Position numbers and translations under genes: made by a program. From an unicellular cyanobacterium SU3 (GTDB lineage Bacteria > Cyanobacteriota > Cyanobacteriia > Cyanobacteriales > Microcystaceae), in assembly GCA_002172675.1 (NCBI GenBank), contig NETF01000043.1:1-64000 (forward strand): a stretch of 64,000 nucleotides of DNA. Direction: 5' to 3'. This document shows, one piece after another, positions 1-64,000 of the stretch. Numbering within the stretch: the first letter of the stretch is position 1; each line of letters opens with the position of its first letter. The notes beneath the pieces were generated by a model. That model worked only from the letters and a program-made list of their open reading frames with translations. It was not told the origin of the DNA and ran no database searches.

Positions 1-232
1 TTAAGTCCAATCTTCTATTATATAAAACAAACTTATGTTTAAGGAGGTTTTTTGGGCTGTTTCAACGTAAATTGGCGATCGCAGATTAACGTTTCGCCTC
101 TCTGAAACTGAGTTTGTGATCTACTGAGTTTAGGAAGGCAAGAGGCAAGAGGAAAAAAAATTTTATTTTGATTAAAACTACTTTGGAATTGATTTTCTTT
201 GTTTCCTGTTCCCCGTTGCCTGTTTCCTTGAA

Positions 233-2128
233 TTAAGATTTTGGCCAGACTTTTTTCTTATTAATAGGTTGTTGTTCTCCAGGGGGAACCGTTCTTTCTT
301 CCATAAAGTAAATTTCGAGACTTTCTAACTGTTGTTCAGCAGAATGGTTAGTATTCCATTCCCGAATCAAATAGTCAACAAAATGAGGATAAAGTTTTTG
401 TCCAATGGCACGATTAAGATTAATATAATAGACACGCCATTGAATGGTTTGGTAGAGTTGTCGGCGTTGTTTTAAAGTTGGTTTATCCCAAGAAATAGGC
501 CTCTTTTCATCAAGAAGGTTAATAGTTTTTCCATTCTTTAATTTTCCTATGATAACGTGCCATCCATCATCTAAAGGAGGTGCCGGAGCAAAAATACTCC
601 AAGATTGATCTAAACGAGTTAAATAACCAATAATATTAAGACGTTGAAAAGTACGACGACTTAGAAAATTACGAGTCGATAAAATCCAATCTTTTTTATT
701 ATTATTACGATAGTTTGGATTACGGGCAACTGTTTGATCCACAAACCCTTTCAAATTCCACATCGTTGTTAATAATAATAAGACTAATACTGTAAGATTA
801 AAGGGTACAGAAGAATTGATACTGAGAGGACGAAACTTAAATGGTTTGGTAAAATTACCGGCCACTTTTCGGTTAGACGCAATCATTTGATAAAATTTTG
901 TTCCCCCTTTCATCACTGGTTTCCAACGCAATAAAGGTTCTACAAAAGATAGGATAGGGGACAAACTTACCACATAAGTGATCGCCTCAAATTTATAATG
1001 ACGATTCTCTTGCCAATCTACCACAACCCAAGAATTTTTTTCTAACATATCTTCATAGATAGATTCATAGCCTTGTGCTTCTAGTAAAGGGGTTCTGGGT
1101 AATATTAATAAAGTGCGAATTCCATAAACCACTTTTTTACAAAAACCACAATCTTTATCATAATAAATCGTTAAACCTTGTCTAGATTTAGTCGTAATTT
1201 TTTCTTGTGCTTTATCCCAGACTTCTGTGGGTAATAAAGCTAACCAATTAATGATACTAAGATAACTTAAAACCCCAATATCAAAACATAATTCAAAGCC
1301 AATATGTAAAAGAATAAAAGAAATAATAGCAACACAACGGAAGAAGCTAGTCCGAAAGGGAATCAAAATTAAAAATGGTCCAATCCATTCAAAAACTAAT
1401 GCCCCAAAGGTTAGCATTTGTAAAATAGGAATAGGAAACCCTAATAAAAAATGACCAAATTCTGTGGCATATTGATCAAAATGTAGGGAATAATAAACCG
1501 CATCGCCATCGGGCCACCATAATTCACTTTTCGTTTTATAAGCTGCTGACCAAGTATAGATAAATATAAGTTGTACTATAAAGGCAACCGTTGCTACATT
1601 CATAACCCTTTTTGGCAGAGGTTTCGGGTTAGAATTTAAAGCACTATCAATAGAATAAGCACAACCTAATGGCAAAAACATTGACCAGAAAAGCATCGCT
1701 CTTAAGACATCATCTCCTGCAAAAATTAAAGCAGGATTACGATTTTGCAAAGAAATATTTAATGCCCAAACAGCAATGACAGCTAACCTAGTACGATATC
1801 CAACTAATAAAAATAAACAGATAATAAAAGCAATGATAAATAAGAAAACTTGAAATAATAAACCACCATTGAGTAAATTAAACGACCAATACCAAGGATG
1901 CAGTAAAGAATTATCGGCTGATTTAAAGGCGATAAAAGAACCAAATAAATTAGGGTGTAACGCTTCTATCGGTAATACCCCTTGATCGGTATAATGGGCT
2001 GAAACTCCCCTAAAACGACTAAATAAATCAGCCATTACGACTAAGGCTAAACCCATCCTAAAAATGGCCAGCGATCGCAAATCTAACCCAAAAATATTAG
2101 TTAATTTTGATAACTTTTCTTGATTCAT
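233..2128 (-). CDS. HTTM domain membrane protein fused to a DCC (DUF393) thiol-redox domain
   Basis: The 631-residue product has about ten hydrophobic segments in residues 15-310, matching the HTTM (vitamin K-dependent gamma-carboxylase-like) fold. A DCC-type domain follows: YYDKDCGFC, with the Cys pair at residues 327 and 330, the signature of DUF393 proteins. The tail contains two further hydrophobic stretches and a soluble end rich in Trp and Tyr. HTTM-DCC fusions occur in bacteria, but their substrate is unknown. The cysteine pair suggests thiol-disulfide chemistry coupled to a membrane enzyme; this is inference. It lies 63 bp downstream of an SGNH-like gene on the same strand, so the two are probably co-transcribed. 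The ATG start is preceded by a divergent-free AT-rich spacer. Confidence 0.8.
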   Translation of the reverse strand: MNQEKLSKLTNIFGLDLRSLAIFRMGLALVVMADLFSRFRGVSAHYTDQGVLPIEALHPNLFGSFIAFKSADNSLLHPWYWSFNLLNGGLLFQVFLFIIAFIICLFLLVGYRTRLAVIAVWALNISLQNRNPALIFAGDDVLRAMLFWSMFLPLGCAYSIDSALNSNPKPLPKRVMNVATVAFIVQLIFIYTWSAAYKTKSELWWPDGDAVYYSLHFDQYATEFGHFLLGFPIPILQMLTFGALVFEWIGPFLILIPFRTSFFRCVAIISFILLHIGFELCFDIGVLSYLSIINWLALLPTEVWDKAQEKITTKSRQGLTIYYDKDCGFCKKVVYGIRTLLILPRTPLLEAQGYESIYEDMLEKNSWVVVDWQENRHYKFEAITYVVSLSPILSFVEPLLRWKPVMKGGTKFYQMIASNRKVAGNFTKPFKFRPLSINSSVPFNLTVLVLLLLTTMWNLKGFVDQTVARNPNYRNNNKKDWILSTRNFLSRRTFQRLNIIGYLTRLDQSWSIFAPAPPLDDGWHVIIGKLKNGKTINLLDEKRPISWDKPTLKQRRQLYQTIQWRVYYINLNRAIGQKLYPHFVDYLIREWNTNHSAEQQLESLEIYFMEERTVPPGEQQPINKKKVWPKS

Positions 2129-2191
2129 ACCGATTATCGACTCTTGTTAAAAAGTAATCATTTTAAAATGATATTTTTATGTAATAACTGT

Positions 2192-3130
2192 TTACTGTTT
2201 ACTATTTACTCTATTTATAACAGGTTTTAATTGTTCGGCTAACTGTTCTGATCTCTGTTTTCTAGCTTCAAAAACGAGGTGATGATGAGTATCAGCAAAG
2301 AGACTAGAATCGGTTTTTAAATTGTAATCACTTTTATCATAAACAAGGGGGGCAATTTTACTTAATTTTTTCGTTATGTCCTCCATATTGGATAAGGTTT
2401 TTTCATCTTTACTGGCATAAACCCAAGGCAAAGATAAGATTAAAGTAGCATCTTTGGCTTCAACTTCTCGACGAAACTGTTTAATCCGTTTAACAGCATG
2501 GGGAGAAATAGACTTATGAATTGTCCATTCCCACCATTTTCCTTCGCGGTATTTTACAGTAGAGGGATCACCTCTTTCGGTTAATGGGTCAGAATAGTAT
2601 CCTGTAAAACGGCCTTGTTGAACTAGGTCAACCGTTGATTTGGTGATGGCCCTGAGACTAGGAACTCCTTGCATCCATAGGGTTTCCACTAATTCTTGAG
2701 GAGGGACTTCCCCTAGTCCGGGTCTTCCGATGGCAATACCAAACGGGCCCGAACGTTCCAATAAGCCATCTTTATCCAGTAATATTAAGTCTTCAGGAAT
2801 TAAAAGAACAATATCCCCAGGACGCACCGCCTTGAGAATACTGGGTAAAATAACATTTAAACCCACCGGCCCGTCTAATCCCATGTTGAGGACAGGGATA
2901 CCTAATTTTTCTTCTAAGACTTTAGAGTTGAGGGAATGATGAGCCCCAGAACCCCCTAAAATTAATAAGCGAGGAGAGTCTTTAACCTCTGCTGCTAGGG
3001 ATATTTTCTCAAAATACATTCCCCGTAAGAAGCTTAATTCACCGCCATAATAGACATTATAGACAAAGCCCAATGACCAGGCTGCCGTTGCTGCGATCGC
3101 CCAAGGGGCTAATTTCAAAAGTTTCTGCAT
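2192..3130 (-). CDS. SGNH-hydrolase-like membrane-anchored protein
   Basis: The 312-residue product has an N-terminal hydrophobic segment (residues 8-25) that fits a signal anchor. The block LLILGGSGAHHSLNS at about residues 55-69 resembles block I of SGNH/GDSL-like proteins (G-x-S-x-A with following small residues). It is followed by LNMGLDGPVG and a block on carrying out acts at the cell surface is only inferred from the anchor. A DTHHH motif near residue 280 could supply a catalytic Asp/His. The family assignment is by motif and is tentative. It is the first gene of a probable pair with the HTTM-DCC gene and is divergent from the membrane protein at 3190. Confidence 0.55.
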   Translation of the reverse strand: MQKLLKLAPWAIAATAAWSLGFVYNVYYGGELSFLRGMYFEKISLAAEVKDSPRLLILGGSGAHHSLNSKVLEEKLGIPVLNMGLDGPVGLNVILPSILKAVRPGDIVLLIPEDLILLDKDGLLERSGPFGIAIGRPGLGEVPPQELVETLWMQGVPSLRAITKSTVDLVQQGRFTGYYSDPLTERGDPSTVKYREGKWWEWTIHKSISPHAVKRIKQFRREVEAKDATLILSLPWVYASKDEKTLSNMEDITKKLSKIAPLVYDKSDYNLKTDSSLFADTHHHLVFEARKQRSEQLAEQLKPVINRVNSKQ

Positions 3131-3189
3131 AATCCTTTAACATGGTATAACATTGTCTCAGTTTAGCTAATAAAAGCCGTTTAATAAAA

Positions 3190-5019
3190 ATGATTAGATA
3201 TGGATTATCTTGGTTTATTATAGGTGCTGGTGTCGTTTTTTCTTTGTTTTTATTGGGTCAAGTTCCTGAGGGGGTTTATTTTAGTGGAGATGGTGGTCTT
3301 AAGGCTTTATTAGCGCAACAATTAGCTGAGGGAAGTTTAAGCATTGATTTGATCAAGCCTGATGCTGAGTGGGTTCGTCAACTGTGGAAAGATGGGTTAT
3401 ATCCTTACGAAGAACCCTTTGTTTACTATTTGAATGATCGTTATTATATTACCTTTCCTTATCCTTTTTCTCTCATTACCGCCCCTTTTTATGGGTTGTT
3501 GGGGGAGAGGGGTTTGTATTTGATTCCTTTGGTTGCTACTTGGTTAATTTGGATTAGTTGTAACTTCTATTGTCGTTATTTAAAATTGAGTCCATTTCAG
3601 CAATGTTTGGCTATTTTTCTTTTAGTTTTTGCTTCTAATTTAACCTTATACAGTGGGATGTATTGGGAACATACTTTGGCTGTTCTCTTTTGTTTCATTG
3701 GGATGATCGTCTTATTAGTCCCCAAGGAATCAGTGACGATAAAAGAAGCAATTTTAAGTGGTTTTTTTGTTGGTTTATCTGCTTGGATACGTTCAGAATT
3801 TTTAGCGATGATTGCTACTTTGACCTTTTTAGTAGGAATCATGACCATTTTAAAATTCCTGACCATTAATCAAGAGTCTAGTCAGTCTAATCTGGCCAAT
3901 AAGCTGAAGTTAAACAAACTCTTATATTTAGGGGATAAGGGATGGATTTTTATTTTAGTTATGTATGCCACTATTGGATTGTTTTTTATTAGTAATAAAT
4001 TAATTTATGGTCATTTCCTAGGAATTCATGCCCTACAAATTGTTGAGGAATTTTCTATAATTAGACGGTTAACTGAAGCTTGGGAGAGTTTTCTAGAGAT
4101 TATCGTAACGTTTTTTGAGTATTTTCCTGTTGCCTGTTTTTCTTTACTTTACTTATTATTATTTCTAATTATAAAAAGCTTTCAGCAGAAAATACCGAGA
4201 ATTATTTTGACGGCTTTAATTATCTTTTCTGTGATCACTAGCTTCTATTGGGTTAATACTCATGGATTAGCAGAAATCAAGCTGTTTATTAAAACCTATG
4301 GAATTTTAGTTATCTTATCAGCCATCTGGTTATTTTTAAGTAGAAAGGAAAATATTAATATTAATCAAAAAATGGCTTTTGTTTATATCATGAGCTTATT
4401 ATTCACTACTGGAGTCGCTTTATTAGTGGATTCTGGTTCCGATGAGATTGCTGTAGGAGGAAAACAGTGGGGACAGCGGTACCTATTAATTTTATTGCCT
4501 TTTTTCTCAATTATGATTGTCCAACAGTTGAAATTTTTTCTAGATAACTCAAAATCTTTACTTAAATATTATACAATTTTCTTATTTTCAATATTCTTGA
4601 TACTTGGATTACATAAGAATATTTATTTAGGAACTGTCTTTTTCCAGAAAACTCATACAGGAGTTGCTCCTGCGATTGAATTTTTAGCTAATGATTCTCG
4701 TCAAGTTGTGGTCGTTTCTCATCAATATGCAGCCCAGTTATTAGAATCTCCTTTGAGAAAAGATAAACTCTTTTTTCGTGTCGATCAACCAGATAATTTA
4801 GTGAAACTAGGTCAGACTTTAATCAAGAATAATCAATCAGAGTTTATTTATGTTTGTTATCCTTATCGTAAGTGTGAAATTCCCGATTCACCCTCTAAAG
4901 AATTTACAACACAAAATAATGAAAACTCTAGTTTTCAAATTATCTTTAATTCTTTAGGAGATAAAGGCAGATATACTATGTATGAAGGAAAACTGATCTC
5001 TAACAATTCAGTTGACTAA
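3190..5019 (+). CDS. polytopic membrane protein, probable GT-C type glycosyltransferase
   Basis: The 609-residue product has about twelve hydrophobic helices. An early soluble loop carries FSGDGGLKALLAQQ and WKDGLYPYEEPFVYYLNDRYY. Acidic residues in the first extracytoplasmic loop followed by many helices is the layout of GT-C enzymes that use polyprenyl-phosphate sugars. No family signature is strong enough to name a substrate. The start at 3190 lies 59 bp from the divergent SGNH-like gene, so promoters for both must sit in 3131-3189. The cupin and aminotransferase downstream suggest a sugar-related locus, although a 90-bp gap separates them. Confidence 0.55.
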   Translation: MIRYGLSWFIIGAGVVFSLFLLGQVPEGVYFSGDGGLKALLAQQLAEGSLSIDLIKPDAEWVRQLWKDGLYPYEEPFVYYLNDRYYITFPYPFSLITAPFYGLLGERGLYLIPLVATWLIWISCNFYCRYLKLSPFQQCLAIFLLVFASNLTLYSGMYWEHTLAVLFCFIGMIVLLVPKESVTIKEAILSGFFVGLSAWIRSEFLAMIATLTFLVGIMTILKFLTINQESSQSNLANKLKLNKLLYLGDKGWIFILVMYATIGLFFISNKLIYGHFLGIHALQIVEEFSIIRRLTEAWESFLEIIVTFFEYFPVACFSLLYLLLFLIIKSFQQKIPRIILTALIIFSVITSFYWVNTHGLAEIKLFIKTYGILVILSAIWLFLSRKENININQKMAFVYIMSLLFTTGVALLVDSGSDEIAVGGKQWGQRYLLILLPFFSIMIVQQLKFFLDNSKSLLKYYTIFLFSIFLILGLHKNIYLGTVFFQKTHTGVAPAIEFLANDSRQVVVVSHQYAAQLLESPLRKDKLFFRVDQPDNLVKLGQTLIKNNQSEFIYVCYPYRKCEIPDSPSKEFTTQNNENSSFQIIFNSLGDKGRYTMYEGKLISNNSVD

Positions 5020-5108
5020 AATCAAGTTTATGTTTAAATTCGACATTAACCAAACAAGCTGATACAATTTAAAATGGAGGCTAGTTTTTCCTTATTAAAC
5101 TTAATATC

Positions 5109-5564
5109 ATGATTCAACAAACCAATACTCAAACCATGATCGAAGAAATTACTTATAATGGTCAAGTATTAGCCATTATTCTTCCTTCTGAGTTTCGTCA
5201 ACCAGGAATTCATTTTTTCACTCCTGATAGTTTTTCCCAACAACTTGCTTACATGAGACATCCTGAAGGAAAAATCATTAAACCTCACATTCATAGACAA
5301 GTTCGTCGGGAAGTTTTTTATACTCAAGAAGTTTTACTAATAAAAAAGGGTAAACTTCGGGTTGATTTTTATAATGATGACCAAGATTATTTAGAAAGTC
5401 GTATTTTGCAAGCAGGGGATGTTATTCTGTTAATTAAAGGGGGTCATGGATTTGAAGTATTAGAAGAATTAGAAATGATTGAAGTTAAACAGGGTCCCTA
5501 TGTTGGAGATAACGATAAAGTTCGTTTTTCAGGTATTGATGGAAGTGAAGCTGATGTAAAATAA
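5109..5564 (+). CDS. cupin-fold protein, possible sugar-nucleotide isomerase-like
   Basis: The 151-residue product has the two cupin blocks: KPHIHRQVRREVFYTQEVLLIKKGKLRVDF (written here only as the H-x-H start and the Y-T-Q-E stretch, residues 59-80) and LQAGDVILLIKGGHGFEV near residue 100. These supply the usual metal-binding His residues. Length fits a single-domain cupin of the WxcM/FdtA-like type that often accompanies DegT aminotransferases. The gene ends 47 bp before such an aminotransferase, so the two probably work on the same sugar. Exact reaction is not determined. Confidence 0.6.
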   Translation: MIQQTNTQTMIEEITYNGQVLAIILPSEFRQPGIHFFTPDSFSQQLAYMRHPEGKIIKPHIHRQVRREVFYTQEVLLIKKGKLRVDFYNDDQDYLESRILQAGDVILLIKGGHGFEVLEELEMIEVKQGPYVGDNDKVRFSGIDGSEADVK

Positions 5565-5611
5565 AACCTGAGATTCAATCAATAACAATTCATCTTTAAA
5601 ATATAATTATT

Positions 5612-6730
5612 ATGGCTGACTTTATCCCTGTTAATGAACCTTTACTCGATGGTAATGAGAAACAATATTTAAACGAGTGTATTGATACCGGTTGGATTTC
5701 TTCAGAAGGCCCTTTTGTCAAAAAGTTTGAAGCAGAATTTGCTCAAACCGTCGGTAGAAAACACGCAATTACTGTCTGTAATGGTTCTGTTGCTTTAGAT
5801 GCTGCGGTGGTGGCCTTAAACATCCACCCAGGGGATGAGGTCATTTTACCTACTTTTACTATTATATCCTGCGGTGCAGCTATTGTCAGGGCTGGAGGTA
5901 TTCCTGTGGTGGTAGACTGTGACCCCCTAACCTGGAATATGGATATCAGTCAAATAGAAGGCAAAATTACTCCAAAGACAAAAGCAATTATGGTGGTACA
6001 TATCTATGGTCTACCAGTGGATATGAACCCTGTATTAGAAATTGCTGATAAATATGGCTTAAAAATTATCGAAGATGCAGCAGAAATGCACGGACAAACC
6101 TATCGGGGTAAACCTTGTGGTAGTTTTGGGGATATTAGTACCTTTAGCTTTTATCCTAACAAGCACGTTACCACAGGGGAAGGGGGAATGATTGTCACTG
6201 ATGATGACAGTTTAGCCGAAAAATGTCGCTCTTTGCGAAACCTTTGTTTTCAACCGAAAAGGCGGTTTATTCATGAAGAACTAGGCTGGAATTTTCGCTT
6301 TACTAACTTGCAAGCTGCGGTAGGGTTAGCACAATTAGAAAGGTTATCAGAATTTGTGCAACGAAAGCGCAAAATGGGGGCTATTTATACAGAATTGTTA
6401 TCAAATATTCCTCAATTAGAATTACCTCTCATTAAAACTGATTACGCAGAGAATATTTATTGGGTTTATGGGATGGTTATCAAAGATGAAGTTCCTTTTG
6501 ATGCAGCAGAAGCAATGCAACGGTTACGGGAGAAAAAAATAGGAACCCGTCCCTTTTTCTGGGGAATGCACGAACAGCCGGTATTCCATAAAATGGGATT
6601 ATTAAAAGACGTTTCTTGTCCCGTATCAGAAAGATTATCCCGTCGAGGGTTTTATATTCCCAGTGGGTTAGCATTAACAGAAGACCAAATGAAACAAGTC
6701 GTCATCGCTGTTAAAGAAGTGTTTAACTAA
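5612..6730 (+). CDS. DegT/DnrJ/EryC1/StrS family PLP-dependent sugar aminotransferase
   Basis: The 372-residue product is full length for the family. It begins IPVNEPLLDGNEKQYL and carries the substrate/PLP region CNGSVALDAAVVAL near residue 57. The cofactor Asp sits in IIEDAAEMHG (D155), and the PLP-binding Lys in FSFYPNKHVTTGEGGM (K184). Such enzymes transfer an amino group to a keto-sugar nucleotide, for example in perosamine-type sugars for lipopolysaccharide or exopolysaccharide. It follows the cupin gene by 47 bp. The sequence resembles GDP-perosamine synthases, but substrate cannot be fixed from sequence alone. Confidence 0.85.
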   Translation: MADFIPVNEPLLDGNEKQYLNECIDTGWISSEGPFVKKFEAEFAQTVGRKHAITVCNGSVALDAAVVALNIHPGDEVILPTFTIISCGAAIVRAGGIPVVVDCDPLTWNMDISQIEGKITPKTKAIMVVHIYGLPVDMNPVLEIADKYGLKIIEDAAEMHGQTYRGKPCGSFGDISTFSFYPNKHVTTGEGGMIVTDDDSLAEKCRSLRNLCFQPKRRFIHEELGWNFRFTNLQAAVGLAQLERLSEFVQRKRKMGAIYTELLSNIPQLELPLIKTDYAENIYWVYGMVIKDEVPFDAAEAMQRLREKKIGTRPFFWGMHEQPVFHKMGLLKDVSCPVSERLSRRGFYIPSGLALTEDQMKQVVIAVKEVFN

Positions 6731-6745
6731 AGTTATGTTAAATTT

Positions 6746-7387
6746 ATGTTATTAACCTTACAACAATTAGAAATTCCTCCCGGCGATCGCTTAATATTAA
6801 CAGCTTTAAAATGGCAAGATTATGAGCAAATTTTAGGAGAATTGGGAGAACACCGCTCCCTTCGTTTATCTTATAGTCAGGGGACTTTAGAAATTATGAC
6901 CCCTTTATTTATTCATGAAAATACTAAGATTTTGATAGGAGATTTAGTCAAAATTCTTTTAGATGAATTAGACTTAGATTATGAAGCAGCCGGATCGACA
7001 ACTTTTAAAAGTCAAACAATGGATCGAGGGGTTGAACCTGATGAGTCTTTTTATATTGATAATTGTACTAAAATTCGAGGCAAACAAAGGATTAATTTAG
7101 ACATCGATCCTCCTCCAGATTTAGCTATTGAAATTGACATAACCAATCGTACTTTATTTAATAATTACGAAGCGTTAAGAGTTCCTGAACTATGGCGATA
7201 TAATGGAGAAAGATTAGAGATTAATATTATACAAAATGGTCGATATGTTACCACAGATACAAGTTATATCTTTCCACAATTTTATCTTATTCACAAGATT
7301 CCAGAAACTTTAAAAATAGCAAAACAAATAGGTAGTGCAAAAGCTTTAAAACAGTTTAGAAAATGGGTAGAACAAATAATTACATAA
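6746..7387 (+). CDS. Uma2 family (DUF820) endonuclease-like protein
   Basis: The 213-residue product has the Uma2 layout: a beta-rich start with LEIMTPLFIHE, then PDESFYI near residue 93, and PDLAIEIDITN near residue 129. The PD and E-x-D residues match the PD-(D/E)XK nuclease-like core of this family. These proteins are very abundant in cyanobacteria and their function is unknown; nuclease activity is predicted from fold only. It sits 15 bp after the aminotransferase and converges with a second Uma2 gene 7 bp away. Confidence 0.8.
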   Translation: MLLTLQQLEIPPGDRLILTALKWQDYEQILGELGEHRSLRLSYSQGTLEIMTPLFIHENTKILIGDLVKILLDELDLDYEAAGSTTFKSQTMDRGVEPDESFYIDNCTKIRGKQRINLDIDPPPDLAIEIDITNRTLFNNYEALRVPELWRYNGERLEINIIQNGRYVTTDTSYIFPQFYLIHKIPETLKIAKQIGSAKALKQFRKWVEQIIT

Positions 7388-7394
7388 GTTATCT

Positions 7395-7973
7395 TTATAT
7401 CTTTGGTGGTAACATAGCTTGAATTGATAAACTAATTTGAGGAAATTTTAATAAATTTATCTCTTCTTCTTCTTTTAAAATAAAGCAATTTGTATATCCT
7501 TCTGAAGTTGGTTCACGAAAAATATTTAACCGTCTATTATTAACATCCAATACCCAATAATCTATAATACTTGACTTAGCATAAGCTTGAGATTTGACAG
7601 TTAAATCATAATCCAAACTGCTATCAGCAACTTCAATAATTAAATGAATGTCTGAAGGGTTCGGATGATGTTCAAAATAATCTAAGGAGTCAGGAATAAC
7701 TACAATAATATCAGGTTCAGGTTCTGAATAATCATTTAAAGTAATGGGATCTTGCGTATAAATAGCAGCTTGGTTATTTAGCAAATTTTCTAACAGTTTT
7801 GTAGTTCGTCTTGTTGCAACTGTATGAGAAGTTCCTTTCGCTGCCATACGAATAATTTGTCCTTCTAATAATTCCAGTTTTTCCGTTGGATGTAATACGC
7901 CAATTTTCGTCAGATAATGATATTCTTTAACAGTCCAGAGACGAAGTTTTTGGGTATTTTTTATGGTCTGCAT
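7395..7973 (-). CDS. Uma2 family (DUF820) endonuclease-like protein
   Basis: The 192-residue product shows the common Uma2 pattern: EKLELLEGQIIRMAAKGTSH early, then SEPEPDIIVV near residue 100, LIIEVADSSLDYD, and Lys/Tyr followed by IIDYWVLDVNNRRLNIFREP. The D, E and K positions match the PD-(D/E)XK core. It is only distantly similar to the neighbouring Uma2 gene, so the pair is not a recent duplication. Function in the cell is unknown. Confidence 0.85.
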   Translation of the reverse strand: MQTIKNTQKLRLWTVKEYHYLTKIGVLHPTEKLELLEGQIIRMAAKGTSHTVATRRTTKLLENLLNNQAAIYTQDPITLNDYSEPEPDIIVVIPDSLDYFEHHPNPSDIHLIIEVADSSLDYDLTVKSQAYAKSSIIDYWVLDVNNRRLNIFREPTSEGYTNCFILKEEEEINLLKFPQISLSIQAMLPPKI

Positions 7974-8046
7974 ATAGTTAATACTCTTAATTTCAATTGA
8001 AAACAGTCATATTATTGATTATATCTAATATTTAATTTAATTTAAT

Positions 8047-9855
8047 TTAAACTCGTTTTCTGCTTAATTTTTTTAACCACAATCCACCTACAACTGCAAC
8101 GGTTAATGATACAAACCCAGTGATAGACTGTAATAATAAAAAGCCACCAACAGCAAACATACTGCCAAACATCACTAAAATGGCTGCGATTACTTTTGAC
8201 ATATCATTGCTTAAGTTTTGTGCTGGTTTTAACCCTGTTTTATCTTGTTGATGTTGCCAACCAATGCCCCCAGGACGAACTTTTGTATAAAAATTCAATA
8301 AGGTTTCTTCATCTTCGGGAGGCGTTAAATACATCACTGTTATCCATACCACTGCCGTCATCACAGAAATACCTAATAATCGCCAACCAAAGTCTGGAAA
8401 AATATTATTAACGTCAGGATTAATCGTGGTAATTAAACCAATCAAAAACCCTGCCACCATTGCTGATAACTCCGCCGCTGCATTAATTCGCCACCAAAAC
8501 CAGCGTAAAATTAACACCAGTCCCGGACCCGTTCCAATGGCAATTACTAACCGAAATACCGTCCTTACATCCGTGGCATAAAAAGCAGCAATTGACCCTA
8601 AAACCGTCACTAAAACTGATGCTAATCTCACTGCATTGGTTAACTCTCGATCTGAAGCTTCAGGACGGAGAAAACGACCATATAAATCATTAGTTAAATA
8701 AGAAGCACCCCAATTAATGGATGTAGAAATGGTACTCATAAAAGCAGCAATTAAAGAAGCCACCACTAACCCTAAAACCACCGAAGGTAAATAAGTTAAC
8801 ATTAGAGTAGGATAAGCCAGTTCAGGATCTTCTAAATTGGGTAATAAAACCATTGCTGCTAATGCTGTAACAATCCATGGCCAAGTTCTAACAACGTAAT
8901 TAAGAATATTAAAAAACCATGTGGCTTTTTCTGCTTCTTTTGTAGCTTCTTCTCCTTCCCCTCTAACCGCTAATAATCTTTGCACAAATTCTCCACCCCC
9001 ATCACTGCGACGAAACGACCACCACTGCACGAAAATATAAGCCGAAAATGTTGTCGCTGTAATGCCAGCAGCATCATTCCAAGTAAAGCTTAAACCTCCA
9101 TTATGAGTAATAGGAATAAACGATAAAACATCAAAATTCGTTATTTCTTGAACATTAGGGATTAATTGGTGCATCCCCCCTACATCATTCACCGCAATAA
9201 TAGCCACTAATGCAGCGCCCAATAATCCTAAGAAAAACTGAAAAAAGTCCGTAACCACCACACCCCAAAGGCCTGAAGCCCCAGTATAAATAAGAACAAA
9301 GACACTTAAAGCGATGACTGTCCAGAGTTTAGTCGCATCTCCAGGATTAAACCCCAAACTTTGCCATAACTGCAGGGCATCTACCACCTTAACCATGGCT
9401 AACATGGCGTAGCCGATACCGATACAATTGATAGGAACCGCAAACAAAAAGGCTTTAGTTCCGCGCAAAATGGCTGCTGTAGTCCCACCGTAACGCAATT
9501 CTGTTAATTCAGCGTCTGTGAGCATTTCTGAGCGTCTCCATAGCCCTGAAAAGACGTAAATCAAAACAATATGGGCAATGCCAAAACTCCACCATTCCCA
9601 GTTTCCGGCAATTCCTCGTGAGGCGACTACACCACAGATATATAAAGGGGTATCGATAGAAAAAGTCGTAGCGGCCATGCTGGTTCCCGCTAACCACCAA
9701 GGAAGATTTCTCCCAGCAATCAATAAATCCAAAGGATTTTGGAAATTTTTTTCTTGAGATTTTTTAGATTTTGTTTCTCTATGGGACAACAATAACCCCA
9801 AGGCCATCGTCGCAAAGAGATATATTAAGACAATAATCCAATCTATAAGCTGCAT
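8047..9855 (-). CDS. sodium:solute symporter (SSS) family transporter
   Basis: The 602-residue product has about fourteen hydrophobic helices and the SSS hallmark near the start: LLIAGRNLPWWLAGTSMAATTFSIDTP split over residues 45-70, including the conserved G-R-x-L-P-W-W. Later segments such as AAFMSTISTSINWGASYL (about residue 360) match the Na2-site helix of the family, with adjacent Ser/Thr residues. It should couple Na+ entry to uptake of a small solute across the cytoplasmic membrane; substrate is unknown. The start is 49 bp from a divergent glycosyltransferase gene, so this short gap must hold both promoters. Confidence 0.85.
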   Translation of the reverse strand: MQLIDWIIVLIYLFATMALGLLLSHRETKSKKSQEKNFQNPLDLLIAGRNLPWWLAGTSMAATTFSIDTPLYICGVVASRGIAGNWEWWSFGIAHIVLIYVFSGLWRRSEMLTDAELTELRYGGTTAAILRGTKAFLFAVPINCIGIGYAMLAMVKVVDALQLWQSLGFNPGDATKLWTVIALSVFVLIYTGASGLWGVVVTDFFQFFLGLLGAALVAIIAVNDVGGMHQLIPNVQEITNFDVLSFIPITHNGGLSFTWNDAAGITATTFSAYIFVQWWSFRRSDGGGEFVQRLLAVRGEGEEATKEAEKATWFFNILNYVVRTWPWIVTALAAMVLLPNLEDPELAYPTLMLTYLPSVVLGLVVASLIAAFMSTISTSINWGASYLTNDLYGRFLRPEASDRELTNAVRLASVLVTVLGSIAAFYATDVRTVFRLVIAIGTGPGLVLILRWFWWRINAAAELSAMVAGFLIGLITTINPDVNNIFPDFGWRLLGISVMTAVVWITVMYLTPPEDEETLLNFYTKVRPGGIGWQHQQDKTGLKPAQNLSNDMSKVIAAILVMFGSMFAVGGFLLLQSITGFVSLTVAVVGGLWLKKLSRKRV

Positions 9856-9904
9856 GGTTTAAATTTAGGTTATTTTATTTAAAGTTTGGTTGTGAGGATT
9901 TTCT

Positions 9905-11713
9905 GTGTTAAAACTTCAGTCGTCTAAACAGTGGATAAATCAGTTATCTCAAGTCAATGATTGGGTGTTATTAAGTGTGTGGATGATTATTGGTGGTATT
10001 CTCCGCTTTACAAATTTGGCCGCTAAACCCCCTTGGACCGATGAATTTGCCACCATGGTGTTTAGTTTAGGAAATGATTTTCGTTCAGTTCCTCTGAATC
10101 AGGTTATTTCATTAGATACCCTTTTGCAACCGCTTCGTGTTAATGGGGACGCACGAATCAGTGATGTTGTTTCTTTGTTGTTACAGGAAGATAATCACCC
10201 TCCTTTGTATTTTGTTTTAGTTCATTTATGGGTTAAGTTATTTCAATCTGTCGGGGAATATGTGGATGTGGGAGTGATGAGATCGCTTCCTGCTTTATTT
10301 GGTATTTTATCCATTCCTGGGGTCTATGTTTTAGGAAAAATTACCTTTCGTTCTCGGTTAGTGGGACAAATTAGTGCAAGTTTAATGGCGGTTTCTCCCT
10401 TTGGTATTTTCCTCGCGCAAGAAGCTCGTCACTATACTTTAGCTATTTTATTTGTTATTGCTTCTTTACTCTGTTTAATTGTTTCTTTGAGACATCTTTA
10501 TGAACAATCGATTATTCCTTTATGGTTGGTATTGACCTGGATTTTGATTAATAGTTTTGGTCTTTCGGTTCATTATTTCTTTGTTTTAACACTCATTGCA
10601 GAAGCTATTACTTTAGCTATTTTAATTTATGCTAAATTCAAACACAATTTTTCACAGTTAAGTAAACGAAATTTAATCCGTGTTTTAGCCGTAATTTTAG
10701 GAACAGTAACCACAGGTTTAGTGTGGATGTTTTTAGTTATTCCTCAAGGCTACGGTAATAATATGATCACTTGGATTCATCCTTTGAGTCATATTCTGTA
10801 TGCCATTAGTCCTCCCTTCCAATTATTAGCGGTTTGGGTTCCCATGTTATCTTTATTACCGGTTGAATCTGATTCTATTACTATTGTCATTCTTTCTGGT
10901 TTACTTTTACTATTATTCTTTATTTGGTTTATTCCTTATAGTATTCGAGGTATCAAAAAGGGATTACAGTTGAATCAGTTTCGTCTCTCCCTATTGATTT
11001 TAATGACATTTATTAGTGGAGTTATTGCCTTATTCCTTATCATTACTTATATTATCGGCGTTGATTTAACTCGTGCAGCCCGTTACAGTTTTACTTATTT
11101 TCCTGCTGTTATCGTTCTCGTGGGAGCAAGTTTAGCTATTTTATGGGATGAAATTAAAAAAGAAGATAAAAAATTGCAAGCAAAAACAACAATTAATCCC
11201 CTAATTTTACTTAGGAAATTATACGATAAATTAAACAGTAATGGCCAATTAGCGTTCTATGCAGTTTGGTTCATGGGATTTGTAGGTGCAGTCACTGTTC
11301 TCATTAATTTAGGGTATCAAAAATATTATCGTCCTGAACAATTAATATCAATCATCAAAGAAAATTCATCTCAACCTGTTCTGATTGCTACTACCCATAA
11401 AAGCTTAGTTCAAGTAGGAGAAATGATGGGAATAGCATTAGAATTAATACAAGAAGAAGTGACATTTCAACCAGCTGATGAAAATGAATTAGATAATATT
11501 TCTTTTTTATTGATTAATCAAACAAAAAATAATGATCCACAATCAACTATCAATCTCAAAGAAACAGTAAAGAAGTTACCTAAACCCCTAGAAGTTTGGG
11601 CAGTCAACTTTAATGCAACAATTGAATTAAATAATTGTGCCGTTGATACAAAAAAATATCCATATATCGATGGCTATGGATTTAAAAGATACATTTGTAA
11701 TGAGTCAACTTAA
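9905..11713 (+). CDS. GT39-like membrane glycosyltransferase
   Basis: The 602-residue product has eleven or more hydrophobic helices. After the first helix comes LAAKPPWTDEFATMVFSLGN (residues about 38-57), then EDNHPPLYFVLVHLW near residue 98. The acidic TDE and the D/N-HPPLY motif are typical of the dolichyl-phosphate-mannose transferase/ArnT-like (GT-C) superfamily. It likely transfers a sugar from a polyprenyl-phosphate donor at the outer face of the membrane. The acceptor is not known. It is followed by a long non-coding stretch, so it is probably transcribed alone. The start codon in the supplied frame is GTG. Confidence 0.75.
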   Translation: MLKLQSSKQWINQLSQVNDWVLLSVWMIIGGILRFTNLAAKPPWTDEFATMVFSLGNDFRSVPLNQVISLDTLLQPLRVNGDARISDVVSLLLQEDNHPPLYFVLVHLWVKLFQSVGEYVDVGVMRSLPALFGILSIPGVYVLGKITFRSRLVGQISASLMAVSPFGIFLAQEARHYTLAILFVIASLLCLIVSLRHLYEQSIIPLWLVLTWILINSFGLSVHYFFVLTLIAEAITLAILIYAKFKHNFSQLSKRNLIRVLAVILGTVTTGLVWMFLVIPQGYGNNMITWIHPLSHILYAISPPFQLLAVWVPMLSLLPVESDSITIVILSGLLLLLFFIWFIPYSIRGIKKGLQLNQFRLSLLILMTFISGVIALFLIITYIIGVDLTRAARYSFTYFPAVIVLVGASLAILWDEIKKEDKKLQAKTTINPLILLRKLYDKLNSNGQLAFYAVWFMGFVGAVTVLINLGYQKYYRPEQLISIIKENSSQPVLIATTHKSLVQVGEMMGIALELIQEEVTFQPADENELDNISFLLINQTKNNDPQSTINLKETVKKLPKPLEVWAVNFNATIELNNCAVDTKKYPYIDGYGFKRYICNEST

Positions 11714-11757
11714 GTGTTGATTCCACAGCTAAATTTTAGGTATAAAATACTTGTTAG

Positions 11758-11940
11758 ACTGACATCTTGCATCAGTACATAAAAACTTAATAAGTAGAGA
11801 AAAGTAATCAATGCGCGAATAAGTTAGCATCAAAATGAAATACTGCGGGTTCCGACCTCCGTAAGACGGCGCGGGGTCGCATCGCTATTGCCTCTTGCCT
11901 TTTAAACTAGCTAGTTTAAGCTAAGCTACAAGATGTGAGT
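11758..11940. repeat. left copy of a 140-bp inverted dispersed repeat, with a 42-bp insertion
   Basis: From about 11758 to 11940 the sequence matches the reverse complement of 16725-16864 with only a handful of mismatches. It includes the perfect palindrome AAACTAGCTAGTTT and the block AAGTAATCAATGCGCGAATA. Relative to the right copy, 42 GC-rich bases at 11845-11886 are extra. No open frame for a transposase is present, so this is a non-autonomous element or a recombination remnant. Confidence 0.9.
11845..11886. repeat. 42-bp GC-rich micro-element inserted in the left inverted repeat
   Basis: The sequence begins GCGGGTTCCGACCTCCG and ends GGGTCGCATCGCT. It is absent from the otherwise near-identical right copy (16725-16864), where ATACT runs straight into ATTGCC. 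It is much richer in GC than its surroundings and has CCG/CGG-containing arms that can fold. It resembles in size and style the small GC-rich elements near 51549, 53797 and 58703. Confidence 0.7.
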
Positions 11941-12505
11941 CTACTTGTTGTATAGTCTTAGTCCTAGGAATTTAAGTCTAACAATATTAATCTTGACGAG
12001 TTTTTTACTTTCTCTTTCTAAGGTATAGTCGCAGTAAAATTTTTTCATGAATTTCTCATCATTTTTATCTAAGTAGTGAAATATAAATAAACAATAATCA
12101 ATTTAAGGAAATTTACGAATAGATTTTTAACAACTTTTACTTTTTTTTGAGAATACTAATGTAGCAGTAATATCCAATAAGTAACCATCTGTATAAGAAT
12201 CGAAATAAACGTTAAAGAATAGATAAAGAAAAAAATGCAAATTATACTTTTTTAAGTAATTAAGCGGAAACCTAGAAGGTTTTTCAAGAAGTTGTAATTT
12301 TGATCACAGTATTTACTGATTCTTTACAGTAGCAAAATTCAATTTTCCGTGCATATACTAATTTACGGATCAAGAATTTTTTGGTCATAATATTACTGTA
12401 AGGTAAATACCAAAAAAAATAATTTTCTGATTTTACAGGTTTTTTACCTTTGCTATTTACTATATACAACCAATACGGTCAATTCATTTAACCTACATTA
12501 GAATC

Positions 12506-13279
12506 ATGCAAACTCTTACAACTTCCCCTGTTGTTCTAAACAAACTCAACCAACCTAATCAACCTAATATCAATAATATCTTATCTTCTCCGATAGAAGT
12601 GCACTTAGTCGACAAAAATGATGTTTTTTATCATAAAGGCAGAATTTTAGCAGAAGATGTTTATCGTCAAGTTTGGAATACTGATAATTTAATTGATGGT
12701 AATGATTATGCAGCTGTAGTGGTTTCTAATAATACCGTTATCGGTAATATGAATCTTCAAACAAGAAACAGTCAAAAACTATTAAAAAGCGAGGTGTTTT
12801 TTCAAACAAAACATTGGGAAAATTATCTTTCTATCGCTCCAGAAAACATTGCTGAACTTTCAGGACTATCCGTTTCTCAAGAGCTTCCTCTTGAATCTAG
12901 ACAATTAATTTTAATGATCCTTATTTTAGGAGCATCTACGATTAGTCACAGCTTAGAAGTAGATGTTTGGGCTACTGTTCAGCGAAAGGCCTTAAATCGG
13001 ATTTTAGCTAAACGTTTTCGTTTATCTTTTATTTCTAATACACAAATTCTTAGACCCAAAAAAGAGGTCCCCAAAGATAAGTATTGGGAGTCTTCAGAAA
13101 TGCCACAAATCCATTACTTAGACCTCAAGAAAGACCAAAATATTAATTCCTTTGGCTTATTTTATGCCTATCTTCATTTACAGGGTATTCACCTAAAATT
13201 CTTACCCCGTTTCCGATCCCTGTCAATGCCTTTTTCTACCTTCTATAATAATTGTTGTCATCAAAGTCAATCTGCTTAA
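12506..13279 (+). CDS. GNAT-fold acyltransferase-like protein (AHL-synthase/FeeM-like)
   Basis: The 257-residue product shows the pattern of acyl-ACP-using GNAT enzymes. Residues 75-110 (DYAAVVVSNNTVIGNMNLQT) form the central strands, AELSGLSVSQELPLESR near residue 117 corresponds to the E-I-x-R-L-x-V block of autoinducer synthases, and DVWATVQRKALNRILAKRF near residue 155 matches the F-x-T-x-x-x-x-x-R-x-L region. Related groups include N-acyl amino acid synthases, thermostable-hemolysin proteins and PEP-CTERM-associated acyltransferases. Substrate and product are unknown. It is 63 bp upstream of an HDO enzyme, with which it probably forms an operon, and two PEP-CTERM genes follow on the other strand. 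Confidence 0.6.
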   Translation: MQTLTTSPVVLNKLNQPNQPNINNILSSPIEVHLVDKNDVFYHKGRILAEDVYRQVWNTDNLIDGNDYAAVVVSNNTVIGNMNLQTRNSQKLLKSEVFFQTKHWENYLSIAPENIAELSGLSVSQELPLESRQLILMILILGASTISHSLEVDVWATVQRKALNRILAKRFRLSFISNTQILRPKKEVPKDKYWESSEMPQIHYLDLKKDQNINSFGLFYAYLHLQGIHLKFLPRFRSLSMPFSTFYNNCCHQSQSA

Positions 13280-13342
13280 TTTGGTGATGAATTTAATCAT
13301 CGATTTGAAAACCTTAATTATTTTTAATGGAGTTTAACGAGT

Positions 13343-14095
13343 ATGTCTACCTTATCTACAGCTATCTCTCCTCAAGCAATTTATGAGTCTGAGGTAAGTC
13401 CAGTCCGTGATGCTTTTACTAAGTGTCCTGCGCTTTTAGAACTTTTTAATTCGGATGCTGATCCCATTTTGCTTGAGCTTTTTCTTATCCACTTTAATGC
13501 TTTGGGTGTTTCCATGACGGAACCTGTTGATCGTTGGATTACCCAAGCAGGGGAAAGATGTAAACAACTAGGTTTTGTAGAAGTTGGAAATGCACTGTGT
13601 TTACACGCAACTCATGAAGCAGGTCATCATGAAATGATGATCACAGATACAAAAACCCTCGTCAAAAATTGGAACGAAAGACACGCTTTTCAGCTAGATG
13701 CAACAGAAATGTTAGCTCAACCCCTTCCTAATGGAGTGCAAAAGTATGTCAAATTGCATGAAGATGTGATCGCTAGTGATACACCCTTTTGTCAATTAGC
13801 CATTGAATTGGAAATTGAACGATTGTCCGTTGATGTGGGTCCTATTTTGATTAAACAGTGTCTTGAAATTTTAGGTTCTGATGTTGTCAAAGGATTGAGC
13901 TTTTTAGAAGAACATATTGCCATTGATGTGTCACACACACACTTTAATCAAAAGCAGATGAACAAGTTTTTAGAACAACATCCTGATATGGTTATGCCTT
14001 TAGCAGATACTGCTAAAAAAGCCCTAGAAGCTTATCAACTATTCCTTAATGATTGTGTTCAATTAGCTAAAGCTAAAATGGCCACTATCAAATAA
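13343..14095 (+). CDS. heme-oxygenase-like diiron oxidase (HDO) superfamily enzyme
   Basis: The 250-residue all-helical product has the spaced metal-ligand pattern of iron-containing HDO/TenA-like enzymes. H88-x2-H91-E92-x2-H95-H96 lies in HATHEAGHHEMM; E155, E157 and E159 in ELEIERLSVD; and H191-x3-D195-x2-H198 in EEHIAIDVSHTHFN. The family includes UndA, BesC and CADD, which oxidise fatty acids or amino acids with a diiron cofactor. The neighbour upstream is an acyltransferase-like GNAT protein, so a plausible route is acylation of a small molecule followed by oxidation of the acyl or amino part. That pathway is inference. The gene has a good Shine-Dalgarno-like GGAG 10 bp upstream of ATG. 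Confidence 0.7.
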   Translation: MSTLSTAISPQAIYESEVSPVRDAFTKCPALLELFNSDADPILLELFLIHFNALGVSMTEPVDRWITQAGERCKQLGFVEVGNALCLHATHEAGHHEMMITDTKTLVKNWNERHAFQLDATEMLAQPLPNGVQKYVKLHEDVIASDTPFCQLAIELEIERLSVDVGPILIKQCLEILGSDVVKGLSFLEEHIAIDVSHTHFNQKQMNKFLEQHPDMVMPLADTAKKALEAYQLFLNDCVQLAKAKMATIK

Positions 14096-14140
14096 ATGCT
14101 CCCCCCAGAGTCTATTTCCCTTACTTTCCTATATCCTTTG

Positions 14141-14170
14141 TGTAGAGACGTTGTTCCCAATGTCTCTACA
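14141..14170. repeat. hairpin with TGTAGAGAC/GTCTCTACA arms
   Basis: TGTAGAGAC and GTCTCTACA are perfect 9-bp inverted arms separated by 12 bases. The motif is a common cyanobacterial intergenic repeat. No T-run follows, so it is a weak terminator candidate for the HDO transcript. Confidence 0.6.
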
Positions 14171-14306
14171 GAAGTATAATAGCAGTTTTCACTTGCAGAG
14201 ATTAAACATTAACATCCAAATACTTCCCTATTATAGCAGTCGAAGTACACTCCCCACCATCACGCTTACTGACATTGTGATGAATTGATATGAAATGCGA
14301 AAAGAC

Positions 14307-14346
14307 TAAAAAACAAGCTTACCGATGACGAGTAAACTTGCTTTTG
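14307..14346 (-). terminator. probable rho-independent terminator of the 14399-15292 PEP-CTERM gene
   Basis: Read on the minus strand, GCAAGTTTAC and GTAAGCTTGT form a stem with G-U pairing around a nine-base loop, followed by a T-rich tract. It lies about 55 bp after the stop codon of the PEP-CTERM gene. Confidence 0.6.
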
Positions 14347-14398
14347 AATTAGTTTATATTTTTATAGGGTCATTGATCCAAAATTGCTAAAAACTTAA

Positions 14399-15292
14399 TT
14401 ATTTAGCATTTTTGTTGCGCTTATTACGAGAAACTAATGCACCTACGCCTACGGCAGCTAAACTAATAACAGCAGAAGGTTCTGGAACACTTACTCGCAT
14501 AACGCTAGCACTGACTTGTTGACGGACAGAGAATTGAATTTCTGCTTCACCACCAGCTAGAAAAGTGTAATCAACACCCCCTGGTAAGGTATTTACGTCA
14601 ATGACAGCATCTATATTAGTATCGACGCCATTTTGATTAACAAGGGCTGCTGCAAAGTCTAATGGTAGTCCAGAAAATACTACCTCATCATCAAGAAAAA
14701 TCTCATAGGTACCAAGAAGGTCAGCAGCAGCAGTTTTCATATCTCCGTTACTGTAGCCTGTAATTTCCGCCTCAACAAACAGGCTAACTATAGCATCGAA
14801 GTCAAGGACATCGCCTGCTTCAACAGTAAAGTTATCACTGAAAATGGTGTAATTAGCGTTACCGTTGGATGAACCATTATCACCCGTCAAGATCGTTTCA
14901 GCATTGGCAAATGCAACTGCAGGGTCGCTAACAGGAGCACAGTCAAGACCTGATGTGACGTTAGTAAAGCCAGCCACAGTGGATGCCATAGCAGTTTCTG
15001 ATACATCCACTGGACATTGCAATGGTCCTTGTGCATAAGCATCGAAGTCTGAAGGGCCACTCTTTCCAGGAAAAGGATTTACAAAAGCACTTCCTTGGAG
15101 GGTTTCAAAAAATAGAGGGACAATATTGGTAGAACCTCCAGCAGTGATTAACTGTAGGCTAACGTCGCTAGCTGTAAGCTGTGCTGTACCGCGTACAGTT
15201 CCTGCTTCAGCTTGTTGAGCTATGCCTAGGGTGGCAGCGGATGTAAGTCCGAGGATTCCTGCACTAATCCGATTAATTGGTAATTTTTTCAT
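14399..15292 (-). CDS. PEP-CTERM sorting domain protein
   Basis: The 297-residue product has an N-terminal signal peptide (basic start, hydrophobic core, cleavage near AEA at residue 31). The C-terminus has VPEPSAVISLAAVGVGALV followed by SRNKRNKNAK. This tripartite end (PEP motif, hydrophobic helix, basic tail) is recognised by exosortase in the PEP-CTERM system. The mature part is acidic, beta-rich and threonine/valine-rich with no catalytic motif seen. It is paralogous to the gene at 15631. It is likely exported and processed at the cell envelope. No exosortase gene is in the window. Confidence 0.85.
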   Translation of the reverse strand: MKKLPINRISAGILGLTSAATLGIAQQAEAGTVRGTAQLTASDVSLQLITAGGSTNIVPLFFETLQGSAFVNPFPGKSGPSDFDAYAQGPLQCPVDVSETAMASTVAGFTNVTSGLDCAPVSDPAVAFANAETILTGDNGSSNGNANYTIFSDNFTVEAGDVLDFDAIVSLFVEAEITGYSNGDMKTAAADLLGTYEIFLDDEVVFSGLPLDFAAALVNQNGVDTNIDAVIDVNTLPGGVDYTFLAGGEAEIQFSVRQQVSASVMRVSVPEPSAVISLAAVGVGALVSRNKRNKNAK

Positions 15293-15630
15293 GGTTGACT
15301 TAAGATAACTAGTTAGTCTATTCAGTTGTAATGGAAGAATTACAAATTTTCAAGGTCTTTTGTTTTTTTCAAGGAATCTTAACATAAAGTTAATCTTATG
15401 CAAGACAAGGATCAAACCTTAGATTAGCTAAGGTTCAAGAACTAAAGTTGAGTTAAAAATGGATATTTTAGATAAAAAATACTGATTAATTAAAGTTTTA
15501 CTATTATTCAATCATATAGTTTTCAAAAGATTTGCTACCTAGTTGATAATGGTTAGGGAAAAGCAAAGATAAACGTGCATCAACAGAATATAACCTAAGA
15601 ATTTAGGGAAATTTGCTAAAAAATAGATTA
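15293..15630. other. 338-bp intergenic region upstream of the first PEP-CTERM gene
   Basis: An AT-rich spacer between two PEP-CTERM paralogues on the same strand. It presumably carries the promoter of the 14399-15292 gene. No open frame or clear hairpin was recognised. Confidence 0.5.
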
Positions 15631-16587
15631 TTAAGCCTTATTTTTGCGCCGATTACGAGAAGCTAATGCACCAATGCCAATAGCAGTTAAACTAATCAGA
15701 GTAGACGGTTCGGGAGTTCCCACAGCATTAGAGCCAATTGGTAAATCTTCCTGAGCGATTTCAGCAAAGTCTCCTAAAGATGTTGTGCTTAAAGTCTCCC
15801 CAAAAATATGTGGGGGTATAAAAAACCTATTTTGTTCAAGGTTAGCACTGACCTCTCGACGGGCAAAGAATCGGATGCTGGCATCCCCAGTGTCTTCAAA
15901 AGTGTAATCAACACCTCCGGGTAAAGCATCAAACGGAATCGGTCCAGTAGCGAATGTTTCTGTCCCATTTTCATTATCAAGAGATATATCTACAAAAAGT
16001 CCGGGCCCCTCAAAAACCACCTCACCATTGAGAAAAACTTCATAGGTGGCAAGAAGACTGCTAGTCAAACTTGCGGTGTTTCCTTCTTCCCAACCCTCAA
16101 TGGTTGCTGTCACCAATGGGTTGAGTGTGCCACTGAAGTCAAGTAACTGTCCGTTTGTAACGGTAAACTCTTCGCTCACCAGTTCCCAGATATTGACGGC
16201 TCCAAACTCGCCGTTTTTACGTATTGTTTCAATGGTAGCAGAGCCGAATAGATTGGCCACGTCGTTGCTACAGTCAATGTCTGATTCTGAGCGAGCCGTC
16301 GTAATCAAAGCAGGTACATTAGCCACACCAGACACTCCACCGGGACAACTATCTGGTCCGTCTGTGTAGCTATCCCTTCTCCAATTGATAGAGGCTGCTC
16401 CTTCTACGGTAGTGTTAATAAGGGGTAAAAGGCTAGTGCCGTCTAGAGTTAGAGTTGCATTTTCGACGGCGATGGTTGATTCGGCAGATACCCTTGCTGC
16501 TTGAGCTTCTTGAGCGACTCCTAACGTAGTGACTGTTAGAAGTCCAACAATTCCTGCTAAAGTTCGGTTTATTGATGTTGTTTTCAT
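15631..16587 (-). CDS. PEP-CTERM sorting domain protein, paralogue of the neighbour
   Basis: The longest frame starts at 16617, but the ATG at 16587 gives a signal peptide that aligns with the neighbour (MKTTSINRTLAGIVGLLTV against MKKLPINRISAGILGLTSA), so 16587 is preferred and the product is 318 residues. Cleavage is predicted after EAQA. The C-terminus is GTPEPSTLISLTAIGIGALA then a basic tail RNRRKNKA, the PEP-CTERM signal. Shared stretches such as Y-E-x-F-L-N/D-D/G-E-V-V-F and L-P-G-G-V-D-Y-T-F show duplication from one ancestor. It has an additional insert before the sorting signal. Envelope or extracellular location is inferred from the signals. Confidence 0.85.
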   Translation of the reverse strand: MKTTSINRTLAGIVGLLTVTTLGVAQEAQAARVSAESTIAVENATLTLDGTSLLPLINTTVEGAASINWRRDSYTDGPDSCPGGVSGVANVPALITTARSESDIDCSNDVANLFGSATIETIRKNGEFGAVNIWELVSEEFTVTNGQLLDFSGTLNPLVTATIEGWEEGNTASLTSSLLATYEVFLNGEVVFEGPGLFVDISLDNENGTETFATGPIPFDALPGGVDYTFEDTGDASIRFFARREVSANLEQNRFFIPPHIFGETLSTTSLGDFAEIAQEDLPIGSNAVGTPEPSTLISLTAIGIGALASRNRRKNKA

Positions 16588-16724
16588 AAATTGGCTTGGA
16601 TAATTAATTAGCTTCACATAGTTATAAGGGAAAAGCTACAGATTTTCAATGCCTTGTATATTTTTTGTTCCACTCTTAAATTAAAGTCAGTATTTAAGGA
16701 ACAAATCGGTCAAAATTGAGTCTA

Positions 16725-16864
16725 ACTCACATCTTGTAGCTTCGCTTAAACTAGCTAGTTTAAAAGGCAAGAGGCAATAGTATTTCATTTTGATGCTAAC
16801 TTATTCGCGCATTGATTACTTTTCTCTACTTGTTAAGTTTTTATGTACTGGTACAAAATGTCAG
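16725..16864. repeat. right copy of the 140-bp inverted dispersed repeat
   Basis: This is the reverse complement of 11758-11940 minus the 42-bp insertion. Together the two copies bracket 4.8 kb holding the GNAT, HDO and two PEP-CTERM genes. The internal palindrome AAACTAGCTAGTTT is conserved in both copies. There is no transposase frame. Confidence 0.9.
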
Positions 16865-17094
16865 TAGAGGAAATTCATGAATGGCGACAGAATCTAGGTT
16901 CAGTGAAGGAAAAGTAAAGAAAAATTACAAAATCAACCCATTATGATCCAATCATGCTCTAGTAATTGGTAAAGATTTATGTAGCATTGCTGCCTAACAG
17001 ATAATATAAATGCTACGCTTATGAAGTATGTTAAGTTAAATGAATTGACTTTACTACTTAATTACATAGTAAGTCGTAAAAGAAAAAAAAATGT

Positions 17095-17135
17095 AAAAAG
17101 CTGAGAAACTGTAAGATAGTGTCTCAGCAATTTTA
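17095..17135 (-). terminator. probable terminator of dxs (may act on both strands)
   Basis: GCTGAGAAACT and AGTGTCTCAGC form a stem of 10 paired bases out of 11 with a seven-base loop. On the minus strand it is followed by a TTTTTACATTTTTTTT-type tract. It lies about 110 bp after the dxs stop codon. Confidence 0.75.
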
Positions 17136-17244
17136 TTGATATTTTTATCCTAATGTGGCTCCTCATCCCTAAGTTGTAGAACGTCAGGGCTATCCAATGA
17201 GTAGAAGGAATTAATATAATTCCCCCTACAAATATCATTTAAGG

Positions 17245-19155
17245 TTAACTCACCGCAGAAGGTTGAGGTGTGTTAAAGAAAAGTTGTCGTATTTGTTCAG
17301 CAATTTGAGGACTACTTAACCCTAAATCAGCCTTTGACTCATCTGGTTTCGCGTGATCCACTAATTTATCCGGAACTCCAAACCGTTTAACTGGGACAAC
17401 CACATCATGGTCGAGTAACGCTTCAGCCACAGCCGAACCGAAACCACCCATTAAACAGCCTTCCTCTAAGGTAACAACTTTACCAATGCGCTGCGCTAAT
17501 GGCACAATTAACTCCGTATCTAATGGCTTAACAAATCGGGCATTAATCACTGTTGCTTCAATGCCATGTTCTTTAAGAATTTCGGCCACTTGTAGCGATT
17601 GATGCACCATGGTTCCGTAACCAACAAGAAGCACATCATCACCGTTGCGGAGAATTTCTCCTTTACCGATGGGTATAGGTTCCCAACCTTCTTCCATCAA
17701 AGGAACCCCCACGCCACTACCGCGAGGATAACGCATCGCAATCGGTCCATCGGTATGATTGATACCTGTTACCACCATACGCTGTAATTCTGCCTCATCT
17801 TTCGGGGCCATGACCGTTAGATTAGGAATACAACGCAAATAAGCGATGTCATAAAGTCCTTGGTGTGTCGGTCCATCTGCCCCCACAATACCGGCCCTAT
17901 CTAAACAGAAGAAAACGGGGAGATTTTGGATGCACACATCATGTAAGACCTGATCATAAGCCCGTTGTAAGAAGGTCGAGTAAATTGCCACCACTGGCCG
18001 CATTCCTTCGCAAGCTAACCCGGCCGATAAAGTAACCGCGTGTTGTTCGGCAATACCAACATCAATATATTGTTTTGGTAATTTAGCTTGTAATTTGTCT
18101 AATCCCGTACCTGTTGCCATAGCTGCAGTAATGCCGATAATCTTAGGATTATTTTGTGCCAAAGTGGTCAAAGTATGGGCGAAGACCTTTGAATAACTGG
18201 GGGGTTTCGGTTTATTGGAAGGAATGCCCTTACCCGTAGCTAAATTAAAGGGACTTTGGGCATGGTAACCTACTTGATCCTTTTCTGCTAATTCATAGCC
18301 TTTTCCTTTAACCGTGGCCACGTGAACAAAAACAGGGCCGACTGCTTTGTGCGCTTGTTTGAAGGTGGTAATTAATTCTTCTAAGTTATGACCATCAATC
18401 GGTCCAAAATATTTGAAGCCTAATTCTTCAATCACCGCCCCAACTTTAGGCATAGCTAGACGTTTCATCCCTTCTTTAACCCTTTCCATTTCAGGAGTTA
18501 AAGACTCTCCAAAGAACGGTAAATGTTTAAATTGTTCTTCGAGGTTATCTGAAAGAAACTGCACGGGTTCACTCAAACGAACTTTGTTGAGATAGCGAGA
18601 AATCGCCCCCACGTTGGGAGAAATGGACATTTCGTTATCGTTTAACACCACCATTAGATTAGTATGGGGCAAATGTCCCCCATGGTTAATAGCTTCTAAT
18701 GCCATACCACCGGTTAACGCCCCATCTCCAATAATAGAGACAACCTTATAATCTTCTCCTTTAGCGTCTCTTGCTAATGCCATCCCTAACCCTGCAGAAA
18801 TGCTGGTAGAGGCGTGTCCAGCACCAAAATGGTCAAATTTGCTTTCACAGCGTTTCAGGTAGCCAGCAATACCGTCTTTTTGCCGTAGGGTATGAAAACG
18901 ATGATAACGACCCGTTAACATTTTATGAGGATAGGCTTGATGGCCTACATCCCAAATGACTTTATCTCGGTCAAGATCAAGGGTTTGATAGAGAGCGATG
19001 GTTAATTCTACCACCCCTAACCCCGGGCCAAGGTGTCCTCCACTCGCAGCAATGGTCTGTAAATGCTTTTCTCGAATTTGACGGGCAATATCTTCTAATT
19101 GTCGAATTGATAAACCATGTAGCTGGTTTGGATGGGTAATATCACTTAAATTCAT
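17245..19155 (-). CDS. dxs: 1-deoxy-D-xylulose-5-phosphate synthase
   Basis: The 636-residue product is full length. It condenses pyruvate with glyceraldehyde 3-phosphate using thiamine diphosphate and Mg2+, the first step of the MEP isoprenoid pathway that feeds carotenoids, phytol and quinones. Seen motifs: [17 protein letters not shown] (about 37-53), the ThDP/Mg motif [20 protein letters not shown] near residue 140, [15 protein letters not shown] near 283, [11 protein letters not shown] near 365 and [15 protein letters not shown] near 415. It is transcribed alone, from an AT-rich 508-bp upstream region. Confidence 0.97.
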
Positions 19156-19663
19156 AATGGTTGGTTTTTACCATCTTGATTTGATTGTTATATACTATTT
19201 TGACACTCTTCTCCCCCTAAGAGTAGGGTAATCCTTATGGGAAACAATAATAAGCCGAAAATTGGCTCAGGGATAGGGTTGGGAAACCATTGTGTGACGA
19301 ATGATAATTACAGAATCTTATTTTTGAGTTTGCGGTAATAATAGTGGATCTGGCATTGTTTTTGAGGACTAGGTGGGATATCTATTAGATGGCTCCTCAT
19401 TTATTGCCGTTTTCCCTATATCTGTTAATATACATATCTCAATTTTTTGTTATTATCTAGATTTTTATAATCTTATGATTTACTTAATCATATAAATTCA
19501 ATGATGAAAACTTAGGTGAGGTTTGATTGAATTCCCATGTGATTAGAATAAATAAGCTTTTAGGAACTTTTTAAAACTCAGAACGTTCACTTAATTAGTT
19601 GCATTTCGTTAAAGATTTTTGAAACTTTAGTTAACAGTAATTATTAAATTGGGAGAAAATTAA
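19156..19663. other. 508-bp divergent intergenic region (dxs / subtilase)
   Basis: It must hold the promoters of dxs (minus) and of the subtilase gene (plus). A short AGCC/GGCT hairpin lies near 19254-19268. No open frame or known RNA was recognised. Confidence 0.5.
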
Positions 19664-21799
19664 ATGGCGAATTATGGTATGTTTTTCGATGAAAACGAAA
19701 AGCATATAGATGGTACTGGCTTTTCCATTGTTGTTTTAGACACAGGTATTGATTTAAATCACCCTTTTTTTGGTTCGGATCATAATAATGATGACGTAGC
19801 AGATAGGATTATTTATCATTATGATTTTGCTTCAACATCATTACAAAATACTAGCGACCCTACCAGTAATGATGATGATAATGCTAGTGATACTAACAAT
19901 CACGGGAGTCATGTGGCCAGCATTGCTGCGTCTAGTGATTCAACCTATCCAGGAATAGCATCGGGTGTCAATATTATTGCCCTCAAAGTATTTGATAACA
20001 ATAATAAAGCTAATTTTTTAGATATAGAACAGGCTTTACAGTGGGTGGTGGATAACCATGATGCCTATAACATTGCTAGTGTTAATATGTCCCTTAGTAA
20101 TGGGCTTAACTATGAATCCCCACAATTTTCAGGGAATATCATTGAGGATGAATTACAAGATTTAGTTGATAATAATGTAATGGTGGTGTCTGCTGCAGGT
20201 AATACAGGAGAATACGGAGTCTCCTATCCAGCAGCAAGTATTAATTCTTTAGCAGTTTCTAGCGTTAATAATCAAGGTGAAATTGCTAGTTTTTCCCAAG
20301 AACATCCCGATTTAACTGACGTATTTGCCCTAGGGGTGAATATTAAAGCCGCTAACAAGAATGGAGGAACAACAACTTTATCCGGAACCAGTATGTCGGC
20401 TCCCCAAGTAACCGGAGCGATCGCCATAGCACAACAGTTAGCTGAACAAGAGTTGGGAAGGAAATTAAAGTTAGATGAAATTCGAGATTTACTCACCCAA
20501 GGAGACGATGTTGTTAACGAACCCCAATATGAAGGGAAATTATTAAATATTAAAAAATTAGGAAACGCCATCTTAGATATGGCTCCATCCCAAGAAACCA
20601 TAGATACCTCGTCAACTGACCTTGAAGATACTCCTACTGAGAATAATGCTGTCATTGCTGAACTGGGTCAGATTACCAATTTAAACCATCAAAGTCAAAC
20701 CATTTTCTTTGAACATACCTTTAATAACCCAGTTATTTTTGCTCAACCCTTATCTCACAATGGTGCTGATCCTTCAACCATAAGAATTACTGACATACAA
20801 AGCGATCGCTTTTCTGTCCAACTTCAAGAAACAATCTTAAAAAATGGTAATTCTCATAGTGGTAATCATACGACAGAAACCTTTAGTTTTTTAGTGGTTG
20901 AACAGGGAATATGGGAACTGTCTGATGGCACAATGATTGAGGTTGGAAACGTCGCTACAGATGCTATTACTACTTCAACTTGGGAAACCATTAATTTTAA
21001 TCACAACTTTAGCAATACCCCAGTAATATTAACTCAAGTTCAAACGGATAATGATGCAACTTTTGTGAGAACTCGTCAAAAAAATGCAAGTCAAAATGGA
21101 TTTAAAGTTGCCTTAGAAGAAGAAGAAGCCTTTAAGTATGATGGACATGAGTCAGAAAATATTGCTTGGTTAGCCATTTCTCCAGGCCAAGGTAATTGGA
21201 ATGGTAATAGTTTTATAGCAGGTAATACTGGTGATCAAGTGACCCATAATTGGCATACCATTGACTTTGGCAATAATTTTAGTAATGCTCCTAAATTCTT
21301 AGGAAATATTGCAACTTTTGATGGTGCTGATGCTTCAGGTTTAAGATATCAAAATCTTAACCATGGTAATGTTCAAGTTATGATTGAAGAAGATACCAGT
21401 AAAGATAGCGAAACCAATCATACCACTGAAGACATTAATTTCTTCGCCATTGAAAGTAACAAAAGCTTAACTGGAACGACTGCTGATTATTTAACGGGAT
21501 TAAATCATTCTCAATTAGCAAGGGTTAATGGGGATATTTTTACTTTAGGTAATGAAAATGAATCATTTTATGATAACTATGGACAACAAGATTATGCAGA
21601 AATTTCTAATTTTGATATGGCTACAGATATCATTCAATTACATGGCACAGTTAATGATTACCATCTTGGATATTCGCCTTTTTCCGTCAATGCTCAAGGT
21701 ATATTTTTAAAAATTACTGGGATGGAAGATGAATTAATTGGTGTTGTCAAAAATGCAAATAGTTTAGATTTAAAAAGTCAAAATTTTGTTTTTGTTTAA
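19664..21799 (+). CDS. subtilisin-like (S8) protease with H-type-lectin-like repeats
   Basis: The 711-residue product begins directly with the catalytic domain. The triad is visible: D26 in VVLDTGID, H80 in NHGSHVASI and S243 in GTSMSAP, with N180 (AAGN) for the oxyanion hole. After about residue 330 come three repeats with strands like HNFSNTPVILTQVQTDND and acidic loops ending HTTE or HESEN followed by I-x-F/W-L/F-A-I, typical of H-type-lectin-like domains. The last 100 residues resemble the C-terminal module of secreted cyanobacterial proteins (YAEISNFDMATDIIQLHG). There is no N-terminal signal peptide or propeptide, so type I export through the C-terminus is possible. It overlaps the next gene by one base (TAATG). 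Confidence 0.8.
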   Translation: MANYGMFFDENEKHIDGTGFSIVVLDTGIDLNHPFFGSDHNNDDVADRIIYHYDFASTSLQNTSDPTSNDDDNASDTNNHGSHVASIAASSDSTYPGIASGVNIIALKVFDNNNKANFLDIEQALQWVVDNHDAYNIASVNMSLSNGLNYESPQFSGNIIEDELQDLVDNNVMVVSAAGNTGEYGVSYPAASINSLAVSSVNNQGEIASFSQEHPDLTDVFALGVNIKAANKNGGTTTLSGTSMSAPQVTGAIAIAQQLAEQELGRKLKLDEIRDLLTQGDDVVNEPQYEGKLLNIKKLGNAILDMAPSQETIDTSSTDLEDTPTENNAVIAELGQITNLNHQSQTIFFEHTFNNPVIFAQPLSHNGADPSTIRITDIQSDRFSVQLQETILKNGNSHSGNHTTETFSFLVVEQGIWELSDGTMIEVGNVATDAITTSTWETINFNHNFSNTPVILTQVQTDNDATFVRTRQKNASQNGFKVALEEEEAFKYDGHESENIAWLAISPGQGNWNGNSFIAGNTGDQVTHNWHTIDFGNNFSNAPKFLGNIATFDGADASGLRYQNLNHGNVQVMIEEDTSKDSETNHTTEDINFFAIESNKSLTGTTADYLTGLNHSQLARVNGDIFTLGNENESFYDNYGQQDYAEISNFDMATDIIQLHGTVNDYHLGYSPFSVNAQGIFLKITGMEDELIGVVKNANSLDLKSQNFVFV

Positions 21800-23994
21800 T
21801 GCTTAAATATCGGTTTTTTATCATTATAATCTTTATAGTTTATTGGATAGTATTGGGAGTTTATACACCCACTTTATCCAATAACTTTCTATCGGAAAAA
21901 ATTAGTATTGTTCTAGAAAAAGCCTTATGGAGAAAATCAAGTAAAGAGATTACTTATCAAGATATTACTCTTGATTTAATTTGTAAAAATAATCATTGTG
22001 ATTCGGAAATTTGGGGATTTGCTTCTGAGTTTAATCAAGCAGAACATCAAGGAACTGTCACCCTTACTAAATCTCATAATCAATGGATTTTACAAGTTGA
22101 TTTAATGATTAATCCTGACCATTGGTTATTATTATCAGGAAAAGCTAATTATCAAATTGAATTAACTAAGAAAAATGATAAAGTTTTAGTCGGAAACTAT
22201 CAAGGCAATTTTAATAATAAGTTATTACAAGGAGAAGCTTCAGGGGTAATCAAACAAATATATCCTCAACCATTAACTTATCATAAACCGATTCAGCCTC
22301 AAGAACATCCTCGTTTACTTTTTAGAAAAGACGATTTACCAAACATACGAAAAAAAGCAACAACAAAAATAGGAAAGCAAATTTTTAATAAATTAGAAGA
22401 AACCCTGAATCAAACTGTTGTTTATGACGGCTATGTTCCCAATGCAGGATATTACGCAGCAGGACAATGTTTTCGCGCTTTAATTAAAGAAAACTCCAAA
22501 CAAGCTGATCAAGCTTGGACAGTTGCCCAAAAAGCTATAAATACCTCTTATCGTCGCTTATTTGAGTTGTCCCCAGTGGTCACAGGAATAGCGATCGCTT
22601 ATGACTTGTGTTATTCTTATTGGGATAATAATAATCGCATCAGTGTGTCTAATTGGCTGGCTCAACAAGCACAATTATTGATTGATGGAACCCCAGACAG
22701 AGGATGGAACCCTACAGCGTGGAGTAATTGGAACGCTAGAGCGAGAGGGGCTGCAGGATTAGCTGCATTAGCTATTCTAAAGGAACCAGAAGGCTATTTT
22801 TCCCCAGATATCGATATTGAACAACTGTTAACCATTGCCAAGCGTAATATTATTCGCTACCTCGAAACAGCGATCGGAGATAAGGGTTTTGGAACCGAAG
22901 GCGATCATTATACTACTGAACCTTTTATCTTAACTTTGTTTCCTTTTTTCACAGCTTACTATCATGTTAAAGGAGAAAACTTTGCAACTAAAAATTCTAA
23001 TTTAGCTTGGTTATTACCTCACTATTTAATGAGAATTATCCCGAGGGACAATAGTTATCCTATTCCTAGTTATGGAAGACATAGACATTATCCAGGAGGC
23101 TCATTATTTGCGATGGGAATAGGTTCAGTTCCTGTTAATTTTTTACCTGGAGTAATGTGGGGATTTGATCATTATTGGGGAGAAAATGGAGATCAAAGTT
23201 TTGGAATTAAAAATAGTTTAGATGCAATCTTTTTGCTAGTTAATTATCCTAAAAATTTAAAAATTAAGCATCCTTCTAAGATTTTTTATAAAGTTTTAGC
23301 AGACGAAAAAAAGGGATTTTATGTGTTTCGTAATCAGTGGAAAAATAAGAATGATTTTGTAGCAAGTATTTATGGAAAACGAGAACATTTAAACAAGTCT
23401 TGGTCATTTCCAGATGCAGGGAGTTTCCGTATTTGGGGGTTAGGAATAAATTGGGCGATCGCAGGAAAAAGTCAAAAGAAACCAGAAAATGAAAATATTA
23501 TTATTCACAAAAATGCTAATCAATTAATCATGCAACCTATTTATTTTGATTCAAAAAAAGATGGTTCAGGGATTGTTAGTTTACAAGGAAAAGATTGGTT
23601 ACGATCCTTCGCTGTTGATTATTCTAATATTTCGGGAGTTCCTGGTTTATTTGTCGTAGTTGATCAATTTAATGATTCTCAAAATTATCATACTTGGGTC
23701 ATGAATACTCAAGAAAATGTCAAAATTGATAACAATACATTTATGATTAAAGGCCATGGAAATGCAACTATGAAAGGGACTTTTATTACCCCTCAAAATA
23801 TTAACTTAAACTATGATGCCAAGAATCAGAGAATTATTGCTAAAGGAAAGGGCAATTTTTTTGTTGTTATGACAGTTCAAAAAACTAACATTCCTAACTT
23901 AAAAATCATCAATTCTTCTTTAAGTTCTCAAGTTCAAATAGGAAAGAGAATTATTACTTTTAAAGACAAACATATTGATTTTGATATTGATTAG
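21799..23994 (+). CDS. heparinase II/III-like polysaccharide lyase family protein
   Basis: The 731-residue product has an N-terminal hydrophobic segment (residues 5-22) that fits a signal anchor. A beta-rich stretch follows and then an alpha-toroid-like region beginning HPRLLFRKDDLPNIRKKA, with WNPTAWSNWNARARGAAGL and DKGFGTEGDHYTTEPF near residues 310-375. A beta-sheet C-terminal part starts near residue 500. This order is typical of heparinase/alginate-lyase-like enzymes. Tyr and His residues that could serve in beta-elimination are present (YGRHRHYPGGSLF), but the substrate is not known. Its start overlaps the stop of the protease gene by one base, so translation is probably coupled and both products may act on the cell-surface matrix. 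Confidence 0.7.
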   Translation: MLKYRFFIIIIFIVYWIVLGVYTPTLSNNFLSEKISIVLEKALWRKSSKEITYQDITLDLICKNNHCDSEIWGFASEFNQAEHQGTVTLTKSHNQWILQVDLMINPDHWLLLSGKANYQIELTKKNDKVLVGNYQGNFNNKLLQGEASGVIKQIYPQPLTYHKPIQPQEHPRLLFRKDDLPNIRKKATTKIGKQIFNKLEETLNQTVVYDGYVPNAGYYAAGQCFRALIKENSKQADQAWTVAQKAINTSYRRLFELSPVVTGIAIAYDLCYSYWDNNNRISVSNWLAQQAQLLIDGTPDRGWNPTAWSNWNARARGAAGLAALAILKEPEGYFSPDIDIEQLLTIAKRNIIRYLETAIGDKGFGTEGDHYTTEPFILTLFPFFTAYYHVKGENFATKNSNLAWLLPHYLMRIIPRDNSYPIPSYGRHRHYPGGSLFAMGIGSVPVNFLPGVMWGFDHYWGENGDQSFGIKNSLDAIFLLVNYPKNLKIKHPSKIFYKVLADEKKGFYVFRNQWKNKNDFVASIYGKREHLNKSWSFPDAGSFRIWGLGINWAIAGKSQKKPENENIIIHKNANQLIMQPIYFDSKKDGSGIVSLQGKDWLRSFAVDYSNISGVPGLFVVVDQFNDSQNYHTWVMNTQENVKIDNNTFMIKGHGNATMKGTFITPQNINLNYDAKNQRIIAKGKGNFFVVMTVQKTNIPNLKIINSSLSSQVQIGKRIITFKDKHIDFDID

Positions 23995-24000
23995 TCTCAT

Positions 24001-26904
24001 TTAAGTATTCAACTGTTGACGGATTTCTAATAACTGATGATTAATAAGTTTTGTGGCTTCTTGGGACGTTAAAGGACGAGCAATTAAATAACCTTGAATC
24101 GCTTCGCATTTTAACTCTTGTAACTGCTTAAGTTGAAAATTTGTTTCAACCCCTTCAGCTACTACATTCATCCCTAAAGATTGGGCAATATCAATAATGG
24201 CTTTAATAATACTAACATCAGCTTGATTATAATTATAATCCAACCCGTCTACAAAAGATTTATCAATTTTTAGGGTATTAATAGGAAACTGTTTCAAATA
24301 ATTTAAAGAAGAATAACCTGTCCCAAAATCATCTAGACTAATTTCAATTCCCTGTTTTTGTAGTTGAGGTAAAAGAGAAAGAACTCTATCAGTATTTTTA
24401 ATCAATAAACTTTCTGTCAACTCTAATTTTAGATGGTTTGCCAGTAATTTAGTCTGAGCTAACGTTTGATTTATGGTTTCCAAAAATTGAGGAGATTGAA
24501 AATGATAAGCAGCAATATTCACACTAATTTTAAGAGAATGAGCCATCGGAAAATCAGCGCACCATTGAGCCATTTGGCCACAAGCTTCTTGAAAAATCCA
24601 TTCACTTAAAGGAACAATTAAACCTGTTTCTTCAGCCAAAGGAATAAACTTTCCTGGAGAAATTAAACCCTTTTCGGGATGAACCCAACGCACTAAAGCT
24701 TCAAAGCCCAATAATTTTAAAGAACTAGCAGAAACAATTGGTTGATAATGTAAGATAAATTGTTGTTCTTCTAATGCTTGTCTCAAACTCGTTTCAAGCT
24801 CAAAGATTTCCTGTACTGTTTGACGCATTTCCACGTTAAACAGTTCATAACTAGCTAAATTATTGCCTTTAGCGCGATACATTGCGTTATCAGCATCCCT
24901 TAAGATATCTTCTCCAGTAGCATACTCTGGACTACTCATAGCAATGCCAATACTAGCAGAAGTAAACAGGGTTTTATCCATTAACTGAACAGGTTTTTTC
25001 ATATCTTCTTCAATACGTTCAATTACCTGTATGACTTCGTGAGGACTGCTAATATCTTCTAAAAGAATGACAAATTCATCTCCTCCCAGTCGCGCCACTG
25101 TATCACCACTACGAACATGATGTTTAAGAGTATTCGCAATATAAATAAGCAGTTGATCGCCGACAAAATGACCTAAACTATCATTGATCACTTTGAAGCG
25201 GTCTAAATCAATAAATAATACTGCAAATAGACTCTCAGCATAGCGTTTATGGCGTTGGATGGCGTGGTCTAACCGTTCTGTAAGAAGCGTACGGTTAGGC
25301 AAACCGGTTAAAGCATCATGCAGCGCACGATAGCGTAACTGTTCCTCAGCTAATTTGCGATCGGTGATATCGAGCAGTAGTACCACTACCTGAGTTAAGC
25401 GGTTTTGCTCATCAAAAGAGGGAAAGGCATTAACTAAAGTCCAAATTGGATCAACTGAAGGGTTGCGCTGAATGCCCATCACATAATTTTCTAAAGGAAC
25501 TTGAGTCCTCAAAACCTGTTGACAAGGGCGTTCGTCTCGTGGGAGTACGACTCCCGACTCATCGATAAGCTTAATACCTATTCCTGAAGAAGAAGACACA
25601 GATAAGCTTTCACAAGAGATGTCTAATAATTCCCAACCCACTAAATTAGCCATTATGATGTTACCCTCAGGATTATAAATAATCACCCCAGCCTGAAGAT
25701 TGTTAATGAGTTCGTGATAGTTGGCTTCGCTTAAACGTAGTTTTCTCAGGGTAATTTCGAGGGATTCAGTTTTAGCTTGTAATGCTTGGGTGCGTTCAGT
25801 TACCCTTTGTTCAAGATTAATCAGAGTTTCTCTCAATTGAGTGAGCATTTTATTGAAAGCCGTAGCGACAATAGCAAATTCATTATCAGTTGAGAAATTT
25901 AGTTTTTCTTCTAGGGAACCTTGGGCAATACGGTCTGAAACTTTTGTTAATTGGGTTAAAGGCTGTACAATCGTTTTTCCTAGCCATAAACTGACCCATA
26001 ATGTTAACCCTAACGTAGTGGTCAAGGTTGCTAATAAAGCAAGGCGACTATAATTACCAGTTCGGATTAATTCTAAACGGGCTTGCTCAGCTTGCGTTTT
26101 ACTCTTTTGGCTAATCACTTGGAGAATGCCATCAATTTCTCTGTTAATATTTTCTGCAACGATTTGATTGAATAAAACTTGTTGCTCTAGTGATAAAAGA
26201 GTATCAAGGGTAGTGGCATAGTCCTGGGCTAACTGTTGAATCGGTGTATTGGTTGGATTATTTTTTAAAGCAGTTTGTAGTTGTTCGAGACTAACCCGTA
26301 AATCCGTAGGAGAGCCTTGTTTGTTGGTTTGAAAATATTTCTGTTGTTCTGCGATCGCTTCCCATAAAAGTCTCTCAATCGTTCTATTTCTTACTCTATT
26401 TCTATCATTAACGAACTGGTTGATGAGGGTTTGCAGTTTTTGATGGAGTTGATATCCTTCGTCATGAGCAATAACTCGCTTAGCGGTGCCTTGAAACGCA
26501 GCTTCATAGTTATTAAATAAGGATTCAAGTATAGTTAGTTCCTCTTTAATATCGGAGTTTTTTCTGTGTAGGGTTTGGATCGCAGAAAGGTTTTGACGAG
26601 CTTGGGTTAGATAATTTTCTTGGCTGTTGATAGCGTTTTGAATCTCTGGACTTACTTTTTTAAGTTGCCAGTTATCTAATAAATGATCTTCAGCTTTTCG
26701 TGCTAGTAAAAAATTACTTTTTAGTTCTAGACTTAATTCTCGCACACGGGCAGCATAATCAATGGTTCCCTGAGCGCGGTGACGAAAATGTTGTAAGGTT
26801 CCATAAATAATCACCGCACTGATTAAGTTCAACAGTAGAATTCCTCCGAATCCTAACATGAGTTGACCCCGAATGGTTTTTAGCCAGTGCAGTTTAGGTA
26901 TCAT
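24001..26904 (-). CDS. membrane sensor with HAMP, PAS, GGDEF and EAL domains
   Basis: The 967-residue product reads: membrane helix 12-34, periplasmic helical sensor about 35-285, second helix about 287-308, HAMP 309-365, coiled coil, PAS 395-515, diguanylate cyclase domain with GGDEF at 607-611, and EAL phosphodiesterase domain with FEALVRW (EAL at 735-737). Both catalytic signatures are intact, and DFGTGYSSL (loop 6) is present. It should make and/or degrade cyclic di-GMP in response to a periplasmic cue. Its start codon overlaps the stop of a solute-binding lipoprotein gene by one base, which suggests that the lipoprotein supplies the signal. Confidence 0.9.
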   Translation of the reverse strand: MIPKLHWLKTIRGQLMLGFGGILLLNLISAVIIYGTLQHFRHRAQGTIDYAARVRELSLELKSNFLLARKAEDHLLDNWQLKKVSPEIQNAINSQENYLTQARQNLSAIQTLHRKNSDIKEELTILESLFNNYEAAFQGTAKRVIAHDEGYQLHQKLQTLINQFVNDRNRVRNRTIERLLWEAIAEQQKYFQTNKQGSPTDLRVSLEQLQTALKNNPTNTPIQQLAQDYATTLDTLLSLEQQVLFNQIVAENINREIDGILQVISQKSKTQAEQARLELIRTGNYSRLALLATLTTTLGLTLWVSLWLGKTIVQPLTQLTKVSDRIAQGSLEEKLNFSTDNEFAIVATAFNKMLTQLRETLINLEQRVTERTQALQAKTESLEITLRKLRLSEANYHELINNLQAGVIIYNPEGNIIMANLVGWELLDISCESLSVSSSSGIGIKLIDESGVVLPRDERPCQQVLRTQVPLENYVMGIQRNPSVDPIWTLVNAFPSFDEQNRLTQVVVLLLDITDRKLAEEQLRYRALHDALTGLPNRTLLTERLDHAIQRHKRYAESLFAVLFIDLDRFKVINDSLGHFVGDQLLIYIANTLKHHVRSGDTVARLGGDEFVILLEDISSPHEVIQVIERIEEDMKKPVQLMDKTLFTSASIGIAMSSPEYATGEDILRDADNAMYRAKGNNLASYELFNVEMRQTVQEIFELETSLRQALEEQQFILHYQPIVSASSLKLLGFEALVRWVHPEKGLISPGKFIPLAEETGLIVPLSEWIFQEACGQMAQWCADFPMAHSLKISVNIAAYHFQSPQFLETINQTLAQTKLLANHLKLELTESLLIKNTDRVLSLLPQLQKQGIEISLDDFGTGYSSLNYLKQFPINTLKIDKSFVDGLDYNYNQADVSIIKAIIDIAQSLGMNVVAEGVETNFQLKQLQELKCEAIQGYLIARPLTSQEATKLINHQLLEIRQQLNT

Positions 26905-28316
26905 TAATAATCCTCTGAAAAGTCACCCATCATTTGCTTAATCTGGGTTTGTAGTTCGGCCACGGCAGACTCTTCCTTAGCACCATCATAAATCCTGTGA
27001 ATAGTGGTGGCAATGGCTTTAGCTCCTTGATTCCAACGGGGATGGAGAACAACCGTTGGACGAGAAGTCTTCATCGCCGTTTGTACCGCTAAAGCATAGT
27101 CAATATTCATTGCTTCTGTGTACACTGAGGGCGTAACCCAAGAAGAAAACCGAGGCGCGCCCCCTGTCATTACGCCAATTTTTGGTTCCATCATCTGACT
27201 GGTAGCCCATTGAACGAATAACCAGGCCGCCTGGGGATTTTTTGACTTTTGAGCAATTCCTAATCCCCACAGCCAATGACCGGTTAAACTTTGCTCCTTT
27301 GAAGGTGGTAAAATGCTATAACCGACATTTCCTGCTATTTTAGATAGCTTTGGATTATCGAAGTCAGGTCCAAACAGACTGGCATCAATATAAAAGGCTG
27401 CTTTGCCTTCCCGAAACAGATGAGTGGCTTCGGGCCAATCCATCTCCTTAATATTATTAGGTCCAGCTTGCATCAGTTGAGCATAGTTCCTTAATCCTTC
27501 TATAATTCGTTTATCCGTTAAACGGGGTTGGTTCCAATTACCGTCAAACCAGATATTATAGGGTAAGGGAGAAGGCTGTGAACCCCAATGGTTAAGGATG
27601 ATGCCCGTAACAGTATCAATAATTGTATCAGAAGGAACTCCCCGCATAACTGCTCCAAAAAACTTGTCTCCGCCTATTTCCTTAATCTTGAGAGTAGCGT
27701 CTACCAATTCAGTCATGGTTTTTGGCACAAGGCCGTTTAAATACTGATTAATTAATGCTTTATTATAAAAGAGAATATAGGCTTCAAAGGTGGCAGGAAT
27801 CCCAAATAAGCTTTGATTATTACCTTCTGGTGGATAGGTGGCAGCTAGGCGGAAATTTTCAGGAAAATCATAAAGATTGTAATCCGATTGGTTTAATTTT
27901 GGATTATTAATTAAGGGGGTTAGAGGGTGCAATAGATTTTTACGCCACAATCTATAGGCCGTAGAATCCATCGGTAAAAAAAAGACATCTATTTCTTCTC
28001 CATCACCCTTAAGGGTGGACTCCATTACTTTAAAATACTCTGGTTCAGGGACAATCTTGATGTTAATTTTAAGATTAGTTAATGTCTCAAAATCTGATAG
28101 ATAGGGTTTAATACCTTCTGTCCAAGGATGATCATCGAGTAATAAGTATATACTTTTTCCTGCAAACTGTTGCCAATTAAATGCCTGGTTCATGTTTGAT
28201 TTATCCGTCTTTGAGCGATGACAAGCTAGGGGTACACTTGTCATGAGTCCAGACAGGAACATCAATCTAATTAATTTTCGTCGACAAAGATTTTCTGTGA
28301 GTGGATAGTATTTCAA
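26904..28316 (-). CDS. extracellular solute-binding lipoprotein (sugar-type, orphan)
   Basis: The 470-residue product has a lipoprotein signal: basic residues, hydrophobic run and the lipobox VPLAC with Cys at residue 32. The mature part has the layout of family 1 sugar-binding proteins: INIKIVPEPEYFKVMESTL, then DVFFLPMDSTAYRLW, LFYNKALIN, and GHWLWGLGIAQKSKNPQAAWLFVQWATS near the end. No permease or ATPase gene is adjacent. Instead it overlaps the GGDEF/EAL sensor gene, so it probably acts as a ligand sensor rather than a transport component. Ligand is unknown, but sugar or oligosaccharide is a reasonable guess. Confidence 0.85.
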   Translation of the reverse strand: MKYYPLTENLCRRKLIRLMFLSGLMTSVPLACHRSKTDKSNMNQAFNWQQFAGKSIYLLLDDHPWTEGIKPYLSDFETLTNLKINIKIVPEPEYFKVMESTLKGDGEEIDVFFLPMDSTAYRLWRKNLLHPLTPLINNPKLNQSDYNLYDFPENFRLAATYPPEGNNQSLFGIPATFEAYILFYNKALINQYLNGLVPKTMTELVDATLKIKEIGGDKFFGAVMRGVPSDTIIDTVTGIILNHWGSQPSPLPYNIWFDGNWNQPRLTDKRIIEGLRNYAQLMQAGPNNIKEMDWPEATHLFREGKAAFYIDASLFGPDFDNPKLSKIAGNVGYSILPPSKEQSLTGHWLWGLGIAQKSKNPQAAWLFVQWATSQMMEPKIGVMTGGAPRFSSWVTPSVYTEAMNIDYALAVQTAMKTSRPTVVLHPRWNQGAKAIATTIHRIYDGAKEESAVAELQTQIKQMMGDFSEDY

Positions 28317-28373
28317 GTATAGTTAATAGTAAATAGCTAATATTTATTCTATCAACTCTCAACTCCAAGAGAG

Positions 28374-29381
28374 ATGACTGATATGATATTTAATGAGATT
28401 AGTAAAACTAACAAGAGGAATGATTGTGTGAGTCAAAAAACCGTTGGAATGCTAAGCAGTTATTCAGGATTGCAAAATAGACGAGATTGGTTATGGAAAC
28501 AAACCCCTCAACCTTTTGGTTTTTGGGACAACATTCAAATGTTAGGCAATGATCCTGATCCTGATTTTTTATTATTATATCAGTTTGATTTTCCTTTACC
28601 GCCTTCCCCTAAACCTTGGTGGAAACGTTGGCGAAAATCTCAGTATTCACCCCTTAATATTCCTGCTTTACTCAGGGGTGTTCCTAAAGAAAGAATCATT
28701 TATTTATTAAGGGAACCTCCCTTAGAAGAAGTGATTAATAGAAACTGTGCTAATTATAATGATGCTAGTGAGTATTGTAGCTATGTTTCTGGTCCTGATA
28801 ACTTTGCTCCTAATCCTAATTATATGCCAGCAATTTGGTATATTAATCATGAGTTTGATGTGTTAGATAAGGGTAATATTCCTGAAAAAGTTAAACGGTG
28901 CAGTTGGATAACTTCAGGGATTAATCGCACAGAAAATCATCGTCGTCGTCTCGCTTTTTTACAGCTATTAAGGGATCATAATTTTGAATTTGATCTTTAC
29001 GGTAGAAATTTACCAAAAGAAGCAAAAAGTCAAGGCACTTTAGAAAATAAATGGCACGGTATGGCACCTTATTATTATAATTTGTCTATCGAAAATTATG
29101 CCGATAATGAATGGTATGTCAGCGAAAAATTATGGGATGCTTTATTATGTTGGTGTTTACCCATTTATTATGGGGGAAGTGCAGCGGATAAATTATTACC
29201 TCCCGGTAGCTTTTTAAGATTGCCCAGTCTCGATGAAAAAGGACTACAATATGCTAAGGAAGTGACGGCTAGTTTGGATGCTTGGCACGAGGCTAAAAGT
29301 GCGATCGCAGAAGCCAGGCAAATTATTCTTCATGAACTGAATTTAATGAATTGGTTATCTGATTTTGTGAAAAAATTTTGA
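28374..29381 (+). CDS. GT10 family (alpha-1,3-fucosyltransferase-like) glycosyltransferase
   Basis: The 335-residue product has the GT10 C-terminal signature: KRCSWITSGIN and then FDLYGRNLPKE, followed by YNLSIENYADNEWYVSEKLWDALL and IYYGG (about residues 180-290). These residues bind GDP-fucose in characterised members. The N-terminal half includes the typical acceptor-side sequences. It likely adds fucose or a related deoxysugar to a surface glycan in the cytoplasm or at the membrane face. It starts a cluster with two GT8-like genes, spaced 21 and 14 bp, and probably forms one transcript with them. Confidence 0.75.
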   Translation: MTDMIFNEISKTNKRNDCVSQKTVGMLSSYSGLQNRRDWLWKQTPQPFGFWDNIQMLGNDPDPDFLLLYQFDFPLPPSPKPWWKRWRKSQYSPLNIPALLRGVPKERIIYLLREPPLEEVINRNCANYNDASEYCSYVSGPDNFAPNPNYMPAIWYINHEFDVLDKGNIPEKVKRCSWITSGINRTENHRRRLAFLQLLRDHNFEFDLYGRNLPKEAKSQGTLENKWHGMAPYYYNLSIENYADNEWYVSEKLWDALLCWCLPIYYGGSAADKLLPPGSFLRLPSLDEKGLQYAKEVTASLDAWHEAKSAIAEARQIILHELNLMNWLSDFVKKF

Positions 29382-29402
29382 AGAGTTTAACTATTATTAA
29401 AT

Positions 29403-30395
29403 ATGAATGGAATTTGTACGTTAGGAAATGATTACGTCTTCGATCAAATTGTAGCTTTACTAAATAGTATTGAAGCAATTTATGACAAAAAAATGCCCGT
29501 TTGTGTTTATCCTTATGATGATAATACAGAAAAGTTAGCAACCGAAATTGCATCCCGTCCCCAAGTAACATTGTACGATGATTCTGTTTCTATAAAGCGA
29601 TGGGATAGCTTTGCTAAAGCAGTTTGGGATACTCATCCTACAGCGCGTCAAACTTGGGAAAAAGCAGGAAGTCAGGGTTATCATCGCTTTGGAACCCATC
29701 GCCGTTATTGTGCGTTTGATGGTCCTTTTGATCGCTTTATTTACATGGATGCTGATACCATTTTAATGAGTTCTTTAGAGTCTATTTTTGAACAATTAGA
29801 GGAGAATGATTGCATTGTTTATGATTTTCAACATAAAGATTTAACCCATGTTTATGATGTTAATTCAAGCAAGTTGAGCAAAGTTTTTACAGAAGAAAGG
29901 TTAAGACAAGAAATTTTTTGCTCAGGATTTTACGGTTCAAAAAAAGACTTATTTTCTGAAGAAATAAAAAATGAACTAATTACTTATTTAAAAAATGGAG
30001 AAGCAGAAATATTATATTGCATGGCACCAGATCAAACAGTCATTAATTATATGATGATGCGCTCAAATTGTTCTATTTATAATTTAGCTTTAAACTTACC
30101 AAAGGAAGAAAAAACAGGATGTTGTGTCACATCGTCTCATTTTGAAAACAAAAATAATGTTCTTTATGATAAAGGAAATCAATTAACTTATATTCATTAC
30201 ATTGGAATTTCGTCACAGATTTTTAGAAAGGTGTGTGAAGGAGAAAACATTGATTTTCCTTATAGAGATATTTTCTTACATTATCGTTACTATCATAACC
30301 CAGAAAAATTACCTCAATTTAACCAAAAAGCGGTATATTATCAACAAAAGCCTAACCTAAAACAAAAAATTCTTAAAAAATTAGGACTGAATTAA
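29403..30395 (+). CDS. GT8-like glycosyltransferase (Npun_R2821/R2823-type family)
   Basis: The 330-residue product has a nucleotide-sugar transferase core: GICTLGNDYVFDQIVALLNS at the start and the metal-binding D-x-D in RFIYMDADTILMSS near residue 118. It ends with a basic helix. It belongs, by overall resemblance, to a cyanobacterial family of uncharacterised transferases. A paralogue follows 14 bp later. Substrates are unknown, but linkage to a GT10 gene suggests surface-glycan synthesis. Confidence 0.65.
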   Translation: MNGICTLGNDYVFDQIVALLNSIEAIYDKKMPVCVYPYDDNTEKLATEIASRPQVTLYDDSVSIKRWDSFAKAVWDTHPTARQTWEKAGSQGYHRFGTHRRYCAFDGPFDRFIYMDADTILMSSLESIFEQLEENDCIVYDFQHKDLTHVYDVNSSKLSKVFTEERLRQEIFCSGFYGSKKDLFSEEIKNELITYLKNGEAEILYCMAPDQTVINYMMMRSNCSIYNLALNLPKEEKTGCCVTSSHFENKNNVLYDKGNQLTYIHYIGISSQIFRKVCEGENIDFPYRDIFLHYRYYHNPEKLPQFNQKAVYYQQKPNLKQKILKKLGLN

Positions 30396-30409
30396 TAGAG
30401 GAAAAAATT

Positions 30410-31330
30410 ATGACCCGTGGCATTTATATTACTGCTAATGATAAAGTCATTGAACAGGCGATCGCTCTCTTAAAAAGTATCCGATGTTATGATAAACATA
30501 CCCCTGTTGTTTTGATTCCCTATGATGATAATTATCAAGTTATTGCTAAGAAATTAAACAAAGATTTTGGTGTCACAGTTTATCCTGATTTAGACTTTAT
30601 TGAAAGATTATCGATTAAATTACAAAGTATTTTCGGAGAAAATTTTTTTGCTCGTCCTAATCAATTTCGTAAACAAGCTTGTTGGTTTGGTGAGTTTGAC
30701 GAATTTCTCTATATTGACACAGATATTGTCGTCTTCAAAAAAATAGTTGATGATTTAAACTATTTTAAAAATTATGATTTTATTTGTTATGATTATCAAC
30801 ATAAAGCAGGAATTCGCAATGTTTTTTCTCAAAAGGTGATTGAAGATAAAGTATTTAGTGAAAGCGAACTAAAAGATATGTTTAATGGTGGATTTTGGGC
30901 ATCAAAAAAAGGTTTAATGTCCGAAGAAAAAATCTATCAAATCTTTGAAGAATGTGCAGAAAATATTGACTATTTTGACTTTACCTATAAAACTTCTGAT
31001 CAGCCGATTATTAATTATATGATTTTAAAAAATGTTGAAAAACGGTTTAATTTAGCCCATGAACCCGATAAAAATCCTGGAAATTGGGCAGGAAGTGGTC
31101 ATTTTAAACAAGAAGGTTATCAATTAATTGATCCAAGTAATAATCAACCCCTTCATTATTTACATTGGGCTGGTATTAAAATTCAGCCAGGGTGTCCTTA
31201 TTGGGATATTTGGAAACACTATCGTTATTTAGGAGAAACAGCACCCGATGATGCAGAATTAATTAAATCAGAAACAGGAATCAAAACACAATTATTGCAA
31301 CAAGTCAAGAAGATTTTAAAGAGAAAATAA
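30410..31330 (+). CDS. GT8-like glycosyltransferase, paralogue of the preceding gene
   Basis: The 306-residue product starts RGIYITANDKVIEQAIALLKS, parallel to the previous gene, and carries D-x-D in FLYIDTDIVVFKK near residue 105. Shared positions such as ICYDYQHKAG, GGFWASKKG and DQPIINYMI show a tandem duplication followed by divergence. Donor and acceptor are unknown. It has a good GAGGAAAAAATT leader before ATG and ends 48 bp before ubiD. Confidence 0.65.
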   Translation: MTRGIYITANDKVIEQAIALLKSIRCYDKHTPVVLIPYDDNYQVIAKKLNKDFGVTVYPDLDFIERLSIKLQSIFGENFFARPNQFRKQACWFGEFDEFLYIDTDIVVFKKIVDDLNYFKNYDFICYDYQHKAGIRNVFSQKVIEDKVFSESELKDMFNGGFWASKKGLMSEEKIYQIFEECAENIDYFDFTYKTSDQPIINYMILKNVEKRFNLAHEPDKNPGNWAGSGHFKQEGYQLIDPSNNQPLHYLHWAGIKIQPGCPYWDIWKHYRYLGETAPDDAELIKSETGIKTQLLQQVKKILKRK

Positions 31331-31378
31331 CCTATAATCTAAGTAATAATATTTTTTGTTGTAGCAGAAACTTTAATC

Positions 31379-32887
31379 ATGGCCAGAGACTTACGGGGAT
31401 TTATTAAACAACTCGAAGAAAGAGGACAACTAAGACGGATCAGCAGTTTAGTTGATCCTGATTTAGAAATAGCAGAAATCTCCAATCGGATGTTACAAGC
31501 AGGGGGACCAGGGTTAATCTTTGAAAATGTAAAAGGGGCTAAATTTCCTGTTGCCATTAACTTAATGGGAACCGTAGAAAGAATCTGTTGGGCGATGAAT
31601 ATGGAACACCCCCAAGAGTTAGAAACCTTGGGGGAAAAATTAGCCATGTTACAACAACCCAAACCCCCGAAAAAAGTCTCTCAGGCGATCAATTTTGGGA
31701 AGGTTTTATTCGATGTAGTTAAAGCCAAACCCGGAAAAAGTTTCCTTCCTCCCTGTCAACAGGTGGTCATTGAAGAGGATGAGGTTGACCTCAATACCTT
31801 ACCCCTCATTCGCCCTTATCCTAAAGATGCAGGGAAAATTATCACCCTAGGATTAGTTATTACCAAAGACTGTGAAACCGGAACCCCTAACGTGGGAGTA
31901 TATCGCCTGCAGTTACAGTCAAAAAATACCATGACCGTTCACTGGTTATCCGTTAGAGGTGGGGCCAGACACCTGAGAAAAGCAGCGGAAAACGGCAAAA
32001 AATTAGAAATTGCGATCGCTTTAGGGGTTGATCCTTTAATTATTATGGCAGCAGCCACTCCCATTCCCGTAGACCTCTCAGAATGGCTATTTGCAGGGTT
32101 GTATGGCGGTTCAGGAGTCTCCCTAACCAAATGTAAAACCCTTGATTTAGACGTACCGGCTGACGCAGAATTTATCTTAGAAGGAACTATTACCCCCGGC
32201 GAAGTGTTACCGGACGGACCCTTTGGGGACCACATGGGCTATTATGGCGGTTTGGAAGACTCTCCCTTAGTCCGTTTCCACTGCATGACCCATCGTAACG
32301 ATCCTATTTATTTAACCACCTTTAGCGGTCGTCCTCCCAAAGAAGAAGCCATGATGGCGATCGCTTTAAATCGCATTTACACCCCCATTTTAAGGCAACA
32401 AGTCTCAGAAATTACGGACTTTTTCCTACCGATGGAAGCCTTAAGTTACAAAGCTGCTATTATATCCATTGATAAAGCCTATCCAGGACAAGCAAAACGC
32501 GCAGCCTTAGCCTTTTGGAGTGCGTTACCTCAATTTACTTATACCAAATTTGTCATTGTGGTGGACAAAGATATTAATATTCGAGATCCTAGACAAGTGG
32601 TTTGGGCCATTAGTTCTAAGGTTGATCCTTCACGAGACGTTTTCATCCTACCCGAAACCCCTTTTGATACCCTTGACTTCGCCAGTGAAAAAATTGGGTT
32701 AGGGGGGAGAATGGGCATAGATGCAACTACTAAAATGTATCCCGAAACCGATCACGAATGGGGGGAACCCTTAGAGTCTGATCCAAATGTTGCTGCGATG
32801 GTGGATCGTCGTTGGGTTGAATATGGGTTAGGAGATATTGTCTTAACCGAGGTGAATGCTAATTTATTTGGTTATGATATTCCTTAA
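31379..32887 (+). CDS. ubiD: UbiD family prFMN-dependent decarboxylase
   Basis: The 502-residue product is full length. It begins RDLRGFIKQLEERGQLRRI, and contains NVGVYRLQLQSKNTMTVHW and GGARHLRKA near residues 170-200, PVDLSEWLFAGLYGG, and ILEGTITPGEVLPDGPFGDHMGYYGG near residue 265, which matches UbiD. Such enzymes use prenylated FMN to decarboxylate 4-hydroxy-3-polyprenylbenzoate; in cyanobacteria this is expected in plastoquinone synthesis. The flavin prenyltransferase ubiX is not in the window. Short spacing from the glycosyltransferase genes may be fortuitous. Confidence 0.9.
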   Translation: MARDLRGFIKQLEERGQLRRISSLVDPDLEIAEISNRMLQAGGPGLIFENVKGAKFPVAINLMGTVERICWAMNMEHPQELETLGEKLAMLQQPKPPKKVSQAINFGKVLFDVVKAKPGKSFLPPCQQVVIEEDEVDLNTLPLIRPYPKDAGKIITLGLVITKDCETGTPNVGVYRLQLQSKNTMTVHWLSVRGGARHLRKAAENGKKLEIAIALGVDPLIIMAAATPIPVDLSEWLFAGLYGGSGVSLTKCKTLDLDVPADAEFILEGTITPGEVLPDGPFGDHMGYYGGLEDSPLVRFHCMTHRNDPIYLTTFSGRPPKEEAMMAIALNRIYTPILRQQVSEITDFFLPMEALSYKAAIISIDKAYPGQAKRAALAFWSALPQFTYTKFVIVVDKDINIRDPRQVVWAISSKVDPSRDVFILPETPFDTLDFASEKIGLGGRMGIDATTKMYPETDHEWGEPLESDPNVAAMVDRRWVEYGLGDIVLTEVNANLFGYDIP

Positions 32888-32985
32888 AGTCGTAGGGTGA
32901 GCAAAGGAGAAACTTATGCAAAGCCATTATTAAGTCCTTACAATTCTTGCACACCAACAAATTAAGCTTATTAAGCAGCAACAGA

Positions 32986-33041
32986 GTGGGCAAAGTAGAC
33001 ACTCATTTAAAGCTATTAGAGTCTCTATCCTATTTGCCCAC
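32986..33041. terminator. hairpin between convergent ubiD and rpmA
   Basis: GTGGGCAAAGTAG (32986-32998) pairs with CTATTTGCCCAC (33030-33041) with one bulged base and a loop of about 30 bases. It lies between the ends of two convergent genes and could stop transcription in both directions. No strong T-run follows on the plus strand. Confidence 0.5.
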
Positions 33042-33055
33042 CCTACCAATTAAGG

Positions 33056-33319
33056 CTATTCAGCCGCTACCGGGTAAACACTCACCTTTCTACGACTTTT
33101 GGTTTTATACTCAAAGGTGACGATCCCATCAATTAAAGAGAAGAGGGTATCATCTTTACCCCGTCCCACGTTATTGCCTGGGTGAACTTTGGTTCCCCGT
33201 TGACGAATGAGAATATTGCCGGCAGTGACTTCTTGTCCACCGTAGCGTTTAACTCCCAGTCGCTGGGCCCGAGAGTCTCTTCCGTTTCTGGTACTTCCTG
33301 TTCCTTTCTTGTGAGCCAT
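33056..33319 (-). CDS. rpmA: 50S ribosomal protein L27
   Basis: The 87-residue product starts [21 protein letters not shown] and contains [22 protein letters not shown], diagnostic of L27. The N-terminus inserts near the peptidyl-transferase centre. It is the second gene of the usual rplU-rpmA operon, 40 bp after rplU. Length is standard for bacterial L27. Confidence 0.98.
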
Positions 33320-33359
33320 AATTCGTTATCTCTGGTGTAAAATTATCTCTATTGTAGGA

Positions 33360-33716
33360 TTATTCTTCGCTGTCTGAGGTAGTTTCTGCAATAACAGAAC
33401 CATTGAGACTAATAGAATTAATCATTAAACGACTTAATTCTTGACGATGACCCCGTTTTTTGCGAGTTTTCTTTTTAGGACGCATTTTATAAACGATAAC
33501 CTTCCGTCCCCGTCGTTCTTCGAGAACATTTCCTTCTACGGTCGCCCCTTCAATATAAGGCTGTCCGATGGTGATTTCATCGTTATTGTTGATCAATAAG
33601 ACCTTATCGATGACATAGGAACCATCTTCGTTGGCACTGAGACGATTAAGATCATAAAAACGGCCAGGTTCAACGCGGATTTGTGTTCCCCCTGCCTCAA
33701 TAATAGCGTAGCTCAT
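33360..33716 (-). CDS. rplU: 50S ribosomal protein L21
   Basis: The open frame extends to 33755, but the ATG at 33716 gives the conserved start MSYAIIEAGGTQIRVEPG and a 118-residue product, the usual length. The C-terminal region KMRPKKKTRKKRGHRQELSR (spaced as basic blocks) binds 23S rRNA. It is the first gene of rplU-rpmA. The 5' leader (33717-33870) is folded and probably transcribed, see the separate entry. Confidence 0.97.
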   Translation of the reverse strand: MSYAIIEAGGTQIRVEPGRFYDLNRLSANEDGSYVIDKVLLINNNDEITIGQPYIEGATVEGNVLEERRGRKVIVYKMRPKKKTRKKRGHRQELSRLMINSISLNGSVIAETTSDSEE

Positions 33717-33840
33717 AATTTTGTCCTTGTTTTTGTTGCCGTACAGGTAGCCCAAAGTCTAATGCTTCGATGATAGCTGCTTTGTGCTTTTAGCGATGTC
33801 ATAACCTGATCCGAGCATCGAATCAGACACACAATCTATA
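33717..33840 (-). promoter_or_regulatory. possible structured 5' leader of rplU
   Basis: Upstream of rplU on the minus strand, complementary blocks around GATGCTCGGATC and GATAGC/ATCATCGAAGCATT could fold. L21 operons in several phyla have autoregulatory leaders. A consensus match was not demonstrated here, so this is a suggestion only. Confidence 0.25.
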
Positions 33841-33871
33841 ATTATAAAACAGTCCCACTCACTCCGTCAAA

Positions 33872-34924
33872 CTAATGGTCATCCCCAAAATCAATAAACA
33901 CCATACCTGTTTTCTTGTCGGTTAACCATTTCTTGTATTTTTCGTAAATTTCAACTCCTGGAATCGCTTCTTTAAACTCTTTCGGTTGTTTATATTCACT
34001 GGGGGGATGTTCTTGACGAATACCGATTACAGCTTGATAGGGTTTATACCATTTCTGCATCACTTTGATTAACTCATCAAACTTCATGTGAGAAATGCCG
34101 TGTCGATTGGCTAACGCAATAAACTGAATCATTAATCCGTAGGTTTCGGGGGTACTTTGTCGTTCAGACAGTCCAATAATGTCCCGTAATTTTTCAAATA
34201 GACCATAATTAACCCTCACCAAAGCAACCAACCCTTTGAAGTCTAATAAATCTTTTTTTCCTAAACTTTGGATTAAATTAGAGATAATTCGTAAAATAGA
34301 ATAGTCAGCCAATTCATAAGTTTTGAAGAGGGACAATAATTTTAACCCTAATTCATTATCTGATAACTGATCGAGATATTTAGCGTAGTTTTGTAAGGCG
34401 GTTCTTCCTTCTTCTGTTTTAATTTGGGGAAGAACATCAGCTAATCTTATATGAACTTGGTCGCGGAATGCTGCTGCATTCTCGTGATCTGATAATAAAC
34501 TTTCAACAAATTTATAAAACTCTTGCTGTTTTGTTCCACGATACCTTAATTCTGCTTGGTCAATGGAGATAAAACAATCTTTCGCATCAATAGCCACTTT
34601 AAGCAATTGTAAACTCTCATAAAGTCCATGATATTCATTAATTCCCTTACGCAGTAGATACTGCATTTTGACAAAGATTAAGAACTCTTGTTGTCCAAAC
34701 TTTTCATTATCAATCGCTTCGGCTGTTTTCGCAAATACTTTAAGATCAGTCATCTCCCGATTATGCAAAAATAGCGCACTTTCTGAGACTTCTTGTTTGC
34801 TGAACTTTCCCAGCAAGTCCTCGACAATACTATCTTCTCCTATCACAGAACGATTCCACCAGGGAACGTCCTTATGAGAGTCTGAAGAAAGAGAGGTCAT
34901 AGTAGTATCAGTCTTTTTATTCAT
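33872..34924 (-). CDS. conserved-looking protein of unknown function
   Basis: The 350-residue product is mostly helical and charged, with no membrane segment or recognised domain. Repeated short Leu/Asp-rich helices run through residues 60-300, and the end is GMVFIDFGDDH. It starts 60 bp from a small divergent gene at 34988. No family was recognised. Codon use looks like its neighbours. The precise start is uncertain because Met codons also occur at residue 9 and later. Confidence 0.6.
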   Translation of the reverse strand: MNKKTDTTMTSLSSDSHKDVPWWNRSVIGEDSIVEDLLGKFSKQEVSESALFLHNREMTDLKVFAKTAEAIDNEKFGQQEFLIFVKMQYLLRKGINEYHGLYESLQLLKVAIDAKDCFISIDQAELRYRGTKQQEFYKFVESLLSDHENAAAFRDQVHIRLADVLPQIKTEEGRTALQNYAKYLDQLSDNELGLKLLSLFKTYELADYSILRIISNLIQSLGKKDLLDFKGLVALVRVNYGLFEKLRDIIGLSERQSTPETYGLMIQFIALANRHGISHMKFDELIKVMQKWYKPYQAVIGIRQEHPPSEYKQPKEFKEAIPGVEIYEKYKKWLTDKKTGMVFIDFGDDH

Positions 34925-34987
34925 CAGGGTTTCTCCTCTGGAGTCACAGATTACGCATCAGTTAGGATTTATTATCAGTAGACTGAA

Positions 34988-35176
34988 ATGGCCATTAAGG
35001 GATTTGATAAAATCAAAGGACATCGTTACTCAGATCACACCAAATATGGCCAGGGTTTAGACTACGATATTATGTTTCCCAAAAATTCTTATCAAAGTAA
35101 CATAACTGACCAAACTTATGAACAAAGGTTTTGGAAAGCACACTTTTTCCCTTTTGAAAGTGATAATAATAATTAA
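34988..35176 (+). CDS. small protein of unknown function
   Basis: The 62-residue product is hydrophilic and rich in aromatic residues (KGFDKIKGHRYSDHTKYGQG, then W-K-A-H-F-F-P-F near the end). The composition looks like a real protein rather than random frame. No Shine-Dalgarno sequence is obvious. It is divergent from the 33872-34924 gene. Function unknown. Confidence 0.45.
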   Translation: MAIKGFDKIKGHRYSDHTKYGQGLDYDIMFPKNSYQSNITDQTYEQRFWKAHFFPFESDNNN

Positions 35177-35369
35177 TCTTTATTAATTATTATTAGTTTA
35201 TGGGTGAATATTAAACATTACTTGTTTAGGCTTTATTGACCATGAATCCTTTTTTATTTTTCCTCAGTTGAAATAGTTTGCCAACTGAGATAACCATGAA
35301 TCTTCTACGAAATTATCTTAATAATCTGTTAAAGTGTACTTAAATCTACTGACTCTTAACATCTCTACA

Positions 35370-35720
35370 ATGAATCAATTTCCATCTCTTCCTGTTATTA
35401 GTGTCGAAGAAGTGGCTAAACGGTTAGCCCAAGCTGATGATGAGTTACAATTAATTGATGTACGAGAACCCGAAGAAGTAGCGATCGCTTCTATTGAAGG
35501 GTTTGAAGTGTTATCTTTAAGTCAATTTGAACAATGGTCTCCTGAGATCGATCAGCGTTTTGATCCTCATAAAGAAACCTTTGTTTTGTGTCATCATGGA
35601 ATGCGATCGGCACAAATGTGTCTTTGGTTACTTAACAACGGGTTTACAAATGTTAAAAATATATCGGGAGGAATTGCTGCTTATGCTACTAGGGTTGACC
35701 CTAATATTCCTCAATATTAA
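35370..35720 (+). CDS. rhodanese-like domain protein
   Basis: A GTG further upstream at 35334 extends the frame, but the ATG at 35370 gives a 116-residue single-domain rhodanese. The structural motif LQLIDVREPEEVAIASIEG is seen, and the active loop VLCHHGMRSAQM carries the catalytic Cys. The end has NISGGIAAYATRVDP. It probably handles sulfane sulfur or acts in persulfide sensing; the exact partner is unknown. It lies 66 bp upstream of hrcA. Confidence 0.85.
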   Translation: MNQFPSLPVISVEEVAKRLAQADDELQLIDVREPEEVAIASIEGFEVLSLSQFEQWSPEIDQRFDPHKETFVLCHHGMRSAQMCLWLLNNGFTNVKNISGGIAAYATRVDPNIPQY

Positions 35721-35786
35721 TGACTAAAAACTGCTTTAATATTAACAACCATTTTATCAAGTCTTAGATTGACCGCTTAAACCATT

Positions 35787-36878
35787 ATGAATGTTACTGC
35801 TTTATTAAATCAACGTCATCAAGACATTTTAAGGGCTACAGTACAACATTATATCGCCACAGCAGAACCAGTTGGCTCAAAAACTTTAGTAACAGAATAC
35901 GATTTTAGTGTTAGTTCAGCGACCATTCGTAACACTTTAGGAAAACTAGAAAAAGCTGGTTTTTTATATCAACCCCATACCTCAGCAGGTCGTATTCCTT
36001 CTGATTTTGGTTATCGAATTTATGTCGATAATTTAATGACTCCTAATCAAAAAAGAGCCAAACAAATAAAACATAATTTGAGTAAACAAATCAAACAAAA
36101 AGTCTATAATTTTGAAACGGCTTTACAAAGAGCAACTCAAATTTTAGCCAACTTAAGCGGTTATATTGCATTAATTACTTTACCCCAAACTTCTCCTAAT
36201 CAATTACGTCACCTTCAACTTATACCAATTTCCTCAAAACAAGCCATGTTATTAGTGGTAACAGATAGTTATCAAACTCAATCAATTGTTGTGGATATTC
36301 CTAATACTTTAGGTAGAGATAATGAGGAAGATAAAGAATGGTTAGAAGAAGAGTTACACATTCTTTCTAATTTCTTAAACAGTCAATTAAAAGGTAAATC
36401 ATTATTAGAATTGAACCAGTTAGATTGGGAAAAAATAGATCAAGATTTCATTAACTATGCAGATTTTTTGAAAAGTTTACTCAAACACCTCAAAACTTAT
36501 CTAAAAACATCAGTTTCTACTCAAATGATGATTCATGGAGTTTCTGAAGTGTTGAGACAACCTGAATTTTCCCAGTTGCAACAGGTTCAAATGTTACTTC
36601 ATTTATTAGAAGAAGAACAAGAAAAACTGTTACCTTTAATTTTAGATATTCCTGAATGGGAATTATCAAATCGACGAGTCACCCTAAAAATTGGTACAGA
36701 AAATCCGTTAGAATCAATGCGTCCCTGTAGCTTAATTTCTGCTACTTATTATCAAGGTAATATTCCTGTAGGAAGTGTGGGATTAATTGGACCGACTCGA
36801 ATGTTATATGAAAATACGATTCCTTTAGTTGAGTCAACGGCAGAGTATTTATCAGAAGCTTTAGGCGCAATCAATTGA
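35787..36878 (+). CDS. hrcA: heat-inducible transcription repressor HrcA
   Basis: The 363-residue product begins with a winged helix: NQRHQDILRATVQHYIATAEP and then VSSATIRNTLGKLEKAGFLYQPHTSAGRIPSD, which is the HrcA signature. A GAF-like and dimerisation region follows. HrcA binds CIRCE to repress chaperone genes. A perfect CIRCE site lies before groS in this window (57961-57987). No CIRCE is seen before hrcA itself, so it is probably not autoregulated through that site. Confidence 0.97.
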   Translation: MNVTALLNQRHQDILRATVQHYIATAEPVGSKTLVTEYDFSVSSATIRNTLGKLEKAGFLYQPHTSAGRIPSDFGYRIYVDNLMTPNQKRAKQIKHNLSKQIKQKVYNFETALQRATQILANLSGYIALITLPQTSPNQLRHLQLIPISSKQAMLLVVTDSYQTQSIVVDIPNTLGRDNEEDKEWLEEELHILSNFLNSQLKGKSLLELNQLDWEKIDQDFINYADFLKSLLKHLKTYLKTSVSTQMMIHGVSEVLRQPEFSQLQQVQMLLHLLEEEQEKLLPLILDIPEWELSNRRVTLKIGTENPLESMRPCSLISATYYQGNIPVGSVGLIGPTRMLYENTIPLVESTAEYLSEALGAIN

Positions 36879-37023
36879 TAACAAAATGATATAAAATCGT
36901 AATCAAAATCTTTTAATTCTGAGTAAAAAATAAATAATTATTAACTCTTCATTGATAAACTTGTCACGGTTTTCCTTGTGCTGTTATATTTAAAGACTCG
37001 TTAGGTGAAATCGAGGTCAACCC

Positions 37024-37572
37024 TTGCAAAAGTTACTAAATATTGCCAAAATTATTGATACTATCAACGAATGGATAGGAAGGTTAACTTATTGGTTAGT
37101 TCTCCTCATGATTTTTGTAGGTGTTTGGAACGTTATTGGCCGCTATCTGGGGAGGTTTATTGGACAGAATTTAACCTCTAATGCCTTAATTGAAGTGCAA
37201 TGGTATTTATTTGATCTTGTCTTTCTTTTAGGGGCTGCTTATACTCTTAAACATGATGAACACGTTAGGGTTGATCTTTTCTATAAAGATTGGCCTCCAA
37301 AACGAAAAGCTTTAGCTAATTTTATTGGTGTTTTTATTTTTTTAATTCCTTTTTGTTTAATGATAATTTATTATTCTTGGGGAAATATTATTAATTCTTG
37401 GAAGATTTTAGAAATGTCTTCTGATCCGGGGGGACTTCCCCGTTATCCTATTAAGTCTATGATTATTGTAAGCTACATATTACTAATTTTTCAAGGACTA
37501 GCTGAAGCTATTAAAAATTGGGCGATATTTACTGATCAATTAACCCCACAGGAGGAACCCCATGACCTATGA
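37024..37572 (+). CDS. TRAP transporter small permease (DctQ-like)
   Basis: The 182-residue product has four hydrophobic helices and family signatures: EVQWYLFDLVFLLGAAYTLKHDEHVRVDL near residues 58-86. The start is TTG with GAGGT 8 bp upstream. It forms the membrane pair with the large permease whose start overlaps its end by 11 bp. TRAP systems import organic acids or similar solutes with a periplasmic binding protein driven by ion gradients. No binding-protein gene is next to it. Confidence 0.85.
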   Translation: MQKLLNIAKIIDTINEWIGRLTYWLVLLMIFVGVWNVIGRYLGRFIGQNLTSNALIEVQWYLFDLVFLLGAAYTLKHDEHVRVDLFYKDWPPKRKALANFIGVFIFLIPFCLMIIYYSWGNIINSWKILEMSSDPGGLPRYPIKSMIIVSYILLIFQGLAEAIKNWAIFTDQLTPQEEPHDL

Positions 37573-38902
37573 TTGGTTAGGCCCTTTAATGTTTGTTGGT
37601 GCATTAATTTTACTTTCTTTTGGTTATCCTGTTGCTTTTTCTTTGGGTGGTGTTTCGATTATTTTTGCTCTTATTGGTGTAATTTTAGGAGCATTTGACC
37701 CTGTTTTTTTAAGCGCGTTACCGAGTCGAATTTTTGGCATTATGGGGAATTATACCCTCCTAGCTATTCCCTATTTTATCTTTTTGGGATCGATGCTGGA
37801 AAAGACAGGTATTGCCGAAAAATTATTACTCACAATGGGTATTTTATTCGGTAGGTTGCGCGGTGGACTTGCGTTAGCGGTGGTTATTGTAGGGGCATTA
37901 TTAGCAGCAACCACGGGAGTTGTGGCAGCAACAGTAGTGGCTATGGGCTTAATTTCATTGCCGATTATGTTGCGCTATGGTTATAACAAAGAATTAGCAT
38001 CGGGGGCGATCGTTGCATCAGGAACTTTGGGACAATTAATCCCTCCGAGTATTGTTTTGGTGGTATTAGCAGATCAATTAGGTATTCCTGTGGGTAGCTT
38101 ATTTATTGGCTCTATTATTCCAGGGTTAATGATGGCTAGTGCCTTCGCACTTCACGTGATTATTGTTGCTTTAATTCGTCCAGATGTCGCTCCCGCTTTG
38201 CCTCCAGAAGAACGAAATATTAGTAAAACAGCATTAGTTAAACAGGTTACTCAAGCTATGCTTCCCCCGTTATTATTAATTTTGTTGGTGTTAGGAAGTA
38301 TCTTTTTTGGCATTGCAACTCCTACCGAAGCTGGTGCAGTGGGTGCATTGGGAACGATGATTTTAGCTGCTTTTAATAAGGAATTAAATTGGGTAACGTT
38401 AAAACAAGTTTGTGATGCTACGTTACGCATTAGCACAATGGTGATCTTTATTCTCTTTGGATCAACTGCTTTTAGTCTAGTTTTTCGGGGAGTTGATGGG
38501 GATCGTTTTATGTTAGAAATTTTAACAACTTTACCAGGAGGAAAATATGGGTTTCTAGCTGTCAGTATGTTGACTGTATTTATTTTAGGCTTTTTTATCG
38601 ACTTCTTTGAAATTGCTTTTATTGTTATTCCTATTTTTAAGCCCGTGGCGGAAACATTAGGAGTCGATTTGATGTGGTACGGGGTTATTTTAGCTGCTAA
38701 CTTACAAACTTCTTTCTTAACGCCTCCATTTGGTTTTGCTCTCTTTTATCTCAGAGGAGTGGCACCACCAGAGTTGAAAACAGAAGACATTTATCGGGGT
38801 GCAATTCCTTTTATCTTATTACAACTTTTAGTATTAATGCTAATTATTATTTTTCCTTCTCTTGTTAGTTTCTTACCCTCCTTAAGTGCAGCGAGAGGTT
38901 AA
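37562..38902 (+). CDS. TRAP transporter large permease (DctM-like)
   Basis: The 446-residue product has twelve or more hydrophobic helices and DctM blocks such as GSMLEKTGIAEKLL, LLAATTGVVAATVVAMG, SGTLGQLIPPSIVLVVLAD and ILGFFIDFFEIAFIVIPIF. It is the ion-coupled translocation subunit of a TRAP transporter. Gene order DctQ-DctM with overlap is usual, but the P component is absent here, so it may be encoded elsewhere. Confidence 0.9.
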   Translation: MTYDWLGPLMFVGALILLSFGYPVAFSLGGVSIIFALIGVILGAFDPVFLSALPSRIFGIMGNYTLLAIPYFIFLGSMLEKTGIAEKLLLTMGILFGRLRGGLALAVVIVGALLAATTGVVAATVVAMGLISLPIMLRYGYNKELASGAIVASGTLGQLIPPSIVLVVLADQLGIPVGSLFIGSIIPGLMMASAFALHVIIVALIRPDVAPALPPEERNISKTALVKQVTQAMLPPLLLILLVLGSIFFGIATPTEAGAVGALGTMILAAFNKELNWVTLKQVCDATLRISTMVIFILFGSTAFSLVFRGVDGDRFMLEILTTLPGGKYGFLAVSMLTVFILGFFIDFFEIAFIVIPIFKPVAETLGVDLMWYGVILAANLQTSFLTPPFGFALFYLRGVAPPELKTEDIYRGAIPFILLQLLVLMLIIIFPSLVSFLPSLSAARG

Positions 38903-39418
38903 ACTTTTGCCAAAGTATAATTAAGACTTATGTATTCTGGATAAATGTTTAAAAATTCATGCTTTACATTCCTTGATGATTAATAAAATATTAAAAATTA
39001 TTGAGAAAGATTCTCAGAGACATGACGAATTGAAGCCATTAGAGGTCTGTGCTATGCTAAAAGTAGAAAATCACCTTCGGTTTCTATATCCTTTTTAAAG
39101 ATATAGGGTTTAAAGCACCAATCACTCGTTGAGCTAGTCACTAAATGTGATGAAAAATAGATAAATGAAGTTACCGCGATTAGAAAAAGATGTAAAGAAA
39201 AGTAAAGGGTAGAAAAGTAAATTTGACAAAAATAAGTAAATACACTAAAGAAGTTTGACATTAAGATTTGTAAGGTTTAAGAAGATTTGTCAAAGAAGGC
39301 GATCGCGGCCTGATATAAATAGGAGTATGGGACAGTCTTGATTGCAGCTAGGACGCTACAACGCTCGACACTGGAACTGGCTAGTTGCTGTTTTTTTTAG
39401 TAAGTAGGAGACATATAT
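38903..39418. other. 516-bp intergenic region
   Basis: AT-rich sequence with one HIP1 octamer near 39299. It carries the promoter and RBS (TAGGAG at about 39406) of the coiled-coil gene. Open frames here lack family features, and no RNA gene was recognised. Confidence 0.5.
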
Positions 39419-41017
39419 ATGATCAACCCATTAGTTTACGAAATTGGTACATTAATGCTTGTTTTAGGAGCTTCGGGTTTCAACTATCGACAACTTCGTC
39501 AGAGTCGTTTAAAAAAAGAAGCAACGTTATTAGAGCAACAAAAAGAGTTAAACCAAGAAAAAGAAAATTTAAGGGAAAAATTGCAGCATCTTGATGATAT
39601 TAATGAACAACTCAAGCAAAAAAATAATTATTTAGAACAAGATTATAGTGATATCAAGCAAAAAGTGACTGCGTTAGAAGAAAATGTTAGTCAATTACAT
39701 CACGAGAAAAATAATTTATCTAAGACCATTAAACAAGAACAGGATAAAGTTAATATCGCTCAACAAAATAATCAGTCGTTACAGCAACAAAAAGATCAAT
39801 TAGAAACCACTTATAAAAAAGATGTATCTAACCTTGAACAAAAACTCGACAGTCTTCAAAAAGCTCATGAGGTAGCTAAGACTCAGTTAAAAGAAGCGAA
39901 TCAAAATAATGATTCTTTGAACCAAGAATTAAAAACAGTTATAGGTAAACGAGAGGAATTAGAAAATAGTTTAAATCAACAACAAGAAACTGTTGCATCT
40001 TTGGAGAAGCAAATAGAGAGTCTATCCCAGGAGAAAAATAGTTTAGAAAAGGAACTACAACAGAAGATTAAAGCTATTACTGAAGAAAAAGAGTCTGTTG
40101 AAAATAGTTTAACTCAACAACAAGAAACTGTTGTATCCTTGGAGAAGCAAATAGAGAGTCTATCCCAGGAGAAAAATAGTTTAGAAAAGGAACTACAACA
40201 GAAGATTAAAGCTATTACTGAAGAAAAAGAGTCTGTTGAAAATAGTTTAAATCAACAACAAGAAACTGTTGCATCCTTGGAGAAGCAAATAGAGAGTCTA
40301 TCCCAGGAGAAAAATAGTTTAGAAAAAGAACTACAACAGCAGATTAAAGCTATTATTGAAGAAAAAGAGTCTGTTGAAAATAGTTTAACTCAACAACAAG
40401 AAACTGTTGCATCTCTAGAGAAAAAACTACAATCTTTAGAGAAAGAAAATAATAGTTTACAGAAGCAACAAGAAGAAACCAGTCAACTTACTCAGAAAAA
40501 AGATGAACTTGAACAACAACTGAAACAACAAGAAGAAACAGTTGCTAAATTACAAAATCAACTAAAAACAATACAACAAGAAAAAGACACAATTGAAACT
40601 CAGCTAAAACAAGAAAGTGAAAAGATTACTAAAGAGGCAGGGAAATCTAGTAAAATAGAAGAAACTGAAAACATTTCCGATGTCAAGAAAGCAACTAAAG
40701 CAAAAGAAAAAGAATCGAAAAAAAAAGAAGAAGAAAACCAAGAAAAAGTAAAAAATGAAATCACTTTTGATGGCAAAAAATTAGTTGTTGTCGGTAGTCT
40801 CGATAGTATGAATAGAGAAATAGCAAAATCTTTAGTCCAACAAGTAGGAGGAACCTTAACCAGTTCTCCGAGTTCTAAAACTGATTATGTAGTGGTGGGC
40901 AAAAATCCTGGTGATAAACTAAAAAAAGCACAAAAATTAGGCATTTCTCAACTATCAGAAAATCAGTTTCTCGAAGCATTAGCAGTAGCAGGGATAACAG
41001 AAATTAATCAAAAATAA
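39419..41017 (+). CDS. membrane-anchored coiled-coil protein with a C-terminal BRCT domain
   Basis: The 532-residue product starts with a hydrophobic segment (residues 4-22), followed by a long Gln/Glu/Lys-rich coiled coil (about 30-410), a Lys/Glu linker, and a BRCT-type domain (about 448-525: KKLVVVGSLDSMNREIAKSLV, QVGGTLTS, KTDYVVVG, GDKLKKAQKLGI, LSENQFLEAL). The coiled coil contains three full 46-residue repeats (138 bp each, from 39962) and a partial fourth. BRCT domains usually bind phosphoproteins or DNA ends and are uncommon in membrane-tethered bacterial proteins. The function is unknown, but tethering of DNA or a DNA-linked protein to a membrane is a natural hypothesis. Confidence 0.8.
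   Translation: MINPLVYEIGTLMLVLGASGFNYRQLRQSRLKKEATLLEQQKELNQEKENLREKLQHLDDINEQLKQKNNYLEQDYSDIKQKVTALEENVSQLHHEKNNLSKTIKQEQDKVNIAQQNNQSLQQQKDQLETTYKKDVSNLEQKLDSLQKAHEVAKTQLKEANQNNDSLNQELKTVIGKREELENSLNQQQETVASLEKQIESLSQEKNSLEKELQQKIKAITEEKESVENSLTQQQETVVSLEKQIESLSQEKNSLEKELQQKIKAITEEKESVENSLNQQQETVASLEKQIESLSQEKNSLEKELQQQIKAIIEEKESVENSLTQQQETVASLEKKLQSLEKENNSLQKQQEETSQLTQKKDELEQQLKQQEETVAKLQNQLKTIQQEKDTIETQLKQESEKITKEAGKSSKIEETENISDVKKATKAKEKESKKKEEENQEKVKNEITFDGKKLVVVGSLDSMNREIAKSLVQQVGGTLTSSPSSKTDYVVVGKNPGDKLKKAQKLGISQLSENQFLEALAVAGITEINQK
39962..40440 (+). repeat. 138-bp in-frame tandem repeat (3 full copies plus a partial fourth)
   Basis: Units begin GAAAATAGTTTAA/ACTCAAC at 39962, 40100, 40238 and 40376, exactly 138 bases apart. 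They encode the 46-residue period of the coiled coil. Units differ at few bases, which suggests recent expansion or homogenisation. Confidence 0.95.
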
Positions 41018-41101
41018 AGAGATAACTGGTTATCAAAACAGCAAAAATGATAGGCTAAATAAAAACAAAGTCTATCATTTAAAGCGTCGTAAGAAAAACC
41101 T

Positions 41102-41701
41102 ATGAATGCTTGGCGCGATCGCCTGAACAAATTTACTGGAAAAACCCGTTTTGTGGTTTGTCGTATTTTCGTCCATCTTGCTGGAGATGACATTGCGCCT
41201 TTATTGGGAGTCCTCAACAGCGCAGGAAGAAACGTCATAGACGCAGAAGGGGATTTAGAGGTGATTGGAGAAGGTTTAGTTCAAATTTGTCAAAATCTTC
41301 TGCAAATGAGCCTTTACTGGCAATCTGCTGCTAATGAGGGGGACTTTTTTTGGCAGGAGGGAGAAGCCGGGGACTACTTTACAGAATTGTTCACCGACTC
41401 GGCCCAACGTTACTTAAGTGACGTTCCCTTATCCCAAGAAGATGACAATACCCCTTTGTCCCTCCCCGTCACTCGTAACTTGGTGGTAATGATCACCGTA
41501 GCCTTTACTGGAGAAGAACCGGACTTAGAAACTAATTTAGCCGATAGAGAAGCCTTAGAATATGGGTTGAAAGCCTTAATTAACCTTCACTATCAACACC
41601 GTTTAGAAGCCATACAAATTCACTATTCTCCGGCACAGTTTGGAGACGAACTTACGAATGATCAACTATTACTCAATTTTTCTGAACTTATACCCTTATG
41701 A
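41102..41701 (+). CDS. DUF1517-like protein
   Basis: The 199-residue product has a C-terminal block with VTRNLVVMITVAFTGEEPDLETN split at residues 120-142, then LADREALEYGLKAL and YQHRLEAIQIHYSPAQFGDEL. This matches the end of DUF1517 proteins found in cyanobacteria and plastids. The N-terminal part is helical with no clear signal peptide. Its stop overlaps the ATG of the next gene by four bases (ATGA), so they are translationally coupled. Confidence 0.7.
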   Translation: MNAWRDRLNKFTGKTRFVVCRIFVHLAGDDIAPLLGVLNSAGRNVIDAEGDLEVIGEGLVQICQNLLQMSLYWQSAANEGDFFWQEGEAGDYFTELFTDSAQRYLSDVPLSQEDDNTPLSLPVTRNLVVMITVAFTGEEPDLETNLADREALEYGLKALINLHYQHRLEAIQIHYSPAQFGDELTNDQLLLNFSELIPL

Positions 41702-42561
41702 TGCGTAAATTATTAGCTATTTTCTTATCTATAACCCTGTGTTGGACGACCGTTGCTTGTAGTTCTTCCGACTCCACTCAATCGTCTTCTAGCCAAACCA
41801 ATAACACAACAGTAACCCCAACCAATCAAGTGACTGAGGGACGTTATTCGGTCCAACAAGCAGAATATGACGATGCTGATGGAACTTATACCTTAATGCT
41901 GTTAAATACCCCTGCAGGAAAACCCCCCATTTATCGGACTCAAAACCTACAAATGGCGAGATTAACCCCTGAAGAAATAGAACAAGGGAAAAGTACCTAT
42001 CTAGAAGTGACGGGAGATCAAGCAGTGATGCACCTCACCGAAGAGTTTAAAATTGAATATGTTCACACCGTCACTGAAACCCAACCCAACCCCCAAACTG
42101 GACAACCTCAAACCGTTGTCGTGCGTCGAGAGTCCAATTTTTGGGCCCCGTTTGCCGGCGCAGTAGCAGGTCAAGCGTTGGGTAGTTTATTGTTTAGACC
42201 GCAATATTATTTTCCTCCTGCTTATCAACCCGGCGGGATAATGACGGGTTACGGTAGTTATGGTAATACTTACACTCAGGCCAGTCAACGCTATCAAAGT
42301 AAATATAACGCACCCCCTCCATCTGTCAAAAATCGTCAAACTTTACGTACCACCGGAAACCTAAACCGTTCTTCTTCTCCTTCCACTGCTACCCGTAACA
42401 GACAATCTCCCAATGCAAGTAAGTCTAGTGGTTCTGGGTTTGGATCAAGCAACTTAGAAAGTAGTGGGAAGTCTCGATCTAATACTCAACGACAGACAGG
42501 GTTTGGTAGTAGTAGTCGTTCAAGATCCGGTTCCCGTAGTTTGGGAAGACGGAGACGTTAG
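41698..42561 (+). CDS. lipoprotein with a Ser/Arg-rich low-complexity tail
   Basis: The 287-residue product has a signal sequence ending TTVACSSS, so Cys near residue 21 is the lipobox Cys. A small domain spans residues 45-160, followed by a hydrophobic segment (FAGAVAGQALGSLLF) and a disordered Ser/Gly/Arg-rich tail ending in basic residues. Function is unknown. The gene is coupled to the DUF1517 gene through ATGA, which suggests joint action at the envelope. Confidence 0.7.
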   Translation: MMRKLLAIFLSITLCWTTVACSSSDSTQSSSSQTNNTTVTPTNQVTEGRYSVQQAEYDDADGTYTLMLLNTPAGKPPIYRTQNLQMARLTPEEIEQGKSTYLEVTGDQAVMHLTEEFKIEYVHTVTETQPNPQTGQPQTVVVRRESNFWAPFAGAVAGQALGSLLFRPQYYFPPAYQPGGIMTGYGSYGNTYTQASQRYQSKYNAPPPSVKNRQTLRTTGNLNRSSSPSTATRNRQSPNASKSSGSGFGSSNLESSGKSRSNTQRQTGFGSSSRSRSGSRSLGRRRR

Positions 42562-42625
42562 AGAAATCTGCGTTCGGTTTAAATTCGTTGTCCGTTATCC
42601 CTACATTCCCTTTCGTCGAACTCAC

Positions 42626-42651
42626 GTATAACCTGTTATAACAGGTTATAC
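42626..42651. repeat. perfect 26-bp palindrome
   Basis: The arms are GTATAACCTGTTA and its exact complement, with no loop. It lies 65 bp after the lipoprotein stop codon and about 170 bp before the SDR gene. It could be an operator for a dimeric regulator or a terminator-like hairpin; no T-run follows. Confidence 0.8.
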
Positions 42652-42723
42652 TTTCTAAGACAGTCTTGAGCATTCCAAGATAACAGCACTTTCCAAAGCA
42701 TAAGAAACAAGAAACCTAGTTAT

Positions 42724-42754
42724 CATCAAGGCTTCAGCCTTGACTACGGACTTT
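42724..42754 (+). repeat. small dispersed repeat (copy 1)
   Basis: CATCAAGGCTTCAGCCTTGA followed by CTACGGACTTT is shared, with a few changes, with 58251-58281 in opposite orientation. Inside, CAAGGCT/AGCCTTG form a small hairpin. Confidence 0.7.
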
Positions 42755-42823
42755 ATCCAAGGTAGAAGATGTGAGTTATGTTAAATTGCTAGAGTAAAAC
42801 GGAATTTAATAAATTAGTAAAAT

Positions 42824-43780
42824 ATGAAGCGTATTTTTATAACAGGGTCTAGCGGTTGTATTGGTCATTATATGGCAGAATCTTTAATAAACGAAACAGA
42901 TCATGAGCTTTATTTTTTAGTGAGAAATCCTGAAAAATTACAATTTCATTATCAAAGTCGTCCTAATGTTCATCTAATTATAGGTGACTTACAATCTATT
43001 GAAAAATTTAGTGAGTTTTTGAAGACCGTTAATGTTGCAATTTTAGCTGCTACCAGTTGGGGTGGTATTAGTGAGTCTTTTGAAATTAATGTGACTAAAA
43101 CCATAGGCTTGATGAAGCTATTAGATCCAGAAGTTTGTGAACAAATTATTTACTTTTCTACAGCCAGTATTTTAGATCAAAATAATCAACCGTTAGCTGA
43201 AGCAGGAACATTAGGAACTAATTATGTAAGAACAAAATATGAATGTTATGTGCAGTTAAAAGAGCAACCATTTTATGACAAAATCACTACAGTTTTTCCG
43301 ACTTTAGTATTCGGGGGTGAACCCAATAAACCTTATTCCCATCTATCAGGGGGAATACAAGATGTGATTAAATGGATAGACTTAATTCGTTGGTTTAAAG
43401 CTGATGGCAGTTTTCATTATATTCATGCTAGAGATATCGCTAAAATTATTAAATATTTAGTAGACAATCCTCCCACTGAATTAGATAATCAAAATCTGGT
43501 ATTAGGTAATAAGAAAACAACTGTTAATGAAGCGATTAAAACAATTTGTAACTATCTCAATAAAAGGATTTATTTTCGTATTCCTTTGTATATTTTCTTA
43601 GTCAACTTTTTTATTAAAGTCTTTCGGTTACGGATGGAAGACTGGGACTATTTTTCTATTAATTATCGACACTTTACTTATAAAAATACCGTAACCTCTG
43701 CAAGCTTTGGGATGGAGAATTACTGCACAACCATTGAAGATGTCATGAAATTAAGTGGGGTTTATCCTCAAAAGAATTGA
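42824..43780 (+). CDS. NAD(P)-dependent epimerase/dehydratase-like (extended SDR) protein
   Basis: The 318-residue product has the nucleotide-binding motif FITGSSGCIGHYMAESL at the start, acidic VHLIIGDLQS near residue 48 and a Y-x-x-x-K in NYVRTKYECY near residue 135. TVFPTLVFGGE and HYIHARDIAKII follow the usual extended-SDR order. The substrate, probably a nucleotide sugar or isoprenoid-like alcohol, is not determinable. No operon partner; a terminator follows at 43839. Confidence 0.8.
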   Translation: MKRIFITGSSGCIGHYMAESLINETDHELYFLVRNPEKLQFHYQSRPNVHLIIGDLQSIEKFSEFLKTVNVAILAATSWGGISESFEINVTKTIGLMKLLDPEVCEQIIYFSTASILDQNNQPLAEAGTLGTNYVRTKYECYVQLKEQPFYDKITTVFPTLVFGGEPNKPYSHLSGGIQDVIKWIDLIRWFKADGSFHYIHARDIAKIIKYLVDNPPTELDNQNLVLGNKKTTVNEAIKTICNYLNKRIYFRIPLYIFLVNFFIKVFRLRMEDWDYFSINYRHFTYKNTVTSASFGMENYCTTIEDVMKLSGVYPQKN

Positions 43781-44087
43781 GAATTAGTCTATCTTTTGTT
43801 AAACTAATCCTAGGTTAAACTTCTAATTAAATTTTACGTCCCCTAGCAATAAGGTAGGGGAATTTTTTTAGAGGAAACTACTTGAGAATGTGTATATCAG
43901 ATCAGGAATCTTGGAAAAAGAAGATAAAAATTTGTTAACTAACCATAGTATTATGCGGGTATTTTTTTTTGATGATCAAGAAGTATTATAAAAAATAGCA
44001 AATAACTTAGCGCAAAAAACGGGTGGCTTAAAATCGGAACTCATCTGTAAAGTAAAAGAATGTAAAAATTTTTTAGATTCAACCGAT
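43781..44087. other. 307-bp intergenic region
   Basis: Contains the SDR terminator and the promoter side of the Ada-like gene. A short frame 43953-44087 in phase with the Ada-like gene has one TAA stop at 43989; it reads like protein but is not supported as a coding extension. Confidence 0.5.
43839..43870 (+). terminator. rho-independent terminator of the SDR gene
   Basis: CCCCTA and TAGGGG form a GC-rich stem with a nine-base loop, followed by AATTTTTTT. It lies about 60 bp after the stop codon of 42824-43780. Confidence 0.85.
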
Positions 44088-44963
44088 ATGATTTTGCTTA
44101 ACAATATGAACATTGATAATAATCAAGACTATTATCGTATTACTAAGGCGATCATGTTCATGCGTCAACACCACCTAAACCAACCCGACTTAAATACGGT
44201 AGCGCAACATATCGGGCTGAGTAAATATCATTTCCAAAGATTATTTACTAAATGGGCAGGAATCAGTCCCAAACGTTTTTGGCAGTATCTAACCATTGAA
44301 TATGCAAAATCAAAACTTGAGTCCACAAAAAGCTTGCTAGATTTGACTTTAGACGTAAATTTATCCAGTCCAAGTCGGTTACACGATCTCTTTGTTAACT
44401 TAGAAGCCATGTCTCCAGGAGAATTTAAGTCCGGTGGGGCTGGCTTATTGATTCGTTATGGTATTCATGATACACCTTTTGGAAAATCTCTTATTGCTAC
44501 AACTGCTCGGGGTGTTTGTAATCTTTATTTTTTAGATCCTACCGATAACCTTAACCATGAACAAATGCTGCGACATTCATGGTCAAATGCTGAAATTATT
44601 TACGATCCAGATGCTACTCAACTCTTTCATGAATTAATTTTTGAGTCAGTTAGTTTAAAAGAGCGAAAACCGCTAACAGTTTTAGTCAAAGGAACTAATT
44701 TTCAGATTCAAGTTTGGCGAGCGCTTTTGAGAATTCCATTTGCAGGAATGGTTAGCTATCAAACCGTTGCTCAGATGATTGGTCATCCCACTGCAACAAG
44801 AGCCGTTGGAAATGCTATTGGTAACAATCCTATATCCTACCTCATTCCCTGTCATCGAGTCATCCGAGAATCTGGGAAACTGGGTGGATATTGTTGGGGA
44901 ATAGAGCGCAAGATAGCTATTCTTTCCTGGGAAGCTAGCCATGTAATTAATATTGATAATTAA
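44088..44963 (+). CDS. Ada-like protein: AraC-type HTH plus O6-methylguanine-DNA methyltransferase
   Basis: The 291-residue product has an AraC-type DNA-binding part (residues about 15-110: LNTVAQHIGLSKYHFQRLF and FWQYLTIEYAKSKLE) and a C-terminal methyltransferase with the suicidal Cys in LIPCHRVIRESGKLGGYCWG (Cys255). The N-terminal Cys-cluster domain that senses methylphosphotriesters in E. coli Ada is absent, so only base repair and DNA binding remain. It may act as both repair protein and regulator. The start could also be at the Met 18 bases downstream (44106). Confidence 0.85.
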   Translation: MILLNNMNIDNNQDYYRITKAIMFMRQHHLNQPDLNTVAQHIGLSKYHFQRLFTKWAGISPKRFWQYLTIEYAKSKLESTKSLLDLTLDVNLSSPSRLHDLFVNLEAMSPGEFKSGGAGLLIRYGIHDTPFGKSLIATTARGVCNLYFLDPTDNLNHEQMLRHSWSNAEIIYDPDATQLFHELIFESVSLKERKPLTVLVKGTNFQIQVWRALLRIPFAGMVSYQTVAQMIGHPTATRAVGNAIGNNPISYLIPCHRVIRESGKLGGYCWGIERKIAILSWEASHVINIDN

Positions 44964-45026
44964 TCCAGTACAATTAATACAGTTGAAAAATAATTAAGAA
45001 TCATAATCTAACAACCAAAAAGCCTT

Positions 45027-46496
45027 ATGTTTGATGCTCTCGCCGATCGCTTAGAAGACGCTTGGAAAAAATTACGGGGTCAAGATAAGATCACCGAAGC
45101 CAATATGCAAGACGCTTTAAAAGAGGTGCGTCGGGCCCTCTTAGAAGCAGACGTTAACTTGCAAGTGGTCAAAACCTTTATTGCAGATGTAGAAAAAGCT
45201 GCGATCGGTGCAGAAGTGATCGCAGGGGTAAACCCTGGGCAACAACTGATCAAAATTGTCTATGATGAATTAGTCAAAGTGATGGGGGAAAGTAACGTTC
45301 CTCTGGCACAGGCAGAAAATGCTCCCACCGTCATTTTAATGGCCGGGTTGCAAGGGACAGGTAAAACCACCGCTACCGCTAAACTTGCTCTATATCTGCG
45401 TAAACAACAGCGAACTGCTTTGATGGTAGCAACGGATATCTATCGTCCGGCGGCGATCGATCAGTTAATCACCCTCGGAGAACAAATAGATGTCCCCGTT
45501 TTTGAACTAGGAAACCAGGCTAACCCCGTCGATATTGCCACCCAAGGGGTTGAAAAAGCCAAAGAAATGGGTATTGATACCGTCATTATCGATACTGCTG
45601 GACGACTGCAAATAGACGAAGAGATGATGTTAGAGTTGTCTCGGGTCAAAAAAGCGGTTAACCCTGATGATACCTTGCTCGTGGTCGATGCCATGACGGG
45701 GCAAGAAGCAGCCAACCTCACCCGTACCTTTCACGACCAAATTGGCGTTACAGGAGCCATTTTAACCAAAATGGATGGGGATACCCGAGGGGGTGCAGCC
45801 TTGTCTGTACGGCAAATATCAGGGCAACCCATTAAGTTTGTGGGGGTTGGGGAAAAAGTCGAAGCCTTACAACCCTTTTATCCCGATCGCATGGCTTCCC
45901 GTATTTTGAGTATGGGGGATGTTTTAACATTAGTTGAAAAGGCACAAGAAGAGATTGATCTGTCTGATGTCGAACAGATGCAGTCGAAAATTTTAGAAGC
46001 AAAATTCGACTTTAACGACTTCCTCAAACAAATGCGCCTGATGAAAAACATGGGGTCATTTGGCAGCATTTTGAAGATGATTCCGGGGATGAATAAACTG
46101 AGTACCAAGGACATCGAAAAAGGAGAAGGAGAACTGAAACGAACCGAAGCGATGATCAGTTCTATGACCTTAGAAGAACGCAAAAACCCCGATTTATTAG
46201 CAAAATCTCCTAATCGTCGCCGGCGTATTGCCAAAGGTTCCGGGCATCCTGAAACAGAAGTCAGTAAACTAATTAAGAATTTTACCCGTATGCGAGGAAT
46301 GATGCAGGAAATGGGACAAGGGGGAATGCCAGCGATGCCAGGAATGGGTGGCGGAATGCCGGGAATGGGTGGCGGAATGCCAGGAATGGGAGGTATGTTT
46401 GGTCAAAGTGCGCCTCCAGGGTTTCGGGGTCATGGCGGTGGTAAAAAGAAAAAAGCCAAGAAAAACAAGAAAAAGAAAGGGTTTGGCAATTTATAG
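45027..46496 (+). CDS. ffh: signal recognition particle protein Ffh
   Basis: The 489-residue product has the NG domain GTPase with G1 motif GLQGTGKTTATAKLA near residue 107, DIYRPAAIDQL, VIIDTAGRLQIDEEMM and TKMDGDTRGGAAL, and the M domain with methionine-rich helices (KQMRLMKNMGSFGSILKMIPG). A Gly/Met-rich tail (GMPGMGG repeats) and a Lys-rich end follow, typical of cyanobacteria. It delivers membrane and secretory nascent chains to the translocon. The tail repeats are at DNA level a short tandem (GGAATGCCGGGAATGGGTGGC). Confidence 0.97.
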   Translation: MFDALADRLEDAWKKLRGQDKITEANMQDALKEVRRALLEADVNLQVVKTFIADVEKAAIGAEVIAGVNPGQQLIKIVYDELVKVMGESNVPLAQAENAPTVILMAGLQGTGKTTATAKLALYLRKQQRTALMVATDIYRPAAIDQLITLGEQIDVPVFELGNQANPVDIATQGVEKAKEMGIDTVIIDTAGRLQIDEEMMLELSRVKKAVNPDDTLLVVDAMTGQEAANLTRTFHDQIGVTGAILTKMDGDTRGGAALSVRQISGQPIKFVGVGEKVEALQPFYPDRMASRILSMGDVLTLVEKAQEEIDLSDVEQMQSKILEAKFDFNDFLKQMRLMKNMGSFGSILKMIPGMNKLSTKDIEKGEGELKRTEAMISSMTLEERKNPDLLAKSPNRRRRIAKGSGHPETEVSKLIKNFTRMRGMMQEMGQGGMPAMPGMGGGMPGMGGGMPGMGGMFGQSAPPGFRGHGGGKKKKAKKNKKKKGFGNL

Positions 46497-46561
46497 GTTG
46501 ATCTTCTTGACGGCTTTAAAATAGCCAATAAAAGGGTCCTATGGTAGCCCCCTTAAAATGA

Positions 46562-46852
46562 TTAGGGATTGGTGGTAAAAAAGAATCTCGCTCCGGCGGT
46601 GACAATAGCACCCCCTAAAAGCACGATCAACGCCCAAACCTGATTTTTTTGGGTTCCTTCAACAACCTTTAATCGATTATCCATCCCCTCGACTTTCTCA
46701 GTTAACTTTGCCTGTCCTACTTCTAAATTGGTAAGGCGTTCTGACATCTTGTCTAATTTCTGATTAACTTCCTTGTGATTGCTGTCTAACTTGTCCTCAA
46801 TGCGTTTAAGGATGTCTGCGGTGGGATAAGTAACGGTAGATGGCTCATTCAT
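46562..46852 (-). CDS. small coiled-coil protein with a C-terminal membrane helix
   Basis: The 96-residue product is a heptad-like coiled coil (DILKRIEDKLDSNHKEVNQK and LTEKVEGMDNRLKVVEGTQK) followed by one hydrophobic segment (VWALIVLLGGAIVTAGARFFF). It is tail-anchored with the coiled coil on one side of the membrane. No family-specific function is known to me. An unusual GC-rich hairpin lies 35 bp upstream. Confidence 0.7.
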   Translation of the reverse strand: MNEPSTVTYPTADILKRIEDKLDSNHKEVNQKLDKMSERLTNLEVGQAKLTEKVEGMDNRLKVVEGTQKNQVWALIVLLGGAIVTAGARFFFTTNP

Positions 46853-46886
46853 GAGTTACACTCCTAAGTAATACTATTTTTTTGAT

Positions 46887-46911
46887 GTCCCCCGGCGGCC
46901 ACCGAGGGGAC
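46887..46911. repeat. GC-rich hairpin upstream of the 46562-46852 gene
   Basis: GTCCCC-C-GG and CCG-A-GGGGAC arms (one mismatch) stand out in AT-rich surroundings. On the minus strand it lies in the probable 5' untranslated region of the coiled-coil gene and precedes a run of A residues. Confidence 0.5.
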
Positions 46912-47078
46912 TGCTTTCATTTTATGCTTCTATCTCCTGAACACAAAAGGATAATTGCTCCTTAGCTGGTGTCGCCCCCCTCGATATTGAATATCCAAAA
47001 AGTTTCTGTCTAATAAATAGTTATTTCCTATGATCAAAAGGGAATGATAAGGATGTCATACACTTAAACAACATTACT

Positions 47079-47648
47079 ATGTTTGATGATTTATTTAAAA
47101 ATCTGCAAGACGCGGTAGCTTCTAAAGTACAAGAGGCCGCTAAAGAGATAGAAAAACTGTTTAGCGTTCCTGAAACTGAAGAACCTTTTATTCCTATTTA
47201 CCGATTCACAGTTAACGATCCAACTCTAGAAAAAGATGGAATTACACCTCTCGGCCAGGGTGGTTGGCGAATCGAAGCCTATGGTAATAAATCTGATTTT
47301 TTAGCCATCAATGAACCCTTGCGGAAAACTGTTTTATTTGAAGTTGCTGAGCCAACAGTTTCAGAGTGTATTCTGGCTTGTCGATTTCAAGCAAGAGCGT
47401 TAAAAACGAAAGATAACATTACGGTCAAATTAGGCCGAAGCGAGAAAAGTCAACTCGGAACGACGATTCGATACTGGTCAACCAGTATTTCTCCCAACGA
47501 AAATTTTCATACCTTTGAAGTGCGCGCCCATTTCAAGAAAAATAGTAACCCTGCTAAAGCGCAAATAGAGATTGAATTTGAAAGCAACGGTATGCTAGAG
47601 ATTAAAAATATTGAATTACTACAAGCATCTGTAAAAAATAATTCCTGA
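47079..47648 (+). CDS. protein of unknown function, beta-rich
   Basis: The 189-residue product has an amphipathic helical start (MFDDLFKNLQDAVASKVQEA), then beta-strand-like segments (PLGQGGWRIEAYG, KLGRSEKSQLGTTIRYW, HTFEVRAHFKK). The pattern resembles carbohydrate-binding or jelly-roll folds, but no family was recognised. No signal peptide. It is transcribed alone. Confidence 0.6.
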   Translation: MFDDLFKNLQDAVASKVQEAAKEIEKLFSVPETEEPFIPIYRFTVNDPTLEKDGITPLGQGGWRIEAYGNKSDFLAINEPLRKTVLFEVAEPTVSECILACRFQARALKTKDNITVKLGRSEKSQLGTTIRYWSTSISPNENFHTFEVRAHFKKNSNPAKAQIEIEFESNGMLEIKNIELLQASVKNNS

Positions 47649-47854
47649 ATAGGATAAGTAATTTACACAATATACTCAAGTCATGGCTTAGCTTATCATT
47701 TCTCAGAATTTTGTACCTAATATGTTTGGCTTTGAAATTTTGTCATAAAATGAGGGTTCTATTTAATCTAAAAACATAGTAAAAAATAAAGATAATAAAA
47801 GAAATCTAAGCTAAAGTTCTAGTGACATTAGCTAATCACCCCTCACCACACCTC

Positions 47855-49966
47855 ATGACCCTCAAAACCCTTCCAGGCGAAAGTTATCCCCTTGGTGCAA
47901 CAGTCGAAAACGATGGAAAAAATGGGGTTAATTTTTGTATTTTCTCAAAACAAGCAACCTTTATAGAATTATTATTATTTGACGGACAAAATGATCCTCA
48001 ACCCTCCCACGTTGTCCCTTTAGATCCTAAACTAAATCGTACCCATTATTATTGGCATATTTTTATTGAAGGACTTGAAGCAGGACAAGTTTATGCTTAT
48101 CGGGTACACGGCCCTTATGACCTCAGTCAAGGCCATCGCTGCAACCCCGAAAAAGTCTTACTAGACCCCTACGCTAAAGCCATTGTCGGGTCTTCCATTT
48201 ATAATCGAGATGCAGCAACCCATCCAGGGGATAATTGTCCTCAAGCGTTACGTAGCGTTGTAGTAGACACAGAAACCTATGATTGGGAAGGAGACTGGGA
48301 CGAAAACCCCCGTTTACGAATCCCCTACTCTGAAAGTGTTATTTATGAGATGCACGTGGGTGGGTTTACTCGTCATCCCAGTTCAGGAGTATCATCTGAA
48401 AAACGGGGAACCTTTGCCGGACTGATCGAAAAAATTCCCTATTTAAAAAGTCTAGGTATTACAACCGTTGAACTCTTACCTGTTCATTACTTTGATGTTA
48501 AAGATGTGAGACCAGGACTTACTAATTATTGGGGATACAGTACCATTGGATTTTTTGCTCCTCATGCTCCCTATAGTTCTGACCAAAGTCCAATCGGTCC
48601 AGTGAATGAGTTTCGGGACATGGTTAAAGCATTACACAAAGAAGGCATAGAAGTCATTTTAGATGTCGTTTTTAACCATACCGCAGAATCAGACGAACAC
48701 GGTCCTACGTTAAATTTTCGAGGGATTGATAACTCTACTTACTACATTTTAGAAGACGATCATTCTCAGTACAAAAACTATAGCGGTTGTGGTAATACAT
48801 TTCGGGGAAATCATCCTATTGTCGGCCGTTTAATCTTGGAATGTCTGCATTATTGGGTCACAGAAATGCACGTGGATGGATTTCGCTTTGATCTAGCCTC
48901 TATTTTATCGAGAGATTCTTATGGAACCCCCTTAGAAGAGTTACGAGGTACAACCCCCGATATTTTATGGATTATCGAATCTGACCCCATTTTAGCAGGA
49001 ACAAAGCTAATTGCAGAAGCCTGGGACGCTGCCGGATTATACGATGTGGGACGGTTTGTAGAGTTAGCTGATTGGTTTGCTGAGTGGAATGGGCCGTTTA
49101 GGGATGATATACGTCGCTTTGTGAAAGGGGATAGTGGAATGGTTCCTCGTGTGGCCGATCGCATTTTAGGTAGTCCTGATATTTATCACCGCCAAGATAT
49201 TGATATCAATCGTAGTATTAATTTTATTACTTGTCATGATGGTTTTACCCTTAATGATTTAGTTTCCTACGATGAAAAACATAACGAAGGCAATGGAGAA
49301 GATAATCGAGATGGCGAGAATCATAATAATAGTTGGAACTGTGGGGTAGAAGGAGAAACCGATGATCCTGCGATCAACGCATTACGATTACAACAAATCA
49401 AAAATTTCTTCACCATTCTCTTTTTATCTCAAGGAACCCCCATGATGTTAATGGGAGATGAAATAAGACGTACTCAAAGGGGTAATAATAATGTTTATTG
49501 TCAAGATAATGAATTAAGTTGGTTCAATTGGGATAACGTAGAAAAAGAATATGATTTATGGTGTTTTGTTCGACGTTTAATCCACTTTACCCAAGGGTTA
49601 GAATTATTTAATCAAGAGGAAAGATTAGAGGTTGCTTATAATAGTCCTCACCATCCTCATATTAGTTGGCACGGAGTCAAATTAGGAGAACCAGATTGGT
49701 CAGATTATTCCCGTACGTTAGCCTTTAGTTTACGTCATCCTGAAAAAAACGAATATCTTCACGTCCTGCTCAATGCTTTTTGGGAACCCTTAGAATTTGA
49801 GTTACCCTGGTTAGAAGAAGGAGAAAGTTGGTATCGTGTTCTGGATACTTCTTTACCTTTAAATCAAAACTTTTGTGAATTAGAAGTGGCGGTTGAAATA
49901 ACGACCCAAAATTACACAACCAATGGTCGATCTTGTATCGTTTTAATAGCAAAGTCTAATTCATAA
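47855..49966 (+). CDS. glgX: glycogen debranching enzyme (GH13 isoamylase type)
   Basis: A GTG at 47822 would add 11 residues, but the ATG at 47855 gives MTLKTLPGESYPLGATVEN, the usual start. The product, 703 residues from this start, has the starch-binding-like N domain and the GH13 barrel: EVILDVVFNHTAES, then the nucleophile Asp in DGFRFDLASIL, the acid Glu in IAEAWDAAG, and FITCHDGFTLNDL with the third carboxylate. It hydrolyses alpha-1,6 branches of glycogen during breakdown. It stands alone in this region. Confidence 0.93.
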   Translation: MTLKTLPGESYPLGATVENDGKNGVNFCIFSKQATFIELLLFDGQNDPQPSHVVPLDPKLNRTHYYWHIFIEGLEAGQVYAYRVHGPYDLSQGHRCNPEKVLLDPYAKAIVGSSIYNRDAATHPGDNCPQALRSVVVDTETYDWEGDWDENPRLRIPYSESVIYEMHVGGFTRHPSSGVSSEKRGTFAGLIEKIPYLKSLGITTVELLPVHYFDVKDVRPGLTNYWGYSTIGFFAPHAPYSSDQSPIGPVNEFRDMVKALHKEGIEVILDVVFNHTAESDEHGPTLNFRGIDNSTYYILEDDHSQYKNYSGCGNTFRGNHPIVGRLILECLHYWVTEMHVDGFRFDLASILSRDSYGTPLEELRGTTPDILWIIESDPILAGTKLIAEAWDAAGLYDVGRFVELADWFAEWNGPFRDDIRRFVKGDSGMVPRVADRILGSPDIYHRQDIDINRSINFITCHDGFTLNDLVSYDEKHNEGNGEDNRDGENHNNSWNCGVEGETDDPAINALRLQQIKNFFTILFLSQGTPMMLMGDEIRRTQRGNNNVYCQDNELSWFNWDNVEKEYDLWCFVRRLIHFTQGLELFNQEERLEVAYNSPHHPHISWHGVKLGEPDWSDYSRTLAFSLRHPEKNEYLHVLLNAFWEPLEFELPWLEEGESWYRVLDTSLPLNQNFCELEVAVEITTQNYTTNGRSCIVLIAKSNS

Positions 49967-50063
49967 TTGTTTTCAATTTTTGTCAGTTAAAAATAACGCG
50001 AATTCCCTTAATTGACTTTATTTATTTTCGTTAAAATTTTGTCCTTTCTCTAGAGAAAAAACC

Positions 50064-50486
50064 ATGAATGAACACTCTGAACACAACACTACTCACTCCG
50101 AGGATAATTATCAGCAACGTCAACAGCAAATGCAATTACAAGAAGAAGAACTCAGGTTACAACAAGAAGAACGTCGCTTAGAAGAAGCGCGACGCAATCT
50201 GATTGTTAATCGCTTGTTAAAAGGAATGTTTTTTTTAGTGAGTGCTTTAGAAACTTTGCTAGTTTTACGGTTTCTCTTAAAGTTTGCTGGTGCTAACCCT
50301 GATAGTTTGTTTTCTCAAGTGATTTATGGATGGTCAAGTCCTTTTGTCGCACCGTTTATGAATCTTTTTAATGATATCAATTTGGGTAACAACGTTATTG
50401 AAGTTACCACCATTACTGCGATGATTATTTATGGACTTCTAGCAACATTAGCAGCCAGATTAGTCGAAGTTGTCGCAGGAAGATAA
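50064..50486 (+). CDS. YggT family membrane protein
   Basis: The 140-residue product has a Gln/Glu/Arg-rich coiled N-terminus (LQEEELRLQQEERRLEEARR) and then two hydrophobic segments around RFLLKFAGANPDSLF and WSSPFVAPFMNLF, typical of YggT. In cyanobacteria and plastids, YggT relatives take part in envelope or thylakoid organisation; for this one, with a long coiled head, that role is inference. Confidence 0.8.
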   Translation: MNEHSEHNTTHSEDNYQQRQQQMQLQEEELRLQQEERRLEEARRNLIVNRLLKGMFFLVSALETLLVLRFLLKFAGANPDSLFSQVIYGWSSPFVAPFMNLFNDINLGNNVIEVTTITAMIIYGLLATLAARLVEVVAGR

Positions 50487-51046
50487 ACAATTAATAATTA
50501 ATTGAGTATAAACATAGGGGAGGAAATAATTAAACATAGTGTATAGCTTATGATTAATGACATTTCTAAATCATAAACTATGTATTTTTCTCCCAATTTT
50601 CAGATTAACTTATTTTGTCTTCTGATTTTGTTGATTAATTGTTGTTGCAATGTATCCGGAAGGATAGTTAGGAAAAGGGACAATATCAGCAATAACAAAA
50701 ACAATCGCAGCAGCAATCATGAATCTAACAAAAACAGTCATAATATAAGTCTCTACGTAGTTATCTTTACACTGTCTCACGAATATAGCTCTGTTATCTT
50801 CACCTAATAGGGTTAAACTTTAAGTACCTGGACAAAAATAAACATTACTCTGAAGTGAGCGGGGGAGTGGGGAGCGAAGGGAGCAGGGAAAGCGCACCTT
50901 AAGGGGTTACGGCTTATTTACATTTCTTAAGACAGTTAACTATATTTATGTCCGACTACTTAATAACTATAGCTGAGTGCTTTTTTAATGTTTGAAAACC
51001 CGATCAAGGTTACTTTTGCAGAAAAAATCATCAGTTTTTAGGATAA
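50487..51046. other. 560-bp intergenic region with a possible small ORF
   Basis: A 43-codon minus-strand ORF is listed separately at 50610-50741. The plus-strand frame at 50580-50807 is its shadow. Near 50868-50900 is a G/A-rich stretch, probably just low-complexity sequence. Confidence 0.5.
50610..50741 (-). CDS. putative 43-residue small membrane protein
   Basis: An ATG at 50741 gives a 43-residue product: hydrophobic segment FMIAAAIVFVIADIVPF after a basic start, then a hydrophilic tail ending NQQNQKTK. AGAG lies about 10 bases upstream. It is too short to be certain, but the single membrane helix and clean end fit small cyanobacterial proteins. Confidence 0.35.
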   Translation of the reverse strand: MTVFVRFMIAAAIVFVIADIVPFPNYPSGYIATTINQQNQKTK

Positions 51047-51823
51047 TTATTGGCTTTCTCTATTTAACTCTCGTTTTAGGGGATATAAAGGTTCACAACC
51101 ATTTAACCGCCAAATACTATAAACGAGAATACAAGCAACAGTGATCCAAATAAGCGACGGAGCAAGTAATAAACCAGCTAATAAAGCAGTTTGCCAATAC
51201 AAAATAGTGACAACAATAGCTGATAACCACGGTCCCATAATCACCACAGGGACGGCTGCGCCTAATTTTCCCTCAACTGTGAAAATAGTATTCCAAGTAT
51301 CTCCTAATGCTAGGTGAATGACAAAAGCAATTAAGGGAACCGCTAGGAAATTTTCATCAACCGCTTGCCACACCAGCACAGAAGAAATTACCCTTAACAC
51401 TCCAATAGTCATCCAAATGATAGGAAATGCTAAGGGAGGAGGAGCCCAGTTGGGTCGAGTGACTTGTTGATATCTTCCACTACTACGAGTGTTATCTAAT
51501 GGTGAAAACAGCCGAGAACGAAGGGTCAATACTGCAAAGAAGACAATAGCGATCCCACGGGGATCTCGCCAAGGCGAGTGCGCTGTTGGCAACCAACTCG
51601 GACTATTCTCTAATATCGGTTGGTTAGTCACCCATTCCATCCCATATAAAGCTAACACCATCAAGACAATTTGTATAACAGTACCACCAAGATAAATGAA
51701 TACAGCTTTGCCATCCAATTCTTGAGTATTAATATTTGCAGTATTTGATGGTGATGGGTTTTTAACTCCCATGACAGAATTGACCACATTTTCAACTCTA
51801 TTGGTTGAGTTTGATTGACTCAT
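51047..51823 (-). CDS. TspO/MBR-like membrane protein with an in-frame small repeat
   Basis: The 258-residue product has a hydrophilic start (about 35 residues), then hydrophobic helices. NWAPPPLAFPIIWMTIG, ALGDTWNTIFT and LLLAPSLIWITVACILVYSIWRLNG match the TspO/tryptophan-rich sensory core. Between residues 78 and 91 the stretch PTAHSPWRDPRGIA is encoded by a 41-bp GC-rich double-hairpin element at 51549-51589. TspO-like proteins bind tetrapyrroles or related ligands and act in stress signalling. The gene lies 22 bp after the 51846-52748 gene on the same strand. Confidence 0.65.
   Translation of the reverse strand: MSQSNSTNRVENVVNSVMGVKNPSPSNTANINTQELDGKAVFIYLGGTVIQIVLMVLALYGMEWVTNQPILENSPSWLPTAHSPWRDPRGIAIVFFAVLTLRSRLFSPLDNTRSSGRYQQVTRPNWAPPPLAFPIIWMTIGVLRVISSVLVWQAVDENFLAVPLIAFVIHLALGDTWNTIFTVEGKLGAAVPVVIMGPWLSAIVVTILYWQTALLAGLLLAPSLIWITVACILVYSIWRLNGCEPLYPLKRELNRESQ
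51549..51589. repeat. 41-bp double-hairpin micro-element inside the TspO-like gene
   Basis: GATCCC-ACG-GGGATC and CTCGCC-AA-GGCGAG are adjacent perfect hairpins, followed by TGCGCTGTTGG. They are far more GC-rich than the flanks. The reading frame is open through the element, adding about 14 codons. Confidence 0.65.
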
Positions 51824-51845
51824 TTTTCTCTCTCAATTTTGCGTT

Positions 51846-52748
51846 TCACAAGTAACGTTTTTCAGGATCAACAGGAATAAAGACCTTAGACTTCCGTAGA
51901 TATTTCCAAGCAATACCATCGGGATCTTTACTTTGACTCCATTCAGCAAAACTAGCATCTCTTTTACGACGGCCAATGGTACTAGGGGTTATATCAAGTC
52001 GTTTGGCTAAATCGGATTGAATAAGGGTAAATTGCTCTTTTTTCTCGGTATCATTAGAGGTATCTTGAGCTTGACTCTCTGTGTCTGTTCCTGATGAAGT
52101 TTCATCAGTGGGAAGGGTAGGCGTTGAGGGTGTTGGTGAAGGAGAAGAAACAGTCTGACTCGGTTGATTTTGCTGTTCTCGTTCTTCTTTAATAGCGGCT
52201 AATTGAGCAAAAGGACTGGATAAAGATGAGGTAGAGGACGAGTCAGAGGGAGAAGATTCAACTTGATTACTTTGAGGGATATCAATATCATCCTCATCAT
52301 CGTCGTCCATCTCGAAGGTTTCAGGTTCTTCAGGTTCTTCTGCCATTGGTTCGCTATCATCTAGGATACTGCCCAATGTACTGGCCGTAATGAAATAATA
52401 TACCTTTCCCTGTTCAGGTAACTCCCTAGACGTTGCACTAAATTCTTCAGCCTTTCTAGCTAAAAAACGTTTCGCGCTACCTGCACTTAAATTAGCTTTG
52501 AGGGATAAATCCATCGCAGTGATTTGTCCCTGGTTTTCTTTGAGTAATTGATTAAAAATCGGGTTAATTTTTGCACTCCACTGTTGCCATTGATAATTGT
52601 CCACCAGTTTCCAGACAATAATTAAGGCAATAAATCCTAATACCCACATCCAAGCTTTGTAAAGAAGGACGATCACTGCAGCAAGGGGAAGGATTAGAAT
52701 CAAAAAGGCGGCCGGGGTTGGATTACCATCGAATACTTTTCCAGTCAT
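51846..52748 (-). CDS. membrane protein with acidic/Ser-rich linker and C-terminal HTH-like region
   Basis: The 300-residue product has two hydrophobic helices (residues 12-50), then a helical region resembling a winged helix (AMDLSLKANLSAGSAKRFLA), a low-complexity acidic and Ser/Pro-rich linker (about 135-235), and FTLIQSDLAKRLDITPSTIG near residue 248, which looks like a helix-turn-helix. The end is basic. It could be a membrane-bound regulator; family unknown. It precedes the TspO-like gene by 22 bp on the same strand, suggesting joint transcription. Confidence 0.6.
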   Translation of the reverse strand: MTGKVFDGNPTPAAFLILILPLAAVIVLLYKAWMWVLGFIALIIVWKLVDNYQWQQWSAKINPIFNQLLKENQGQITAMDLSLKANLSAGSAKRFLARKAEEFSATSRELPEQGKVYYFITASTLGSILDDSEPMAEEPEEPETFEMDDDDEDDIDIPQSNQVESSPSDSSSTSSLSSPFAQLAAIKEEREQQNQPSQTVSSPSPTPSTPTLPTDETSSGTDTESQAQDTSNDTEKKEQFTLIQSDLAKRLDITPSTIGRRKRDASFAEWSQSKDPDGIAWKYLRKSKVFIPVDPEKRYL

Positions 52749-52869
52749 AATTTCTGGTGTTCTCTAGAAGTAATTGGCAAAACTGATGTTATTATGCACT
52801 ACTGTTTCACCATTTATAAATATATTATTGTCAAAGAACTCTATATTATCAGGATTTGGTGTTTTTATC

Positions 52870-53073
52870 CTAGAAACGACGGGTGACAGAAATACCATAA
52901 AAAATCCCCAAGAAAATCGAGATGGTCATCAAAAGTAAGATAACGCTTCCTGAAATAAAACCTAAAATACCTAATCCCCTTAAAATATAGGTCGTTAGAG
53001 TGATTAGTACAGATATCATCAAAGCTATGGTAATAGGGGAAAGTTTGGATAAAGTTGATTTGCTCATTAGCAT
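52870..53073 (-). CDS. small two-helix membrane protein
   Basis: The 67-residue product consists of two hydrophobic segments (ITIALMISVLITLTTYIL and GSVILLLMTISIFLGIFYGI) joined by a Gly-rich loop, with basic ends (TRRF). Topology suggests both ends on the same side. No family recognised. Met-Leu-Met at the start leaves two possible start codons. Confidence 0.6.
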   Translation of the reverse strand: MLMSKSTLSKLSPITIALMISVLITLTTYILRGLGILGFISGSVILLLMTISIFLGIFYGISVTRRF

Positions 53074-53382
53074 TTAAGGATTAGACTCACAGCGGAGATA
53101 GTTGGGGAGATCATTACAATAACTGAATCTTATCTTAATAAGACTCACTAAAATCATCTAGATTGTCCCTTATCTCATCCTTGATAATTATTCCCCTGGT
53201 AGCGATCGCGGATTAATTTCTTCAAGGAGAAATGGATTGCAAACCTTATCTCGTCAGAATTTTACTACCTCTAAGTTAGTTGAGTGTTGGGTTGAGTAAC
53301 GAAACCCAACACAATAAGAGATTATTCCATCTAACTTTTCCTTGATATTTGCGATCGCATCGACGACTAAACCAACTTTTAA
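53074..53382. other. 309-bp intergenic region with a GGGTT hairpin repeat
   Basis: It contains two HIP1 octamers (near 53203 and 53350) and a hairpin (53285-53311). It lies between the small membrane gene and a decayed gene. No open frame is supported. Confidence 0.5.
53285..53311. repeat. TGTTGGGTT/AACCCAACA hairpin repeat, copy 1
   Basis: Perfect 9-bp arms around a GAGTAACGA-type loop. A similar unit is at 60050-60072, and a relative with an extra insert is at 53839-53888. Confidence 0.7.
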
Positions 53383-53712
53383 TTAAACAAAGCTTAGGTT
53401 TACTGGTTGTTTGGGGAGACGCGACTCTAACTCCGTTGTAGGAACATCTTTGCTTACTGTCTCGAAGCGCAGATCGTTCATCCAGACTTGTCCGGTTCCC
53501 CCTAAAAGTAACCCAAAGGCAACCTTCTGACTTTTTTCTGGAACTTCGAGAACAACGTCATATCGTTTCCAATCCGTTGTGCCTTTTACTGCCCTGTCTT
53601 GCATATTATCAAAACTGACAGCGTGCTGGTCTTGTGCATCAACCCGCATCCACAAACCAGACCAACCTTTGATCGCTTCACTCTTGAGATTGGCTGAAAA
53701 GCGGACGCGCTA
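53383..53712 (-). pseudogene. 3' fragment of a gene with a beta-sandwich C-terminal domain
   Basis: The frame reads through VRFSANLKSEAIKGWSGLWM, then RVDAQDQHAVSFDNMQDRAV, TTDWKRYDVVLEVP, FGLLLGGTGQVWMND and ends in NLSFV. This is a recurring C-terminal domain found behind regulators and esterase-like proteins. The frame cannot be extended past about 53712 and has no suitable start or upstream domain, so the 5' end of the gene is missing. Confidence 0.6.
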
Positions 53713-54076
53713 TAATTACGTTTTAATTCTACGACCTTATAATAATTCAACATGAAACTTGTTGTACTACAAAATTTAAAAATCTTTACTTTAGTGCGAT
53801 CTCGAAGAAATCCGCTTTGCGGTGCGCTGATCTCGTAAATTAGGTTGAGGCTTGGCCTGAGGGATAGTCGAAGGAAACGAAACCCAACAAGATAAAAGAT
53901 TATTCGATATTTTTTAAAATAAAAATTGCTGATTTATTTAGAAAATACTTCTTGCGGTAGATTATATTCACTACAAATCCCAAGTAGTATCTAAGTAAAT
54001 AAATATGCGTTTTTTGAAGTACTTTATAAAACACATTTAAGTTTAGTTTTTTGTCGAGAATAAGTATTTATTAGTG
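53713..54076. other. 364-bp intergenic region with two micro-repeats
   Basis: It contains a GC-rich small element at about 53797-53837 (GAAATCCGCTTTGCGGTGCGC core) and a GGGTT-type repeat at 53839-53888. They sit next to the truncated gene, which suggests a rearrangement here. No gene recognised; the lipoprotein promoter is likely at the right end. Confidence 0.5.
53839..53888. repeat. GGGTT-type dispersed repeat with an insertion
   Basis: On the minus strand it reads TGTTGGGTTTCGTTTCC, then about 22 extra bases, then CTCAACCTAA. The outer parts match the hairpin repeats at 53285 and 60050, but here an insert interrupts the unit. Confidence 0.5.
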
Positions 54077-54928
54077 ATGTCAAACTTAAATAAGTATAGC
54101 TTTTACTTACCTAAAAAAGCAGGACTCTACCTCGGTAGCATTGCGCTTGGTATAACAACATTATTTCTTCCTGGTTGCCAAGGTGCCGACGAAATTGAAC
54201 AAGGAAGAACCAATGTCACCACCGAAGACCTCGCTACAGATGATTTACAAGGAGCGACAGGGGCAGGAGGCGAAGAAATTGTTGTTGGACAAGAAGTGAC
54301 GATTCGCGCTCCGATTCAAGAAGAAATCAGCGATCAAGCCTTTCTAGTGCAAGCAGAAGATGGCACTAATGTGCTTATCATTAACTCCCCTGGAACACCC
54401 GTTACTCTTCCTGCCGATGATACTCCCATTCAAGTGACAGGAGAAGTGGTAACATTTGTCATCGCTGATGTCGAAACTGATTATGGTTTGGATCTTGATG
54501 ATGAGTTGTTTGTAGACTACGAAACCGAGCCTGCCATTGTCGCTGAATCGATTGCCCTTGCACCGACTCCTGAACAGTTAGCCCAAGGAGATGCTCAACC
54601 CTTCTACGATCAAGTGATTGCGGTAGAAGGAGATGTGGGCGGTATCATCTCTTCGAATACCTTCGCATTATACGAAGAAGGTTGGATTGATGACATGGGA
54701 CTACTGGTTATCGGGGTTGACCAAGCCTTAAAGGCAGAAAATATTGCTTTAGAAGAAGGAGAAAATGTGACAGTTACTGGTCGATTAAGGGATTTTGATC
54801 TGGCTGTTTTAGAACAGGAATATAATTTAGGTTTAGATGAAGAACAAGCAGCCGATTTTGAAGCAAGATATACCAATAGACCTGTTATTGTCGCCGAAGA
54901 AGTCTTCCCTTCGGCAGTAGAAGATTAA
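54077..54928 (+). CDS. lipoprotein with two internal OB-like repeats
   Basis: A GTG at 54074 and ATG at 54077 both start the frame; ATG is preferred. The lipobox LPGC (Cys near residue 34) follows a hydrophobic run. The mature acidic part has two related halves: the first ends PIQVTGEVVTFVIADVETDYG then LDDELFVDYETEPAIVAESI; the second ends VTVTGRLRDFDLAVLEQEYN then LDEEQAADFEARY and RPVIVAEEV. Each half has strand-rich segments like an OB fold. Function unknown. It lies 91 bp upstream of a general stress protein gene. Confidence 0.7.
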   Translation: MSNLNKYSFYLPKKAGLYLGSIALGITTLFLPGCQGADEIEQGRTNVTTEDLATDDLQGATGAGGEEIVVGQEVTIRAPIQEEISDQAFLVQAEDGTNVLIINSPGTPVTLPADDTPIQVTGEVVTFVIADVETDYGLDLDDELFVDYETEPAIVAESIALAPTPEQLAQGDAQPFYDQVIAVEGDVGGIISSNTFALYEEGWIDDMGLLVIGVDQALKAENIALEEGENVTVTGRLRDFDLAVLEQEYNLGLDEEQAADFEARYTNRPVIVAEEVFPSAVED

Positions 54929-55019
54929 TTGAGTGTTGTATAGGCTAAACACAACGGGAAAAAGAGTTTGATTAAAAGTCACTTTTACTCAATTGTCAAA
55001 ACAAAAATAAGGAGAAAAT

Positions 55020-55769
55020 ATGATACAGCAAAAAGAAGTTATCCGCGAAGAACATACCAATATCGTCAACCAAACCGATATTCATTATAAACGTGCTGTC
55101 GGTGTTTATAAAAGCCGAGAAGACATTGAAGCTGTGCTTAAGGCAATCAAAGATTCTGGCTATGATATGAATCGCGTTTCTTTGATGACCCGTCATATCG
55201 ATGATATTGAAGGGGCAAAAGAAGTTACCGAAGAGCATGGCAACGAAGCAAAAGAAGGAGCGGCAGCCGGTGCAACCTCTGGAACAGTCATCGGTGGTGT
55301 GGGTGGCTTTTTAGTCGGGGTTGGTGTGTTAAGTATTCCTGGTATTGGTCCCCTTTTGGCTGCAGGGGTTGAAATTTCCGCACTCGCATCCACTGCTGCC
55401 GGTGCAGGAATTGGTGCTGCAACCGGAGGAATTATTGGTGCTTTGGTTGGTTTAGGTATTCCTGAAGAGAAAGCCAAAGTTTATGAAGACCGCATCAAAG
55501 GTGGGGATCACTTACTGATGGTCAGTGGTAACGACGAACAGCTTGAGCAAGTTACGTCAATCATGCAAGATCACCATGTCGAAGAGTTTGACATCTATCC
55601 TGCTCACGATCTTGATGAAACCACGGGTGCGCCGAAGACAGAGCAAGTCGAAGCCGTTGAGACTGATGATCACAAAGTTGCGACTACCGAAGCCAAGGAC
55701 ATAGACGCGGACTCTGAGGCAGAGGTAGTGATTGTAGACAAAAGGAATGAAAGAGATAAGGTTCACTAG
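55020..55769 (+). CDS. general stress protein (17M-like / DUF1269-type)
   Basis: The 249-residue product has an N-terminal ferredoxin-like motif (AVGVYKSREDIEAVLKAIKDSG then VSLMTRHI), a Gly/Ala-rich hydrophobic middle (GGVGGFLVGVGVLSIPGIGP) and a second motif ending LLMVSGNDEQLEQVTSIMQD. The C-terminal tail is acidic. Such proteins are induced in stress in several bacteria. A convergent groL gene lies 129 bp away across a shared terminator. RBS AAGGAG is 7 bp before ATG. Confidence 0.75.
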   Translation: MIQQKEVIREEHTNIVNQTDIHYKRAVGVYKSREDIEAVLKAIKDSGYDMNRVSLMTRHIDDIEGAKEVTEEHGNEAKEGAAAGATSGTVIGGVGGFLVGVGVLSIPGIGPLLAAGVEISALASTAAGAGIGAATGGIIGALVGLGIPEEKAKVYEDRIKGGDHLLMVSGNDEQLEQVTSIMQDHHVEEFDIYPAHDLDETTGAPKTEQVEAVETDDHKVATTEAKDIDADSEAEVVIVDKRNERDKVH

Positions 55770-55841
55770 ATTTAGCCACAAATCTTAATCTAGCTATGAG
55801 TTGAGTAGACTTGTATCCATACTGTATTTTCATACACAATA

Positions 55842-55875
55842 CAAAGCCCCGTCCTTATCAGGACAGGGCTTTTAG
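55842..55875. terminator. bidirectional terminator between the stress gene and groL
   Basis: AAAGCCCCGTCCT and AGGACAGGGCTTT form a strong stem with a four-base loop, with one mismatched position, flanked by T-rich sequence on the plus side and A-rich on the other. It sits between the two convergent genes. Confidence 0.85.
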
Positions 55876-55898
55876 CTTAGTTTAGATTACTATTACTT

Positions 55899-57524
<1,626 letters not shown>

Positions 57525-57597
57525 TTATGCCTCTTTTTGGTCGATTCTGAAAGGGATAAATAAAGGGATGAGATAATGATTTGCTTAATTCGGATAT

Positions 57598-57909
57598 TTA
57601 AGCAACGGAGGCTAAGATGTCTTTTTCGGATAGGAGTACATAATCATCTCCAGAGAGTTTGACATCAGTACCAGCATATTTGGAGTAAAGAACTTTGTCG
57701 CCGACTTTGACATCTAATTCAGAACGACTGCCATCATCGTTACGCTTTCCCGGACCAACGGCTACAACTTCACCAATTTGGGGCTTTTCTTGAGCGTTAT
57801 CGGGAAGTAAAATCCCTCCTGCGGTTTTTTCTTCGGCGGGACTAACTTTAACAAAAACGCGGTCGCCGAGGGGTTTAACGGTAGAAACGTTGATACTAAT
57901 TGCTGCCAT
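57598..57909 (-). CDS. groS: 10 kDa co-chaperonin GroES
   Basis: The 103-residue product starts [20 protein letters not shown], carries the mobile loop [22 protein letters not shown] (written here to residue limits as [12 protein letters not shown]) and ends [15 protein letters not shown]. The Shine-Dalgarno AGGAGGA lies 7 bp before ATG. CIRCE, promoter-like elements and a K-box-like site lie upstream within 130 bp. It caps GroEL. Confidence 0.98.
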
Positions 57910-57960
57910 GGACGAATCCTCCTGATGTTGATAATGGGATCGAGGGCTTTGTTTCCAACT

Positions 57961-57987
57961 TTAGCACTCTTCCCTTCCGAGTGCTAA
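57961..57987. promoter_or_regulatory. CIRCE operator of groSL
   Basis: TTAGCACTC-N9-GAGTGCTAA is an exact match to the CIRCE inverted repeat. It is the binding site of HrcA, encoded at 35787 in this window. It lies about 52 bp before the groS start. Confidence 0.97.
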
Positions 57988-58015
57988 TTTAGCTAAATAA
58001 GGGTAGTCATGGCAA
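57987..58015 (-). promoter_or_regulatory. candidate sigma-70-type promoter of groSL
   Basis: On the minus strand TTGCCA (58010-58015) and CTAAAT (57987-57992) have 17 bases between them and sit just upstream of CIRCE, so HrcA bound at CIRCE would block transcription. Start site not known. Confidence 0.5.
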
Positions 58016-58021
58016 CTATTC

Positions 58022-58249
58022 CTAGGGTACGGGTTCCCGAACTTTTATTGATAATAACTTTTCTAATTCCTGTAAATCTTGGTTAATTTCTGTTTCTAAT
58101 TCTCTTAAATTTCCTAAAATAATGGACGGTGGATCATATTCAACTTCTTCGTATTCAATTTCTTTGTAACGATTAATCGATAAATCATAACTATTAGATT
58201 TTATCTCATCTTTTGGCACAAAAAATGCTTGACGTTTGCGATCGCTAAG
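58022..58249 (-). pseudogene. hsdM: 3' remnant of a type I restriction-modification hsdM
   Basis: The frame reads LSDRKRQAFFVPKDEIKSNS, then YDLSINRYKEIEYEEVEYDPP and an ELETEINQDLQELEKLL helix. This is the C-terminal end of N-6 DNA methylase subunits. The catalytic and target-recognition parts are gone. Upstream, homology stops at a small dispersed repeat (58251-58281), which probably marks the breakpoint. No hsdS or hsdR is nearby. Confidence 0.8.
58027..58042 (-). promoter_or_regulatory. K-box-like site upstream of groSL
   Basis: Minus strand GTTCGG-GAAC-CCGTAC fits the K-box consensus GTTCGG-NNAN-CCNNAC reported, as I recall, for cyanobacterial groESL regulation by light and heat. It lies 12 bases upstream of the proposed -35 box. 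It overlaps the last codons of the hsdM remnant. Confidence 0.6.
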
Positions 58250-58250
58250 A

Positions 58251-58281
58251 AAAGTCCGTAGTCAAGACTTTAGCCGTGATG
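58251..58281 (-). repeat. small dispersed repeat (copy 2)
   Basis: The minus strand reads CATCACGGCTAAAGTCTTGA followed by CTACGGACTTT, matching 42724-42754. It abuts the truncated hsdM frame. Confidence 0.7.
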
Positions 58282-58564
58282 AAACCAATGGTTTGGTTAA
58301 ATGATTCAATTAACTCGACGATTGGACGGGGTGACAAGAACTGGGAAAAACGCGACAAATAAAGATTTTAGAATCTGAATTGACTAAAAAATCAACTTTT
58401 ACGATAAGTAGTGATGATAATTAAGTAATTTATGATAATCTAAGTTGATATAATGAAAGTGAAAATTATCGACTTAATTTCTATCGGTTTTAATCCCAAA
58501 ATTGGTTATACAATAACAGAAGTCCCAAGCTAAAATCCAACTTTTCCTAAACAAGATATTAAAT

Positions 58565-58702
58565 AGGGTGTATTACAGTTTTCCTAAGATTTACTTTACA
58601 AATAGTCTCTAAAATAACCTGATAAAGTTTTTCTAAATTATCTTGAGACACTTTATCAATTTCTAATTCAATTAATTTTTTAATTTCGATGATTAATATT
58701 CT
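58565..58702 (-). pseudogene. fragment of a small antitoxin-like gene
   Basis: The minus frame reads IIEIKKLIELEIDKVSQDNL and EKLYQVILETICKVN before a TAA, without a start codon. The helical I-D-K-x-x-x-x-x-L-E-K-L-Y pattern recalls small antitoxin-like proteins. A GC-rich element (58703-58745) replaces its 5' end. Confidence 0.35.
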
Positions 58703-58745
58703 TATCCGAACTCCGCTGTATAGCACGACGGAGTCGCTCTCCGAA
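58703..58745. repeat. GC-rich micro-element
   Basis: CCGAACTCCGCTGTATAGCACGACGGAGTCGC-like sequence has ACTCCG/CGGAGT arms (positions 58709-58733) and ends near the lhgO stop. It resembles the elements at 11845, 51549 and 53797 in size and composition. Confidence 0.5.
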
Positions 58746-58747
58746 CC

Positions 58748-59932
58748 CTAAGAAGGAATTTGCGCTACGATATACTTACCAATTTCTAACGATGCCGTAG
58801 CAGCCGGAGAAGGTGCATTACAAACGTGCAAGGCCTGTTCATTTTGGATAATTAAGAAATCTTCCACTAGCTTACCATCCATCCTCAACGCTTGGGCCCT
58901 AACTCCTGCTTCACAAGGGAGTATATCGTTATCCGTCACCTCCGGTATTAATTGCTGTAAACTCTTCACAAAAGCAGCCTTACTAAATGATCGCACCATT
59001 TCTTTTATCCCCTCATCGGCGTGTTTTGCGATCAGTCGCCAAAACCCAGGATAGGAAATCACTTCAGCCAACTCCCTCAGATTAAAATCAGTCTTTTTAT
59101 ACCCTTCTCGCTTCAAACTTAACACCGCATTGGGCCCGGCGTGAATACTTCCGTCGATCATTTTCGTAAAATGCACCCCCAAAAAGGGAAAATCAGGGTT
59201 AGGAACGGGATAAATGAGACTTTTGACCAGATAACGCTTTTCAGGGGTTAATTGATAATATTCACCACGAAAGGGGACGATTTTCGCCTGGGGGTTCACT
59301 CCATCCAGTTGCGCCAGGCGATCGCTATATAACCCCCCACAATTTATAATCAGTTTAGCTTTAATTTCCCCTTGATTGGTTTCTAACAGTTTATAATTAT
59401 CACTATTTTTTATCTGCAAAACCTTAGTATTGAGTTTAATTTCTCCCCCTTGTTGTTCAATGATTTCTGCATATTTTTGACAAACTTTTTTATAGTCAGC
59501 AATGCCGGAAGTGGGAACATAAATGCCGGCTAAACAACTTACATAGGGTTCTTTTTCTTTCACTTCTTCTTGGGATATTTTCTTAACTTTTAAACCATTT
59601 TCTAAACCCTGTTTATACAAATTATCTAATAAGGGTAACTCCTTCTCTTTCGTAGCAACAATCACCTTGCCACACACCTCATGAGGAAGATCATGCTTTT
59701 GGCAAAATTCCACCATTGACTGACTACCAGCGAGGGTAAACTTCGCTTTAAAACTGCCAGGTTTATAATAAATTCCAGAATGTATTACCCCACTATTATG
59801 GCCGGTTTGATGAAAAGCGACTTGACTCTCTTTTTCAAGAATAACTAATGATGCAGTAGGAAACTTTTTTCCTAACATCATCGCCGTAGAAAGTCCGACA
59901 ATACCTCCACCGATAACAGCAAAATCATACAT
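58748..59932 (-). CDS. lhgO: L-2-hydroxyglutarate oxidase
   Basis: The 394-residue product has the FAD motif VIGGGIVGLSTAMMLGKKF and acidic LVILEKE, then HQTGHNSGVIHSGIYYKPGS, typical of LhgO. LINCGGLYSDRLAQ near residue 195 and the C-terminal LPCEAGVRAQAL complete the D-amino-acid-oxidase-like fold. It oxidises L-2-hydroxyglutarate to 2-oxoglutarate using a membrane or soluble acceptor, clearing a metabolic by-product. It is transcribed alone. Confidence 0.85.
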   Translation of the reverse strand: MYDFAVIGGGIVGLSTAMMLGKKFPTASLVILEKESQVAFHQTGHNSGVIHSGIYYKPGSFKAKFTLAGSQSMVEFCQKHDLPHEVCGKVIVATKEKELPLLDNLYKQGLENGLKVKKISQEEVKEKEPYVSCLAGIYVPTSGIADYKKVCQKYAEIIEQQGGEIKLNTKVLQIKNSDNYKLLETNQGEIKAKLIINCGGLYSDRLAQLDGVNPQAKIVPFRGEYYQLTPEKRYLVKSLIYPVPNPDFPFLGVHFTKMIDGSIHAGPNAVLSLKREGYKKTDFNLRELAEVISYPGFWRLIAKHADEGIKEMVRSFSKAAFVKSLQQLIPEVTDNDILPCEAGVRAQALRMDGKLVEDFLIIQNEQALHVCNAPSPAATASLEIGKYIVAQIPS

Positions 59933-60049
59933 AAGTTTATAATATTCAAATCAATAGTAGGGTGGGTTAGACAGCTATCATCTAGGCTATCACAATAACA
60001 TAAAAATCCGTCGTAACCCACCATCTTCGTGTGTTATGACAGGTAGTTT

Positions 60050-60072
60050 TTGGGTTTCGTTTCTCAACCCAA
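60050..60072. repeat. TTGGGTT/AACCCAA hairpin repeat, copy 2
   Basis: TTGGGTTTCGTTTCTCAACC followed by CAA has seven-base arms and a nine-base loop. It matches the repeat family at 53285. It lies between lhgO and the DUF1825 gene, beside a second pair of GGTGGGTTA/TAACCCACC arms (59957 and 60014). Confidence 0.7.
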
Positions 60073-60135
60073 CCTACTTTCATTATGTTTATGTTTTATC
60101 TTTTAAATGTTTTTTTATTCAGATAAAAATTAAAA

Positions 60136-60453
60136 TTAACTTTCAATTTCAGACTTCATCCGTTCTAACGTCATATTCATTTGATCAAACATTTGTTGAG
60201 GAGTCATGCCAAACTGTCCCAACTGAGTTTTTAACTGTTGAACTGTCATTTGTGCCATAAAATCTTCTGATAATTCAAAGCGTTTCATGAAAATTTTGTA
60301 ACGTTCCATGAGTGCTTCCATTTGGTCGATAAACATTTTTTTACCCTCACGGTCAAATTTACCGTAGTCACCACCTAATTGTATCAAAGATTGATAATCT
60401 TCAAATAATTTCTTAGCTTCTTCTTGAACTACATCTGAATCAAAAAATCCCAT
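60136..60453 (-). CDS. DUF1825 family protein
   Basis: The 105-residue helical product starts MGFFDSDVVQEEAKKLFEDY and includes GDYGKFDREGKKMFIDQMEA, a recognisable cyanobacterial DUF1825 sequence. It is soluble and conserved in photosynthetic cyanobacteria. The molecular function is unknown. Confidence 0.85.
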   Translation of the reverse strand: MGFFDSDVVQEEAKKLFEDYQSLIQLGGDYGKFDREGKKMFIDQMEALMERYKIFMKRFELSEDFMAQMTVQQLKTQLGQFGMTPQQMFDQMNMTLERMKSEIES

Positions 60454-60647
60454 GATTATATTCCCTGTGTTATTAATTGCGATTAACTATAAACCAAACA
60501 CTTTTAATTGTAAAGGAATTGAAACAGATTGAAAACTACGGTTTACCGTATCGTTAGTAAGTTTAACCCCAGACTCAGGGGAACCTTCACTGCTGAAAAT
60601 CGTCTTTTGCATTAGACTGGTTTTGTTCATTCATCTGCTTAACCCCA

Positions 60648-61058
60648 ATGCAACAATTGGAAAAGCTACTGAGTCACCCGAAAAGTCGTAAAGTGGGTAT
60701 TATCCTCGCTTTACTGTCTACTATTGTACCTTGGCCGATCGCTGGTGTGCATAAATTTTACTTAGGCCAACCTGTATGGGGTATAATGTATTTATTATTA
60801 TGGAATACCCCAATACCGAGTATTGCTTGTGCCATCGATGCAGTCTGGTATTTTGTACAGGGAGAAGAGCAATTTAATGCTCAATTTAACAACGTAGAAA
60901 GTGATCCTCATACAGTCTATCGCAAACAAATAGAACCCCTACAAGTTAATGTGATTTCTGAGGGTTTGCGAGAATTAAATAAACTACGAGAAGAAGGGTT
61001 AGTCTCCGACTATGAATTTGAACAAAAACGTCGCAACCTTTTAGATAGAATAAATTGA
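60648..61058 (+). CDS. TM2-like membrane protein with a SHOCT-like end
   Basis: The 136-residue product has two hydrophobic segments around PWPIAGVHKFYLGQPVWGIM (TM2 signature: G-x-H-x-F-Y-L-G) and ends with a short helical LNKLREEGLVSDYEFEQKR stretch of the SHOCT type. TM2 proteins are common and their role is unclear. The gene lies 49 bp before an HhH gene. Confidence 0.8.
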   Translation: MQQLEKLLSHPKSRKVGIILALLSTIVPWPIAGVHKFYLGQPVWGIMYLLLWNTPIPSIACAIDAVWYFVQGEEQFNAQFNNVESDPHTVYRKQIEPLQVNVISEGLRELNKLREEGLVSDYEFEQKRRNLLDRIN

Positions 61059-61107
61059 ACAGTTATCAGTTATCATTGAAAAAAATATAACCCCGAACTC
61101 TGAAAAA

Positions 61108-61647
61108 ATGGTTTTTTCCTTCTTTTCCACAGAATTTAATCCCCGAAAAAGAAAGCTTCGTCAACAGATAGAAAACAATCCATATTATCGCTTTCAATCA
61201 TTAGAAGAAATTGCGATCGCAGCAGAATTAGGAATAAAAATTGATGTTACTCAAGCCACCATTGATGACTTATTAAGATTACCGGGGATCTCTATTCATC
61301 AAGCCAGAAATTTAGTAGAATTAATACAAACAGGTGTGGACATTTTATCTATAGAAGATATGTCAGCCGCCTTAAATATTCCCCTATCCCGTCTCAAACC
61401 TTTTAGCTCAATTTTAACTTTTTCTTATTACGATCCCGATAGTTTAGTTACCCCGAAAAAGATAAATATAAATACAGTCACCTCAGAAGATTTACAACAA
61501 ATTTCGACACTTTCTAAAGACATAAGCCAAGAAATAATAAGCGATCGCCAAGAAAAAGGGAATTATAAAAACTTAGTTGATTTACAGAAAAGATTAAAAT
61601 TAAATGCTACAATAATATCAGAATTAATGCACTATATTAGGTTTTAA
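61108..61647 (+). CDS. helix-hairpin-helix protein, ComEA-like
   Basis: The 179-residue product has two HhH-type blocks: VTQATIDDLLRLPGISIHQA near residue 53 and ININTVTSEDLQQISTLSKD near residue 118, each with the G/I-x-x-x-x-A/I hairpin style used for non-specific DNA binding. No signal peptide or membrane segment is seen, unlike classical ComEA, so it is probably cytoplasmic. Confidence 0.7.
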   Translation: MVFSFFSTEFNPRKRKLRQQIENNPYYRFQSLEEIAIAAELGIKIDVTQATIDDLLRLPGISIHQARNLVELIQTGVDILSIEDMSAALNIPLSRLKPFSSILTFSYYDPDSLVTPKKININTVTSEDLQQISTLSKDISQEIISDRQEKGNYKNLVDLQKRLKLNATIISELMHYIRF

Positions 61648-61723
61648 TTTTGGTTTAAACTAGCTTTTAAATCCTCTTAAAGCCTAACTTCTGACTCGGC
61701 GACTTCTGACTCGTAACTCAAAA

Positions 61724-62176
61724 ATGTTGACCTTTAAAAAAACAAGCCTAATTGATGCCCCCATAGAAAAAGTTTGGGAATTTCATGAACGTCCTGATAT
61801 TTTAGATATATTAACTCCACCGTGGCAACCCGTAAAAGTGATAAAAAGAGAAGGAGGTTTATATATTGGTGCAATCACAGAATTTCAACTGATGTTAGGG
61901 TTTATTCCGATTCGTTGGTTAGCTCGTCATACAGAATGTAATCAACCTTATTTATTCGTAGATGTGCAAGAAATTGGTCCCTTAAAATCCTGGGAACACC
62001 GTCATAAATTCACCCCAAAAAATGGAAAAACTGAGCTCACCGACGAAATCAAATACGAAATTCCTGGGGGTAGAATCGTCGAAATTTTAATCGGTTGGTG
62101 GGTTGATTTTCGCCTACAAGATATGTTTACCTATCGTCATGAAATCACTAAAAAAACAGTGAACAGTAATCGGTGA
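61724..62176 (+). CDS. SRPBCC (START-like) family protein
   Basis: The 150-residue product begins FKKTSLIDAPIEKVWEFHER, the standard SRPBCC start, and has TPPWQPVKVIKREGG and SWEHRHKFTPKNGKTELTDE. These form a hydrophobic-ligand-binding cavity. The ligand is unknown. A GTGAACAGTGACC hairpin follows the gene. Confidence 0.75.
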   Translation: MLTFKKTSLIDAPIEKVWEFHERPDILDILTPPWQPVKVIKREGGLYIGAITEFQLMLGFIPIRWLARHTECNQPYLFVDVQEIGPLKSWEHRHKFTPKNGKTELTDEIKYEIPGGRIVEILIGWWVDFRLQDMFTYRHEITKKTVNSNR

Positions 62177-62186
62177 ACAATGAACC

Positions 62187-62227
62187 GTGAACAGTGACCC
62201 AATAATTAATAACTGGTCACTGTTCAC
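62187..62227. repeat. 13-bp inverted repeat downstream of the SRPBCC gene
   Basis: GTGAACAGTGACC and GGTCACTGTTCAC are perfect arms separated by 15 bases. No T-run follows. Partial copies of the arm occur just before (near 62159). Confidence 0.75.
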
Positions 62228-62302
62228 TGAGAACTGGTAACAGGTTGTTAAAGAATTAGTTAATGAACGAAGCTAAAATCAATTATTATTATATTATTAG
62301 CA

Positions 62303-62425
62303 ATGACCAATAAGGTGAATATACCTACAGGTTATTTAATTACTCAAAAGTTAACTACAAGGAAACAACGAGGACAACATCCAAATAAACTCCTATCATT
62401 GACCATAGAGGAAAATAAATTATGA
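62303..62425 (+). CDS. possible 40-codon upstream ORF coupled to aroF
   Basis: ATG at 62303 opens a 40-residue basic frame (KLTTRKQRGQHPNKL inside) that ends TGA at 62423-62425, overlapping the DAHP synthase ATG as ATGA. No Shine-Dalgarno site is clear before its own start. It could be a leader peptide or chance. Confidence 0.3.
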   Translation: MTNKVNIPTGYLITQKLTTRKQRGQHPNKLLSLTIEENKL

Positions 62426-63480
62426 TCATTGTAATGAAAGTTGGCTCACCGGCTGATGAAATCGAACGCATTAGCCAAGAATTTACAGACTGGGGCTTAA
62501 GTCCTGAGAAAATCGTCGGTAAACACAAAGTCGTTATCGGCCTGGTAGGGGAAACCGCGTCCCTAGACCCCCTACAAATACAAGAAATTAGCCCTTGGAT
62601 AGAAAATGTGTTACGGGTAGAACAACCGTTTAAACGGGCAAGTTTAGAATACCGTCACGGAGAATACAGCGAAGTGATTATTGATACTCCAGACGGACCC
62701 GTCGCTGTGGGTAAAAATAATCCCGTTGCGGTAGTAGCTGGACCCTGTTCAGTGGAAAACGAAGCCATGATTGTTGAAACCGCCAAACGGGTTAAAGCAG
62801 CCGGAGCAAAATTTTTGCGCGGTGGGGCCTACAAACCCCGAACCTCTCCCTACGCTTTCCAAGGCCACGGAGAAAGTGCCTTAGAATTACTGGCTGCTGC
62901 TAGAGAAGCCAGTGGTTTAGGTATTATTACGGAAGTCATGGATGCTGCTGACTTAGACAAAATCGGTGAAGTGGCCGATGTCATCCAAGTTGGGGCCCGA
63001 AATATGCAAAACTTCTCTCTCCTCAAAAAAGTCGGAGCCCAAGATAAACCCGTGTTACTAAAACGAGGAATGTCAGCCACCATTGATGAATGGTTAATGG
63101 CTGCTGAATACGTTTTAGCGGCAGGAAACCCCCGCGTTATTCTTTGTGAAAGAGGTATCCGTACCTTTGATGGTAAATATACTCGTAATACTTTAGATTT
63201 ATCTGTGTTACCGGTATTACGGTCTTTGACTCACTTACCGATCATGATCGATCCCAGTCACGGAACTGGAAAATCTGATTATGTTCCCGCCATGGCTGCT
63301 GCTGCGATCGCTGCTGGAACGGATTCATTAATGATCGAAGTGCATCCCAACCCGGCCAAAGCCTTATCTGATGGTCCTCAGTCTTTGACTCCTGATAAAT
63401 TTGATCGTGTGATGCAAGATTTATCAATTATTGGTAAAACCGTTAATCGTTGGCCGCAAGCAGAAGTCGCTTTAGCTTAG
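62422..63480 (+). CDS. aroF: 3-deoxy-7-phosphoheptulonate synthase (DAHP synthase, type I-beta)
   Basis: The 352-residue product has an N-terminal ferredoxin-like regulatory region (residues 1-75) and the catalytic barrel: VAGPCSVENEAMIVE, RGGAYKPRTSPYAFQGHG, KRGMSATIDEWLMAAEYVL and VILCERGIRTFDGKYTRNT, then IDPSHGTGKSDYV. It condenses phosphoenolpyruvate with erythrose 4-phosphate, the first step of the shikimate pathway. The fused N-domain is the usual allosteric module for aromatic amino acid feedback. GAGGAAAA lies about 8 bp before ATG. Confidence 0.95.
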   Translation: MIIVMKVGSPADEIERISQEFTDWGLSPEKIVGKHKVVIGLVGETASLDPLQIQEISPWIENVLRVEQPFKRASLEYRHGEYSEVIIDTPDGPVAVGKNNPVAVVAGPCSVENEAMIVETAKRVKAAGAKFLRGGAYKPRTSPYAFQGHGESALELLAAAREASGLGIITEVMDAADLDKIGEVADVIQVGARNMQNFSLLKKVGAQDKPVLLKRGMSATIDEWLMAAEYVLAAGNPRVILCERGIRTFDGKYTRNTLDLSVLPVLRSLTHLPIMIDPSHGTGKSDYVPAMAAAAIAAGTDSLMIEVHPNPAKALSDGPQSLTPDKFDRVMQDLSIIGKTVNRWPQAEVALA

Positions 63481-63530
63481 AAAGATGGGGGTTTAAGTGT
63501 TATGAACCCTCACTTTATTACAGGAAGTTT

Positions 63531-63571
63531 AGTCGTTACTTTTATGGGGTTTCCCTGTGGGAGTAACGACT
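63531..63571 (+). terminator. hairpin downstream of aroF
   Basis: AGTCGTTACT and AGTAACGACT are perfect 10-bp arms. The loop is GC-rich. No strong T-run follows, so it may be an intergenic repeat acting as terminator. Confidence 0.5.
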
Positions 63572-63590
63572 ACTTCGTTAAAAAATCTTT

Positions 63591-64000
63591 CTAAGGGTTT
63601 AAATCTCTAAATGGATTGATAATCTGTAGGGTATTATTAATAATTAACTCATCCTGCATATCTTCTGAATAGAGAATCTTGGCATCCTCTAAAATAGCAC
63701 TAGCAACAATCAAACTATCCCAAAATGAAATTAAGTATTGATCCCGTAACTTGACAGCAGATTGAATGGTTTCAAGGGAGATTGGTACAATTTCACAGCC
63801 TTGGGAGAATTCTTCGATTAATATCTGAATTTGATGGTTATCAAACCCTGCTTTACGGATTAAATTAGCACAAATTTCATTGACAACTTGTGTACTAATT
63901 ATAATATTAGGATAATTGGTGAGAGTTGTAGCGATTTGTTGTTTAGAGATAGCATTAGCATCACGGGGATTGATAATGAAGCGATACAGCCAAATATTAG
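63591..64000 (-). CDS. PIN-domain (VapC-like) toxin, partial at the window edge
   Basis: The minus frame ends TAG at 63591 and runs out of the window at 64000 without a start, so the N-terminus is missing. The visible part begins NIWLYRFIINPRDANAISKQ, then NIIISTQVVNEICANLIRK (acidic E in the second PIN motif), and SFWDSLIVASAILEDAKILY, with the third acidic site, then SEDMQDELIIN. These are PIN ribonuclease motifs. An antitoxin gene would be expected just outside the window. Confidence 0.8.
   Translation of the reverse strand, partial: NIWLYRFIINPRDANAISKQQIATTLTNYPNIIISTQVVNEICANLIRKAGFDNHQIQILIEEFSQGCEIVPISLETIQSAVKLRDQYLISFWDSLIVASAILEDAKILYSEDMQDELIINNTLQIINPFRDLNP

Follow-up and report, generated by a model that had tools for sequence, protein, structure and literature searches.

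A putative FeeM-like acyltransferase gene and a predicted diiron oxidase gene as a candidate two-gene pathway in a cyanobacterium

Do two adjacent genes in a cyanobacterial genome, the first resembling acyltransferases of the GNAT type and the second resembling heme-oxygenase-like diiron oxidases (HDOs), form a minimal pathway for an oxidised, acylated small molecule? This question arises from a 64,000-nucleotide stretch of DNA, analysed as a whole and referred to here as the window, which belongs to a 5.6-Mb genome (G000) and lies on a contig of 87.6 kb (C43).

The gene pair and its setting

The features of the region that bear on this question are the following:

11758-11940, + strand: left arm of an inverted repeat, a copy of a dispersed repeat family
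12506-13279, + strand: putative GNAT-type acyltransferase of a FeeM-like branch, an ORF of 257 aa
13280-13342, + strand: intergenic gap of 63 bp, with a GGAG ribosome-binding-like site before the HDO start
13343-14095, + strand: predicted HDO, an ORF of 250 aa
14399-15292, - strand: PEP-CTERM protein 1 (TIGR02595, 20.1 bits; cut-off 16), 304 bp from the HDO gene
15631-16617, - strand: PEP-CTERM protein 2 (TIGR02595, 20.4 bits; cut-off 16), 1.5 kb from the HDO gene
16725-16865, - strand: right arm of the inverted repeat, a copy of the same dispersed repeat family

Over positions 8047-19155, the ORFs comprise a sodium symporter, a membrane protein, the GNAT-HDO pair, the two PEP-CTERM proteins and dxs (the last recognised by eye). 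The membrane protein (9905-11713) has no Pfam match and is GT39-like by eye only. No terminator-like site was found within the 63-bp gap of the pair. A search of genome contigs returned one relative, and among named relatives the region is closest to that of the cyanobacterium Cyanothece sp. BG0011 (L012). There, the gap measures 59 bp and GGAGTTTAA is found at the same place as in the window. The encoded proteins are 63% (GNAT) and 71% (HDO) identical between the two regions, with a dS for the pair of about 0.8-1.0 and dN/dS values of 0.24 for the GNAT gene and 0.22 for the HDO gene. Based on these ratios, both ORFs are genes under purifying selection and not chance ORFs, and the description of two genes 63 bp apart in a first-pass annotation of this DNA, here placed on the same (+) strand, is borne out. 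The pair diverges faster than the flanking genes, for which the amino-acid identities to BG0011 are 97% (dxs), 89% (membrane protein) and 89% (sodium symporter). The BG0011 HDO frame stops at 234 aa, about 16 codons early, with all ligands upstream of the stop.

The same annotation had placed the pair in a repeat-bracketed island. Inverted repeats are present on both sides, but the repeat is dispersed, with at least 44 whole or partial matches in the genome, both arms included (40 of 119 candidates scored). The idea that the repeats mark a special mobile element was dropped for this reason. Relative to the flanking genes, the block formed by the GNAT, HDO and PEP-CTERM genes has the opposite orientation in BG0011. 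Recombination between inverted copies could have flipped this block; the BG0011 region has no BLASTN match to the window repeats and no long inverted pair. The pair is found in none of the seven other genomes of the genus that were read beside the GT39-like gene. Judged by eye for gene kinds, dxs follows after only ~0.64 kb in G399, an interval with a PIN-type toxin-like ORF. Longer, mixed cargo precedes dxs in G396 and G402, and a pair of PEP-CTERM genes lies beside the GT39-like gene in G400. G397 carries other genes there, with no dxs in the stretch read, and for G401 and G398 the contig or stretch is too short to judge the interval. The "island" has the look of cargo sitting in an interval that varies between genomes.

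The two predicted proteins

The identification of the second gene as an HDO is upheld by the residue data and, across its relatives, by the family profile. The PF14518 (Haem_oxygenas_2) model is matched at E<=1 by all five HDO proteins scanned (best E 1.5e-9); the window HDO alone scores 20.1 bits, below the cut-off of 28.9. In an alignment of nine sequences, residues E92, H95, E157, E159, H191, D195 and H198 are identical in 9/9. HDOs carry an E-H-E-H-(D/E)-H metal-binding motif (PMC11363339, excerpt), and this motif is present in the window protein at invariant positions. The predicted ligands are E92, H95, E159 (E157 is also invariant), H191, D195 and H198. The ligand set first put forward is retained for these residues and loses its remaining members: position 91 is His in three, Gln in two and Glu in four of the nine sequences and is therefore not a general ligand, and position 155 is Glu in five and Asp in four. 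At position 60 (Glu in the window), a candidate seventh ligand, all nine sequences have Glu or Asp.

The best solved-structure match to the HDO is PDB 3dde (heme-oxygenase-like, function unknown). In the profile alignment, E92/H95, E159 and H191/D195/H198 fall on like residues of this structure, in a match that is not significant (E of 0.045 with five sequences and 0.16 with nine). The E92-x2-H95 spacing is the same as that of D76/H79, the first two ligands of AetD (PMC11611611, excerpt). Thus far, the likeness to the HDO family (UndA, BesC, AetD, CADD, SznF, FlcD) consists of the E-H-E-H-D-H motif and the PF14518 match, whereas the window protein has no significant sequence match to any solved HDO. 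HDOs have a seven-helix heme-oxygenase-like fold; an AF2 model built from two sequences (window and BG0011) is all-helical, with a pLDDT of 37.6 that is too low to use.

On the basis of its sequence relatives, we assign the first protein to the FeeM-like GNATs, at a confidence that is fair but not complete. In the window protein itself, Pfam gives no family at E<=1, FeeM (PF21926) included, and NCBIfam gives one model at chance level (14.2 bits; cut-off 350). There is likewise no match at E<=1 to TIGR03694 (exosort_acyl), the PEP-CTERM/exosortase-associated acyltransferase model, which has 0 matches in the window's genome. Family members were compared in an alignment (A10) of 13 of the 15 intact sequences, from which the near-identical G404 and G407 were left out. 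PF21926 (FeeM, N-acyl amino acid synthase) is matched by seven of these 13, with a best E of 8.7e-5 and the window protein not among them, and the only other Pfam match in the set is at chance level (E 0.29). The earlier description of an AHL-synthase/FeeM-style GNAT is in this way supported, weakly, by the relatives and not by the window protein's own Pfam search. Comparison with TIGR03694 proteins was negative by BLASTP (one protein) and weak by hhalign of the GNAT profile (probability 11%), and the GNAT profile also gave a negative result against the protein without a family match from the second HDO clade described below. Residues E117 and S119, which are each conserved in 12 of the 13 aligned sequences, presumably occupy the position of the AHL-synthase E-x-S element. 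Residues invariant in 13/13 include Y53, W57, N81, N83, E96, Q159, R165, D191, Y193 and W194.

That the window protein has no family match, and that PDB searches, profile searches included, returned chance matches only, would also fit a protein with a fold not yet recognised that is not an acyltransferase. We consider this improbable, since FeeM is the only credible Pfam match and is reached by seven of 13 members. In addition, the AF2 model of the protein, made from the window and BG0011 sequences and of low confidence (pLDDT 43.3), has an order of strands and helices that fits a GNAT. Foldseek with this model returned 706 matches, none at E<=0.001 (best E 0.072); the 50 of 706 listed are largely what we take to be GNAT folds (MprF, N-myristoyltransferases, GCN5, EsaI), none of them significant.

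Distribution and gene neighbourhoods

Within a phylum sample of 386 genomes, the GNAT query was matched in six, one of which is a stop-containing chance match, and the HDO query in four; the window's own genome alone appears in both lists. G315 was dropped from the GNAT counts (internal stops, E 8.6e-4, no profile-search match). In a family sample of 50 genomes, the DNA of the pair was matched over its length, besides itself, only in G395; matches limited to 26-35 bases, seen in G399, G400 and G401, were not counted. Profile searches across the order (378 genomes) place the GNAT in 16 genomes, 14 with intact copies and two (G463, G474) with copies decayed by stops. The HDO profile is matched in 18, nine at more than 300 bits and nine at 31.3 bits or less; the ten weak matches in the latter nine were left out of the counts. 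Strong matches to both proteins occur in 2/378 order genomes (G000 and G395), which belong to one genus, and the G395 proteins are the same as those of BG0011 over the stretch compared. The other seven order genomes with a strong HDO are not among the GNAT matches, and no strong HDO match is listed in the 12 further genomes of the order that have an intact GNAT (378 genomes in each search, taken as one draw). In G520, the GNAT and a weak HDO match lie on different contigs, and G264 was searched for the HDO by a single query sequence only. Among nine genomes of the genus, both genes are present in two and neither in seven; the seven have a completeness of 79-99%, which leaves some doubt over individual absences. 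Plasmid searches and viral contig searches gave no relatives.

Genomic neighbourhoods were read at 15 intact GNAT loci (14 from the order, plus G264), in stretches that reach at most 6-7 kb from the GNAT gene, some contigs ending sooner. An HDO adjoins the GNAT at two of these loci, and none was seen in the stretches read around the other 13. An oxidase of the FAD_binding_4 type is found in the stretch read at four loci: immediately before the GNAT in G394 and G403, immediately after it in G539 and ~4.7 kb from it in G563. The family assignment was tested for G394 and made by eye for G403, and the two oxidases of G539 are glcD-like; identity to the G394 oxidase is 66% for that of G563 and 35% for one of those of G539. 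At 9/15 loci, neither an HDO nor a FAD_binding_4-type oxidase was seen in the stretches read. DevBCA-type exporter genes are present at three loci (G394, G403 and G264; tested in part, with the G264 DevA scoring just below its cut-off), and an HlyD-like protein is near the GNAT at four (G404-G407, by eye; the one tested scores 139.8 bits, below cut-off). A MenE-like ligase adjoins the GNAT in G111 and G123 (by eye), and a TIGR03694 acyltransferase lies upstream of the FAD oxidase in G394 and G403. The FAD oxidase-GNAT-DevBC(A) clusters of G394 and G403 share with the window the GNAT family and an oxidase gene alongside; in contrast to the window, their oxidase is of the FAD_binding_4 type and exporter genes are present.

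A tree of the nine strong HDO loci resolves two groups. The first consists of the window, BG0011, G424, G382 and G484, with HDOs 46-71% identical to that of the window, and in 5/5 of these the next neighbour is an acyltransferase, drawn from three subfamilies. The FeeM-like GNAT adjoins the HDO in the window and BG0011. In G382 (L032), an Acetyltransf_1-type GNAT (21.3 bits; cut-off 20.7) is located 72 bp from the HDO, behind an AMP-forming ligase, and in G484 (L071) a GNAT 70% identical to that of G382 is located 344 bp from the HDO. In G424 (L072), the neighbour is a divergently transcribed TIGR03694 gene (227.6 bits; cut-off 111.95) at a distance of 365 bp. The occurrence of three acyltransferase subfamilies beside one HDO clade is the strongest sign that the HDO acts on an acylated compound or its amine. 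G484 also carries an aromatic amino-acid lyase (PF00221) and a Trp_halogenase-family flavoprotein, and G382 carries DAHP-synthase-like and TyrA-like genes (by eye) and a glyoxalase-fold protein. The second group (G308, G097, G411 and G461) has HDOs 37-38% identical to that of the window, in a cluster with ThiF, a tryptophanase/tyrosine phenol-lyase-like protein, a GST-like protein (by eye), WbuX-like, cupin_8 and MAPEG proteins (families tested on G308) and, in 4/4, an additional protein without a credible family match. No acyltransferase was recognised in these four clusters. We found no description of the HDO clusters of G382/G484, of G424 or of G308/G097/G411/G461. The adjacency of the two genes across genomes, which had been proposed as a check on the pair, gives a mixed picture: the exact pair is confined to 2/378 order genomes, and the two functions recur as neighbours with other parts.

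These distributions bear on whether the two genes belong together at all. The pair may be unrelated cargo that shares a transcript at a variable site, each gene with its own substrate, as related genomes hold other cargo in the interval and no strong HDO is listed for any of those 12 order genomes whose GNAT is intact. This explanation is judged unlikely. The genes are both present or both absent across the nine genus genomes (with the completeness given above for the seven that lack them), and a like spacing (63 and 59 bp) and the ribosome-binding site are kept despite the dS of the pair. Furthermore, all five HDOs of this clade in the genomes searched adjoin an acyltransferase.

A possible acylation-oxidation pathway and its rivals

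Our best reading, held tentatively and at a little short of an even chance, is that the pair makes an N-acyl amino acid or N-acyl amine through the GNAT and oxidises it through the HDO, as a diiron version of the modules that join a synthase to a flavin oxidase. Acyl-ACP or acyl-CoA would supply an acyl chain, which the GNAT would transfer to an amino acid or simple amine at its amino group. The HDO, with a dinuclear metal site and O2, would then oxidise the acylated product, most likely by desaturation or by oxidative C-C cleavage (for example, CO2 loss to yield an enamide or a shortened amide). The two genes would in this case work as a compact, operon-like unit whose product is a small molecule both acylated and oxidised. 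From sequence and gene context we infer the acyltransferase role, which donor supplies the acyl chain and which amine accepts it, the order of the two steps, and the reaction with its product. Several findings count against this reading: the matches behind the GNAT call are weak, the exact pair is confined to two genomes of one genus, nine of the 15 GNAT loci show neither kind of oxidase in the stretches read, and the four HDO clusters of the second group have no recognised acyltransferase. The HDO family includes decarboxylating and C-C-cleaving enzymes (PMC11363339, excerpt); the type of reaction is a guess, because HDOs also catalyse N-oxygenation and other reactions (PMC11611611, excerpt).

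Several described systems follow a similar plan. TyzA attaches an acyl group to the nitrogen of tyrosine or phenylalanine, and the flavin oxidase TyzC uses O2 to desaturate the product (PMC10404671, excerpt). The two genes TrzA and TrzS carry out the same steps with tryptophan (PMC12856293, excerpt), and NasY clusters carry ThiF and nitroreductase genes (PMC12479983, excerpt). Based on these precedents, a synthase combined with an O2-using oxidase is an established plan. In the TyzA-TyzC-TyzB system (acyl-tyrazolones, Mycobacterium tuberculosis) and the NasY clusters (stieleriacines/thalassotalic acids), the oxidase belongs to the flavin nitroreductase family and is accompanied by a ThiF cyclase, whereas in the window the oxidase is an HDO and the neighbours read include no ThiF. 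The TrzA-TrzS system (tryptazolones), in the same paper as OxzAB, is alike in that two genes, an acyltransferase and a tailoring oxidase, suffice; TrzS, however, is a ThiF-flavin oxidase fusion and not a metal oxidase. A ThiF-like cyclase and flavin oxidase beside the synthase, the hallmark of the Tyz/Trz/Oxz systems, are absent over 8047-19155. The FeeM/TIGR03694 systems resemble the window in that FeeM is the only credible family among the GNAT relatives and PEP-CTERM genes lie near some loci, yet the window GNAT matches neither model. A metal HDO in the oxidase place of a synthase-oxidase module was not found in the literature searched, which leaves most subscription papers outside. The minimal acylation-oxidation pathway suggested at first sight fits the evidence, with parts that recur as neighbours in an exact combination that is rare. 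The accompanying statement that no named pathway has just two such genes holds for the GNAT-HDO pair in that literature and needs amending for the logic of the pathway, which is published for trzAS. If our reading is right, a diiron-oxidase branch would be added to the N-acyl amino acid pathways, a substrate class would be suggested for an HDO clade, and the pair would provide a very small, two-gene test case for a new oxidised lipid in cyanobacteria. The larger HDO clusters and the FAD oxidase-GNAT-DevBCA clusters offer a comparison with the pair.

The order of the two steps might instead be reversed, with the HDO converting a free amino acid to an unusual amine, nitrile or alkenyl amino acid that the GNAT then caps with an acyl group. 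AetD and BesC act on free amino acids (PMC11611611, PMC11363339, excerpts), and genes of amino-acid metabolism occur near a ligase, a GNAT and an HDO at two loci: the lyase of L071 and the DAHP-synthase-like and TyrA-like genes of L032. On the other hand, the oxidase substrate in the flavin-oxidase relatives is the acylated amino acid (PMC10404671, PMC12856293, excerpts), and UndA, another HDO, acts on a fatty acid (PMC11363339, excerpt). Some GNAT relatives also have a FAD oxidase instead of an HDO, a replacement that a shared acylated intermediate suits better than the reverse order. We regard the reverse order as rather unlikely and retain acylation followed by oxidation as the preferred sequence of steps.

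Finally, the two neighbouring PEP-CTERM genes have an uncertain link to the pair. TIGR02595 has 30 matches over cut-off in the genome, and both of the contig's two adjoin the pair. By motif scan, a PEP-CTERM-like gene lies within 4 kb at 6/15 GNAT loci, 5/9 HDO loci and 9/22 distinct loci; hits that fell on the GNAT itself (L026, L027) were dropped, as was a third, weak one in L079. About one of 22 loci would be expected at the density of the window's own genome, a yardstick from one genome that uses TIGR02595 rather than the motif scan. The pair might accordingly serve an exosortase/PEP-CTERM surface system, its product being a lipid of the extracellular matrix or one carried on PEP-CTERM proteins. 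The excess of PEP-CTERM-like genes, their position on this contig, the two exosortase matches in the genome and the link drawn by Craig et al. 2011 between N-acyl amino acid synthases and PEP-CTERM/exosortase (as cited in excerpts of PMC4897644 and PMC11072679) point in this direction. We nonetheless hold such a role to be very unlikely. TIGR02595 exceeds its cut-off only at the window, L012, L028 and L072 (L033 is just below, and the remaining loci rest on the motif scan), 13/22 loci have no PEP-CTERM gene nearby, and in the excerpted text of a cyanoexosortase paper (PMC12188702) a term search finds no mention of acyltransferase. A broader idea, to which we give a slighter chance still, is that cyanobacteria have a family of exosortase-linked acyl-amide lipids oxidised by unrelated enzymes (an HDO here, a FAD oxidase in sister clusters), the product being a surface lipid and perhaps even the acceptor onto which exosortase transfers PEP-CTERM proteins. 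G400, in which two PEP-CTERM relatives stand beside the same flanking gene with no GNAT or HDO, speaks against the surface-system role and weakens the notion that the PEP-CTERM genes and the pair always travel together.

Setting of the GNAT-HDO block

Within the genus, the stretch that separates the GT39-like gene from dxs (window 11714-17244; both genes named by eye) varies in content, as seen by comparison with the corresponding stretches of other genomes (L094-L100). In G400 it holds two PEP-CTERM genes, and G399, G396 and G402 carry a mix of ORFs there, some of them toxin-like as judged by eye. In the window, the block is flanked on both sides by copies of a dispersed repeat, a family with 44 whole or partial matches across its own genome:

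11758-11940: repeat copy
16725-16865: repeat copy, inverted relative to the first

In Cyanothece sp. BG0011, the GNAT-HDO-PEP-CTERM block is reversed relative to its flanking genes. The PEP-CTERM gene adjoining the pair (window 14399-15292) is fast-evolving, with 42% identity and a dN/dS of 0.43 against BG0011. The BG0011 HDO frame (L012:9500-9600) stops approximately 16 codons earlier than that of the window, near a run of T; the frame may truly have shifted there, or the sequence may be in error.

HDO clusters of two clades

Two loci of the window's own HDO clade carry a DAHP-synthase-like or an aromatic amino-acid lyase gene in the HDO cluster:

L032:5770-11956 (G382): DAHP-synthase-like, AMP-forming ligase, GNAT, HDO, TyrA-like and glyoxalase-fold genes
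L071:8435-15626 (G484): aromatic amino-acid lyase, AMP-forming ligase, GNAT, HDO and halogenase-family flavoprotein

A second-clade cluster, common to four genomes, encodes cupin_8, MAPEG, ThiF, tryptophanase/TPL-like, GST-like, HDO and WbuX-like proteins, a PEP-CTERM-like protein in some of the four loci, and, in all four, a family-less protein with 49-59% identity to its L033 representative:

L033:7477-15847; family-less protein, 13494-14180
L034:9580-16867; family-less protein, 11133-11783
L069:7885-17816; family-less protein, 13836-14510
L070:3937-12627; family-less protein, 5808-6461

Relatives of the GNAT

In two further clusters, consecutive genes encode a TIGR03694 acyltransferase, an FAD oxidase, the window-type GNAT and a DevB-DevC(-DevA) exporter. 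Two genomes of one genus carry GNAT relatives with in-frame stops inside the profile match, one of them near transposase-like ORFs.

L030:6691-12924: exporter cluster
L031:6569-13937: exporter cluster
L080:9411-10148: stop-containing GNAT relative
L081:10142-10627: stop-containing GNAT relative
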